From Ciborinia camelliae (lineage: Eukaryota; Ascomycota; Leotiomycetes; Helotiales; Sclerotiniaceae): DNA of 64,000 bases. The notes under the pieces are model-generated. The model was not told the origin of the DNA and did no database searches. It saw nothing but the letters and a program-made list of their open reading frames with translations. The position numbers and the translations under genes are program-made. The DNA lies in NCBI GenBank assembly GCA_025890175.1, contig JANPYM010000001.1:2278853-2342852 (forward strand), given 5' to 3'. Within the stretch, counting starts at the first letter, position 1. Each line of letters starts with the position of its first letter. Shown one piece after another: positions 1-64,000 of the stretch.

Positions 1-1135
1 ATTGTGATTCAGTAACAGCAAATTGGCCCTATTACTCCGAGAGTCATTGTGCCTACTCCCATGCCATCGAGGCAAAAAAAATTGAATTTGATCTTGATTG
101 TACGAATAGGTAGCATAAGATGTTTCATTGGGCTTCATAGCATATATACAACCAATACAATCTATGTCGGAGGTTCGGAGGCTTAAAAGTGCTGGCGATG
201 CGGCCTTGCGATTAGATTATAAAACGGTCATCCTGTTGATATGCAAATACTAGGTATTCATGAGGCAGAAGGGACGACTTTGTGAGTGGGTGCTGGGTGG
301 GCATGATGATGGGGGAGGAATTATATCGATGCTTGACATCAAAAGCTCTATCTGTTCCAATGGAAGTTACTTTTTAAATGCTGAAGGATGGTCTGTAAAG
401 ACGAGGTTTTGCGCAACGAATCCGCCTCGTCTGATAAGCTTACTTACTGCCAGCGATAAGACTTGGTAAAGATAAGACTTGGTAAAAAAACACATCGTCA
501 TTCAGACGTGCAACAAAACTTTTGTTGAAACGGGAATTTCCGTCTTGGTTCATATCCGACAGGGCGGCAAGAACAAAGGAGTGATTGAAGGGTCATGAAA
601 AACGGACTAACTCGCAGACTTCCTTCTTCCAATCCGGTTTTTGAGCCGGCAGCAGAACCATTTTTCAAAGATCACCATGCCCATTGCATTTTGCGCAAAA
701 GATGTTGATGGTAGGTATATTGATGACTTGATAATAGGAAAGTGTCACTCACTTGATGACTTAAAGCGACGTGTTGATGGCTGAGAGCCGGCATTGGCTC
801 GTGCGCCAAAAGAATTCACCAATTGTTTGTGCTAAGGCAACGTTGGAAGTGTAGACGAACTTACCGTTCATATGTAGGTAAGCTTCTCCACTATACCCTT
901 TGGGTGTAGGGAGAAAGGCTGACAGCAAGACATTGAGCAGCCTCATCTCATGAATCAATGAAAACGCGGTACCTGTTGGCCTGTTCAAGTCTGCATGTGA
1001 TATTCTCATCATTTTTCCAATTTTCCGTTGTCCATAAACACTGCATATCAAAATAGCAAAAGGGTATCGCAAACTTCACCCATTAACCACAACGCCAGAG
1101 TTCCATCTAGATGTCTTACCGAACCCCCATGGTAA
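1..1135. other. intergenic, no supported gene
   Basis: No reading frame here has a recognisable product. The longest frame (761..1072, minus) has no family resemblance and no intron signals linking it to anything. The right part is expected to hold the 3' UTR of the minus-strand CCDC130-like gene. Two copies of 'aagacttggtaaa' lie back to back at about 459-488. Confidence 0.5.
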
Positions 1136-2176
1136 TCAATCATCGGAATCATAATCAACCAAACCAGCCACTTTTGGTGTTGGTGGAGCATCCTCAAGAA
1201 CTGGGCTAGATCTCTTCCTCTTAACTCCGATCAACAAGGGTTTTGGTGTGCTCTTACAGGCGTTTGGTTGGTTGTTGATGAGGAACGGGTCCATCGCAGC
1301 TCTTGTGTTACCTCTTATCTCAGCCACGGCATCGTTGCGTTGTTTTGCCGCCAGTGCCTCAGCCTGCTTTCGTCGCGAAAGCTTTTGGCCCTTTCCCTCT
1401 GCTTTAGACGGTTCGCTAGCGTGTTGAAAGAGGGGTTTCGAGATTGCCTTAGTGATATTGGCCAGAGAACCATTGTTCCCAAATTCAATGAAACCAGCCC
1501 TCCGTGCATCTTCCTCATGCTCTGGCAATAATTCGAGACCTAAACTCATTTTATCTTGCAACGAAGATGCTACACCAGCCTCATTTTCTCGCGCCTTTCT
1601 CCCTTCCCGAAAGGTGTTCCTTAATTTTCTATTCATTTCATATGGGTGTTCCCATTGTTCGGAAAGATCTTGTAACTCTTCCAGCCGTTTCTTGCTGACT
1701 ACTAGCCTTTCTCTCTCCTCGACTTTTCCCTCTAAGGATGCGAATGCATTGTTTCTGAGTTTCTCTCTTTCCTCGTCGGTCAAGATTTTAACATCCCCTT
1801 CCATGATCTTATCCTCGCCGGTATCTCGTTTCCTCGCTCCTTCAGTTATCACATAGGCTGTATTCTTTGGATCCGTTCGTATCTCGATCCAACCCCCACA
1901 GGTGATATGTTTCATGCGAAAACTGTATATCGGCGTCGAGAGATAGTTGCCGATTTTCTTTTTCTCCGCGTTGAATCGTACCCCTTGCCCTATTATAGTA
2001 GGCTTCGGACAGTGCGTACACCAAATAGGATATGGCATCTCGAAGCGTACTGTTAAGATACCCTGCGAGATCTTATTCGCTCGAGCTCCTAAGGCATGCT
2101 TTCCATGCAACTGGTTTCCACTCATTAGTCCCTCCTGATCGGGAGGGACATAACGTCCCATATTGAAGCCCTGCAT
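1136..2176 (-). CDS. CCDC130/CWC16-family splicing factor
   Basis: Single-exon gene for 346 aa. The family (human CCDC130 and YJU2, yeast Yju2/Cwc16, fission yeast Saf4) acts in the nucleus with the catalytic spliceosome. Seen here: the start MQGFNMGRYVPPD, which I recognise from other filamentous fungi and which fixes the ATG; a core with 'SQGILTVRFEMPYPIWC' (about 37-53); a CxxC at 53-56; 'GVRFNAEKKKIGNY' (about 65-79); and 'WIEIRTDP' (about 95-102). The second metal pair is H90-x-x-C93 where human CCDC130 has CxxC. The rest is charged and coiled-coil-like, ending in an acidic DYDSDD tail like the human protein. It is divergent from the SPF30-like gene across 474 bp. The family is secure; the exact orthology (CCDC130 rather than YJU2) rests on the N-terminus and tail. 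Confidence 0.9.
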   Translation of the reverse strand: MQGFNMGRYVPPDQEGLMSGNQLHGKHALGARANKISQGILTVRFEMPYPIWCTHCPKPTIIGQGVRFNAEKKKIGNYLSTPIYSFRMKHITCGGWIEIRTDPKNTAYVITEGARKRDTGEDKIMEGDVKILTDEEREKLRNNAFASLEGKVEERERLVVSKKRLEELQDLSEQWEHPYEMNRKLRNTFREGRKARENEAGVASSLQDKMSLGLELLPEHEEDARRAGFIEFGNNGSLANITKAISKPLFQHASEPSKAEGKGQKLSRRKQAEALAAKQRNDAVAEIRGNTRAAMDPFLINNQPNACKSTPKPLLIGVKRKRSSPVLEDAPPTPKVAGLVDYDSDD

Positions 2177-2650
2177 CTTGTGTTTGGATGGAGGCCAGCT
2201 CCGCGATGATTGGCTCTACGTGAATTGTGTAAAATCGTAAAATCCCATCAACTGTCATAGACTGGCGTTGTTGTGACAAATTTCTTCTGGCCCCTCAGGT
2301 CTGAGAGATTAATATGCGAATTAATTTCTGTGACGTAGGCTGTTGAACTCGAGATATGGTTGTGTTTAAAGTTGAGACGAGGAAATTCCCAAGTTGGCAG
2401 CTAGCATCTCGGCCCTTAGTAATGCCGTATCACGTGCAAATCCGGGTTATCAGCGCTCGAGAGATTTCGGCGTCTCATTGTTTCCCGCTGCCAACACACA
2501 TTCTTCTTAGTATCGTATTGCGACGAGTTTGTCTACTATTGTCTCCCAAGAAGCAGCATTTGATATATCTACGATTTTCCTACGTCGCAACGAAGATTTT
2601 CATCAAAAAAGCTGTATCCTAATACACGAGTGAAGTCACCTAGACCTACC
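2177..2650. promoter_or_regulatory. shared promoter region of two splicing genes
   Basis: 474 bp lie between the ATG of the minus-strand CCDC130-like gene and the ATG of the plus-strand SPF30-like gene. No other gene is visible, so both promoters and 5' UTRs must be here. I see no motif that I can assign to a named factor. Confidence 0.6.
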
Positions 2651-3639
2651 ATGTCGGAACTTGCGGGATTAGAGAACGATATCAAGGAGTATAAATTGCA
2701 GGTAAGTTCGCAAGTGATCATTGAGTTTTGTCTCATATCCGCAGTATTGACATCTTCATAGCTAGAAACAGTTCAGTTAGGGCTTCAAGCAGATCCTGAA
2801 AATGTAGAGCTTCAGACGCTAAAAGCTGAACTCGAAGAAGTCATTTCCCTCACCGAATCCGCGATCGCAGAACTAAAGCCAGCTCCAGCACCTGTAGCCC
2901 AGCCCAAGAAATCGTCGGAACCACCAGTCAAGGAGAAATGGTCGCGAGAAAACCATCCTGCTTTCAAGAAAGCAGCGCCTCCTCCGCCAGAAGAGCCCGA
3001 AGTTGCCACAAGTTTCTCGGTCAACGATATGGTATTGGCGAAATGGCATTCAGGCGACAAAGGATTTTATCCCGCCCGAATCACATCAATAACTGGTTCT
3101 TCCACATCTCCTGTTTATATTGTCAAGTTCAAGAATTATGACACTACAGAAACTCTGCGAGCCAAGGATATCAAACCCATAGTTAATCAAAATAAGCGTA
3201 AGGCTGATGGTACACCAGTAGTAGCCTCGGTCCCTACTCCCCCATCGACATCGAATGTTATTTCAGCAGCCGCGGATATTGACCCGGAGCTTGCTCAGCA
3301 ATCTAAGCGCGAGCCAAGTAAAGTCAGTGATGGCCCCACAAGACCAGCCAAAGTCCCAAAGAAGATTAAGGCAAAGAAAGAATTAGATGACGGTAAGAAG
3401 AAGTGGCAGGACTTTGCTGCGAAAGGAAAGTTTGGCAAGTCAGGAAAGAAAGAGAGTATGTTCCGCACACCTGATGGGGTAAATGGTAGAGGTAAGGAAT
3501 ATGCGTCAACGTCGTTTACTTCTATTGTCTAACCACTTATATAGTCGGATTTACCGGTTCGGGACAAAGTATGCGAAAGGATCCGACAAGAAGTCGTCAC
3601 ATATACCAAACGAATGGCGACGAGGAAGGATTTGCTTAG
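2651..3639 (+). CDS. SPF30: SPF30/SMNDC1-like Tudor splicing factor
   Basis: Three exons: 2651..2701, 2762..3491, 3545..3639, giving 291 aa. The first intron has gtaagt...catag ends and the last gtaagg...tatag. The last exon encodes GFTGSGQSMRKDPTRSRH, a C-terminal block I recognise from the SMNDC1/SPF30 family, so splicing rather than read-through to the stop at 3532 is right. Residues 1-60 form a coiled-coil start (LENDIKEYKLQ, ELEEVISLTESAI). A Tudor domain lies at about 105-165 (MVLAKWHSGDKGFYPARITSI, then VKFKNYDTTE); such domains bind symmetric dimethylarginine on Sm proteins. A basic KKIKAKKE segment may be a nuclear signal. Human SPF30 helps the U4/U6.U5 tri-snRNP join the pre-spliceosome. 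The role here is inferred from that family. Confidence 0.92.
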
Positions 3640-4089
3640 GGGCAAGAGGGGGTGGGGAGAGGAATGGGCAACTCTCTGCAAGTATAGGTGTTTAGGCTGG
3701 GGTCTTCCTTTCTATTTGTTTTTTGTTATGGGCGATTTGATGGAGGCTAACATGGGCTTTGCGCACGAGAGCTAGAACTCTGGATTTGTGTTCCTCGAAT
3801 GAACATATTTTCTACCAGTACTGTTACTTGATGCACAATGAAACATGCTAAAGATCGCTTTTGTTAGGATACCTGAGCATCACGAGCCTTTCGAGCCTTC
3901 TGATTTGATCTGACCTTGAAACCACATTCCAGGTACGAAGAATCCTGCACTTGACAACAGGGCTGGCTCCTCGATTTCCATCGCTCTTTGTTATATCTCC
4001 TTTCCCTCAAATGATTTCTAGCATTGCGATTTTGCTATTGCGTATTCTTCAGCCCTTAATTGCTATTATCCCAATTTTAACAAATACTA
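3640..4089. other. convergent 3' ends of SPF30 and IND1
   Basis: 450 bp between two converging stop codons. It should hold both 3' UTRs and terminators. Nothing else is seen. Confidence 0.5.
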
Positions 4090-5185
4090 TTAAAACAGTC
4101 CAATCTTCTTTCCTACAAGTTCTGTGATTGACGTGAATGCTTTTGCTCTTTCGCTTTCGGGCTCGGCTACAACGGTTGGTTTTCCCCTATCCGCATCATC
4201 ACAAATGCTCGCGTGTAATGGTATATCTCCTAGAAATTCAATCCCATGCTTTTCACAAGCATGAGTGACTCCCGAATGCGATCCAAAAATATGCGTACTG
4301 TTCTGACAGTGTGGGCATGTGAATAGAGACATATTCTGTACCATTCCCAGAATCGGAATATCAATTTTCTTAAACATGTTAATACCCTTGACAGCATCCT
4401 TGAGAGCTATGTCTTGAGGCGTTGATACAATCACCGCTCCTGAAAACAATCAGTACCTTCAATCGACAAGAATAATGCACCTACCATCAAGTACAATTTG
4501 CTGCGTAATAGTCAATTGGGTGTCTCCAGTTCCAGGTGGTAAATCTAGTACCAAAACATCCAATCCTCCCCAGTCTACCTCGTGTAGAAGTTGCTGCAAT
4601 GCTTTCATTACCATCAATCCACGCCACACAACTGGCGCAGCATCACCCACTAAATAACCCATTGACATAGACTTTACGCCATAATTCGAGAGTGGTATTA
4701 GTTGATTGTCTGCCGCCCAAATATCAGACGTGTCTCAACTATCGCATTTAGACCAGAGACGCACTTGGGGATAATCTGGGCTCCCCCGATAAATTTAGTA
4801 GGGTAGGTATGGAGGGACCAAATATATCTGTATCTAGAATTCCACTTCGCAGACCACGGCGAGCAAAGGCGAGCGCAAGATTGACTATCGTTCCATCAGC
4901 TCTCGTTGCCACATAGCTATATATACTTGGAACTCGTACCAGAAAGTGTAGATTTTCCAACCCCTCCTTTCGCAGATGAAACAGCAATAACTTTCTTTAC
5001 ATCTTTTATCTTTCTTCGTTCGGGCAATCCACGCTGCATGCGCGGAATACTGCCAGTTCGTGGCAATCCCTGATGTGCGTCAACGATCAGTTTTTGGTCC
5101 AGTCTCCCTTAGTTAAACTAATTTAACATACCAACGGATTCTCATGTTGCAAACTCCGAAGAGTAGAAAATAATCGTGGTTTCAT
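4090..5185 (-). CDS. IND1: IND1/NUBPL mitochondrial Fe-S P-loop ATPase
   Basis: Five exons on the minus strand: 5185..5132, 5069..4940, 4884..4765, 4709..4485, 4439..4090, giving 292 aa. The protein belongs to the Mrp/NBP35 group. It has a short N-terminus with a likely mitochondrial presequence ([13 protein letters not shown]), the deviant Walker [11 protein letters not shown] at about 50-59, [13 protein letters not shown], the block [20 protein letters not shown] that marks NUBPL/IND1, DLPPGTGD, and a C-terminal CPHC (Cys about 218 and 221) that bridges a [4Fe-4S] cluster between monomers. IND1 delivers clusters to respiratory complex I in the mitochondrial matrix. Each intron falls inside a conserved block and its removal restores that block, so the model is well constrained. 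It is divergent from BFR2 with only 187 bp between the ATGs. Confidence 0.93.
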
Positions 5186-5372
5186 TTTGTTCTGATTTTA
5201 TGTCGAATTGAAGCTTGAACAGTAATGCTATGAGAGCTTTCAATGTTACTTTTAAGCGGATATGCGCCCGCTAGCGCGCCAAGATTTCGTGGGGAGCTCC
5301 AAAATAATTTTTTGGACTTGAAGTTCTTCGGAAAAACAAAAATTCTCAAAGTTTGAGAGGATAGCAAACAAT
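5186..5372. promoter_or_regulatory. 187-bp bidirectional promoter IND1/BFR2
   Basis: The whole space between the divergent ATGs of IND1 and BFR2. It contains a GC-rich core around 5265-5300 flanked by A/T. Both 5' UTRs must fit here as well, so the promoters overlap physically. Confidence 0.6.
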
Positions 5373-7284
5373 ATGGCGAAACCAAAGAATTTGGCAAAAC
5401 AGATTAAGGAATTGGAAGATCCTGTTCCTAAGGGTAAGTTGATTCTTTAGGTAATAGCCATTATGGGTTCAACTTTATTGACTTCGTTTTCTCTGGCAGA
5501 TTTCGATCCCGAAGATGATAAGCCGGCGCAAGAGAGCGATTCGGAAAGTGGTGATGAGAGTGATGATGGATTGGCGGGGACAGAACATTATGTTCAAGTT
5601 GGGTAGGAATTCTCTCATCTGTTGTTACAATATAACCCTGCTGATCAATCGTTAAAGAAAGAGTAAGCTACGAAAACCAGAAGAAGTTGCTCTTGGCCCT
5701 CAGTACGCCGGATCTCGAGTCAGTCGCGAACAATTGATGAACGGCGATGATGACGATGAATCTATTTCAGTATATGAGAGTGCTGATGAAGGAGCAAAGT
5801 TTGAGGGGATGGAGTTTGATGGAGAATTTGACGATATGGAAGTCGACAGTGATGAAGCTTTGGGGGAGAGTGATGAGGAGAGATTCAAGGACTTCGTATT
5901 TCGAGGAAGTGGAAAGCCCAAGAAACCCGTCAACGCTAAGAAACCTGTGGATGTCAATGGTGTAAAAAAAAGACCCACTGCTGCTGATTTCATGTCGGAC
6001 AGTGGCGAGGAGGGCGTGAAGCTGTCTGAAGAGGAAGACGATGACGACGACGATGATGATGAGGAAGATATTGAGGATGAGGAGGCAGACGAGACTGACG
6101 AGGACATCTTCGATATTGACGCTCAACATCCCGAGGCCATGGAAGATATCGAAGAAAATTCTGACGATGACGAGGAACATTCAGAAAATCCTGACCAGAG
6201 TGCTGAAGAGGAAATCGGCAGCGACGAAGAGAGTGAAGAAGATGCATCCGATGAAGGCGAGAATGATGAGGATGAGCAAGCAAGACGTGCTGAGTTGCGA
6301 AAGATCATGGGAGAGGAACAGAAGACAGTTGTCGCAACAATTTCCCAAGCAGCAAAAGCGGATGCGGATAAGGGTAATGCTGTGAAGCAACAACGCAAAG
6401 CATTCGACTCCCTTCTCAATGTCCGAATTCGCCTTCAAAAAGCCTTGGTAGCCACAAACTCGTTAGCCGCGGCCGATGATAAGGATCAGGAGGATAGCGA
6501 TGAGAATCCTTTCCAAGCCGCAGAAGAGGCAGCCATTAAGTTATGGAATACAATCGACGGACTTCGAAACGATCTTTCAAAAGCATCTAGTACCCCTAAA
6601 ACTGGGCAGAAACGGAAGCGCGGGATCGACTCTGCCACCCCCTCATCGGCTATTTGGGAGAGAATGCAAGCATCCGAGGTTGCCAATATTGACAATCGAC
6701 AAACTGTCCTCGAAAAATGGTCTAGCAAAGTCCGCGCAACAACAGCCCTCCCCATTTCCCGCAAACTTAACCCTAATGCCCCCCAACAATCCATCACATC
6801 TCTTATCCAAGATACACTTTCTAGTTCTGAGCACCTAATCTCCCGCACTAAGATACCTCGCTCCTGCGCTCCCGTCCAAAAACAGATGAAGCTCACCACC
6901 GATCCTAACATCTACGACGATGCTGATTTCTACCAATTGCTTCTCAAAGAATTGCTCGATCAACGAATGGTTGATTCTTCTTCCGCAGCCACTGGTGAAG
7001 CTGGCAAACCAATGCAATGGACTGCGGTAAAAGAAGCGAAGACGAGAAAAAACGTCGATACCAAAGCTAGTAAGGGCAGGAAAATGAAATTCACAGTTCA
7101 TGAGAAGTTGCAGAATTTCATGGCGCCAGAGGATAGAAATACGTGGGAAGAAACCGCGAGAGATAGATTCTTCGCGACATTATTGGGTAGAAAATTAGAT
7201 TTGGGGGAGAATGGAGATGAGGAGGATGTTAGTGAGGATGAGGGTTTGAAGGAGGAGGAGGGTTTGATGTTGTTTAGATCTTGA
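5373..7284 (+). CDS. BFR2: BFR2/AATF ribosome-biogenesis protein
   Basis: Three exons: 5373..5433, 5500..5602, 5658..7284, giving 596 aa. Homologous to yeast Bfr2 and human AATF/Che-1, nucleolar factors of the small-subunit processome needed for early pre-rRNA cleavage. Seen: the start MAKPKNLAKQIKELEDP, the block HYVQVGKSKLRKPEEVALG restored by splicing introns 1 and 2, a long Asp/Glu tract about residues 150-240 coded by GAT/GAC/GAG runs, the AATF helical region (ELRKIMGEEQKTVV, then FDSLLNVRIRLQKAL), and a C-terminal TRAUB-like region (FYQLLLKELLDQRM, then FMAPEDRNTWEE). Length and layout fit the family. The acidic tract invites strand-slippage polymorphism. Confidence 0.93.
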
Positions 7285-8471
7285 GGTTGAGCTTGGGTTG
7301 ATGGATAATGTGTGCAGCATGCAGGTGTAATAAAAGTTTGGGTGATGTGATGTATGAATGCATGGCATAAGAGCTCAGGGGATTATACCAAAACGAATGG
7401 AATGTTTATTTCAAAACACATCTGGCTAGTACTACCTGCACATCTCATCCAATTCCCCACGGTAATATACGCTCAATGTTTGACCCTAATCATGGAGATA
7501 AATTGTGTCCTTCATCTTCGAGATGACAGCAAGATATGAAGATATGAACTTGATCAAATCATATATGAGTATAAGCTGTCTGTCCATCTTCCTCGAGGAA
7601 AATCAGAGATTTGTCTCCCGGTGGGCCTTAACTGTTCACATCATTCCCCGGTGAACCTTATTTCTTTTACCTTGGTCGAATTCAACATACACAACATAGC
7701 TCCCGGTGACCTTGGTAATCCTCATGAAAACTCCCCCCCCCCGGTGAGCATCACCACATATCACTTCCTGTCTAATCGATCCCCGGTGACCCTTCCTCCC
7801 GCGCGAAAGTGCAGCTTTTGATTTCCTGGTTGATACTTTCTCATTACACCACCACCCAAGGAATCAGAATTCCCACCTGCATCGTCTCATTCCCATTTTC
7901 CCATTTCCCCAAGCGAACTTCGTTTGCGAGACGATGAAAATAACATGACGATAATGATTTTGCAAGTTATCGGAGGACGTTGTGCACCCTATGATTTCCC
8001 CTTTGATTTTTTGGCAGTTCCCTTTTGAAGATGTGCACTTTATCCGTACCTACCTTCATCTCTTTTCCGTATTCTACTATCCTATCTATCTAGCCTTCCC
8101 CTTTTTCATTTTCCCTTGCAAAACATACCTAGTATATCCATCCAATTTCATCCATGTAAAAACTATCACCTTCCAACGCCTACCAGTATCTTGGAAATGT
8201 GTTATTTGTATTTGCATGCTAGCAAGTAAATCATTATGTCAAATAAACAATCATTCTACAAGCCTGTCCGTAGGCCAGTAAGTAAGCAATGAATTTCAGA
8301 ATTTCGGAAATTCGGGAACTATTAGTTCTATTTCCCATCCCATCCACATCCTATGAGGCCTAAACTCCATTCCTTTATTTATATTTCGCTGCCACCGGAC
8401 CATTCCATCCATTACCTACCCCAAGCACAAAATTATAAAGCGATGAAGCATGGTCAAATTCTCCATTCCTC
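7285..8471. other. convergent intergenic region with CCCGGTG repeats
   Basis: 1.19 kb between the stops of BFR2 and the TCO89-like gene. The plus strand is strongly pyrimidine-rich between about 7990 and 8470. Five CCCGGTG cores occur within 172 bp (see the repeat entry). Apart from expected 3' UTRs I see no gene. Confidence 0.5.
7617..7790 (+). repeat. interspersed CCCGGTG repeat, five copies
   Basis: The heptamer cccggtg starts at 7617, 7647, 7702, 7739 and 7782. It is usually preceded by t or c and followed by a or g (cccggtgacc twice, cccggtgaacc, cccggtgagca, cccggtgggcc). The spacing of 30-55 bp is irregular and the DNA between copies is not repeated, so this is not a simple tandem repeat. 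Function unknown. Confidence 0.7.
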
Positions 8472-10403
8472 CTAATCCGCACTCCCACTCCCCTCAAAAC
8501 CCTTCTCCCATAACCCCCTCAAAAGCGCCGACACATTATCCTCATCCAATCCACTCCCACCACCATCCCTCTCTGTATCACTACCCCTCTCCCTCTCATC
8601 CCCCTCAAAACTTTGTCTTGTCCCCTTCTTCGCATTCCAATTGCCACTCCTCTCCCTCAAGCTGCCCGCCCGACTCACACTCGCACTCTTACTATGTCCA
8701 TATCCATTCCCATGCCCCGGTATATTCTTTCCCCCGTGTCCTAGAACCCCTATCTTCTCCAATCTCTTGACACCGCGTCCAACGGGATCCTGATGACGTC
8801 TCACAACCAAATATTCTAGTCCTGTCCTCTCAAGCTGCACTTTAATCCTCGGATCCCCCTTTACATCCCCGCCCATTAAATATCCCCCCATACAATTACC
8901 CATACCTATTCCCATTCCCATTACAGGTCCAAAGCCCATACCGCTTCCTCCACCATGATTACCCATTCCTAGTCCTCCGTTCAATAATGATAAAGCACCA
9001 AGACCTTCTCTCTGCGGTTCAATATTTGATGATGCTCTTTGAAGCCATAATTTCTGCTGCGTGCGAGAATTATACGCATTAGGCAGCCCGTTGATCCCAC
9101 TTGTAGAACTCTTCCGGGTCCTAGGTAGCAGCGCCGATTCCTCTTCCTCGTCAACATCATGCCTCGTCAAATTGCCCATCGATTTCGCCCTTGCCATTTC
9201 CCCATTACCACCATTCACATTCTTTTCCCGCCCATCCCCATTCACACCCCCGGTCCTGGACTCCCTACCATGATCCGGCGGAGGAAACTTGGGGCTACTT
9301 TCCCCAGGCGTCCCAGAATCCCCCACAAATCTCGATATCAATTCCTGGTTTCCAGAAGCAGTACTAGCACCCATACTCTTCCCCATCCCGCTCGCTTGAT
9401 CTGCACTACTAGAAGGTGTATGAGCCATCTTCGGCGTTGGTTTCGCAGTCGCCATACTCATTTTTGTCTCCGAGGCCAGATGCGACGGTGTTCTCTGGAG
9501 TAATTTCTCCGTGATGACTTTCGCGTCCACGCTAGATTTACTAGTTCTATTCGTCGTAGTATTTTTCTTCACACTCCCAATCCGATCAAAACTATCAACA
9601 GAGCTTTCCTTCGCAGAATCGGTCGCAGAATCACCGGCGGTAGGTTTCTTCGATTTTGGCGATGAAAGGGGAGAATGATGTCGAGAACTGACTGCGGAAT
9701 TGACAGCAGATTGTTTGGCAGATGTATTCGCACTGCGACTTAAAGCCGGACTTGCACTGGAACTTGCTTCTTCCCAACCCTCTTCGTTATCCTCTTCGGA
9801 TTCTAGTTTCCCCGGTGTGCCTATACCCAGCTCAAAATGCACACTATTTGGTCTCTTTTTACCATGCGGGCCGTCTGAAGTCTTAGGTCTTCTCGTCGAT
9901 CCCGCACTGTGCTGTACATCTGCTGAGCTCCGATTGCGTTTCAGAGCCGTCTGCGAATGATTCTTTTGACGATTGAGATTCGTGCTAGATTTGTGCGGTT
10001 TATCCCAAGGAGCTTGAAATTCCTTGAGATTGTCGTTGTTTGTTTGATTGTGGTTATTGTTGTTGTGAGTACTCGTTTGGCGGGATAATTTATGCAGCGC
10101 CTTATTACTGCTCACCCGCCCGTATTTGCCGCCACCCTTTACGTGTTTTCGCTCGCCTTTTGCTTTCTGTTCTTTATGCTGTGTAGCCGTCGTACCTGAA
10201 ACTGGAGGTGTACCCGCCGGGCTGTCGGTTTGGTGGCTGGTGACCGAGGACGTGGATCGGTGATGGGCTGTTAGATTGGGCCGTAATTGTGTCTGCGATT
10301 GCGATTGGAGTTGTGATTGCGATTGCGTCTGCATCTGCATCTGCGTCTGCGATTGGGGGGGATTATCTGAATGAGCTGGAGGGGGCATTGTAACTCTTGT
10401 CAT
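8472..10403 (-). CDS. TCO89-like low-complexity protein
   Basis: One uninterrupted frame of 643 aa from an ATG at 10403. It is mostly disordered: a Gln/Met-rich N-terminus coded by CAG/CAA and ATG repeats, many Ser/Thr stretches, and a Gly/Met-rich part about 465-505. Islands that look conserved are GGKYGRVSSNKALHKLSR (about 91-108), ALKRNRSSADV (about 153-163), VHFELG and WEEASSSASPALSRS (about 188-225). The combination of 'R-N-R-S', 'VHF..G' and 'ASSSASPALSR' recalls fungal TCO89, a TORC1 subunit at the vacuole. I base this on memory of the family pattern and not on a search. A profile search against PF10452 would settle it. The frame has no plausible introns, and its length suits that family. 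Confidence 0.55.
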   Translation of the reverse strand: MTRVTMPPPAHSDNPPQSQTQMQMQTQSQSQLQSQSQTQLRPNLTAHHRSTSSVTSHQTDSPAGTPPVSGTTATQHKEQKAKGERKHVKGGGKYGRVSSNKALHKLSRQTSTHNNNNHNQTNNDNLKEFQAPWDKPHKSSTNLNRQKNHSQTALKRNRSSADVQHSAGSTRRPKTSDGPHGKKRPNSVHFELGIGTPGKLESEEDNEEGWEEASSSASPALSRSANTSAKQSAVNSAVSSRHHSPLSSPKSKKPTAGDSATDSAKESSVDSFDRIGSVKKNTTTNRTSKSSVDAKVITEKLLQRTPSHLASETKMSMATAKPTPKMAHTPSSSADQASGMGKSMGASTASGNQELISRFVGDSGTPGESSPKFPPPDHGRESRTGGVNGDGREKNVNGGNGEMARAKSMGNLTRHDVDEEEESALLPRTRKSSTSGINGLPNAYNSRTQQKLWLQRASSNIEPQREGLGALSLLNGGLGMGNHGGGSGMGFGPVMGMGIGMGNCMGGYLMGGDVKGDPRIKVQLERTGLEYLVVRRHQDPVGRGVKRLEKIGVLGHGGKNIPGHGNGYGHSKSASVSRAGSLRERSGNWNAKKGTRQSFEGDERERGSDTERDGGGSGLDEDNVSALLRGLWEKGFEGSGSAD

Positions 10404-11033
10404 TTATTTTAGTGTCGATGTGATTGATGTGATTGATGCAGGGCTGAGATTCGTGAGAGGTGATTGTTCGCTTTTTATGGATTGAGGTGCAGGGACGACC
10501 GAAGGTTTGATGTGTTGGTGCGAACCGATTGTTAGACTACTCCATAGAAAGCCATACTTGCATTAAACTAAAATCATGCTCTCATGCTCCGTGGGATATC
10601 ATATCTCGAGTCTCGACAATATTCACTTCTCTGTTCGTACCAGTCATATGTACCTCGAGCGTTTATGATTTTGTGAATTTAACTTACATTACTTGATAAT
10701 CTCAATTGTTTGATACAATAGGTACGGTAGAGTAGGTGCAGTAGCATAGGATTGGGTATTTGAAATCGTATCATTACAATTGGGAACTCTTAAGATGGGA
10801 GATTGAAATAACCCTTAACTTTAATGAATCCCGAAGTAATCCCTAATAATCAATAATCAACAATCACTCATAGCCATTCATTTATTGCATTGCTCATCAA
10901 ATATATTTGTAAATTGGTTTCATTCATTGAGTCAATCTTGATGCTTGATATCACATCCGCTAACATCCCATTAATTAAGAAACGCCTGCATATGTTTGCT
11001 TAACCCAAAATTAAATCCCATTCTGTACAGACC
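10404..11033. other. promoter of TCO89-like gene and 3' flank of PCK1
   Basis: 630 bp of AT-rich sequence. It should hold the promoter and 5' UTR of the minus-strand TCO89-like gene at its left end and the 3' UTR of PCK1 at its right end. There is no supported gene or named motif. Confidence 0.5.
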
Positions 11034-13547
11034 CTAGACCTTAACAGCTGGCCCTGCCGCGATAACATCATCAGTAGCTTCCGACTGGTATTTTTTAAAG
11101 TTCTCAACAAAGAGACCGCCAAGTTTGGTGACCTCGGCTCTGAAACTAGCATCTCCTTGACTCCATGCATTTCTTGGGTTCAATAATCCCGATGGAACAT
11201 TGCTGCAAGATTTTGGAACTTGAAGGTTGAATGTCTCGTAATTTTCATACTCCACCTTTGCAAGTTCTCCAGAATGGATTGCGTCAAGAATAGCACGAGT
11301 ATATTTCAATCTATAGCATATTAGCGTTTGTTGTTTCGGAAATTTCAGTTATACTTACGGGCAACGCTTGCCACCAGTGGTAGCACCAGCCCCAACCCAT
11401 CCGGTGTTCAACAACCAAGCATTAGCCTTGTGTTGCTCAATCTTCTCGGCCAACATCTTAGCGTAACGCATTGGGTGTAGAGCCAAGAAAGGTTGAGCGA
11501 AGCACGATGAGAAGGTAGCTTGTGGTTCTGTAACACCATCTTCGGTACCAGCCATCTTCGAGGTATAACCAGAGATAAAGTGGAACATAGTTTGGGCGGA
11601 ATTGAGCTTGGAGATAGGTGGGAGAACACCACGAGCATCACACGTAAGAAGAATGATATTGCTTGGATGGTTTGTCGAGAGACAAGGAATCTTCGCGTTG
11701 GAAATGTACTCGATAGGATAGGCACTACGATTGTTAGCTAAGTTTCAAGGGGGTTGATGCGTGTTTTCCTTCAACGTACCAACGGGTGTTCTCAGTCAAG
11801 GTTGAATCGTCATAATCAACAAGACGAGTAGTTGGGTCAAAGACAACGTTCTCAAGAACGGAGCCAAATTGAATAGCACCAAAAATATCAGGTTCCTTCT
11901 CTGCCGAAAGACCGATACACTTGGCATAGCACTGCAAATTGTTAGGATATGGTAAACTAATGCATGGATTGAAGCACTTACACCACCCTCGATATTGAAA
12001 ACACCACGGTCACTCCAGCAGTGCTCATCGTCACCAATCAAGGCACGATTAGGATCTGCTGAAAGTGTTGTCTTACCGGTACCTGAAAGACCAAAGAAAA
12101 CAGTGACGTCTCCGTTTTTGCCCTCATTGGCTGACGAGTGAAGAGTGAGAACGTTATGCTTAACAGGCATCTCATAGAAGAGAACAGTGAACACGCCCTT
12201 CTTCATCTCTCCAGCATATTCAGTACCCAAAATGACCATCTCCTTTTCAGAAAAGTTGATAGCAACTGAAGTGCCTGAAGTCATACCCTCAGTATATCTG
12301 TTAGCAGGGAAAGATCCTGCATTGTAAATGGTATAGTCTGGGTGGAAATGTTCGAGATCTTTCCGATCAGGTCTAATGAGCATGTTGCGCATGAAAAGAG
12401 CATGGTAGGCACGAGCGCATACGACTCGAACCTTGATTCTGTATTTCTCATCCCATCCTGCAAAACCGTCGACAACATAAATTCGATTTCTTGTATTCAG
12501 ATAATCAATAGCACGTTCACGGTTGATTCTCCATACCTATTGTTGATGTTAGTTGATTGAACCTCGGTCATTAAAATATGTAGAATAATGCTCGCACGCG
12601 ACTCGAAAAAGGGGGAAGTTGATAGCTAATAGGCTGCAGGGGTGATATATCGGATTTTATGCACCCCGCATTTCGCTTGTGGGTGGAAATACAAAAATAG
12701 AGCCGAGGATATGCAAAATCTTATGACGTAGAAGATAATTATGCGGGGAAATATTGGCAGAAGTATATTTAAAGGGAAGGAAGGAAATGGAAATTAATAA
12801 TTGATGAGTCGTCGATATAAAAATGTGAAAATATACTCAAAAGTATTAAGGAGATGGGGAGTATAGTGCTGCTTTCGCAATCCGTAGAACAGTTGGAGAG
12901 CCAATGGAGAGCCAATGTAGATTTCCTTGGCTGAAATCGTATTGTATGTATTGCATGTACTGCCAAACAAAAAGACGCAAGAAAATGATAGCAAAGAAAG
13001 AGAGAATCTTCTTACATCGGGTGTCATAGGTTTGTTGACCGGACCCCACCAAATATCATTTTCAGATGATGGTTCTTTAACAATTCTCTTGTCTAATGGC
13101 GAGCGACCCGTCTTAGCTCCAGAGTATGCAGTAAGGGCACCGGTAGATGTGATGGCAGAACCAGTTTCGTAAACAAGGGCATCTTCGTAAAGGGCAGCGA
13201 CACTTGGGTTTGGAACCTAGAAAAGAATAGAAGTTAGGGACTGGCATATTTGTAGAAGGCCGTGGAAAACATACAATAGCTACACGATCATAATCGATAT
13301 GTGCCTTCTCGTGAAGTTCCTCCTCAAGTTCAGTGTGCTCAACTTGTGGTTGTACACCGCTTGGGTGTAGTGCTGAAAGAGAGATGTTAGCAAATTGAAG
13401 CTATACGATAGTTTTGGGACATGGGGAATGTAGATGGAGTTGAGCTGAACTCAACATAAGATACCAAGTCGAATGCGGCAGACAGTGGAAGTATTGAAGA
13501 AGGGTGTACTAACATGTGCGATTGACACTGGCATGTGTAGAAACCAT
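11034..13547 (-). CDS. PCK1: phosphoenolpyruvate carboxykinase (ATP)
   Basis: Seven exons on the minus strand: 13547..13514, 13372..13275, 13216..13016, 12536..11982, 11931..11780, 11724..11359, 11310..11034, giving 560 aa. The enzyme converts oxaloacetate and ATP to PEP, ADP and CO2, the committing step of gluconeogenesis in the cytosol. Seen: [15 protein letters not shown]-type block, [26 protein letters not shown], the kinase loop [16 protein letters not shown] (about 258-273), [20 protein letters not shown] restored across intron 4, and TENTRCAYPIEYI restored across intron 5. All active-site blocks are intact. Intron 3 (12537..13015) is 479 nt, far longer than the other introns, which run from 48 to 141 nt. 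The starting MVST lacks the N-terminal Pro of yeast gluconeogenic enzymes recognised by Gid4. Expected to be glucose-repressed. Confidence 0.96.
12537..13015 (-). promoter_or_regulatory. long PCK1 intron 3 with CreA-type motifs
   Basis: Removing this 479-nt intron joins NKPMTPD to [10 protein letters not shown] in frame. It contains GCGGGG, matching the CreA/Mig1 consensus SYGGRG, on the gene strand at 12664..12669 and on the other strand at 12743..12748. A TGACGT CRE-like half site lies at about 12724..12729. The motifs are seen; regulation is inference. Confidence 0.4.
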
Positions 13548-16500
13548 TTTGAGAGTGGAGAGTGATGAAGAATGATAGTTGTTTGTAGGTTGGTGTTGGG
13601 CCAAAAGATGAGAAGGACCAAGGATGTTTTTATCAGGATATGGAGAAGCAGTTCTTTGAATGGGATCGAAAGCCTTCTTATTCAAATTGGAGGACGACAT
13701 CATTCGGGTACTGTATCTTTGATTATGCCGAGTTTGGTTGAAGCTGTATTGGTGGTGGAGCAGTGAAGACGGTGTATAACGAATTGGGCTAATTTTATTG
13801 GCCGCAATGGGTGATGCCGGAAAGGAGATATTTTTAATTCGGGCGCGCCGGAAAACTACGGAATGTAAAGGTTTCAGTGTTGAACCCGATAAAGTGGTAG
13901 AATTAATAGAACTAGCTGGAATGGTTGGAATGGTTGGAATGGATATCAATACCTGAGCATTGACACGCATATCCGAGGCAGGGTGTTATCAGATCGTCAA
14001 GCGGGTGTTTTATCAAAAGTTATGATAATCTGCATCTGCAGTAAGGTTACCCGTACCGTAGCAATCTGCAGAACAAAGCAGGCCGGGGAAGGGCAATAGG
14101 AATATGTAACAAACAAAACACCAAATTTTTAGGAAGGAAGGAAAGGAAAAGCAAGGCAAAAAAAGAATGAGGTGAATGAGGTGAATTGATGGATTTGTTC
14201 TCAAAAAAAGATCTACAGTTACAATATGATCATACATTCATCCGAAGTTGTAACATTGCACAACGAAACGTTTGGATTTTACGTGTATTGCTCGAATTCA
14301 GCCTGCATTGGATAGGGTAGGTACGGTTGGTTGCATTGCATCCTCAAACAAGCTTTCTGGGGAGAAGTACGTACCTCCCTAGGTACTAGGTACTAGGTAC
14401 GTACCCTCTGTTACAATTGATCAAATCAAGTCTTTTCTATCGGTCAGAATATTAGATTAGATGCTTGAATTAATGGGTGGTAGGTAGGTAGGTAGGTATT
14501 CTCAAAAGGATGATTGCTCACACGACCATCAATGAGACTCATCAATTGAAGTAAATATATAAATTCGTGCCCAGTATAGGTAGTATACTTTTAGAAAGGC
14601 AGGTAGGTAGAAGGCAGGAGCAACCAACATATTCCCACTAATTTCTATACCGGTAGTATATCTTCAAGAAATGACTCGCCAACCATAAAGGAGTTGTTTG
14701 CATTTCTCATTCCCGGTGCCCTTTACCCCGGCGCCCCTCCTTGAACCTTACCTATGGATGGTGTGGAGATACAAACCCTGGGTATCACCATACCAGTGGC
14801 CAAAGTTCAAACTCTCGTGGTGGGAATCCATCAGCCGTGGGATATCGATAACGTACTCCCCGTCGCCAATTTTCCCATTCACAGGGGTAATCTCCACAGC
14901 TTGGCCTTCACATGCTCCGAAGATCCCCGCAAACCGATTCGGATAGTCTGACTTTTCCAACCTTGAATTCCAAGTTACTAGAATTCGGAGATGTTCCCAT
15001 GGTCCAGAACTAATTACCTAATCCAATAATCCTTTTAGCTCGGGTAGCAGGTCGGTAGGTAGGTAGTCGGTAATATACTTGTTAATTGTACAGTATCTCA
15101 TTTGACGGCGCCATGGGTCCGTTGACCAAATTTAAGACGTTTATAATTTAAGACCTGTAATAATATCAATGCCTACGATGTCCAAATATTCGAGATAATT
15201 ACTATTAGCGTGGATTTGAAACTGTTAACGGACTCTGGTAAATTGTAACTGGTTAGGGTTGATTTAGATCTAACGAAAACAGAGTTGAGGACGGAAACAG
15301 TTGCTCGAGGTCTTCCAAGCGCTTCCAGGTTGAAACAATTGATATCATTTTTTATGTGGGTCTCCAGCTTGGTCTTGTGTTACCAATACCTTACCAATAC
15401 CTTACCGGTACCGGTACCGGTATGCCTACCTACTAGGTAGGTACCTAAATCCGTTTGGTGGAAAAAGTCTTATCCGAGGTATGGATTTCACGTGGCTTCC
15501 GATAATCATTTTCCCTCAAAAGAAACCCTGCCTGCCCTGCCCTGCCCCTTCACCAACATCACTCCATACAGACAAAGTACCATGTCATTAACACGAAAAG
15601 TGGCGGAGCAGGTTACCATTTAATATCATCACAAGGCTCGAGGTCTATCTTTTCACGAATCCTTCAAAGTACCCATCTCTTACAACAACTGTAGCAATAT
15701 CCAAAATCACTCAAGCAAGCAGTCGTTTGTAAAAATGGCTCATGTTGCAATGCACACACTTACTATTATGATCGGACGTTGTAATGTGAGGGAATTAGTC
15801 GGATTTCTATATGCCGAGTGGTGGAAACTCTATAAGAGATCAAGGTCATCATGATGAAGAATATCGTGAAATCTAGCAGCAAGTGCTCTATCGTTTTCAC
15901 ATGCCGTGTAAGAGCGGTTCGGGCCTTGGCGGGTGATCACAACGAGTGTTGTGGTTGTACAACCTCTTATCGATGACTGATATTATAGTTGAAGTTGAGA
16001 ACAAGTTGATCGATCAATCTTTTCTACCTTCTTAATATCAAACACATCTTTTCAGAAACAGGATAAAGCCGGCGTCACATGTTGAAGATTGAGGGATCGT
16101 GCTGCCTCCTTCTTGTTTTGGTTGCCTCACAGATTGAAGCTCGAGGCTTTGGATAAATTGTGTCCTCCGATGCCAAGACCAAACACTGACGATTCATCCC
16201 CAATAAGCATGTTGACAAAGAGAGAATAATCAATTGGATGTCTTTTGCGATCTCAAAAGATACCAAATATCCCGAGGGTTTTTGTTTGGACCCGACGTAC
16301 ATCGACAAACCAGGCGGGTTGCATAATTTGGACGAAAATAAGCCGGAAGTATTTCAATTTAATATCCTTTTCAAACATATCGATCGACTCGCCATCTGGG
16401 ACGAAAAGAGAAGAGTTTTAAAGATTTGTAACCAATACTGGGAAATGCTTCTATTTCTGAACAGGGCTGACACCTTGGCGGCCCGCGCGAAAGACTTGTG

Positions 16501-18353
16501 GTCCATCACATCCATAGTGTGGATTCAGCCCCTGACAAGAAAGCCAAGACAACTTTCGCGGGGTGTCTAGTCTCGCTAGTCCATTATCATATTCTTAGAC
16601 CGCAAACATATCGTGTCGTTATGACCCAGAAGTTAGTCAAGCCGTCATTGTCAATTGTTCTCTCTGTCACCATTGATTGTCTTTTCAGCTCGAGGCAATG
16701 TTCTCCTTCTGATTCTGCCCTCATTACCTGTGTTCAACCGTCCAAACCCCTTGCAAACGATGGCGTCAACACGAAGTTTTATGAATCTAAGCCCACTTCT
16801 CAATAAGGTATGTAACGCAAACTTTGGTTATCAAACCCCAACTATATGGACTTTCCAGAGCCTAGACTCATCAAATCTCCACTCCCCGCTGGTCAGCATC
16901 AAGGTAAGAAATTTTCGAAAAGAGAATACCTAAATAGCATCCATCAAATTACACGAAGGGGAATGGTGAGTTGAGATGCGATGAGTACTTTGTTGCGCGC
17001 AATTGCGCACCTAACCGTACCCCTAGATATCTACTGGATATCACATTTGCTATCATATTAAATGAAGAGAGAGATGTTGAAGTTCACAGGGGTGAAAAAC
17101 TAGCAATACCTAGTAGATTTCTTAAGTGTACCCAGATGCGATGATCAACTTTGGATCTTCCTCTCCTCCAGGCTACGACCTCCATATCTCCTCCATGTGC
17201 CTATATGATCTCTCCAAACAATCTACGGATCATAAATTCCTCATTTTAAGACGAGTTATTATTACATGGGGTTTTCTTTTCACCAACTCTAACACGGTCT
17301 TCATCCCTCGTTCTAACTAACCAAGCATTCAAGTACCTCCCCCCTTTCCCCTGTCGATTTAACTCGATAACTTGCCTTCCTCGATATTTATTTCATCAGA
17401 CTTGTAGACGTTATACATCTCACGAAAATAAGTTATATGTGTATATACTCTTCTCCCCCATTGAAAGACTAGATACTTAGATGCCTAAACATTTAAACAA
17501 TCCCACCATCAACCATCCACTCATCCATCCACTCATCCATCCATCCATTCATTATTCGTCTACTATTTACCCATCTCACTTCATCCCCACTCATACAACA
17601 TAACATGATAAACATGGAAACATCGGTAAAAACCAAAGTATTTCCAAATTATTCCCCACAATACCATACAATGAGCTTACCAGAAATACACCATGCTCTA
17701 CATCCTCCAAGTTTTACCTCCACCTTCTTTCATCTTCATCCCTCCCTTCTCTTCATCATGCTTCCACTTCCGCCTGACACCTCCACAAAGTAATTTTCGC
17801 ATTCACATTCATACATAATGAAATTGATTATCCATGGTTCATTATCTGCTCATTAGCTAGCTAGTGAGCCTAAAAAATTCATCATTCCATCATTCCATCA
17901 TTCCATCATCTCCATTTCCACATTCATAATTGTGATGGAATAATCCGCTCCGTGTATCATTATGCACCTCGAGCCTATCAAGCCTTCCTCACTCCCGGTG
18001 ATTCCATGCATCCCCCATTCATACAGACTGAATGGAAAGCGAAACCTAAATGCTGAACAAGCCAATCACATCCACGTCCATCCCAGACCGAGTTTGCAGT
18101 CCACAAAAAGAAAAAGAGAAAGAGAAAGGGTGGTTACATCCCGCCCAACATACGTGTAATAAAGCTCCTAACCCTAGAGCACCCTTGGAGTCAAAATCCA
18201 TTGAAATTTTATCCACAACCATGCCTTATGAACACCTGTGAAAATATGCGTAGAATGCGTATGCGTTTATAGAATATCCATTGTCCATAATCGACTTCGA
18301 TCTGCAAGCGAGAGTATCATGACGGAACCACTCGCGAATGGTTGAGGTGTAGT
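13548..18353. other. 4.8-kb gene-poor region
   Basis: The left end should hold the PCK1 promoter. The rest has no recognisable gene. Short tandem and palindromic runs of TACC/GGTA occur at 14371..14412, 14479..14500 and 15395..15452, and CATC/CATT runs at 17515..17555 and 17879..17910. Reading frames at 14754 (plus), 16238 (plus, 110 aa from an ATG) and 16759 (a 16-codon piece followed by a gtatgt donor) are intact but resemble nothing I know. I leave them as unassigned. Confidence 0.5.
16238..16570 (+). CDS. hypothetical ORF, 110 aa, doubtful
   Basis: An ATG-started frame whose product begins MSFAISKDTKYPEGF and contains a fairly ordinary amino-acid mix with a hydrophobic and charged segment (LAIWDEKRRVLKICNQYWE). 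It has no repeat bias and no antisense gene to explain it. I recognise no family and see no signal peptide or membrane segment. It sits alone in gene-poor DNA. It may be a gene fragment, a lineage-specific gene or chance. Confidence 0.2.
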   Translation: MSFAISKDTKYPEGFCLDPTYIDKPGGLHNLDENKPEVFQFNILFKHIDRLAIWDEKRRVLKICNQYWEMLLFLNRADTLAARAKDLWSITSIVWIQPLTRKPRQLSRGV

Positions 18354-19415
18354 TTAGATTTCCTCCATTGTACCCGCTGCCTCTTCATTATCTTCATCGT
18401 CGAAACTAGCTACCGAGGACATCGTATCGTCGTCGGATTCGTCAGCGCCCGCTTCGCCCGCTGCATCTTTACTCGCGTATTTCGTCACATATTCTATCTC
18501 CCATCAGCCCCTATCCTCTTTCGCAGCCTCTACCACAAGAAGCACACCTTTAACCTTCAAATCATAAGCCTTTGAATCCTTCATAAGAAGCGCCGCCGCC
18601 TCTCCATTCAGCGGATCCGTTGGGTTTGGATATCTGAGTAGCTGTGGAAGAAAGACTTCGAAAATATTTATCATATCGAACATAGGTGACCAAGTCTGGT
18701 TTATGACATCGAGACATACGGATCCGGACCTATATGTTGAGAGTCTTAGCAACTGTTCTGCCCCACCCGCAAGGTGGCGTGAGGAAGGGCCTACAACTCG
18801 TCGATATTGGGATGAAAGATGCGGTTCGTGAAGCCAATACTGGGGGACTTGTATGGGTACTGGTCTGGTAGTTCGACGTGGACTTTCCAGAGGCCGCCTT
18901 CAAATGGTGCTGTGGAGCGGGCGGTGGTTAGTTTGCGTGGTTGGATTTTTGTGGTTGGGTATGAGGTGAGGGGAAGGAAAGGTGAACGAACTCTCTTCTG
19001 GTCCCTTGAAGCGGACGTAGAACTCTTGCCTGTAGCCAATATATGAGTGGTTGCTTCGGTGGACTGCCTTAAAAGAGTACATACACTGGAGAAAATGTTA
19101 GAAAAATCAACAGTTATACAGGTATATCTACCAACTCACTGTTGTCATTCACAAGAGTCACCTCATAATCCGACATCAACCTATACTCCTGGTAAGCACT
19201 GAAGCATAAGATCCATCGGACGGGCGTTGAGAAGGTATGGCATACATCCTGTAGTCATATCGTTAGCCAGAAATCCCCAACAAGTGTTTGAAGAACGAAA
19301 CTTACTTCATGACCTATGTACCAAAAACAAGATATTAGTCTTTCAAATCATCCAAGTATATTGCCCACGAAACATTACTCACATCAGTCTCAATCCTACG
19401 TCTAGGACTAGACAT
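18354..19415 (-). CDS. UBC8: UBC8/UBE2H ubiquitin-conjugating enzyme E2
   Basis: Nine exons on the minus strand: 19415..19383, 19313..19306, 19248..19246, 19180..19140, 19085 alone, 19029..18992, 18909..18795, 18729..18548, 18493..18354, giving 186 aa. The start [11 protein letters not shown], the E2 fold with [20 protein letters not shown] (catalytic Cys about 85), [16 protein letters not shown] and an acidic C-tail identify the Ubc8/UBE2H class. In yeast Ubc8 works with the GID ligase to degrade gluconeogenic enzymes. The 5' half is extraordinary: exons of 8, 3 and 1 nt are needed to recover V12-M13-K14-M15 and M29-Q-E-F. The flanking introns are 69, 57, 65, 54 and 55 nt, with GTGAGT, GTAAGT, GTATGC, GTGAGT and GTATGT donors. 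The later donor GTTCGT at 18991 is weaker. Family call very secure; micro-exons inferred from frame. Confidence 0.92.
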
Positions 19416-20826
19416 CTTGACTTTCTGTTTAATGGTTTCTCGAGTATGTATTTGGTTTGAGTATTTTAGGATTTATAGAACGGGTAGAGAATAGATATTA
19501 ATGAAGTTGAGAGTTTGTATGAGAGAATTCTTTTTGTATTCGCTGTAGCAGATGTAGCAAGTTGTTCCAGGTAGCAGCTGTAGCAGCTATAGGTAGATCA
19601 GTCCTTATCTGGGCGATAAAGTGATATCGGTAGTTGCCGGACGTGTCACTTTATGCATTAATTAGTAAGTTGCCTTGGGTCTGGTGGTCTGGTGGTCTGG
19701 TGGTCTTGTGAGATTGCTCGATAATTCTACTTGTGCTTGTACTTGGTAAACTTGGTTTTGTCTTTGTCCGGAAATGGGATTTGGATAGATTATAGATAAT
19801 AAGTACTTTGAGGGGTAACGATCTGTTATTTTTTTGTTATTACGCATCAGTACTTTTTCAATACAGTACACGGCAATGGCAAGCAATGATACCCGCCCGA
19901 CTGCTTCTGCTAGGTACCTACTCAGATACAGATATGATTCACATACAACGCCTCTACTTACCTGTGATTGGTTGGTGGTTGACCGAGACAGTAACAGTAA
20001 TGTTGCATGATCTGAATGCTGCTTTCCATAGATTGCCTATTAGATACTGTACCTAGGTGGGTAGGTATCTGGATTCTGATGTAAAACCTACCGGTACTGA
20101 ATGGCGGCAGTGGATGGGCGGGGGGAAGAACACAACTTATTTATTATATTATTATAGGTGATTTATTACTGTAATAATGTTTATAATATCTCAAAAATAA
20201 TACTTACTATAAACATTACCTAGCTTTAGTAGGTATCTAGACATTATAAATCCTAACCTTGGAAAGTATAATAAAGAAACATCAATAGTACTAGATAGGT
20301 ATTAGAAGCAAACCTATCTACTCATCACCAAAATACAAAATACAAAATAGCTTCACTCATTCTCATTCTCATTCTCATAATATTAATATCATTAATCCCT
20401 ATTGGGGAAGAATATGTTAACATCCACTCGGGTCCTGTATTAGGAAAGAAACATCCAAAATACCTAGTAATCTCAAATTCAAGATCCCTTTCATGACCAC
20501 CCGTTCCCTTCCCCTCCTTCCACCTCCTAGGTTCTACCCCCCTCCTGCCTCGGTAACCTTACCCCCTTACATAATCCAGCCCCATTCCTCGGCCCCCAAA
20601 CCACGCAAGCGACAAAATACCCAAGGAAATGGAACTGTGAATAATAATGAATAATGAATAATCTCACTTTGCGCTCCAGTATGGAAACCACAGCGCAATA
20701 ATGATCACGACCTCAACAAAAGTTGTTCTAAACCTCCGCAATTCCAACAATGGCTCAAAACCCATCTTCAAAGTTTTCTAATCATCAAAAACTATCTGAG
20801 AGAAATTCTTTCCATCAATTCCAACC
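19416..20826. other. divergent intergenic region UBC8/panB
   Basis: 1.41 kb containing both promoters. An 8-bp tandem repeat (ctggtggt, about 3.5 copies) lies at 19679..19706. AT-rich runs occur at 20140-20400, with clusters of TACCTA/TAGGTA. No gene seen. Confidence 0.5.
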
Positions 20827-21885
20827 ATGTCTTCATCATTTCCCATCGTGAAAATGAGCACGAGAGCATTATTGAAGCAATATTCGCGACCGGTTACTTT
20901 TGCTGCTAGACCATTTCTTGTACAATGCCAGACTAGGAAAAGTTCGCATAGCCCTATGGGCGCACCGAGTACGAGGAAGAAGGTCACGATGACTACATTG
21001 AGTTCCATGTATAAGAAAGGCGAACCTATCACTGTCATGACGGCTCACGATTTCCCAAGCGGACATGTCGCGGATGTCGCGGGCATGGATATAGTTTTGG
21101 TGGGAGATAGTTTGGCCATGGTAGCCTTGGGCATGGAGGATACAAGTGAGGTTATCATGGAGGAGATGCTGATGCATTGTCGTTCCGTATCTCGTGCTGC
21201 AAAAGCTGCTTTCACTGTATGCACATGCCCCATACCCACCACATCCTTGACTAACAAAAGAAACCACCAGGTCGGAGATCTTCCCATGGGCTCATATGAG
21301 ATAGCCCCCGAACAAGCCCTCGAGTCCGCTTTCCGCTTCATTAAGGAAGGTCGAATGCAAGGTATAAAATTAGAAGGGGGTGTAGAAATGGCTCCCACCA
21401 TCAAGAAAATCACGACCGCAGGCATTCCAGTATTAGGTCATATAGGCCTCACACCTCAACGCCAAAATTCCCTCGGTGGTTTCCGCGTGCAGGGTAAAAC
21501 TAGTGCCGGCGCACTAAAGGTTCTTGAAGATGCGCTCGCCGTCCAGGAAGCTGGCGCTTTCGCGATGGTTATCGAAGCCGTTCCTCAAGAAGTCGCATCG
21601 CTCATAACTGAGAGGTTATCAATCCCTACAATCGGCATTGGTGCAGGAAATGGTTGCTCGGGACAGGTTCTGGTGCAGGTCGACATGACGGGAAATTTCC
21701 CACCTGGTCGGTTCCTCCCAAAATTCGTGAAGAAGTACGGCGATGTTTGGAGTGAAAGCTTGAAGGCCATTACGGAATACCGCAACGAAACGAAATCTCG
21801 AGCCTACCCGACCCCAGAACATACATATCCGATTCCTGAGAAAGAGCTCGAGGAATTTCGAAGTGCGATTGCCAAGATGGAGTAA
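20827..21885 (+). CDS. panB: ketopantoate hydroxymethyltransferase (PanB)
   Basis: Two exons: 20827..21216 and 21271..21885, giving 334 aa. The enzyme adds a hydroxymethyl group from methylene-tetrahydrofolate to 2-ketoisovalerate, the first committed step to pantothenate and CoA. Seen: VTMTTLSSMYKKGEPITVMTAHD, DIVLVGDSLAMVALGMEDT (Mg-binding Asp), KLEGGVE, GHIGLTPQ, and IPTIGIGAGNGCSGQVLV near the C-terminal half. The N-terminal 45 residues are basic and Ser/Arg-rich without acidic residues, fitting a mitochondrial presequence. Intron 21217..21270 (gtatgc...ccaccag, branch TGACTAAC) is 54 nt, in frame and free of stops, so the unspliced frame also reads through. Splicing gives AAFTVGDLPMGSYE, the conserved form. 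Confidence 0.95.
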   Translation: MSSSFPIVKMSTRALLKQYSRPVTFAARPFLVQCQTRKSSHSPMGAPSTRKKVTMTTLSSMYKKGEPITVMTAHDFPSGHVADVAGMDIVLVGDSLAMVALGMEDTSEVIMEEMLMHCRSVSRAAKAAFTVCTCPIPTTSLTNKRNHQVGDLPMGSYEIAPEQALESAFRFIKEGRMQGIKLEGGVEMAPTIKKITTAGIPVLGHIGLTPQRQNSLGGFRVQGKTSAGALKVLEDALAVQEAGAFAMVIEAVPQEVASLITERLSIPTIGIGAGNGCSGQVLVQVDMTGNFPPGRFLPKFVKKYGDVWSESLKAITEYRNETKSRAYPTPEHTYPIPEKELEEFRSAIAKME

Positions 21886-22060
21886 GGTGTTGTGGCTGAA
21901 GTCATCAATGTTGTTAGATTGCAGGAGTACTTGTCCAGCTTTTAGATTCCCAATATTTGTCCAGATTTTAGATGCCCAATAGCAATATAATTTTTCTTGA
22001 TACCAACTCAAACGTGTTTAAGACGGCAATTGAATACCGTGTATCGTATTTGTTGTTCGG

Positions 22061-22642
22061 TCATCCAAATGCAGGTGTCATCGAGTAGGTGACAATAAGC
22101 TGGTCCTTCGAATCCTTGAAGCACTATCCCACAAATCAGCATTAGTACATCTGCTATTATGAATCCTTTCCCATGTTCCTCATAAGCAAGCCCATAGGAC
22201 CAAGTGCACCACTCACCCTGTGTAAATTCCCCACCACCTCATCCAAACTCGGCGCAAAACAACTATTAACATACAAAAACACACTTTCCCCCGGCCCCTC
22301 TCCTCCTTTCCTATCCAATTTTAAAACCCTTCTCAAATAAGCAACCACCGTCTCAAACCTCTGACTCGAACTAATCTTCGAAACCGGTCTTTGCAATAGC
22401 GGCGCAGAACCAATAGGTTGAAAACGCACTGTTATTTTTGCGGTTGGGAAGGAAAAGGCGTGTTCGAGGGCGGAGGATGAATCACGGGGGAGATTGGTGA
22501 GGAGGAGCGAGGAGGTCATGGTTAAAGGGAGGGTTGGGGAAGAAGGGGGAAGGTCGGGGATTCCTGTAGTGGAGGTTGGAGTTTGGGGGGTGGGTGTTGT
22601 GGAGGGAGAAGGTGCGAGAGGGGGGGTGTTTGAGGTGGACAT
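22061..22642 (-). CDS. ATG12: ubiquitin-like autophagy protein ATG12
   Basis: Two exons on the minus strand: 22642..22217 and 22123..22061, giving 162 aa. ATG12 is joined through its C-terminal Gly to ATG5, and the conjugate with ATG16 promotes ATG8 lipidation in autophagosome formation. Seen: a Pro/Ser/Thr-rich N-terminus of about 75 residues, the ubiquitin-fold core ([53 protein letters not shown]), and, only after splicing the 93-nt intron, [20 protein letters not shown] with the terminal Gly. Without splicing the frame ends MGKDS and lacks the conjugation end. It converges with panB, whose stop is 175 bp away. Confidence 0.94.
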
Positions 22643-23167
22643 TGTGGCGGTGTGATGTATGGTGGGAAAGTTTTGATGTAGATTTAATTGTATTGTCTAA
22701 TTTTGAATAGAAACCCGGTTTAGGTATGATGTAACGAATTGATGTTGTGCGATATGAGGTTGAATATGTGAGTGTGCACGAGGTCGTACAATGATGAAAA
22801 TGAGACAAGGCTGACTGGCTGAAGAGGCTGAGAGCCAATTTATCAATATGCGAATTTTGATGCGGGGTTGCGGCCGATTGGGAAGTGGGGCAAATTACTT
22901 GACAGCGGGAGCTCACCGGAAGCGGGAGATTTCACTAACAGCAATTCTTTTTTTATAATGTTGTATTCAATCTCACACTTCACAATGGACTCGAGGAGAT
23001 AATTTCGGGAGGAGATACGGCTAAGCTCTCATGCGAAGCTTTCAAGGATCACGTAATATCACTGGTTCTTTGATTGATATTGGGGGTATTCGTATTGCAT
23101 TTGTAAGATTACCTTTTGGTTGGAGTGGGATACATCATTATCATAGAATTCATCTATCCCCCTTTAT
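22643..23167. other. ATG12 promoter and ICP55 3' flank
   Basis: 525 bp. The ATG12 promoter and 5' UTR lie at the left and the ICP55 3' UTR at the right. No other feature seen. Confidence 0.5.
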
Positions 23168-24796
23168 TTAATCGCGTAAAGCTTCGATATCTACAACCTC
23201 CTTCACCGCCTCGGTAGTCAAAACTAGAGGCGAATCATCCTGCACACAAACACTGTCTTCAATCCTGATGCCCATCCCCCTAAAATGAGCTGGCCAACGC
23301 TCATCATTTGGTACATAAATTCCCGGCTCAATTGTTATGCAATGTCCTTCCTTGAGGAGTTTACTTCGAGAATAGCCCGGAACATCGTGAACATCAAGTC
23401 CAATGTAATGACCGACGTGGTGAGGAAACAGAGTATCGATAGCATTTCCAGACATATCGAATCCCAATTGTTTCAGTTGATCAGTAAGACCATTTCTGGT
23501 TACTGTGTGTATTTTGTCCAGTGTCGTATTTGAGCTTTCTCTGCATAAAGCGACACTACTTCGTTGCACTCTTAAAACGGCTTCGTAGAGATCTTTCTGG
23601 GCATCTGAAAATTTGCCATTAATAGGCCATGTCCGAGTAATATCCGCAATGTATCCACCATATTGTCCACCGGCATCTACGAGTACAAGCTCGCCATCTC
23701 GTAGAACATCGTTGTTGGAGACGTAATGTATGCTCAGCGAATTTCTTCCACCCCCAATAACTGGCACATAAGCATTTTTCTCACAGCCTCCTACCTTAAA
23801 ATCATACTCTAAAAAGGCGCCAAGGTGTTTTTCTTCGGCCCATTGTCGCCGCATGGCATTCGTAAAGGACCTCCCGGATATTTTCCCTGCCTTCCGCATA
23901 TTTTCGATCTCTGCCTTACTTTTGATGGCCCTTAATTCATTTATCAGTGGCTCAATTGGTGTCGGTTTCTTTATGTTAGGCCCGCGAAATAGTCTTACAA
24001 GTTCTGCTTGCTTTGACACAGCCTCCCGCGATCCCATAATCGCTCCCAGGAAGGACTCTTTGATATCCATAAATACTTCACTGGCTCCTTCGATTAGTGG
24101 CTTTAGAAGTACATGTGCTTGATTGACATCTCCAGACTATGTTAGTATTAGCATTTTGTCTGCCCTTGTGTAGAAAATAACCTTACTTCATCTGCGTTGA
24201 AAACATCCAAGGCAGCTTGTTCCCCTGATCTAGCCCCGTCCCAAAGTTCTGCTTGTGCATCTTTCGGTCTAACGTACAGATGAAATACAAATTCCGAAGA
24301 CTCCAGCCTTTGTATTACTGCGATCGCCTCCGGTTCATTAAAGCCGGTAAGATAAAAGAAGTTTGATTGTTGATGAAATTCATGGAATACAGCCCCAGAT
24401 CGATACTTGATATCTGCTCCTATTAAGACGGCAACTCCATTTGGAGGAAGTCTTGCAGCGAACTCTGCTCGGCGATTCGCATATTCTTGCGCGGTAATAC
24501 CTGGTGTAACTGATATCGTTCTTAGTGTAATCGTAATCATACGATTGAATTCATTTCATACCTTCTCCGGCATTCAATAAATGCGGATGGGTTTCATGAA
24601 CAGGCTGACCAAATTGAAGATCAAAAGCTGATATTGAAGCATATGTTCTTTTTGATTGATATGCTGTACGACATCTTGTAGCTGCAGACACTACTTGGGC
24701 TCGACACCGAGGTCTCAAAGATAGTAGCGTTGGTGACGATGATACTTTTTTACTCGTTCCTTCCAATTGCTGGAAGACTGTTTGTCTACACTTCAT
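23168..24796 (-). CDS. ICP55: ICP55 mitochondrial Xaa-Pro aminopeptidase
   Basis: Three exons on the minus strand: 24796..24562, 24509..24187, 24136..23168, giving 508 aa. The family removes one residue from mitochondrial proteins after MPP cleavage, stabilising them against N-degron turnover. Seen: a long basic N-terminus without acidic clusters (presequence), the linker FGQPVHETHPHLLNAGEVTPGI, the aminopeptidase-P N-domain (EYANRRAEFAARLPPNGVAVL, FFYLTGFNEPEA), and the M24 pita-bread domain with its metal ligands in VDAGGQYGGYIADITRTW (Asp about 340 and 351), HHVGHYIGLDVHD (His about 429), TIEPGIYVP (Glu about 456) and RIEDSV (Glu about 479). All ligands are present. Human XPNPEP3 is the counterpart. 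Confidence 0.94.
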
Positions 24797-25523
24797 GATA
24801 GATAAGGTCCACGGGTAGCAATTGATTGATCGAACGAACGGAATCTCTCGAGTCTTTCACGATATAGGAAGGAATATCGAGAAGCGGTTACTTCCTCAAA
24901 GTACGTACTTCGTACCTCGTACTCCGTATAAGATTGGATTTATTATCAAGCATAAGATAGGCAGGTAGGTAAGTTGTGGAAGTTTAATACCAATCCTCGT
25001 AATATAATTGTTGGCTTTATTGTTTTATTTTTTTTGTTTTTTTATTTACAAACCGGGGGAAACCAACGGTTGCTGAGTGGAAATAATCCGGCTCGCGTTT
25101 TTAGCGCACCTCGGAAAGCTTTGTTGTCCACCATAACATCCAAAACCAGGTCATCCATCCATCTCATTAAAAAAGGAACCACACCACCAAGACCAAGAGA
25201 GACTTCCTCACCAAAGTCACCCACTCCGGCATTCTCCCCAAACCCACCCACATTCATTGATTGTGTGGTCTCAGCGACTTTTATGTTAAACACCCGACAT
25301 CATCCCCCCTCTCAGACCCCAGACTCTTGAATTATATCTATCTAATAATGTCTTCATAAAAGAAAGCTCAAGGAAGAGCCCTGAGGTCACAAACCGTGTC
25401 AAAAGTCGCGTGCTAGAACCCCACTCCACTCCTTCACAGGAATTCTCTGTCGTGCAGAGGATTGATCTATTTCTTATGGCAACAGTATCACTATCGCCTC
25501 TCCCTGTCACCCTTATAACAAAC
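24797..25523. promoter_or_regulatory. divergent promoter region ICP55/DBF4
   Basis: 727 bp between divergent starts. A frame from about 24974 encodes a hydrophobic segment followed by a basic region but has no ATG; see the rejected list. Otherwise both promoters and 5' UTRs are expected here. Confidence 0.5.
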
Positions 25524-27602
25524 ATGTCGAGTAGGAGGCAACCTCTCTCGACCATCTCCAATGTCGCCAATTCCCCCTACCGAGCGGTAGCTTCGACTAC
25601 CACTAAGCAAAAACGATCATATGCCAATATACAACGCGAAGATGCATATGGACAACCACCCCCGGCGAAGAAACAGATGCTAGATGCGCATCACCAAACT
25701 TTGAGAACACCTCCGCGTCAAACTGTTAGTCAAGCGTCGGTTGAAGGAAGGGTTTTTACTCGGAAGTCGAATGCCCAGCCATCTAACTTCGAACGAAAGT
25801 GTGTGGCAGTAAGAGATAGAGGCGCTCACCAGCAGATCACAAAGGCAGATAAAGTACCGGAAGAGAATTTGGAATCGATACGTCAATGGCAAAAGCACTA
25901 CAGGAAGAGTTTTCCAAAGTTCGTTTTCTACTTCGAGAGTATACCAGAAGATGCCCGGCTTAAATATACCAAACAAGTTCTCGCTCTAGGTGCAGTAAGT
26001 GCTGATTCTATGTAATCAATTGGGTATCACGGATCATATTGACATCTTTTCAGCGTGACGAAAAATTCTTCTCTAATGAAGTCACCCATGTCGTCACCAC
26101 TCGTTCGATTCCACCGGAAACTATCTTTACTTCTTCAACTACCGCTGAGTTACATTCGCAACACGGCACTATAAATCCCTCTTTACTAGACAGATCTCCC
26201 GAGAACACCGAGTCGAGAGATCCTAGGTCGAAATTTACATTTGAAGCTCCGGTCCCTAGAAGACTTGCGGGACACGATGGAGATGGAAGACGACAGCAAG
26301 CCCGTAGCTCGGATGTATTATACAAGGCACGAGAACTGGGGATGAAAATATGGGCGTTGGAGAAATTGCAACGAATGATGACAACAATGTTTGACACGGA
26401 TACTGGTTACCAAACAGCACATAGCCATAACACAAGGAGTCATTCCGTCCAGGGCAGCACAACAAGCAGAGTCCGAGATGCTGATCTATCTCAATTACTG
26501 AGAAATGAACGAATTCATGGACCATCCGATCGGGACCACAGCGTCGCTACGAAAGAGATGACTATATTCCGAGGGCCGTATATTTACATTCACGATATTG
26601 ATGAAAAGCAGAAGCCAATCATGGTTCGAGAGTATACCAAGGTTACCCATAAAGAAGACGGAGACTGGCCTCAGTTCCGCAGTGTTGCAAATGGCAAGTG
26701 TCCATTTGTGGAGGAAGTAGAGTACAGTCGTCGTGAAATAGAGAAAGAAAAGGAATTGATCCGTATCCAGAGGCAAAAGGAAAAGGAAAAGGCTGCGGTC
26801 CCAAGGACAAGAGCTGCTGCTGCGGTAGAAGCAGCCAAGATGCAACCACCGAAGACGATTAGCAAACGAGCATTAACTCAGCTTGATGGTGGAGCAAACC
26901 GAAGCGCTACTGTTTCGACGAAGCAAGCCAATCCATTTGATACTAACAGAAGCCATCGTGCGGAACTTGAATCTTCTTCTCGAGGTCAAAATGCGTTCGT
27001 CAGTCGTGCTGGCGTCGGTCGGTTATTTGGAGGTGAACCAGTCGCATCAGGAGTCCAACCATCGAACATCACTTCAGCTATTCGCTCTCAGATGATCTCT
27101 TCAACAGCAGCCCAGCCTGGACTCAAGGCTGGAACAAGCAAAGAGATTCATGGTCTACAGAGGAAAGTGCTGGAGAAGACGAGCGGTGGGCCCGGATCTC
27201 ATGGATCCCATCGCTTGACTGATATCACGGCCGCCGTAAGAGAAAATACAACCACTCGCCCTGCAAAGCGCGAGGCACAAAAGAAACTCGGTGTTATTGA
27301 GGAGGATGATTTTAATAAAGAAAAGGAGGAGGCGGCTAGAAAGGTTGAAGCTGCGCGCAAAGCTAAAGCTGTCCAGCAAAGAAAGCTTGAGAAGCGAGAC
27401 CCAAAACCCGGATACTGTGAGAATTGCGCTGATAAATTTGAGGACTTTGATGAGGTAATTCCCCTTCCATTTTATGATAGTAATCGTACTAATTATTGAA
27501 AAGCATGTCCTCTCACGCAAACATCGCAAATTCGCGGAGAAGCCCGATAATTGGAAAGATCTTGACGCCCTTTTAAATCAACTTGTTCGACCTCTTTTGT
27601 GA
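25524..27602 (+). CDS. DBF4: DBF4/NimO regulatory subunit of Cdc7 kinase
   Basis: Three exons: 25524..25994, 26054..27454, 27504..27602, giving 656 aa. The subunit activates Cdc7 to phosphorylate MCM and fire replication origins. I chose the ATG at 25524 because its product MSSRRQPLSTISNVANSPYRA resembles the start of other fungal members; an in-frame ATG 48 bp upstream exists. Seen: a BRCT-like motif N (WQKHYRKSFPKFVFYFESIPED), then VTHVVTTRSIPPE; a middle motif M (IFRGPYIYIHDIDEKQKPIMVREY); a charged coiled coil; and a C-terminal DBF4-type zinc finger, PGYCENCADKFEDFDE joined by splicing to HVLSRKHRKFAE. The last intron splits the finger between its Cys pair and His pair. Confidence 0.92.
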
Positions 27603-28687
27603 TAAAGATGAATTCGCTTTCTCCCATGCACTTTTTAGCAATTCATCCGAATTCATATTTGAACTACACAGCAGCTTGGTCAATGCAAACTAATAATATA
27701 ACGGCATTCGATCATCGGGATATACGAAAACAAAAACAGAGTTGTCATACGACACATCAAAATTACAGCTTTCCTTCTAGACTCGCTCCTTGCTTATACC
27801 ACAGTATCCAGTTGTTCACGATTGCATTTTCCTGACCGGAAAGTGGGGTGATGGGGCAGGCATTGTTGCTTTTTTGGGGGTATGTTACTGAACTTGGCTT
27901 GGCCTGGGTTGAAATGTTGGCATTTACATAGGCGTTTATTGTCTTTCTTTTACAGTGTGTTGATTTTGTCCTTGGGGAAGGGGCGTTGGCTGGTTGTGCT
28001 TGTGCTTGTGCTTGTGCTTTTGCTTTTGCTTATGCTTATTGATGGGCAGGGCATGGCGTGGCATCTTCTCGCGTGCAGTTCATAGCGCCATATTTGTTTG
28101 TGTGATACATTGGGGGTGAGGGTAGAAGATAGGGGCGGGGGAGCAAGGAAGACAGGAAGATACGAACTAAAAGTTGTAGGAGATTGTAAGAGGATAGGAT
28201 GGGATGAGATGGAATGAGGCGTTAAGAAATTATTTTACTAGGGAGTAGGGAGTGATCTTTCTATGTACATATATGTATGTGTGTCGCTTAATGATCACAT
28301 CAATGAATGAAAGAGCATAAGAATAAGAATAAGAATGAAGAGTTATCGTAAATATCGTGAAGGGGTTCTCGCTTTGGTTTGAGTGAATGTGGGTGTTGGA
28401 GTGAATGGGGGAAACGGAGTAAACGTGGAAAGTGATGTAAAGTGAATTGAATTGCCAATGAGAAGCGAACATAAATATATATGTGATATTCACTCTCGCT
28501 CGCTCGCCAAACCAAAATAGGTAATTAGATACTGGGTTCTTAACTTCGTATTTCGTACATCGGGGTATCATTTTATTTTCATTGATTCATTTACTCGTTA
28601 TTTTTGTTCTATGCTCCGCTATGCTATGTGCAACGCCATATCAACCCCCCTTCATCTGCTCGTTTCTCATTCCCGGTTGCCTGTTCC
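27603..28687. other. convergent intergenic region DBF4/RanGTP-binding gene
   Basis: 1.08 kb containing both 3' UTRs. Simple-sequence runs include gtgctt/gctttt near 27995-28030 and gaataa near 28320-28335. No gene seen. Confidence 0.5.
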
Positions 28688-31320
28688 TCATTTTCCATGA
28701 CCATCAGCATCCTTCCCCCCGCCTCCACCTCCACTCCCGACTAAAGATTCCCTCCCTCCACTCACACCGGCAACCGACGTAAAACTCCTCGGACTTTTTC
28801 CCAGACTACTATCCGCCTCCACACTTCCTCCTCTGCCCAATGGACTCGCTCTCAAGCTTGACGTTGCTTCTCCTCTTTCCCTATGTACCCTTTCTAGAGG
28901 ACCTTTCCCTCGATAACCATGTCCTTGTCTTTGTTGAAAATGGGGTTGGGACTTTGGTCGATATGGTGAAATAGGGGAGCTAGGTGGCGGAGAAGATATT
29001 TCCCGACTTTGTCTTATATCGCTTTCAAATCTAGGTCTAGCGGGTGATGATCTCTGCGGCGTTGAGCTTCTTTCTCTTTCCCATCTTGGACTTGGCGGTA
29101 CGTTTTCATCCCAGGGTGTTCCTTCTCTCTCGTATCTCTCATGCCTATCATCCTCGTCATACCCATTCCCATACTGATACTCCTCCCCATGTCTCTTAAC
29201 GGGACTCTCGTCATAAGGGTCAAAGCCCACTTTCTTTCGCGCCATCATTCTCGTTCGTTTACGTTCTGATGCGTCGCGACCTGCGCCGGTGGTAGATGAT
29301 TCATGGAGGAAGAAGGTGAGGAGTTCGTCGGGGATGGTGAGGTGGGAGGATTGTTGGAATTGTTGGAGGGCAGTGAGGCGGATAAGCATTTCGAGGAGTG
29401 AAAGGGAGGAGCGGATTTGTATGGGTGTGAAAAAAGGTTGGGCGGGGGACTTAGAGGGGGCGAAGGAGAGGGGTATGGGAGATATGGGGTGTGATGGAAT
29501 ATTGGTTGGGGAGGAGGGGGTGGATATTTTGAGATTCGAGAGGTCGGTGGTGAGATCGCTTGTGGAAGGGTGCTCTCCCGGAGTGCTTGGTTGGTTAGAT
29601 ATATATGCGGAGTTTTCATTTTGCTCAGGCTCGAGATCATCTTCGGATTCCGAGTCTTCGGCTTCCGTATATACTTCGAAGGCAAGCCATTCTGGGTCGA
29701 GATCGTGAGGCAGTCGCCATGCCATGTTTGGTTCGAGTGATGCTTCTAAAGCATCTTTTGGTGGAGATTCTGGTGCCATACTTTCTCGTCGAAGTTGCTC
29801 ATCGATATCAAATTCGTCATCTTCATCCTCTTGCTTTCGACCTTCCTCTTCATCTGATACTTGTATTCCTTCTTCGGGCATGTCCTCGCCATCATCATAC
29901 CACTCATTTTGCGTCTCCTGCCCCTCCATCATTCGTCTTGGTGGCATTGCATTGATATCTCGTTTTAACAACAAGACCGGGCTATTCGTCTCATCCTGGT
30001 TACCAATGTTTAATATTTTGCCAGTATCTGCGTAGAATATCTTGGATATCTGATGAATTGGCAAGGCTTCTCGAATGCCTGCCAATTTCACATCTCCATA
30101 CGGTCCAGGCTGCGGTTCTCCATCCTCGTGAGAGTGAACTCGATCATCATCAAAATCTTCAATGATTTCAAGGTGATATGCGTACTCGGTTATTTTGCCT
30201 TCACCGGCAATTAAAGACGAATCTTTTCCAGTCAAATAATCCTTGGCCTCCTTGGCATGCTGTAATTGTCCAGGTGAACCGTATGTAGATCGAAGAGGTA
30301 CACGTAGAAGCTTGACTCTGGCTTTATGTATAACTTCTTTCCAAGTAGCCTCTCTCATACCTTCTTCGTCATGAGCTCGATAAGCATGCCCGGCGAATAG
30401 CATATACAACGAAAGAGTAAGTGTTGGGCCAACTTGAACAGATACATTGGGGTTCATAGAGTATTGAGTATCACCGGCAGTAAGGAGGTTACTTGCTTGT
30501 AGTAATCTTGAAGGCGATACAGTTGCTGGAAGTGTTGTCGAAAGACTAGTCCCGGATGTGGTGATGGCTAAATTGATAAGTGGTACTGCATCTTCTATTC
30601 TAGCCAAGAGCTTCTTGATGTCTCTGACAATAGCTCGAATCTCGGCTTCATGAGCAGCTCGTGTTTTTGCTCGATTCTTATTCCGACGTGAGAGTTCTTC
30701 AGCACTTGCAGCTTTTGCTAATCTCATACCAAGAGATTGAATATCCCATCGAAGTGCTTTTGTTAGCGTTACAGCTGACTCTAAAGTTGTATTACCTCTC
30801 GCGGAACTAAGCAGCATCAGTAAAGGAACTTGGATAAGACTGAAAGAAACTTACATGAGTTCTATCATATCAATAGCTGGTGATATGATCTGATAGATAC
30901 CGAGTTAGCATATGAGATTCTCATGCCATCAATTTAACTCTTATGAAAAGTAAACATACTCTGATCTTGCTATCCAACCTATCCTGGAGTTCATGAAGCT
31001 CTCGGTAATCTCCATTGTCATCCACGGTCTAGAACTTCGTAAGTTTTTTTTTCATCAAGAAATTCGGAGTTCAAGATCAATCCCACCTTTAAAAGCCTTG
31101 ATGTTTGTCTGAGTGCAAAAGAAGCAGTAATCCCGATCCCAGACCTGGCTCGATGTTAGGAGAAAAAATACAACATATATCTTCTCAGAACGAAACATAC
31201 CTGATGGCATAGTTCATGGCATGTTGAGTGACCTGAAGCAGAGAGAATTGTCAACACGTGATACATAACATATTGAGATATGGAAAGCAGCGATTTTACC
31301 TTGCCCAGAAAGAGATCCAT
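28688..31320 (-). CDS. RanGTP-binding protein (PF05508 / Yrb30-like)
   Basis: Six exons on the minus strand: 31320..31300, 31232..31201, 31144..31087, 31028..30960, 30889..30855, 30806..28688, giving 777 aa. Splicing rebuilds the N-terminus MDLFLGKVTQHAMNYAIRSG, then ALRQTSRLLKTVDD, SPAIDMIELISARGNTTLES and TKALRWDIQSLG, and further on ARIEDAVPLINLAITTSG. I recognise this pattern from the fungal RanGTP-binding family related to yeast Yrb30, thought to block Ran GAP action and shape nuclear transport. The first about 340 residues hold the family domain. The rest is acidic (EEGRKQEDEDDEFDID) then Pro/Ser/Arg-rich and probably disordered, ending in a Gly run. Five small exons of 21-69 nt precede the large one, each with standard splice ends. 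Family call good, exact role inferred. Confidence 0.85.
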
Positions 31321-32022
31321 CTTGAGAATACAGTACTCGGGTTGATTCCAAATCAAATATCATAAACGTAAGAATTTGGGAATATTCAAGACCACAGGCA
31401 TATCTAAAAAGTCACAAACTGTAATAGAGATATAGAAGTTGTTGTGTGGAATTTGGTGTTCTTGAGGTTGATGGTGGAATTTATTTTTATATCAGATCGG
31501 GTCAGATTCATGATCCAAAGCAAACAAAACACACCCCACCTGCCCTGCCCTGAGATTGATTGGCCGAGACGTCATGAACCGGCACTTCCACAATTTTGAT
31601 ATAAAGAAATCCCAAGGTACCGGTACCTGTACGGGAAGGGAGGGAAGGAGGTATTCATATATGATGATATGGTAATACGATAATAATATAATAATAATAA
31701 TATAATATTTATCATGAAATTATAACGAGATGATGGTGAATATGATAATACTTTGGGCCAATCAGGCATATATTTGTGACTCACGGAAAATCCATGTATA
31801 TAAACGTCACATGTACTCAGTCTTCAGTCTTCAGTCTCAAGGAATAATACAAAAATTTAATAAAAGCCCCTCGATAAACGATCCGCTCATCTTTAGCCCC
31901 ACCAACATTCTGCCACTCACCACTCACCACCCACCACCCACCACCCACTTACCTCTTCTCTTTCTCGAAAACTCTCATTCACAACCACACTTTTTAAAAT
32001 ATAATACTCGGATCTTGTAATC
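31321..32022. promoter_or_regulatory. divergent promoter region RanGTP-binding gene/SUP35
   Basis: 702 bp. A palindromic ggtaccggtacc lies at about 31617..31628, an AT/ATA-rich run at 31670-31720, and CCACC repeats just upstream of SUP35 (31915-31950), probably in its 5' UTR. No gene seen. Confidence 0.5.
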
Positions 32023-34443
32023 ATGTCAGACCTCAACTCATGGGAAGATGATCCCGCCGCTCAAGAAGACAACAATCTTTCGCAACAAGCGCAACGAATG
32101 AATTTGAATGCAAACCCACAAGCCAGATCATTCCAACCGGGCGCAAATTCCTTTCAGCCTGGTGCACAATCATTCCAACCTGGTCAACAATTTCAACAAT
32201 ATACTGGAGGGTATGATCAATATGGACAACAACAGGCTTACGGCCAATATCAAAATCAAGGATACGGCGGATACCCTCAATATGCTCAACAAGGTTACAA
32301 TCAATATCAGCAGGCAGGGTACAATGCTGGAGGTTACCAACAAGGCGGATATAATGCAGGATATGGTGAGTTTTGAAAAGATGGGTTCCTTTCAGTATGA
32401 ATAGTGGAGTGTTTCACATGAATTTAAGGACCTTCAAGCTTTTACATTGTGCGGGAGGGTAGGGGGAGGGGGGCTGTAGATAATCAGAATGCTGACTCCA
32501 ATAATTTACAGCACAACAATACCCTGGATATGCTCAACAACCACAAGCAGCAAATCAATCATCACAGCCCCCTCGACAAACACCAGTGATTGCAAAAAGG
32601 CCAGCCGATGGCTCTGCTGGTTCAGCGAGTCTAAACAAACCTGTAGCAGTAAAGGATGGAGCGCCAAAGGTCTTAAGCATTGGAGGAGACGCACCGAAGG
32701 TTCTGAGCATTGGAGGTGATGCGCCAAAACCAAAGGCGAAGGTTCTTTCTATTGGTACCCCAACTCCTGCGAAGAAGGAAGAGAAGAAAGAAGAAGCGAA
32801 GAAAGAGGTACCAGCATCCGCAGAAGCAGGTGCTAAGGTTACCGCAGCCAAGGCCATCGAGAAAGCTGAAAAGACCCCCGCAGCTGCCAGCGGGAAGACC
32901 TCGCCTACACCATCATCTGGTCGCTCATCTCCTTCTCGAATTGCTGCTGCAAAGGCAGCCGTGCGTGCTGTAGATGCTGTAGAGCAAGAGCAAGCAGCCG
33001 ATGTTGATGACGAAACATTGAAGGAGATTTACGGCAAGGAACATGTTAATATTATTTTCATTGGACACGTCGATGCCGGAAAGTCGACACTCGGTGGTTC
33101 TATTCTTTACGCTACTGGAATGGTCGATGAGAGAACTATGGAGAAGAACAAGAAAGAGGCCAAGGAAATGGGTCGTGAGACATGGTACTTGTCGTGGGCT
33201 CTCGATTTGACCAAGGAAGAGAGATCCAAGGGAAAGACTGTCGAAGTTGGACGTGGATTCTTTGAGACTGAAAAGCGAAGATACAGTATCCTGGATGCCC
33301 CTGGCCATAAAACCTATGTACCAAGTATGATTGGTGGTGCTTCTCAAGCAGATGTCGGAATTCTAGTTATCTCCGCTCGTAAGGGAGAATACGAAACTGG
33401 ATTCGAGAAGGGAGGGCAAACTCGTGAGCATGCTATGTTGGCGAAAACCCAAGGTGTCAACAAACTTATCGTGGTTATTAACAAGATGGATGACCCAACC
33501 GTCGAATGGTCCCACGACAGATACAAGGAGTGCACAACCAAATTATCTCAGTTCTTGAAAGGGACTGGTTACAATCTTAAGAACGACGTGTTCTTCATGC
33601 CAATTGCAGCACAACAGACCATGGGTATCAAGGACCGAATCCCTAAGGGTGTAGCTCCATGGTACGAAGGACCATCTCTCCTCGAATTCCTCGACAACAT
33701 GACCCAACTCGAACGTAAAATCAATGCACCGTTCATGATGCCCATCAACGGTAAATACAGAGATATGGGTACTCTTGTCGAAGGTAAAATCGAAGCTGGT
33801 GTAGTGAAGAAGGGCATGAACCTCGTCATGATGCCCAACAAAGAAAAGGTCGAAGTCATGGTAGCATACGGTGAAACCGAAGAAGAAATCCCCGCCGGAC
33901 AATGCGGAGATCAAGTCCGTCTCCGTCTGCGTGGTATCGAAGAAGAAGATATTCTCCCCGGTTTCGTTCTTTGCTCGCCAAAACGTCTCGTTCACTGCGT
34001 TACTGTATTTGAGGCTCAAATCAGAGTCTTAGATCTTAAGAGCATTTTATCTGCTGGTTTCAATTGTGTCATGCATGTGCATTCTGCGATTGAAGAAGTT
34101 ACTTTCGCAGCGTTATTGCATAAGTTGCAGAAGGGTACCAATAGAAAGAGTAAAGTTCCACCAACCCATGCCAAGAAGGGTGATAGCATTATTGCAAGAA
34201 TGGAGGTTATCGGTGGTGCCGGGAGTGTCTGTGTAGAGAAGTTTGAGGATTATCCACAATTGGGTAGATTTACTCTTAGAGATCAGGTATGTTTTTGGAA
34301 TACTCTTCTGATCCATCCCACCATTCTTCTCGCTTAGGAGAGGATATCGGAGAAACATATGAACTAACACACGACGATAGGGACAAACCATCGCCATTGG
34401 TAAAATCACAAAGTTGATTACACAGGAAGAAGTCGTTGCTTAA
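32023..34443 (+). CDS. SUP35: translation release factor eRF3 (Sup35)
   Basis: Three exons: 32023..32365, 32512..34286, 34381..34443, giving 726 aa. eRF3 is the GTPase partner of eRF1 in translation termination. The N-terminus (about 1-135) is Gln/Asn/Tyr/Gly-rich with a triple SFQPG repeat and YGQ/YNQY/GGYQQ units, a prion-like domain. It is followed by three KVLSIG copies (about 168-195) and a charged Lys/Glu M region. The GTPase domain begins about 295, with GHVDAGKST (about 299-307), the G3 motif DAPGH and the G4 motif NKMD intact. C-terminal beta-barrels end RFTLRDQGQTIAIGKITKLI. The first intron interrupts the prion-like repeats. The 3' end and flank reappear after the assembly gap, but this copy is complete. 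Confidence 0.96.
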
Positions 34444-35359
34444 ACGCAGACTAAAAACAGGTGTAACGACATTGTAGACCCACGACATCTTTTGGGGGGA
34501 TGGATGGGGGGAGGGTGGGGGAAAACTTTACATACATGGACTTAAGCGCCGGCTGCGTTGATATGAAATGATTGACGATTTATCCATGTATGAAGGATAG
34601 CATACACAGGGTCAGACAAAAGCTTCTCTTCGATTTCATGATATGGTATAATATGGTATAATATGATATGATATGATGATTATCGGGGGTGGAGAGATGG
34701 CAAAAAGGGTAGGGGTAAACGCTGACAGGGCGGGTCGGGTAGGTACCTACAAAGAAGAAAGAATAGAAAGAAGTGATATGTTTGTTTTGTAAGGCTCTGA
34801 TATGTGTGATGTGATGTGATGTGATGTGCATGCAGTGAGTGGGTGTTACTAGTAAGATGGGGTTTTTGTACTGCATTCAACATATCTACCTAGTAGGTAG
34901 AAATATAGCCCTAAGGAAGATGAACCTTCATACAACAAATATTAGGTACCTGATCCTAATCCTGATCCTTATTTATTATACACTGTTGGCAGAGGATGTT
35001 TGGGGCCCCAAACCTATCGAATGAAAAGAAGGCAAGGGAAGAGAGGGGAGGAGAGGAGAAAAGCTACCTACCTACCTCCTTTCATACCTATTCAAGGGAT
35101 GATATTATATGTATAGATAGATAATCAATCAATCTCCTTACTTGAATATATGAATGTACAGGTAAATATTGATTCGTAGTCAAGATCATCAAGAAAGACT
35201 TTCCACAGACAGATTTATCAACACATACAGAAAGCATAAATAAAGTAGAAGGATAATTTGGGGGGGGGAAAAAGAGGAAAGATGTCTCATATTTCATCTT
35301 GGTATCATATCTACAAATGAGCACGAACTTAGCTCAACTCAACTCTTCCTATCCTATCC
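34444..35359. other. SUP35 3' flank, first copy
   Basis: 3' UTR and downstream DNA of SUP35. It contains short tandem runs (tataatatgg, gatatgat, gtgatgtgat) and TACCTAGGTA-type motifs near 34740 and 34888. It ends in TCCTA units directly at the run of Ns. All of it recurs after the gap. Confidence 0.6.
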
Positions 35360-35369
35360 NNNNNNNNNN
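35360..35369. other. assembly gap (10 N)
   Basis: Ten undetermined bases. The left side stops inside a TCCTA pentanucleotide repeat; the right side starts inside SUP35 coding sequence equivalent to 33635. Confidence 0.99.
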
Positions 35370-36178
35370 CCGAATCCCTAAGGGTGTAGCTCCATGGTAC
35401 GAAGGACCATCTCTCCTCGAATTCCTCGACAACATGACCCAACTCGAACGTAAAATCAATGCACCGTTCATGATGCCCATCAACGGTAAATACAGAGATA
35501 TGGGTACTCTTGTCGAAGGTAAAATCGAAGCTGGTGTAGTGAAGAAGGGCATGAACCTCGTCATGATGCCCAACAAAGAAAAGGTCGAAGTCATGGTAGC
35601 ATACGGTGAAACCGAAGAAGAAATCCCCGCCGGACAATGCGGAGATCAAGTCCGTCTCCGTCTGCGTGGTATCGAAGAAGAAGATATTCTCCCCGGTTTC
35701 GTTCTTTGCTCGCCAAAACGTCTCGTTCACTGCGTTACTGTATTTGAGGCTCAAATCAGAGTCTTAGATCTTAAGAGCATTTTATCTGCTGGTTTCAATT
35801 GTGTCATGCATGTGCATTCTGCGATTGAAGAAGTTACTTTCGCAGCGTTATTGCATAAGTTGCAGAAGGGTACCAATAGAAAGAGTAAAGTTCCACCAAC
35901 CCATGCCAAGAAGGGTGATAGCATTATTGCAAGAATGGAGGTTATCGGTGGTGCCGGGAGTGTCTGTGTAGAGAAGTTTGAGGATTATCCACAATTGGGT
36001 AGATTTACTCTTAGAGATCAGGTATGTTTTTGGAATACTCTTCTGATCCATCCCACCATTCTTCTCGCTTAGGAGAGGATATCGGAGAAACATATGAACT
36101 AACACACGACGATAGGGACAAACCATCGCCATTGGTAAAATCACAAAGTTGATTACACAGGAAGAAGTCGTTGCTTAA
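35370..36178 (+). pseudogene. partial SUP35 copy, probable assembly duplicate
   Basis: Repeats 33635..34443 with an offset of 1735 bases, including the intron (36022..36115) and stop. I found no base difference in the coding part on reading. It lacks the promoter, the prion-like region and the first half of the GTPase domain, so it cannot be an independent gene as it stands. The 10-N gap immediately to its left and the near-perfect identity in non-coding DNA argue for an unmerged contig overlap and not a real gene remnant. Confidence 0.85.
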
Positions 36179-37741
36179 ACGCAGACTAAAAACAGGTGTA
36201 ACGACATTGTAGACCCACGACATCTTTTGGGGGGATGGATGGGGGAGGGTGGGGGAAAACTTTACATACATGGACTTAAGCGCCGGCTGCGTTGATATGA
36301 AATGATTGACGATTTATCCATGTATGAAGGATAGCATACACAGGGTCAGACAAAAGCTTCTCTTCGATTTCATGATATGGTATAATATGGTATAATATGA
36401 TATGATATGATGATTATCGGGGGTGGAGAGATGGCAAAAAGGGTAGGGGTAAACGCTGACAGGGCGGGTCGGGTAGGTACCTACAAAGAAGAAAGAATAG
36501 AAAGAAGTGATATGTTTGTTTTGTAAGGCTCTGATATGTGTGATGTGATGTGATGTGATGTGCATGCAGTGAGTGGGTGTTACTAGTAAGATGGGGTTTT
36601 TGTACTGCATTCAACATATCTACCTAGTAGGTAGAAATATAGCCCTAAGGAAGATGAACCTTCATACAACAAATATTAGGTACCTGATCCTAATCCTGAT
36701 CCTTATTTATTATACACTGTTGGCAGAGGATGTTTGGGGCCCCAAACCTATCGAATGAAAAGAAGGCAAGGGAAGAGAGGGGAGGAGAGGAGAAAAGCTA
36801 CCTACCTACCTCCTTTCATACCTATTCAAGGGATGATATTATATGTATAGATAGATAATCAATCAATCTCCTTACTTGAATATATGAATGTACAGGTAAA
36901 TATTGATTCGTAGTCAAGATCATCAAGAAAGACTTTCCACAGACAGATTTATCAACACATACAGAAAGCATAAATAAAGTAGAAGGATAATTTGGGGGGG
37001 GGAAAAAGAGGAAAGATGTCTCATATTTCATCTTGGTATCATATCTACAAATGAGCACGAACTTAGCTCAACTCAACTCTTCCTATCCTATCCTATCCTA
37101 TCCTACCCTATCTGCCATTTAGGCATTCCCCATTCCCCACATGTCCCTCCCATATTCATCACATCACCTCGCATATCCCATCCATAGCAAGACGACCCTT
37201 CTCCGCACTAATGGTATCATCTCGTCTTGTTTCATTATCCCCCCTCTTCCTTCCATCAAATCCCATCCCTCAAATCAGAAGGCAAACGTAACCCAGACTG
37301 TCTATTCCATTCCGTTTATGCATGTATCTTCGCTGCTAGGAAAATCGTCCCAAGTTCGAGTTTGAGTTCGAGTTTCTCGTCCGCTTCAAGCACCGAGTTA
37401 TTCGATCCTTGCTAGGCAATTTCATATCGCTCTCTTGATATCAGGATTTCTCGAGTCAAAAAACAGCCACATGGAGTTCATAATGCCTCCAACATATCTG
37501 TCATGAACAAAAGAAAAGGTTGAAAAAGAAATTAAAAGTCCAGCATCCTCGAGTAGTGAGAAAGCCGCGTATAATCAATCCAAGTAAAATAAATAAAAGA
37601 CTCCCGCTTGCCCCCTTGAAAATGCAACGAATGCAATGAATGTACATCGATCGCACCCAAGGGAAATGTATGCTGAAAATTCGTAACTAGCTGCCAGTAG
37701 TATTGAGATATCCCGAAGAATCATCATGATTCAACAAGCTT
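36179..37741. other. second copy of SUP35 flank, then kinase 3' flank
   Basis: 36179..37093 repeats 34444..35359 with one G fewer in a G run (near 36241 against 34506). Unique sequence resumes after a (TCCTA)n microsatellite at 37081..37110. The remainder to 37741 holds the kinase 3' UTR; no other gene is seen. Confidence 0.7.
37081..37110 (+). repeat. TCCTA pentanucleotide microsatellite
   Basis: About six TCCTA units, the last one variant. The same units end the sequence on the left side of the assembly gap, which suggests that the left contig broke in this repeat. Confidence 0.85.
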
Positions 37742-39862
37742 TCAACCATGGCTTATAATAACTCTCGCGCCTTCCTTTCCTAAGATACCTCTCTCCTGTG
37801 GCTTTGGACTGTGCCCTCTGCCCTTCTTTCTTGATAAAAATCCTAACATTCCAGTTGGCTTGGCATGCGCTTCGACCAACTTGGCATCTGCGGGTAGGGT
37901 TGAATCTTGCTTGGCCAATTCTGACCAGCTTCCAGTTTCTCCCAATACAACCTGCATGCCTCCACCTAGCGATTCCTTGCGTATTCCGCCAGGGCGAAGA
38001 GCGCGGTTATATGATTGTTGATACGGCGGTAAGGGTGCCTTATTCGTACCCTGGGAAGGGTTATGGGGTACTGAACGAGGAGGTCCTAGGACAGGGCTTG
38101 TGTTTTGAGATGGTTGTTGAGAGCCAGGAAGTTGATGTTCAGGAATTGGTGGGACGTTCGCACTGTTCGATGGCGATTCGGAACGCGAGGATGGCTGAGA
38201 CCGTGAAGTAGCTCTCTTCCGATTCTTAGATAAAGTGCGTGTGGGGGTGGCTTTTGGAAATTCATCAGATGTTTGCGATGCTGGGGTAGATGGGCTAATG
38301 TTCTGCGTGACCGGGGGCGGAGAATTTGGATCACCGCCTTCATTATATCTAACATGTATAATTAGCATAGGGGGAAATAATTTGTACGAGAGTGCTAACC
38401 TGTCATACGCTGCCTTGGTGTAATCGAACGTCGTGAATTGAGCCTCAATCATCTTGTGGAGTTCATCCTCCTTGATTTCCTTCTCCGTCGCATCCTCCTT
38501 GAGAGCCTCCCTTGGTTTTTGTCGACGTGCTCGAGCTTCTAATGGTGCCTCCTCCAACAAAAGTTCCTCAAGATCGTAAGTAGCATCAAAATTCGTCTTT
38601 TCACTAGATGGGACGAAGACTGGCTCTATCTCTTTCCTCTCAAGCGCCTCGAAGTCTATAGGACGAAAGAAAGGATTGTCGGTAAAAGTTTCAAAGCCGG
38701 CTGAGCCCATTCGCTTTGCCGGATCCTCCTCCAGAGCCGAGCTAATGGCATGTAAACATGGCATAGAAACTGCCGGTGCTGTGATGGGAAAATTTGGCGC
38801 AGCTTTGGTGATCTGTGCAGCTAAGGTTGTTTGTGTGCTACCTTCGAATGGCCTCTAAAAGCACTGGTTAGAACTGAAAACTTTCGAATGAAATTATGTG
38901 GAATAATACCTTATTATAGATACATTCATAGAACAATACCCCTAACGACCACCAATCTGCTCCAGGTCCATATCCACATCCTTTGTAGACTTCTGGTGCA
39001 AGATAAGCTAGAGTACCGGATTTGCTAGTTAATAGTCTGTGTGAAGTATAATCCGATGCAACATTCTGCATGATGTTAGCGCTGTGTTCACACTCGGGAA
39101 GTGTTCTTGGGAGTACAAACAAAATCTGCTAAATGAATATGTCCCTCGGAGTCCAATAAAACATTGTCAGGTTTGACATCCCGATGTATTATACCCTGCT
39201 TATGTATGTACTTTAGAGCGATGCCAAGTTCGGCAATCCAAAACTGAACAGCTTCCTCGGTGAAGGTCTTCCTTGAAATATGGAATCGTAAATCTCCCCC
39301 ATTCATTAAATCCACAACTAGATACCTGTTTGTTGGATGATTAGTGATTGCTTGTAATCCAGGTCCAAGTCTCAATCAACGTACATGTACTCAATGTCTT
39401 GAAAACTATACCGCAAGTTACAAATAAATGGGTGATTTAGATGTTCCAGCATTCGTCGTTCTCGAATTATATTCCGGACACTCTCTTGTCGAACAACTAT
39501 ATTTTCCATGAATTAGTAGTTGTTCACGATCGAAATGGGTATCACCAACCCTCATCCTTGCGAATGTACTTCAGCGCAAACGTCAAACCGGTATCTTTTC
39601 TCTCTACTATCCTTACTTTGCCAAAAGCACCCTTTCCAACAACTCGCAGAAGCCGGAAATGATTAAGGCTCACTGTCGTGAAGAAAATATATGTTAGCAA
39701 AAGATACTTGTTGGGAGATACCACCAGGAACAAAGACCGAAAGCACCCCAAGAGTCGAAGAGTGCCTTGCACAATTTCTTGCCACTGAACAATCGCATAT
39801 CAAGAAAATCCATGCATACCTTCATCTTCGAAGTTCACCGGCTTTCCAGAGCTGTTTCCCAT
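37742..39862 (-). CDS. YANK/STK32-like AGC serine/threonine kinase
   Basis: Seven exons on the minus strand: 39862..39820, 39672..39550, 39496..39385, 39325..39121, 39065..38910, 38854..38400, 38348..37742, giving 566 aa. The kinase domain is complete: GKGAFGKV (about 27-34), Lys about 49, the RERRML helix, [18 protein letters not shown] (the DFN form instead of DFG, a mark of the STK32/YANK group), LAPEVY and DWWSLGV. After it comes [23 protein letters not shown], matching the STK32 tail. The start MGNSSGKP fits an N-myristoylation signal, as in human STK32 proteins. The C-terminal 200 residues are Pro/Ser-rich. The last intron (51 nt) is in frame and stop-free. Substrates unknown. Confidence 0.9.
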
Positions 39863-41004
39863 GGGCGCAAAAGTCTGCTGGACAAAGACTTATCTCCTTG
39901 ATCCTCAAAGTGCCCAATAAAATTTTATGGAATTGCGATTGGGTTTGTAGACGGAGACGGAGGTAGAGACATTCGGCGCACAACCATAAATCGTGCAAAA
40001 GAGAAGTATAACGAGATAAAAGGCAAAGGTTCGAGTCGAGCGTTATCAATGGTGAGGTTGTTTTATTTTCAAAGGAAACTGCAAGCCAGATGCTATCTAT
40101 TGTCGAAGCGAAGAAGGTAAACAGAGTGAGTGAGTACTTGGGTAGGTATGTTCCCTGTGACTTTGATGGTTGATTGAATGAGCGAATACCTAGGTACCTA
40201 TCTATCTGTAAACTGGATACAGAATAGGTCTAGAGAGACGGTGAAGATCTGGGAACAAAGATGGGATGAAATATCTTTTTCCCTCTGGAATGTTTTATTT
40301 TAGGATGAAACTTGGTCAGGTAAGAGATTAAAGACAATGAATGAATGAAGGAGTGAATGAATGAATGAATCAATCAATCAATCCATCCATCAATCAATCA
40401 ATCAATAATAGGTAATCAAAGGAATTTGTTACCAAGGGAAAAAAAAGTAAAGTAATTGTCTGTTGTTCGTGAACGGACCACAACACACGCCCACGCCCGC
40501 CGCCTTTTTAAGATGGGCGTTGACACTTGACACTTGATTCTTGCGGGATGAATTGAGTGAAGGTTGATGGGGTCAGACTTGTGAGAGGATTCCTCTAGTA
40601 AGTATGTACCTAGTAATAAAGTACCTACATAGTAATTTGGATTGATTTATGGAGAGAAGAAGCAATTTGATGATTGATTTGATTACCAGGGCTGATTCCT
40701 TCGTTTTTTTTACTATTATTACATACATAGGTAGGTGGTATATCTAGAGAGGTTAATTACTAGGTGTACCATACATATAGATATCTACTGGATATACCTA
40801 CTAGGCATAGGTACATATACAGCATTCTACCACCTACTATATGTATTTTTCAAAGTCATAAGCTGCATATATATCATTAGGTACCTAGTATATATAATAT
40901 CTGATGTACATTATTGTAGAACCATGCTTGCTTTTCCTGGTTGATAGAATAGTATCTATTATACATTAATTTTGTTACTACTATAGCTAGATACTATAGA
41001 GAAT

Positions 41005-41184
41005 AGTTATTATTATTGTTATTATTATTGCTGTTATTATTGCTCTAATTATCATTATTATTATTAGATATAATTATTATTGTTGTTATTATTACAGTAT
41101 TATTATTGTTATTATTATTTACTATATTATGATTATTATAATTATTACTATATTATGATTATTATAATTATTACTATTATTATT
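41005..41184 (+). repeat. imperfect TTA/TTG trinucleotide repeat
   Basis: About 180 bp of imperfect (ATT)n with TTG, TTA and CTG interruptions and an internal repeat of 'ctatattatgattattata'. Low-complexity DNA with no coding potential. Confidence 0.85.
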
Positions 41185-44100
41185 GAGAGTACCCACCAAC
41201 CTACCTGGTAGGTGCAATCGAAAAACCAGAGACAACCTTATGAGCAAGCATCATGCTCCATTGGCGTTCGTAAGTGCGGGTCCATGAACCACCATTGAAA
41301 TTTGACCATCATCATCGATCAATCACTAATCAACCAATTGGGTTTAGCAAGAACTGTTCAAGTGGTTGCGGCTTGAGCATTTCAACTTCATTGGCGGCGA
41401 GGAGGGTCACTACTAAAACTAAGGACTCAAACTAGGGAAGGACCAATTGTGACAGGGGAGGTAGGTAAGCTCAAACACACATGGCATCCACAAGGGTGTT
41501 GCATGGCCAAAATAGTGTGCCTACTAGGTAGTGTAGTGTGTGAGAAAGGGAAAGGGAAAAAAGGGAGGGAATCATAATTATGTGGAAGTGGTGCAGCTTG
41601 AGGTTGGCAAGTGAGCAAGTTGGTAGAGAGTCGAGACTCGAGAGTACTTTGAAGGTAGGTAGGTAAACTCCCTCCCTAGTACCTACCTACCTACCTAGTA
41701 TATACCCTCCTACTCCTTCCTGTAATAAGATCTTACCTACTACAGCATAATAAAAAAGACCAGTGTGCTTGCTGCGTGCACTGTGGACGGGTTTGAACTT
41801 TGACGGGGCTCTTGTTGGTGTCCACTGTGCAGTGTACACTGACTGTACCTGACCCATTGTCAATTTGTCAAACTTCTGTTACTCACTATTATGTACTAAA
41901 TATTATTTTATTGGGTAAATAAATATTCACAATAACCACAGTCGCCTATTTATAAAGCGGAATTCGAGGGGATGCCTTTTATATTTGTATTTGTATTTTG
42001 ATTTATATTTTGATTTTTAGATATTTAGATACCTACCTATTTAGATACTGGATCTATCAGTCGTTCGGTAAGATATGAAGGTGGTCACCGGTCACAAGTC
42101 ACCGTGGTCAACCTAGGTAAGAGGTTAAACAAGGTAGGTAGTTTTGCAAGTCGATCAAAGTCGATCATACAGTCCCAGGACTTTAATTGCGTTTCATCTC
42201 CTTTTACAAGGTTTATTCAGATCTCGGGCTTCCAAGGTTCTTCAAATCTCATCTCATCACTCACTTTTATTATCCGATCCTCCTATCATCCTAGGTACTT
42301 CCAGCTCATACAGTCATACCTACCTAGGGAGGTAGGAAGGAGAGAACCTGTTAGCAACAAGAAAAATTCATCCAGCTACCACCTACCTGGGTAATAGGTA
42401 GGTGGGTATGAATGATATGATATGAATTTACGCCAGCAAAATCCATTTTGATGATATGATATCCTGAGGGCTGAAATGATCCTTCACGTTCACGCTCATG
42501 TTCAAGCCCCGAATATCGCACTCTATCAATTTCACTCTATCAACTTCACTCTCAACTTTCTCAATTGATTTTTTTACATACTACTACTACTGTAGGTACT
42601 TATTATCATTACTGTACTTGTTACTGTACTATGGTGATTATTACAATTACTGTACCTTCTCGAGCAGCTCTTCCTCCCACTGACATAATCTTAGCCACTC
42701 GGGCTCAGATGGCAGATATACCACCTGGGCAGACAGTAAATGGCAAAATATTACTGTAGGTATTTTTTATTTTACATTTGACATTTTACATTTTACAGTA
42801 CTGTATTGTCTGTATTGTCATCCTCTTACATTCCAGAACATCCATCGAAGTGTTCACAGCTCAAACTTCACACCCTCTTGTCTTGCATGATATCCAGGTC
42901 AAGAATCAAGATCAAGGGCCTTCCACACGTCTCACGCCTCACGCCTCATAACTACATTATTGGCAATTCTCCACTCCACAAAAAGGAAGCAATTCATCAA
43001 TTCCCACGTGGTCAAATCTTATCTCCGTATCTGATGCAGTCAGATTCCAAAAAAGAAACATTCCAATTCTTAAACATAACCAATATTTGCCATCTCGTAC
43101 CTGCATGAGAAACACTCTGAAATCCTCGTGGTCCATTTAATTAGGGCATAGCAGGAGGCAGGATTTACCGATTCTGTTGAAATTGATTCATTCCCTTTCC
43201 TTCCAGAAGGCCCGGTCGAATGTTACGAAACAGCTTAGAGACAGAGGTTGAATCGTTGATATTGCATGTTGAGCCTAGCTGAACACAGTAATATTCTAGA
43301 ATGGCTTCTCAAAAGGATCTAGACTCTATTAAAGCAAGGAATATTCCATGAACAACTTCCTTCTCAATTCCTCCGCCACACTCATGTCAGCACGGCTGAC
43401 CGTCTGACCCAGAAATTTATAATGCGAAAATATCATCACGACGGTCGTTCCGATCTTGCGGGTTCCAGAAGTACTTTCTCGGAAAGAAATGCTCATTATT
43501 CATTTGTGCAAAGAGCTATATTTATAGCAACAACTTGGATTGTCGTTCCATATCCTCGGAATCTCAAGGGTCAAAATGATGCTGGATTTCAGGTTGTGTC
43601 ACTTTAGGTAAAAGCACAAAAGTATAAATGGACAGCATGTGCATGTACAGCAATGTACAGCATGGTGGAAAACAAGCGTGAGCTGTGAGATATGCGAAAA
43701 GGAAGTTTTCTTTCGCCTAATTCTACCTGCTTTGGTGATGAAGCTGGACATCTGACAAAGCTGGCAATACAGAGAGAAATCCTTCTGATATTATCTGCAT
43801 GACGAAGCAAGTAGTAATATCTCACGTAAGCATCCTTTCCTTACTGAAACGTATAATATTTTGGATGTTCGTTTTTCCTCCAACGAGATCGGCATCTAAA
43901 ACCGTTTTAGTTGAGGTTGCTGTGTGTAATTTGTAGACGAGTTTTTTGCTGTAATAGACCTGAGTCTAGACCAGCCATCGGATTATTACAGTTCAACAGT
44001 TTGAATTTGAGAAAAGAAACAGAGGTGTTTGGAACACACGAAATACACGGGTCCAACCTGATCTCTTCAATAGTCTCAACAGCCTTTGGTACCTAGGTAA

Positions 44101-44791
44101 CCCAAGTGCAGACTCCAGAGTGATACGATAGCTTCACCTCAATCTGCACATCAACGGCGCAAAATTGTTGTGGATGTCATCAAAATAAAGGCTCCTACTG
44201 CCCTTGTGGAATGAATCGATAGGCACCCAATACTGCGAGTCTGTGATAGGAGAACCTTGTGCCGCAGGTATACTTTCTGGTTATGTTTGCGCCGGACTGG
44301 TCTTCCCGAGTCTCAAATGACTAACGTTAAGGTCCACGAGTGCTGTATCATGAGTATTTTGTCCACTTACAATTGTGAATTAATTCTGTCTCCTTGACAG
44401 GCGCTTAGCAGTGGGTACCGGCAGTCGATCCTATCTGCATGCAATGCCATGAATGCTTCGTCCACACGTTCGTGAAGTTTATCTGGAATACCCAAATCTT
44501 ATCCGCGATATCTACGATATTTTATGAAGTGCGTTAACAATTTTAGCTCATGATGTTACATTCAAGTAAGCTACTTCACATATACGAGTCAGCAAGTTTT
44601 ACCTATATGTATCTACCTTTCAGTGCGTTCACATAACATCTTGTCAATATAAAAATACTCACAGTTTGTCAGAGCCGAGAGCTCTCGGATGCTGTCCGTA
44701 GGACCACGTCCGCAATACTATTATTTTCAATCTTTCCACACATTATCACATCTTTTTATTTACGTCCGCGACCCACAATCAACCCACCACG

Positions 44792-44930
44792 ATGCTTTCA
44801 AGATCCCCGAGAGAGAAGTTCGAAAGTGCCGAAACTCGAAACTGGGGTCCTGGAAAGATCTCCGGAGGATCTGGAGATCGGACCGGCCCGTACGTATTGT
44901 GTCCTGCGTGATTCCTGTGATGAGGCGGGG
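44792..44930 (+). CDS. possible tiny gene, about 40 aa, doubtful
   Basis: An ATG in a good context (accacgATGC) opens a polar frame beginning MLSRSPREKFESAETRNWGP and rich in Gly/Ser later. Unspliced it ends at about 44911 after some 39 codons. A GTACGT donor-like site lies at about 44890, with a branch-like GTAACTAACTG and a cgaag acceptor near 45005-45045, so a second short exon is possible. No family recognised. Confidence 0.2.
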
Positions 44931-47840
44931 TTGATGCGTATATGAAATGGATGAATGGATTATCGTGAGATATTTTTGGGGGGGTTTGGTGGGGAGCAAA
45001 GCTGGTAACTAACTGTTGGTGCTGGGGTTTGTTGCCTGTCGAAGGATTTGGGTCCGATGGATGATTGTTGGTTGATGGGGTATGCCTTTTCCTTTTCCAG
45101 TAGTTTCATTTATTCTACAATGTTTTGTTGCAAGTTTTTAAATTCGGGTCCTCTCTTTCTAGCCATGAGTTGTTGTACAGCAAGGCAATCTGAAGTATAT
45201 CACTTCGTTAATAAGGAGTAACGCTCTTATCAATTTCATTGCAACTTGATTTCTCATGGGATTGAATGTTCTGTTGCATGTCGCCCAATTCAGGCCCTCT
45301 GCTTTAAGTATAAATTATTGTATAACTGTTGGAAGTGAAATATGTCACTTCCCCATCGAGGAGTATATGCTCTCTATTAACGTCATGATGACATGAGTTT
45401 TAGTGGGATCACAGCTCTTTGTGTTTTGTTACATGTGGATTTAGCTACAACATCTCGTGGGAATTTGAATCCGAAAGACAATGCATTGCATCCATTTCTG
45501 CTTAAGCAAGCTTTTCGCCACTGCTGTTGTTTTGCATATGGACATTGAAAATCTAGGGATCGTCATGCGGCTTGGAAATATATTACGTATGTACATACAG
45601 ATTATCGCTTCATCAACGATGTACAATCTTTCCAAGTTCTAACATGAGATAAGCTTCAATATCCGGATACTTCTCTCAATTGGCGATAGGCCAGGCAACC
45701 AGCTGGATAAATCAGTTAGCTCTATACACTTGATGTGCTCGTTGAACAAATTGGCGGAATAGATGCTGGTACTTGGATACCTGATCTGAGGAGAATGGCA
45801 AGTCGAGTCGAGACGAGTCGAAATGCAGTCTCTGCACATTTCACAGTATGACTGACATCGGAATCAACATACATTTCCCCTTGCACATTTTCTTCTCCGT
45901 CTCGGTGCAGGCGAGCGAGCCCTGATATTAAATAACAATTTGGTACCGAAAGACCAGAACCAGAACCTAGCGAATAAAACTAGACTCTAGAGACTTATCG
46001 TTTCCCTCTAGGCTATTCATAGATTTCTAAAATATCAACGCATTGTATGGGATAATTATTGATTGGTTGTTAGGCTATCGCATCCACATCCTCCTCTTCT
46101 CCGTCCCTAAGGAGAAAAGAGACGCCATTCATGGTGTCGATACCCCGAGAGAATCGCTTATCTTGGACGCGAGTGAACGAGCGAATCTTGCCAAGTCTCC
46201 ATGGAAGAGTGCCGGTATGAGTGTCGACGCCATGATTTTAAAACTCGTCCTCGTAATGTAATTGGAGACGCGGAATGTTGTGTAGGTGGATTATATTGAG
46301 GATTGCATATACCTCGATTGGGTGTAAGAGACGACGACTAGTTTTTGCTTTTTGCTGTTTTTTGGAGGTATCTCATCTCATCCTTCCATATAATTTGGCC
46401 CATGCAAATTTTACATCACGTTGCCGCTCACCCAACTCGGTGTCCCATCGAAATCGAAAGCGAAATCGAAATCGAAATCTTAAAATCTATCCCGTCAAAT
46501 GTCCTTGAGCTTGAGTGCTCAAAAATCTTCCCAATCATGCTGAGCTACCTACCTAGCCACTTATATAAAAAATGAATGTTGAAGAATACTCTTAGACTCA
46601 ATTCGATTCAATTCGATAGCTACGCAAACAGCCCCGATGAAATCGTATACCCCCCCCCTTTCTCCTCTCATGCTACATGCTACATGCCAATTAATTAAGT
46701 ACCGGAATACCATACGTGTTCTTCGTTCTTGGTTCTTCTTGCCCATCTCGGAATTTTAGTGATTTTAATGATTTGGTTGTGCGGGCCTGCGTTCTTGCGT
46801 TATGGGTTTGGTTTTGGAGAGGATTGGAGAGGATGAAGAGGATAGAGAGGATAGAGAGATGGGGGTGGAAAGGAGATTCTTGGTTGTGGTTTATTTTGGG
46901 AATTTGAGGGATTGTGTGGGTGTATGTATGTATATGTATATATGTATGTATTTGGAGGCTTGATAAAATCTTGTGTGGTTTTGAATTTTGAATTGGGTGA
47001 TAGGTGATGGATGAGAGGGTAATGGTAATGGTAATGGTAATCTTACGATTCCGATGCTATTCTATATATACATATATATTCATAGTCAGGTATGTATTCT
47101 TACCTAGTAACGGATATGAATATCAGAAAGGAAGAAGAAGAAGAATAAAAGAACTGTTAACTCCCCAATGCTTGTTAAGATATATCAATAGTTCTCATCC
47201 CTACGAGTATATCCTCATCTATTTCTATAAAAACCACAGGCTTAATGATACATAATGGCATACTCCTCATTCTTATACTTTTACAATGTGGAAAGATGAT
47301 GTATATTAGAGAAGAGTTTGTTGTTTTATACCTATATAGATCTATATAGATTTATATTACCCCAAGTAAACAATAATTGCAGGGAAAGAGAAATAGGGAG
47401 TTCTTTTTGATGCAAGGAAGAAGATAAAAGGAGGAAAATTCTAACATTAATATATATTTTTCTGGCTATAACAATACGCAGCTTGATAATCTAAGAACAA
47501 CTATTGATCGATTTTTTGGTAATAAACAGATAGATGATTATGAATAACCCAATCACTAGCATTCGTACTTAATCCTGCCGGTAATAGCATTGTATCACAT
47601 TAATCGAATTATAAAAAGATCATGATTATCATTATACTATCCCCTTTATTTATGTGAACCAAGCGGTTTTTAGACTTGAGTAGACTTCATAATTCCTTTC
47701 CCAATGACCAGACTCCATAATATCGCTTGCAAACTCAGCTGAGCAGACCGATATACATTCAAAATTCATTTTCCTACCCAAAACTATTTAGGTAGCCAAA
47801 CACACACCTCCAGCTCGTTTCATATATCCTATCTCAATAT

Positions 47841-49357
47841 CTAACTCTCCTTGACAAACCTATAGAAAACCCCACTAACCGCAACCAACAACCCACCACA
47901 AACCAAGAACACCCCTCTCCTGTACTCCTCCCCTTCTCTCACCAATGCCAAACTAACCACCACAAAAACATTCAATGGAACCCTCAAGATCCCATAAACC
48001 CTTGCTCTAACACCATCTTCTACCCATTTCCCCTTCAAAGAACCCACACTTGGAAAGTACATACCAACCATCGCTTCAAAAACACAGAAAGCATAGAAAG
48101 TATAATGTTGGTTGTTGGTGAGAAGAGGAAAGAGCAGAGAGCTGGAAGATATAGCGAAGACGATGGTTAGAAGACGAGTTTGAGTGAGTGGTGGGAAAGT
48201 AGAGGAGAGATGGGTGAATATTAGAGAGCCAAGCATGACGGAGGCCATAAAACTTGCGAATATCATGCCAAGGGGAAGTGGGGATGAGGATGAAGCCGGT
48301 TGGGTGGCTTTTAGGAATGGTGTCCAGAAGAACACGAAAAGGTACATGCTACCTTCGAAGAAGCAGGAGGCAAGACCTAGGGTGAAAATGCGGGGGTTGG
48401 TGAAAATTAGACTTAGGACTGAAGTGGTGGGAAGAGGATCTTTAGAGGCTCGGGCAGGAGAGTTGGGTGAGGTCGAGGGGGTTCGGGGATGACGGGAGGT
48501 AGACTTTTGGTTTGTGGTTGCGCTGTCGCCATAATTTTCAGTCTGTTAGGAAGGTGGTTAGTGGTTTGCAAGAAAACTTTATTACGATATTTGAGAGCTT
48601 ACCCAATATATGGTAATGATATATGCAGAAATTCCCAACAGACCAGCAGATGCCATAAATGGCATTCTCCTATCATCTGTAACCTGAACCAACCACTCAC
48701 TCGACACACCCGATAAAATAGCCATCACACTATTCAAAGTAGACATAACTCCAAACAGACTATTTAAACTCATCCCCGCCTTTTGTATATCCCTTTTATG
48801 ATATTCCGTAACCATCCAACTTTCAAAAGCGCTAAACATCAAGCTCGTACTTAAACCTCCAAAGATTCGCCCAATAAACAGGATCGAAGCGCTGGGAAAG
48901 AGAGTCGAGAAGCAGGAAAGCGAATAGCTAAGACAAAAGACGAGACATGCTGATTTACGTCCATATTTATCTGCGAATGAGCCTACGAAATATCCGGATA
49001 TGCCACCGGATAGAAAGCCAGTTGTGAAGAGCAAGGCTACGATTTTCTCATCAAGTCCGAATTGATCTTTGTAGAGACTGTAAACATATGGACCTATTTT
49101 GGTATTAAAAATGTTAAGCCAGATTGATTGGAGGGATATGAATTACCTTGAAGCCAATCTGATGCCATTACAAGACAGTAAACAGTAAGGAATAGTTTGG
49201 TGAAGCGGTTGGCTTCCGCCTTTAATAGAGGGGTAGCAACATCGGTATTTTTCTTATCCTCCGCAGACTCTTCCTTCGTACGATATTGTCGCCATGTAAG
49301 AAGACCGCATGCTGATATCAACACGAGGAATGCACCATCATAGAAATTCATATTCAT
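47841..49357 (-). CDS. MFSD5-like major facilitator transporter
   Basis: Three exons on the minus strand: 49357..49147, 49093..48603, 48542..47841, giving 467 aa. A polytopic membrane protein with about 12 hydrophobic segments. Seen: an N-terminal helix (YDGAFLVLISACGLLTW), KLFLTVYCLVMASDWLQGPYVYSLYKDQFG, the MFS loop FVGSFADKYGRKSACL after helix 2, FSAFESWMVTEYHKR, and LFVFFWTPFL. The DWLQGPYVY...YGRK and FESWMV blocks match the MFSD5 group, whose algal and human members are called molybdate-anion transporters. Substrate here is inferred only. A Ser/Thr/Pro-rich loop of about 45 residues separates the two halves. It is divergent from PAN2. Confidence 0.88.
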
Positions 49358-49902
49358 AGTGAAAGGATATGGAGTGAGGCGTGTTAATGATGGAGGGGTA
49401 ATGTCAACCGCTTGACTTTCATGAGAAACAACGAAATAATAAGATTGTGAAATGAATCAAATTCAATTGAACTTACATTTGTATTTGTCAAAGTAAGACT
49501 TGAAAGGAAAGGCTGAGACTGAGACTCACCCAATGTCAATTGATGTTCACACAGGAGCAACAGAGAGCTTTGGTGTGTTCCATATGTTTGCGGAAATTCT
49601 GTATGTAGCCTTGAGGTTATTATTGGACTTTATTAGAGTTGGAGGTGGGTGTATGGAGTAAAAGCTATACAGGTTCCAAAAGCAGCCCCTCTTGGGCGGT
49701 AAATATTCAATACCCTATACCCTGTAATCATCACTAAAACCAAACCAAAATAGGATGAATGTGGAGTGGAATGAAATGGCAGAATAATCAAAGGAATCCA
49801 TTAACATCTTCAACCATCTCCTCATTTTGGTACTTGATCTGATAATATATTTTATATACACAACAACACAACCATGGAGTGGTAAAGGTAATTGTGTCCA
49901 AA
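49358..49902. promoter_or_regulatory. divergent promoter region transporter/PAN2
   Basis: 545 bp between divergent starts. An upstream ATG at 49874 in the likely PAN2 leader opens a 3-codon frame (ATG GAG TGG TAA), a possible minimal uORF. No other feature seen. Confidence 0.5.
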
Positions 49903-52900
49903 ATGGATGGTGATTGGGAGGAAGTGAGTTCTACTTTTCTTTTCCTTTCTTTTATCGTCACGAAACTCTTTCCAAACCATGCTTGCTACCGTTGCTTGGC
50001 TTCTTTATCTCGTCATTACCTTCCGTGCTATTTATCAGCCTTGTCATCCCCAACAGCAGTGTTATTCCGTGGGAATGAATTGGCTGCGATGACCGCCTAC
50101 AATCCTATTTTGCATCTTGCTAACATTTTCTGAAGGTCAGTAGAATCCAGTTGCCGCCCTCGGGTGCGCTTCCGGATCCTATGCAAGCTCCCGCGAGGGC
50201 ATTCGATTCCTCTCAGGAATTACTTTGGACCGGGGACGAACTGGGACGCGTCAGGAGTTTCTATGGCCTCGATGGAACACGATATACATCTTATAAAGCT
50301 GGCCAAGATCCAATTCGTCAATTTCTCTTTCATGACAAGGGGGTTATATCCGTAGGCGGTAGAAGCGTCCATATGGCATCAAGGAGGGGTTTATACATAT
50401 GGCACATCACGTACAAAACCCCCGGGAAGCTGTGCAAAACAGGGCTGATTCTTTTGCGGATTTAGTCACGAAGACATGAAAGATTTACGATGTATGAGTT
50501 ACACTTCAAGGGGGACATCAGAAATACTCGTTGCGGGACTGCAGAACCAGATGTTTGTTATTGATGTGGACAAAGGGATTATTACGAAACAGGTACAGTA
50601 CTCCGCGATTTCGCAGAATACTTTCTAAGCCTCCAGGTACCCACGAGCGATCACTTTAAGATTATGAAAAGGAGCCGCTATATTTGTGCGGCCACACCGA
50701 CTGGATCGGTCCACATACTTGATAATACGAACTTCAGTGTGGTCAAGATTTGGCAAGCTCATACCGCCCTCATCAACGATATGGATGCGCAAAGTGACTA
50801 TATAGTCACATGTGGCTATTCATTGCCACATCAAGGATCATACAGGCTTGATACTTTTGTCCTGGTACTTAATCTCAGGACGTTGACTACTCTAGCTCCT
50901 ATTCCCTTTCCTCCGGGGGCAGCATTCGTTAGAATGCACCCGCGAATGCTGACTACAAGCTATATTGTTTCGCAACAGGGTCAGATTCATATAGTTGACT
51001 TGATCAATCCGAATTCAAGCAATGTGAGGCAAGCAAATGTTTTGACCACGTTGAGATCTCTAGAGATCGCTTCTTCAGGGGAAGCTATTGCCTTGTCAGA
51101 TATGGAAAACAACGTACATATATGGGGTTCGCCGGGTAGAATTAGATTTGCCGAGTTCAGCAATCCTGTCGAGCTTGCGGATTCGGATGAGAAACCCATT
51201 CGTACAGACTGGACCGATGATACGTAAGTATGAAGGGAAATCCCTTTATGGTCTTGCTAATAAAACCTGAAATAGTCCATTGAGTACAATTGGTATGCCA
51301 TATTATCGAGAAAATCTTTTGTCTTCTTGGCCAAGTCATATGATTTTCGAAGTAGGTGCTCCGCCTGTGAAGGTCGAGTCAAGTTTCATTTCTACTCCAA
51401 AAGCTTTCGACGGGTATATATGTGGCCGCAATGCAAGGAGGGATGTCAGAAGGAACCAGATAGAGAATACTAGAACGACCGAGAAGACGCCAGCGAGTAT
51501 ACAAGCGCCGAAATTTTTGAGTGAGAAGGCTAGAGAAGCCGTGAATGATGCGACACCTGAACGTGGTCTGAACGATATTGTCGATACCATAGGGAATAAA
51601 GAGCTCCCTACTTTGCAAGCAGGTACCAATGCTTTGTATATGAATGTTGAGATTAAGTATAGCAAGTTTGGAGTTGATGATTTTGATTTTGGGTAGGCTC
51701 CAGCCCCTCTTCCCCATTTTGACGAATCCGCTAATACCAGGTAGATTTTACAACAAGACTTCATATTCAGGGCTCGAGACCCATATCTCGAATTCATATG
51801 CGAATGCTCTGTTGCAAGTGATGAGATTCACGAACCTAATCAGGAATTTGGCATTACAACATGCTGCGACAAACTGTGTCAGTGATATGTGTTTGTTATG
51901 CGAGATGGGATTTTTATTTGATATGCTTGAGAAGGCAGCGGGGACCGTATGTCAAGCGACAAACCTGCTGAAAACTTTCAGCCATCATCCAGAAGGTAAG
52001 TGACCCCCTTAAAACGATGTCTACAGTGCTAAAGTGTGATTAGCTAAGCATTTGGGTTTACTGGAGGAAGATTCACGTGGGGTTTCACTCTCAAACATGC
52101 TCCAGTCAATGAATCGATTCTTCCTTGATAAAATCCCGAATGAATTTAAAAGCATTCCTCCTGGTTCAAATCTTCTTGAGCGTGTTAGTACCCAACTTGC
52201 TGTGGGAGTTAAGATTTTTGCTAACAACTTAGGTTTTTTCCACACCTGCTACAATGATTATAAAATGTCTTTACTGTAAGAGCGAGCACACACGACCAGG
52301 AGCAACCTCGTCTGTTGATTTAACCTACCCGCAAACACCACCTGTAAGTAATTCGGTCACACTATTGGGATAGTTCTAAGTATGTCAGAAATCATATAAT
52401 CGAAGTGGAAAGACCCCGATTCCAAAAAGATCATTCTCCGAAATTTTAAAAGCAAGCATTGAACGCGAAACTACAAATCGCGGATGGTGTATGGGTTGTA
52501 AAAAATATCAATCATTACAAACGAAAAAAACCATTCATACTGCACCACCGATCCTTATGCTCAATGCATGTATATCTACACCTGCTACCCCCGAATCAAA
52601 ACATTTTTGGGAAACACCTGGTTGTTTGCCTGAAGAGATAGGAATTATTATTAGCCAAGGACAAATATTCTGTTATCAAGGGGAGGATTTGAGACTTCAT
52701 CTCCAACGTGGTGCTCACAACATCACTGTTTATTCTTTAGTAGGGTTTGCTGCGAATATTGATATCGGGCAACATGAAAAGCCTCATTTGGTATCTTTGA
52801 TAAATGGTGAAACTTACATCGTCTTTTCACTTTGACATATACTAATGTATCATAGTTTCCCATTCTGCACCAATTGCACCAGCGGAAAGTCAATGGTTTC

Positions 52901-54077
52901 TCTTTAATGATTTCCTAGTTGCTCCGATGCCAAAAGAAGACGCTCTATCATTCAACTCTAGTTGGAAACTTCCATCCGTTATCACTTATCAAGTGAAAGA
53001 CCAAAATAATCGGGTTGATAACTCATGGAAGCAAAATTTAGACACTTCTCTACTATATGCCGACGAAAAGTTCGTTCTTCCATCCTTTCAGCAGACTTTA
53101 CAATTGCTAATCCTGTCTACAGTCCGCGTGTCATCGACAGAACCCATAAGCCTCTCTCCCCCACTCGTGAAACACCGACCGAAGGAACTCTCATAGCCCT
53201 CGACACTGAATTTGTCTCTATCCGTCAACCTGAAATCGAAGTAAACTCCGAAGGCGAACGACAAACCATTCGGCCCATCGCGCACGCTCTAGCCCGTGTC
53301 TCTGTTGTACGAGGCTCTGGTGAAGACGAAGGGCTTCCATTTATTGATGACTATATCAATTGCAAAGATACCATTGTCGATTATTTAACTTCTTATTCGG
53401 GCATTCGCCCGGGTGATCTTGATCCACGTCAGTCAAAACATAATCTTGTTTCCCTCAAAATCGCTTACAAGAAACTCTGGATTCTATTAAACCTTGGATG
53501 CAAATTCGTGGGTCATGGCCTCAAAACAGACTTTAGAGTCATTAATATACAGATACCAAAATCCCATGTGATCGATACGGCCGATCTTTACTTTAAACCA
53601 TCTAAACAGAGGAAATTGGGATTGGCGTATTTAGCGTGGTCTGTGTTTAGAGAAGATATTCAAGTCGAGACGCATGATAGTATTGAAGATGCGAGGACAG
53701 CATTGAGATTGTGGAAGAAGTGGGAAGAATGGGTTGCGGTTGAGGAACTTGGAGGGGCAACGGTAGAGGATTTGTTGACTGAGGTTTATAGGTCGGGACA
53801 TGCGAGCAATTATAGACCGCCGAGTTTTAATGCTAGGAAAGAAAGGGAGAAAGGGAGGGAAAGAGACGGGAAGGATATCAGTAGAGCTAATACGCCGCCT
53901 GGGAGTAATGAAGATGGGGGTGCAAGTTTGAAGGGGCCGAGTACCCCGGTTCGCAAACCATTTGTAGCATTACCGTTTGGATCGGGAGGTAGTGGGAGTG
54001 CGAATGGGAGTGGATTCTCAAGCTTTGGTGGAGGTGGAGGTGGGTGGACGCCGGGGAAAGGAAGTCCGTTACGTTGA
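49903..54077 (+). CDS. PAN2: PAN2 deadenylase catalytic subunit
   Basis: Eleven exons: 49903..49923, 50136..50410, 50466..50592, 50637..51223, 51276..51692, 51745..51995, 52044..52183, 52233..52343, 52389..52806, 52856..53069, 53123..54077, giving 1171 aa. PAN2-PAN3 starts shortening of mRNA poly(A) tails in the cytoplasm. Order: a WD40 propeller (about 1-330; [17 protein letters not shown]), a linker, an inactive ubiquitin-hydrolase-like domain (about 480-840) with CxxC pairs (CLYC, CMGC), and a DEDD exonuclease (ALDTEF about 880, [28 protein letters not shown]) with all four acidic residues. The C-tail is Gly-rich. Three frame changes are explained by short introns of 49-53 nt (52184, 52807, 53070). 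The start [15 protein letters not shown] fits the family. Confidence 0.94.
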
Positions 54078-54976
54078 GGTGAGAAGGGATATATTGATGG
54101 TTTCATTGCTTTGGATTGAATACTATAGGAAGGAGAGAGTAAAAGAAGGATGCGGAAGCGAAGATAAACTCGTCATAGGAAGTAAATAGACGGGAAAAAA
54201 GGAATGAAAAAAATTGATTCGAAAATTGAAGACTATGTGCTCATTGAATGAATTGGAGGGTTTTTCCCCCATTCTGGTCATTGCTTACCGAGTACATCCA
54301 GGAGGGACGGTAAAGGTAAGGGTATCATTGTATTTTCTGTTTTGTATTCATTCGTTCGTTCAGTCATAATTTATGTATTGTATATCTAGTTTTCAGGGTA
54401 GGTAGAATTCGATATTTTCCTCAATCCTATGCGGTTTTATGTGTTTTCCCTTTTGATTGATCTGCTTCTCCCCTCTCCTCCATTTTGGTTCCTATAATGA
54501 AGCCAACACCTTTCTTGGCTAGAGAACATCCTCGCACACCTAGATACCTTAAATGCTAATTCGAAGAGTGAATTTGACCATATCCAAAAGAGTGTGATGT
54601 GATAATAGAAATAGCCTCTTCACCATTCTGATATTGAACGACAATCTATTCCACGGTTACCAACGCACTTGATAAACGCCTCCAGGCCCTTTACTCATCC
54701 ACCCCTCTTCTTTTTTTCTCAAAGTTCTTTTTACTTCTCGCTTGCCTCTCTGCCATTGCCCGAGCCCCGTCCCGCATCATATACGGATATCCCCACTTGT
54801 GGTCCCACCAATGTCTCCCGGGCCCGCATCCTTTTTTGCTCTTCGATGTCTCTTTTCCTTTTCTCCCGAGTCACCTTCCCTGTAGGCTGTTCCACCCTTC
54901 CACTCCACTCCCCCACATCTAGGTTTTGCAATTCCTTCATAACCTCTTTCACCTCCTGTATACCTTCATCCAAATA
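54078..54976. other. PAN2 3' flank
   Basis: 899 bp between the PAN2 stop and tRNA-Ala. The left part should be PAN2 3' UTR. The right part overlaps the minus-strand charged frame listed separately. Confidence 0.5.
54731..54940 (-). CDS. possible small charged protein, unassigned
   Basis: A 69-aa frame from an in-frame ATG (product begins MKELQNLDVGEW). The open frame extends further upstream toward the tRNA without an ATG. The composition is hydrophilic and coiled-coil-like (TREKRKRDIEEQKRMRARE), then VGPQVGISVYDAGRG. It looks coding, but I recognise no family and see no clear upstream exon; the tRNA gene lies right at its 5' side. It could be the last exon of a gene, or a relic. Confidence 0.35.
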   Translation of the reverse strand: MKELQNLDVGEWSGRVEQPTGKVTREKRKRDIEEQKRMRARETLVGPQVGISVYDAGRGSGNGREASEK

Positions 54977-55048
54977 GGGCTTGTGGTTTAGTGGTATAAT
55001 GTTCCCTTAGCATGGGAGAGGTCCGGCGTTCGATTCGCCGCTAGTCCA
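54977..55048 (+). tRNA. tRNA-Ala (anticodon AGC)
   Basis: 72 nt without an intron. The acceptor strand GGGCTTG pairs with CTAGTCC (discriminator A at 55048) and includes G3:U70, the alanine identity pair; position 6:67 is a T-T mismatch. The anticodon arm TTCCC-TTAGCAT-GGGAG shows AGC. The T arm is CGGCG-TTCGATT-CGCCG. Internal Pol III promoters: A box tggtttagtgg, B box gttcgattc. T runs at about 55086-55099 can terminate Pol III. Confidence 0.95.
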
Positions 55049-56034
55049 TCTCATCATCCGCGCATCATTCATGATGCGTGTATATTTTTGTGATTTTTTT
55101 AGTCGATGAGGGAGGGTGAAAATTTTGTGTAACTAAAGAAAGATTTGGCAGCGCACGGTCCATACATTTTTGCTGGTCTATGAGTCTTGTGAGTGAGGAG
55201 ATTGTTTGATCTATTATTTGTTATAGAGCTATGGATATGCTTTATTATTGTTGGATTTTGGGGGGAAGAGAGTGAGGAGAAACGGGAAAGGGAGAGCTTA
55301 AGCGATGTGTTGGGGTAAAAAAGGGGGAATTTAGGGGTGGAAAATTGACGGTTGGAAGATGGATAAGAAATATCATTTCACTATTGATTACTCGAATGTG
55401 ACAAGTAGTGTGGTAAACATGAATACTTGTTGAATTACAGTATTGTGAATGCAACTGCTCGGGTTTTCTTTTCAAAACTCGACGTATTATGGACTTAGCT
55501 TTTATTGTCATCCCTTTAGGTGAAATTGTCGCCTTGATCTACGCATTATTCTTGAACGATAAAGTCATGTTAGTCGATAATCTCCATTCAGCGTTGGGCA
55601 TCGAATTCCAGCACTTGGTCAAGTGATGCGTTAATGTCAAGGTGGCTGCTTATATACGGCTGATATCTTCGACCATATCACTGCAAATAGGCTGGTAAAT
55701 TCATCGATAATACGCCAACCTTGCATCTGCTATCTCCTCATTCCATTTTCTTCAATCGAGTGTAAGCATTACTTCTTAATCCAGTACCCGATTAATCCAG
55801 CACCATAAATAACCATCTCGACATGTCATAACTTCGATATCAGATATCTCCAAATATTACCGATACGGAGCTCTTCGGAATTGGGACGGGTGTTCATATT
55901 TGTTCCTATATCTTTAATGCAGTTATCGCCGAATCTTTCAACACCCCTTATGAGCAGGAAAAAGGTTCATCTGATCCTCAATAAGTGAAACCTTCTGTTA
56001 CCACTTATTGGCAAGAAAGGTTCATTCCCAACCA
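55049..56034. other. intergenic between tRNA-Ala and C2H2 gene
   Basis: 986 bp. It holds the tRNA 3' trailer with T-run terminators and the promoter of the C2H2 gene. No other gene seen. Confidence 0.5.
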
Positions 56035-56598
56035 ATGTCATCGTCTTCTCTTCAGCAGTCGGACGTTGAGGCACGTCCTACTGTCAGTACTCTCGGATGG
56101 ACATCTCATAGTTCCTTGCTCCATCTTTACCATTTTATACTCGAGTTCGGTCGAGATCCCTGGTTTGAATTGAAAGCTGGGAATGCAGCTACTGATCAAA
56201 CACCGCAGCGTGTTTTTCTGGAGGGGGCGACAGAGTGCGTGCTTTCCTCCTCTCTCCTCTAATTATTAATCTCATTTGGCCAACAAACGACTAACTCGGT
56301 CCTGAACCCCAGAGACTCAACGAAAGAAATAGGTCAGCATGCTTGTCGATACCCGTGGAGCTGCGAAAACGAGATATTTTCTCGGCATGCGGATCTCGAG
56401 AGCCATTATAGACAGACACATTCAGGTGGTTTAATGATATCTCTGATTGGATACCCATGTCACTATAAACGCTGTCCTCGATCGACTAATCCATTTCATC
56501 GCAATTGTCATCTGCGAGCTCATCTTAAGGATTTTCATAAGGAGAATTTTGGTGCTAGGAGGAATGCTAGGAATGAGAATGAACGGGATATTATATAA
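56035..56598 (+). CDS. small C2H2 zinc-finger protein
   Basis: Two exons: 56035..56234 and 56313..56598, giving 161 aa. The intron has gtgcgt...ccccag ends and a CGACTAACTC branch site. The second exon encodes two Cys/His units: CRYPWSCENEIFSRHADLES followed by HYRQTH, and YPCHYKRCPRSTNPFHRN followed by CHLRAHLKDFH. The FSRHADLE.HYRQ(V/T)H and CxYKRCPR..NPFHR..HLR.HL.DFHKE pattern is a fungus-specific C2H2 type that I recognise from many ascomycete proteins of unknown role. No other domain; the first 75 residues are unremarkable (TLGWTSHSSLLHLYHFILEF). Probably nuclear and DNA-binding by inference. The ATG is the first in frame; an upstream exon cannot be excluded. Confidence 0.75.
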
Positions 56599-57565
56599 AG
56601 GCTTGGTTTTCTAAGAGTGGTTTTTATGAGAATTCATAGAGAGATATATACACATTGGCTGGAGAGGTGGTAAGTGCAGGTAGAAGAGAAGTGCATTCGA
56701 ATGCAATGAATAGTTGAGTGCAGGATCGTGTGGATTCCCGTTGGGAGTTAACTGGTAACATGTTTTGTCATGCGACGGTATGGTTCTTTATTGGGTTTAC
56801 GTGTATTGTAGGAAGGCGTGGATGAGAATGAAGAGGGATATAGGTGCCACATGTGTGAAATGATTTTGCCTATGAGATAGAGTAGTCTCCAGAGGAGGAA
56901 GAACGTACACCAAATTCCACTTGGTATCTTCATAAAGTATGTTTTATATGAAAGTAATCTAACTGTCGGTAACTTTACAGGTCAAGCTGGCATTATAATT
57001 CTCGGTCACTGGCCACCATAACAGAACTAACTGTGTGCTTCTAGGTTGCTCTTGAGATTATTTGAATCCCCCTCTTTTCCAAATATCTTAAGATGGGAGC
57101 ATTATTAAGATGATTTTTGTATTGTGTATGAAGCGCAAGTCTTTTACGACCTTCGAAAGCATAGGATTTAAGATGATATATACATCAAACGATCCCCAAC
57201 ACATTTTCGACCAATTGAATTATTTACACGTGATAAAACAAAATAAAAGTTATGTTGCATATATTTGATTGGCTGTATTAAGAGATAGAGACTAGGGAAA
57301 GAAACTGTGATTCTATGATTGGCTGTAATTGAATAATTAATGGAGCACTCTCCATCTAGTCTAGTCTGGCTTTTTTTCCCTTTTCTTCATTTTTTTCCCT
57401 TCATTTTTTTTGAAGCTGCGCACCTGCAACCATAACAATCATGATTCGAAACTGCTCAATTCTTTAACTCCCTTCCCTTATTTTACTCAAGGACTGTCTT
57501 TATCATGAGATATTCGACCATGTCAATTCTTGGTGCATCTTCTCTTAACAATAAGATGCAGCATT
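56599..57565. other. intergenic
   Basis: 967 bp of AT-rich DNA with poly-T runs at 57365-57412. It holds the 3' UTR of the C2H2 gene. No gene seen. Confidence 0.5.
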
Positions 57566-58344
57566 ATGGCTGATCAAATATTGTCCCAAGAAACCTAGAG
57601 GAGCATGCCTCACTTGCAAGTATGTATGTATTTCTCATTCAATCACTTCCATTCTCCATCTATCTTCTTCATATCAATTATCATGATGAGCAACATTGGT
57701 CCGTGTTACTGAGCGGCCTCAAGAACCGCATCATGGCGACTACCAAATGCACTATGTGCACCTCTGATCTTTCTCAATTCCTTTTGCAATTGCAAATCTA
57801 CAAGCACAACTACAATTCTGGGGAATAATTAGCTAACCCAAAACTTAAGGATTTGACATGAAAAATGTGAAGAAGGCAAACCAAATTGCAACAAATGCAG
57901 CACCACCGGTCGCATCTGCCAGTATCATAATCCACAAAATGAAGCCATCGTGCTCTCACAATATATCGCCAGCATCTTTGCACGAATCAGTTCTACTGGC
58001 AGTAGTAAAGAACATCGATACTTCGATCAACTCGTCATAGAAAAATGTTTGAATTAATATACGTGAATGAAGATTCCGATTTCTGGGGTCGAATGATACT
58101 ATAACTTAGTGAAGCTTATCCTGCTGTTCTTCATGCGGTGATTGCTGTTTCAGAATTGCACGAATACCTGACGAAGCTTTCAAATACCAGACAGCGAGTA
58201 TTTCTCCAGCAATATAAGAAGTCAACTCGACACATATGTCCCCTTGAATCTGATGATAATAACACCCAAGTGACATTAGCTTGTTGCATAATTTTCATGT
58301 GTCCGGAAAATGCCCAAGGTAATCACGACAAAGCAAGAAAATAA
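57566..58344 (+). pseudogene. decayed Zn2Cys6 transcription factor
   Basis: A complete binuclear cluster can be read: exon piece ending KKPRGACLTCK (57588..57619), an intron 57620..57849 (gtatgt donor, branch tagctaaccc, acceptor ttaag), then I-stop-HEKCEEGKPNCNKC and STTGRICQY, with spacing C-x2-C-x6-C-x6-C-x2-C-x6-C. Downstream, SKEHRYFDQL, NEDSDFWGRMIL, stop, LSEAYPAVLHAVIAVSELHEYL and FLQQYKKSTRHIC follow the order of fungal regulators of this type. Lesions: the only nearby ATG (57566) is out of frame with the cluster, TGA at 57854..57856, TAA at 58055..58057 with a frame change before the DFW block, and TAA at 58102..58104. The TGA and the last TAA fit C-to-T changes of CGA and CAA. Confidence 0.75.
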
Positions 58345-59188
58345 CCTGGAAATAATCTCTCGGTTTGATATTTAAGCCGCTTCATTTTGGGATTGCCTCA
58401 ATCCAACTTTGGTCCCCGATAGTGACTCACATGAACCCGAATGCGGACATTGTTTTCTAAGCCTACACGCTGTAAGTCTGGCACAGCAATACTATGAGCT
58501 CCGCGCTTTTCAAGTTCTCCCAGCCGTTTCCCCAAAGAGTTCCCGCCGCGGAAGAGCCCCCAATTTCGAAGCTATGCTTCCTCACCCCACCAAACTTCTT
58601 CATTATTTTAATATCGGCATATTAAATTGGAAACGTGTCTTGCATGGGTTAGTCCAAGCCCCTGCTGCAAAATGGGGTAAAAGACTTAAGTGAAATTCAT
58701 CCGAGTCTTCTCCTACAATTACATCACCAGTCATCATCTCTGGTAGTCGATCTCCGCGCCAACTCCAGAGTAGAATCGGATTTATTGCTCGGCAAAACAT
58801 TTCCAGGGGGTCTTATTAGTATGCGGTGGTTACCCAAACCAACTGACAAGTCTCGACCTATCCTATTTTATCACTGAGAATCCATCAGGTAAGCATTTTC
58901 AATGGGTATCTACTTTGAATTTATCACCTGGAGGATGAAGAGCATTGGTTCCTCAACCTGCCAATTCAATATATATTCACGTATTAAATCAGGTTGGGTC
59001 ACTACTATCCATGATCTTCATGCATGTATTGTATGTTATCCTTAATATATCAAACGTTAACTGAAATTCTTTTGTATGACGCCCCCAAGGGATTACAATG
59101 TAATGATTTGCACCGCCCTGTAACAAACTGAAATCAAAAGTGCAGTTACTATATCACTACGGTTCATAAAAATAACCATCTAGATTAA
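58345..59188. other. probable decayed tail of the Zn2Cys6 gene and KAR2 3' flank
   Basis: Frames here are short and broken. 58410-58800 may be further remnants of the transcription factor, but I cannot align them. The right end should hold the KAR2 3' UTR. Confidence 0.35.
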
Positions 59189-61372
59189 CTACAACTCATC
59201 GTGTCCCTCTGGCTCATCATCAGCTTCTGGTCCTCCAGCTCCGCTGTACAATTTGCTGGTGATTGGGTATGCGACATTCGAGAGCTTCTCCTTTTGCTCC
59301 TCGAAGTCCTCGGCGTTGGCCGTGGCAGCGTTCTCCTCAAGCCACTCGGTAGCCTCCTTGACGGCTTCCAAAATCTATTGAAATGATTAGTATCAGGTGA
59401 AGTGAATTTAGAAAAGATTATAACTTACGGTCTCCTTGTCATCTTCCTCGATCTTACCACCAAGACCTTCTTCATCATTGACTTGGTTCTTCAAGCTGAA
59501 GGCGTAGTTCTCAAGGCCGTTACGGGCCTCAATGCGCTCCTTGGTAGCTTTGTCCTCATCGGCATACTTCTCAGCTTCTGCAACCATACGGTCAATTTCT
59601 TCTTGAGTAAGACGGCCCTTATCGTTGGTGATAGTGATAGACTCGCTCTTTCCAGTACCCTTGTCACCGGCGGTAACCTTCAAGATTCCGTTTGCGTCAA
59701 GCTCGAAAGAAACCTCGATTTGTGGAACACCACGTGGTGCTGGTGGAATACCGGTCAACTCGAATTTACCAAGGTTGTTGTTATCCTTAGTCATAGTTCT
59801 TTCTCCCTCAAAGACTTGGATCAAAACTACTGGTTGGTTATCGGCAGCAGTGGAGAAGATTTGAGATTTGCGGGTTGGAATGACAGTGTTTCTTGGGATC
59901 AACTTAGTCATGACACCTCCAGTGGTCTCGATACCAAGGGTCAATGGGTTGACATCCATGAGAACAATCTCTTCGGTACCTTCCTCTCCGGACAAGACAC
60001 CACCTTGAACAGCGGCACCGAAAGCGACGGCCTCATCTGGGTTGATACCCTTGCTAGCCTTCTTGCCTCCGAAGTACTCCTCAATAAGTTCTTGAACCTT
60101 TGGAATGCGGGTAGAACCTCCGACCAAAACGATGTCATCAACCTCGGCCTTCTTAACCTTAGCGTCCTTGAGAACTTGTTCAACAGGCTTGAGGGTCTTC
60201 TTGAAAAGATCCATGTTGAGCTCCTCGAACTTAGCTCTGGTAAGGGTCTCAGAGAAATCATCGCCATTGTGGAAGGCTTCGATTTCGATACGAGTAGTCT
60301 TTTGGGAAGACAAAGTACGCTTAGCCTTTTCAGCCTCACGCTTAAGTTTACCCATAGTCTTAAGATCCTTGGTGATATCGACGTTCTTCTCCTTGTTGTA
60401 CTTCTTGGCGAAGTAGTTGATGACTCTTTGATCGAAATCTTCTCCTCCCAAGTGAGTGTCACCGGCAGTAGAAAGAACCTCAAACACACCACGGTCAATG
60501 GAGAGAAGGGAAACATCGAAGGTTCCTCCACCAAGATCGTAGACAATGATTTGACGTTCACCCTCAGTCTTGTCCAAACCGTAGGCAATAGCTGCGGCGG
60601 TAGGTTCATTGACAATACGGAGGACTTCCAAACCGGCAATAATACCGGCATCCTTGGTGGCTTGTCTTTGGTTGTCGTTGAAGTAGGCTGGGACAGTAAC
60701 AACTGCGTGGGTAACAGTCTTTCCAAGGTATGATTCGGCGACATCCTTCATCTTTCCAAGAATCATGGCGGAAATCTCCTCAGGAGTGAAGGTCTTCTTT
60801 GCTCCTTGGTATTCAACTTGTACGGAAGGCTTGCCATCCTTTTGGACAACATCGAATGGGAAGTGCTTCATGTCACCTTGAACATCCTTATCATTAAACT
60901 TGCGACCGATCATACGCCTAAAAGGACACCTGTCAGTATTGAAAACTAGTGAATGGGTAGCAATTGAAAACTCACTTAACATCGAAGACAGTGTTCTTTG
61001 GGTTGGCAGCAGCCTGGTTCTTGGCTGCATCTCCGACTAATCTTTCTTCATCGGTGAAGGCGACATATGAGGGTGTAATTCTGTGTCCTTGATCGTTTAC
61101 CAAAATCTCAACCTTTCCCTTTTGCATCACACCGACGCAGGAGTAGGTAGTTCCAAGATCGATACCAATAACTAAATAGCAGAGCCGTTAATAAGAGATA
61201 TCTCGTTGTGGGAATAGAGTGAAAGTTTACCTGTGCCATAAGATTCTTGTACAGAGTCTTGATTAGACTGTGCGTGTGCTGTTTGGAGGAGAGAAAGAGG
61301 AGAGAATAAAAGTAGAAGATAGAAAAATGCAGACAACCCTACAAAAAGGGAAGATCCATTTTCTCTGGCCAT
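59189..61372 (-). CDS. KAR2: ER Hsp70 chaperone BiP/Kar2
   Basis: Four exons on the minus strand: 61372..61231, 61171..60976, 60917..59429, 59374..59189, giving 670 aa. The chaperone binds unfolded proteins in the ER lumen, drives import through Sec61 and restrains the unfolded-protein sensor. Seen: a signal peptide [20 protein letters not shown] continuing to an AHA cleavage site, [28 protein letters not shown] restored across intron 2, [43 protein letters not shown], the substrate domain ([20 protein letters not shown]), a helical lid, and the C-terminal retention signal HDEL. Everything is intact. I chose the ATG at 61372 because a signal peptide follows directly; the frame stays open upstream. 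Expected to be induced by ER stress. Confidence 0.97.
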
Positions 61373-63225
61373 GATGATAGATTTACCAAGATGGTTTTGA
61401 GAAAGTTTATGTGTTGTAAAAAGAAATCTATTCTTGAATGTAAAAGTAGAAGTAGAAAGGAAAGGTTGTGAGAGGGAAAGAGATGGACTTATTATATGAA
61501 AGCTTTCGGAAATGGAAATCTGTCCCAATTGACCTTTGGAATTTAATGATTGGTTCGGTTGCGCGATAAGACCGGAACATATTTGATCCCGGACCATTTT
61601 TGACCGGAATATAGTTGATCCGACTCACTAGACTCACTATCCTACACTATCGCAGGATAGTGGGAGAAGGTTATGGAAAAGGACACACATACACCTTTTT
61701 GTTTTTGAAAAGATCTACGGTTGCATCTTGAAAGTCAGAAATATACTAAAACCAGAGGTCTTATAATGGATTATGAATGGATCATCGATGGATCATCAAT
61801 GCATGATCTGAATCACTCATAGACTGGGGAAGGGGAAAGTTAAAAGAAGTCAAGACCATTTATATATATCTAGATATCTATCTAGGTATGTATTTATATA
61901 TAAAGAAATATAATTCATATATTCATTTCATCAAAATTATAACTATATCAAATATACTGTACCTCAGGTAGGTACTGTAATCCATAAATCCAATACTGTA
62001 TTATTACCTACGCAATTAAGGGAAGATACATTATGAAAAGGACAGTTCATACAGTTCCATTATATACATCCATATCTACCAAAGGTATATACATCTATGT
62101 ATATACCCTTATATTATTATATTTCGGTACATAGGTATACATACCTGCCTACTCGAATAATACAATACTAATACCATTGATGCGGGCGGCTACGTGGCAG
62201 AAAATTAAAGTTCATGTTCCAAGTTTCAACTGATTCATGAAATCGATGATGATGATGATGATGATGATAATGAGGATACCCATGATCAATACCTTCATGC
62301 CATCTAGGCAGTATCAGGTCTAGGCTGAATAAATAATCTGCCGGAGAGTTCGGCTTTCCAATTCGCCCCTCTATTTAAGCTTGAGCTACCAGTTGACCTC
62401 TAATAGTACGCAGATGATCTATCGGATGAATGGGTGCCTCTAGAAATTTCCATCAATATCTCGAAGAATTCAATACCTACATACCACGAATTTTGTAGAT
62501 CTAATGAATGAATAATATATCCAAAAGTCCTCAGTCTGATCCAAAAACTACCTACCTAGGACCCAGCTATGTCTAGTACTTCACCAAAGATATTTAGTTA
62601 AACAATACTTAAGCATGACTACCTAGTCTCCCTTCCGTATCGCCAAGACCAATCTTACAAATGACACTTTGTATGTAAAAGATGCAGGTCCTCATAGAAC
62701 ATTATGTGTCCTCAAGATACTGCCACCCTTACGATTGATTACCGATAGTAGCACGGGTTTGGGATTACTTTTGGACTCTCTGAAAAACAAACGAGGGCTT
62801 CATTGAAAAGCGTACAAACTTCGAAGGTCTGACGGATGGACCGTGGGTGATGGCAATGAGAGAGATTATTTCAAACGGTTTCGAATACTGAGGCTACGGT
62901 ACTTTGGATTTCCTTAGGTTTCGATCTTCAGTTAGGCCTAATACCCATTGACTCACTTAAAGAAATCATATCTTGCCTTCATTCTTGTCCGACATCGCCT
63001 GTAGATGTAAATAACACATATTCAAGTTGGACAGGCAAATGTACATTATATGATGGATACATGATAATCATATGTGTAATTAATCCTCTTATTTCCACAA
63101 GACTCTCATATATTAAAGAGGGCAGTGATGCAAATCCTCCTGATGTGCATTTGAGCCATATGCAATGTATCCCAGCCTCTTTCGGAGTATATGATTCTTC
63201 CATTTGACTTCACAAATCCACCACC
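61373..63225. other. KAR2 promoter and HBS1 3' flank
   Basis: 1.85 kb. On the KAR2 strand a CCAAT box (61553..61549) is followed after 9 bases by CCAAA (61539..61535), resembling but not matching the ERSE CCAAT-N9-CCACG. A (GAT)8 microsatellite lies at 62245..62268, and TACCTA clusters at 61965 and 62550. No gene seen. Confidence 0.45.
62245..62268 (+). repeat. (GAT)8 microsatellite
   Basis: Eight perfect GAT units in non-coding DNA. Confidence 0.9.
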
Positions 63226-64000
63226 CTATTCCAACAGCCCCGCCGCAACCGTCACCCCATCACTCCTCAATATAACTCTCGACGGTGCCTCCAACGGCAG
63301 CGGCATCTCCAACTCAACAACCACCCTTGCCACCTGTGCCGGTTTAATGATTCTCGGTCTTTTCTTGCCAACGGGCTGTCCCGTCCCTTTATCTAACACC
63401 GCGATAATTTCCTTAATTTTGCCCGCGGTATGTAGTCTCCCTCTATGAACATCAACTTGCATAGGCGTTAAAAACTCAAATGCCAATACCTTAGCCGTAA
63501 AAGATTGAATGTTGCTTATAGGTTGCCCGGGTGCGCAGAGAACATCACCAATCTTGAGGTGAATCGGATCAATATCGCTAAGATGCATCGTAATATTTTG
63601 ACCAGCCACCGCCCAATCTACCGCCTTGTCATCGATTTCGAGTCCTTTGATGAAACACTTTTGGTTACAAGGTTGCGCTAGTAGTGGATCGCCAACTTGA
63701 AGAAATCCAGCTTCGATACGTCCCGAAATGCTTAATGGGTTTTGCATGCCGCCGCGGAATATATCGTCAATTGTGAGGCGAAGAGGCTTATCCAATGCTC
63801 TGGTCACGGGCTCAGAATGATCAAGTTCTTCCACAAGAGTTGGCCCAGTGTACCATGACGCCGCTCGTTCCGTCGATCGTCTAGCGATGTTGTCGCCGTG
63901 AAGACCGGCGCAAGGTATGAATTTAATGTTCTTATCTTGGAATCCAGCTGCTGTAAGGAAGGCAGAAACTTGTTGTGAAATCTCGTCAAAACGTTCTTGT
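63226..64000 (-). CDS. HBS1: HBS1 ribosome-rescue GTPase, C-terminal part
   Basis: The frame is open from the right window edge to a TAG at 63228..63226, giving 257 complete codons of the C-terminus. It belongs to the eEF1A/eRF3 class: FIPCAGLHGDNIA, then SWYTGPTLVEELDH, RLTIDDIFRG, and the barrel domains (SGRIEAGFLQVGD, DPIHLKIGDVLCAPGQPI, QVDVHRGRLHTAGKI, VARVVVELEMPLPLEAPSRV, ILRSDGVTVAAGLLE). The Ala-rich ending and divergence from eEF1A and Sup35 point to Hbs1, the Dom34/Pelota partner that splits stalled ribosomes in no-go and non-stop decay. The GTP-binding motifs lie outside the window. A Ski7-type role cannot be excluded from this part alone. Confidence 0.85.
   Translation of the reverse strand, partial: QERFDEISQQVSAFLTAAGFQDKNIKFIPCAGLHGDNIARRSTERAASWYTGPTLVEELDHSEPVTRALDKPLRLTIDDIFRGGMQNPLSISGRIEAGFLQVGDPLLAQPCNQKCFIKGLEIDDKAVDWAVAGQNITMHLSDIDPIHLKIGDVLCAPGQPISNIQSFTAKVLAFEFLTPMQVDVHRGRLHTAGKIKEIIAVLDKGTGQPVGKKRPRIIKPAQVARVVVELEMPLPLEAPSRVILRSDGVTVAAGLLE

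Follow-up and report, generated by a model that had tools for sequence, protein, structure and literature searches.

The UBC8 gene of Ciborinia camelliae very probably contains a real, constitutive exon of a single nucleotide. This base, T 19085 on the minus strand of the window (the whole 64,000-nucleotide stretch of contig JANPYM010000001.1 analyzed here), lies between two complete short introns that would be spliced in two steps, and the arrangement, together with an upstream 3-nt exon of sequence GAT, is probably ancestral.

The gene itself occupies 18354..19415 of the minus strand and is a UBC8/UBE2H orthologue of 186 aa, running from ATG to stop in nine exons (33, 8, 3, 41, 1, 38, 115, 182, and 140 nt) with eight introns of 54–82 nt, all GT-AG. 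A UQ_con domain (PF00179) is found at the gene, and the predicted protein is 95% identical to P0002 of Monilinia fructicola. Its best match among solved structures is 8pmq (E 1.4e-70), named E2-24 kDa, which we presume to be yeast Ubc8. Human UBE2H structures match as well (8pjn, E 1.1e-64; 2z5d, E 1.6e-63), and after 2onu and 1yf9 the next chain drops to E 4.9e-27. Similarity to yeast Ubc8 and human UBE2H extends over the full length of the protein, as expected for this E2 family. No second close copy was found among the best-scoring candidates in the genome, where the 13 other matches listed share 28–49% identity. The preliminary description of this gene included the one-base exon, which stands, but omitted the 3-nt exon GAT (19248-19246) and the 8-nt exon 2. 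Exons of 8, 3, and 1 nt are found within 230 nt of this gene. The features are as follows.

19383..19415, minus strand: exon 1, 33 nt
19306..19313, minus strand: exon 2, 8-nt microexon GTCATGAA, coding V-M and two bases of K
19249..19305, minus strand: intron GTAAGT...CTAAC...CTACAG, 57 nt
19246..19248, minus strand: exon 3, 3-nt microexon GAT, restoring VMK-M-LMSD
19181..19245, minus strand: intron GTATGC...CTTAC...TATAG, 65 nt
19140..19180, minus strand: exon 4, 41 nt, 3' end ...GACAACA
19086..19139, minus strand: intron GTGAGT...TCTAAC...CTCCAG, 54 nt
19085..19085, minus strand: exon 5, one nucleotide (T), central position of the ATG codon for Met29
19030..19084, minus strand: intron GTATGT...CTCAT...CTACAG, 55 nt
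18992..19029, minus strand: exon 6, 38 nt, beginning GCAAGAGTTC
18795..18909, minus strand: exon 7, 115 nt
18548..18729, minus strand: exon 8, 182 nt; exons 7 and 8 code the stretch with the presumed catalytic Cys
18354..18493, minus strand: exon 9, 140 nt including the stop

Every coordinate and motif that had been named for the one-base exon was located in its place: the end of exon 4 at 19140, the introns at 19139-19086 and 19084-19030 on either side of T 19085, and the resumption of coding at 19029. The earlier reading of the frame was confirmed too. Joining 19140 directly to 19029 shifts the frame, use of the first acceptor alone reads M-Y-V-L-F-stop (the predicted stop after five codons), and both introns (54 and 55 nt) have the consensus ends claimed for them, the first with TCTAAC. 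The further claim that only A+T+G restores the conserved Met was borne out when all GT/GC-AG splice combinations across 19180..18992 were listed, each containing a single intron or a pair and no intron under 35 nt. This procedure gave 1,217 joins, 258 of which are open and in the right frame; exactly one of those yields VNDN-M-QEF, and it passes through T19085. The one-nucleotide exon is the sole GT/GC-AG solution that gives the conserved protein. Two features that would be expected of a nuclear spliceosomal single-nucleotide exon are observed here: complete GT-AG introns, with branch-like TCTAAC and CTCAT, flank one base, and that base is needed for the frame and for a conserved residue that is M or L in all transcript-like homologues and all proteins from outside Pezizomycotina sampled below. 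In one respect the site is atypical, as the last exon base before a donor is usually G and T 19085 departs from that.

Eleven other joins keep both flanks but add residues. The simplest of these replaces the pair with a single longer intron whose donor is shifted by 4 nt, extending exon 4 to 19136 and removing 19135-19030 (GTTGGT...CTACAG) to give NDN-SE-QEF. Such a join is open, keeps the frame, and shares the final acceptor, and its equivalent appears in 14 of 155 annotated Pezizomycotina models considered below. The shifted donor GTTGGT is weak, however, and lies inside the strong GTGAGT site, and the added residue falls where spacing is uniform in all 16 proteins from outside Pezizomycotina. 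The S[KE]Q reading is also absent from 57 transcript-like proteins, and models that carry it coexist with transcript-like relatives that read MQEF (P0166 versus Tuber P0129, 97% identical downstream). We therefore regard the shifted donor as a highly improbable substitute for the one-base exon.

How readily could an acceptor and a donor one base apart arise by chance? We subjected the 110-nt interval to 20,000 dinucleotide shuffles, scored by criteria set after the site was seen; AG-N-GT with both introns at least 45 nt occurred in 6.9%, and in 3.7% N was T. AG-T-GT with consensus ends occurred in 0.08%, and the addition of branch-like sites lowered this fraction to about 0.01%. The pattern CTAAC-N(4,20)-CAG-N-GTATGT, itself written post hoc, is not enriched in the 46.2-Mb genome: it matches 4 times, at 3 sites, and the reversed control matches 6 times. 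Because the bare AG-N-GT is not rare and the motif is unenriched genome-wide, the arguments for the exon come from the reading frame, the encoded protein, and the relatives. As for the other two pattern sites, L021 (C4:2016169-2016200) and L022 (C9:800618-800648), one lies within an open frame and the other at the end of an open frame, where a GTATGT donor follows; we take that latter frame to resemble a chitinase exon.

The relatives were sampled by three protein searches, the best 120 of 5,640, of 5,889, and of 5,703 matches, which together gave 230 distinct proteins, each representing a cluster. These proteins were grouped by source, by hand, into 57 from short contigs (lgn, jgi, ena, merc), 155 annotated Pezizomycotina models, and 16 from outside Pezizomycotina; membership in Pezizomycotina was assigned from organism names, seven of which were looked up. 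The rows P0047 and P0058 had mixed sources and were assigned to none of the groups; each is canonical. Among the 16 outside rows, two (P0001, P0009) bear plant names. P0001, labeled Quercus suber, is a 302-aa E2 with a large part of the enzyme repeated, perhaps through a model or assembly error.

At the one-base site, M or L is present at the exact spacing in 57/57 short-contig proteins and 16/16 proteins from outside Pezizomycotina, versus 16/155 Pezizomycotina models (a strict count over the proteins listed). Seven other models have the right length but read R, and 132 show an insertion, loss, or shift. Thus 139 of the 155 models listed lack the expected M, and we consider these sampled models wrong or doubtful at this spot. 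The contrast between groups gives a Fisher p of 2e-37, uncorrected for relatedness and for the choice of top hits. As for the 16 canonical Pezizomycotina models, they may be accurate, or they may reflect intron losses.

We infer that the short-contig proteins derive from spliced transcripts, since they have unbroken open reading frames for a gene with eight introns and several lie on contigs too short to contain the 1,062 bp of the gene (P0004, for example, on 928 bp). The set also includes contigs of up to 7,280 bases, one entry, P0036, without a stated length, and a 233-aa protein, P0067, with an odd N-terminal extension. For 53 of the 57, the nearest annotated relative belongs to Pezizomycotina. 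In three cases a transcript-like protein is 100% identical downstream (153–154 residues) to an annotated model and differs from it at the junction: P0066 reads MQEF where Penicillium chrysogenum P0133 reads KF, P0064 and P0156 read MQEF and differ from Morchella P0142, and P0188 reads MQEF and differs from Ilyonectria P0169. P0004 also reads MQEF; its nearest annotated relative is Mollisiaceae P0037 (95% downstream), from a group that we take to be near that of C. camelliae. UBC8 DNA of fungal relatives was not found in the contigs searched, as genome contigs gave three distant prokaryotic E2-like loci and viral contigs one distant locus. The base T in relatives is read from peptides and not from DNA.

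The errors in the annotated models are informative in their own right, as each can be read as a signature of particular splice sites. NDN-MY, found in 10 of the 155 Pezizomycotina models, corresponds to A^TG-TAY (the caret marks the splice boundary), in which the first acceptor has been used and the donor T^GTAY read through. These models come from Hortaea, Beauveria, three Fusarium, Cordyceps, Aspergillus tamarii, Lasallia, Sclerophora, and Diplocarpon, and they span six classes (Sordario-, Dothideo-, Eurotio-, Leotio-, Lecanoro-, and Coniocybomycetes), with four names looked up and the classes of the remainder presumed. None of the 155 models supplies an NDN-MY reading from Pezizomycetes. 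In the 14 models with NDN-S[KE]-Q, the donor is displaced 4 nt into GT(A/G)A^GT; in 17 with NDN-KF, the acceptor is displaced 5 nt into GCAAG^; and Hyaloscypha P0224 represents the direct frameshifted join. At this junction MY, KF, and R, like S[KE]Q, are each found in 0 of the 57 short-contig proteins.

These signatures bear on the possibility that 19139-19030 is a single 110-nt intron and that the gene has lost one base, as a pseudogene or through an assembly error, with the internal AG-T-GT present by chance. A lost base would create the same frame problem, and AG-N-GT alone is common enough in shuffled sequence to permit such a coincidence. Against this reading, an internal site with consensus ends and branch-like sites is far rarer in the shuffles, the remainder of UBC8 is intact and closely matches that of M. 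fructicola, and the models of relatives from several classes go wrong at this very junction, including the ten with the T^GTAY read-through. We give this reading almost no credence. A sequencing error at the junction likewise appears unlikely, because the models of relatives break down at the same point and their peptides bear the marks of the same splice sites.

The two neighboring microexons show a related picture. The residue supplied by GAT is present in 54 of 54 transcript-like proteins that cover the site, 52 of them in full and two (P0166, P0188) starting inside exon 2; the other three of the 57 start after the 3-nt site. The 155 Pezizomycotina models divide into 46 with the right spacing, 43 that skip the exon, 9 with the read-through VMKMY, and 57 that are otherwise off, so that 109 of those listed are off at the 3-nt site. 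Skipping of GAT keeps the frame (VMKLMSD). At the exon 2 site, 49 of the 57 transcript-like homologues read VMK and three VMR, and the other five start at, inside, or after it. Judging from these sequences, the one-base exon seems not to be peculiar to C. camelliae and to be common to many Pezizomycotina, along with the 3-nt and 8-nt exons. From the proteins, the arrangement with its upstream GAT probably dates back to an ancestor shared by all Pezizomycotina or by the majority of their classes.

How could a one-base exon be spliced? Because a donor, a branch-like site, and an acceptor are present in each of the two short introns beside it, recognition by intron definition would suffice, and the two could then be removed in two successive reactions. 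An acceptor and a donor one base apart could hardly be bound simultaneously, and two-step splicing is therefore expected. The preliminary description favored removal of the upstream intron first, but as both introns are complete on their own, either order is possible. If the upstream intron is removed first, the exon side of the second donor becomes CAT instead of AGT; the exon-side consensus of donors is (C/A)AG, to which CAT has one match more, and this difference slightly favors the upstream-first order. In the spliced message the exon would contribute the central base of the Met codon within the conserved N-D-N-M-Q-E-F. Since skipping shifts the frame and retention of the second intron leads to a stop after five codons, only full double splicing would make the enzyme, and the message of mis-spliced products, with their frameshift or stop, would presumably be decayed.

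A two-step excision of paired introns is also characteristic of stwintrons, and the UBC8 pair could in principle be one: stwintrons occur in Pezizomycotina, consist of two short U2 introns that are removed consecutively, and are of similar size (e.g. 99 and 109 nt) (PMC5639578, available text). A stwintron, however, requires that an internal intron split the donor, branch site, or acceptor of an external one, and it leaves no base in the mRNA between the introns (PMC5639578). In UBC8 the donor GTATGT (19084-19079) and the acceptor CTCCAG (19091-19086) are both intact before splicing, and T stays in the message. No splice element is interrupted, which sets the pair apart from stwintrons, and a stwintron is to our minds a scarcely tenable description of what we interpret as two independent introns around an exon. 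Microexon terms are absent from the stwintron paper PMC9024468.

Single-base exons have been reported in very few nuclear genes, according to the portions available of the sources: plant APC11 and VPS55 (PMC8831610) and Fusarium CYP621A (PMC12940212). The preliminary description had cited plant APC11 as precedent; this is correct, but APC11 is not the only one, given VPS55 and the fungal CYP621A (PMC8831610, PMC12940212). The APC11 exon was first described in PMC4674806, whose authors suggested that the two introns are excised one after the other through intron definition. The 1-nt microexons of APC11 and VPS55 are conserved in land plants, were confirmed by RNA-seq and RT-PCR, and are absent from the reference annotations compared (PMC8831610). 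Those cases are transcript-proven, whereas the UBC8 exon is predicted from DNA and protein sequences; no adjoining 3-nt exon is noted for the plant genes in the available text, unlike for UBC8 (PMC8831610).

A close parallel is CYP621A, whose one-nucleotide exon is supported by 18 SRA reads; the paper presents it as the second such exon overall and the first fungal one, and its accessible text makes no mention of ubiquitin or UBC8 (PMC12940212). As in UBC8, one base sits between two complete short introns of a nuclear fungal gene, is needed for the frame, and is the middle base of a codon in a conserved motif (there the G of PKG) (PMC12940212). The base is G in CYP621A and T in UBC8, and only the UBC8 exon is adjoined by a 3-nt exon, as far as the available text goes (PMC12940212). 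CYP621A is a P450 of unknown function with the exon in Fusarium (and Nectria) orthologues only, whereas UBC8 encodes a conserved E2 and the exon is seemingly found in many classes (PMC12940212). Organellar single-base exons, in placozoan cox1 (PMC5436844) and Ophiostoma/Ceratocystis rnl (PMC12308204), also place one base between two introns, but they are mitochondrial, and in the available text the introns of Ophiostoma/Ceratocystis rnl are group II introns, which implies a splicing machinery other than that of UBC8 (PMC12308204).

We found no report of a one-base exon in UBC8 in the open-access literature. The kind of exon, its deep conservation, and its misannotation already have plant precedent; the novelty lies in the gene concerned, the range of fungi, and the accompanying 3-nt exon. 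The land-plant-wide 1-nt exons rule out a description of the UBC8 exon as the most widely conserved of all (PMC8831610, available text), and it is apparently the most widely shared one-base exon in fungi. If it does span many Pezizomycotina classes, it would be the equivalent in fungi of the plant exons that are deeply conserved. UBC8 also offers a natural substrate for studying how spliceosomes treat two introns one base apart, and the misread models could serve directly to benchmark gene finders and spliced aligners.

Retention across classes, if confirmed by DNA, would raise the question of why so awkward a structure is not lost. Ubc8 is the E2 of the GID/CTLH pathway, and one answer could be that the one-base and 3-nt exons form an ancestral Pezizomycotina cassette kept as a useful splicing checkpoint for the level of Ubc8. 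Because products of skipping or retention carry a frameshift or stop, the amount of enzyme would then depend on how fast the two steps of splicing proceed. We offer this idea as speculation that is probably incorrect.

P0002 of M. fructicola, the nearest annotated relative among the matches listed, reads VMK-R-LMSD and NDN-R-QEF, with R at both microexon sites. We simulated a microexon-blind spliced alignment of a transcript containing GAT and T to the window DNA. All five one-mismatch solutions at the one-base site give R, as does the sole one-mismatch solution at the 3-nt site. The gene set behind the MFRU names drew on RNA-Seq support, protein comparison with Botrytis and SwissProt, and manual curation (PMC8070815, available text). 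A transcript with both microexons would explain P0002, as would, equally, a length-preserving protein alignment. The other Botrytis and Monilinia models examined are wrong at one or both microexon sites.
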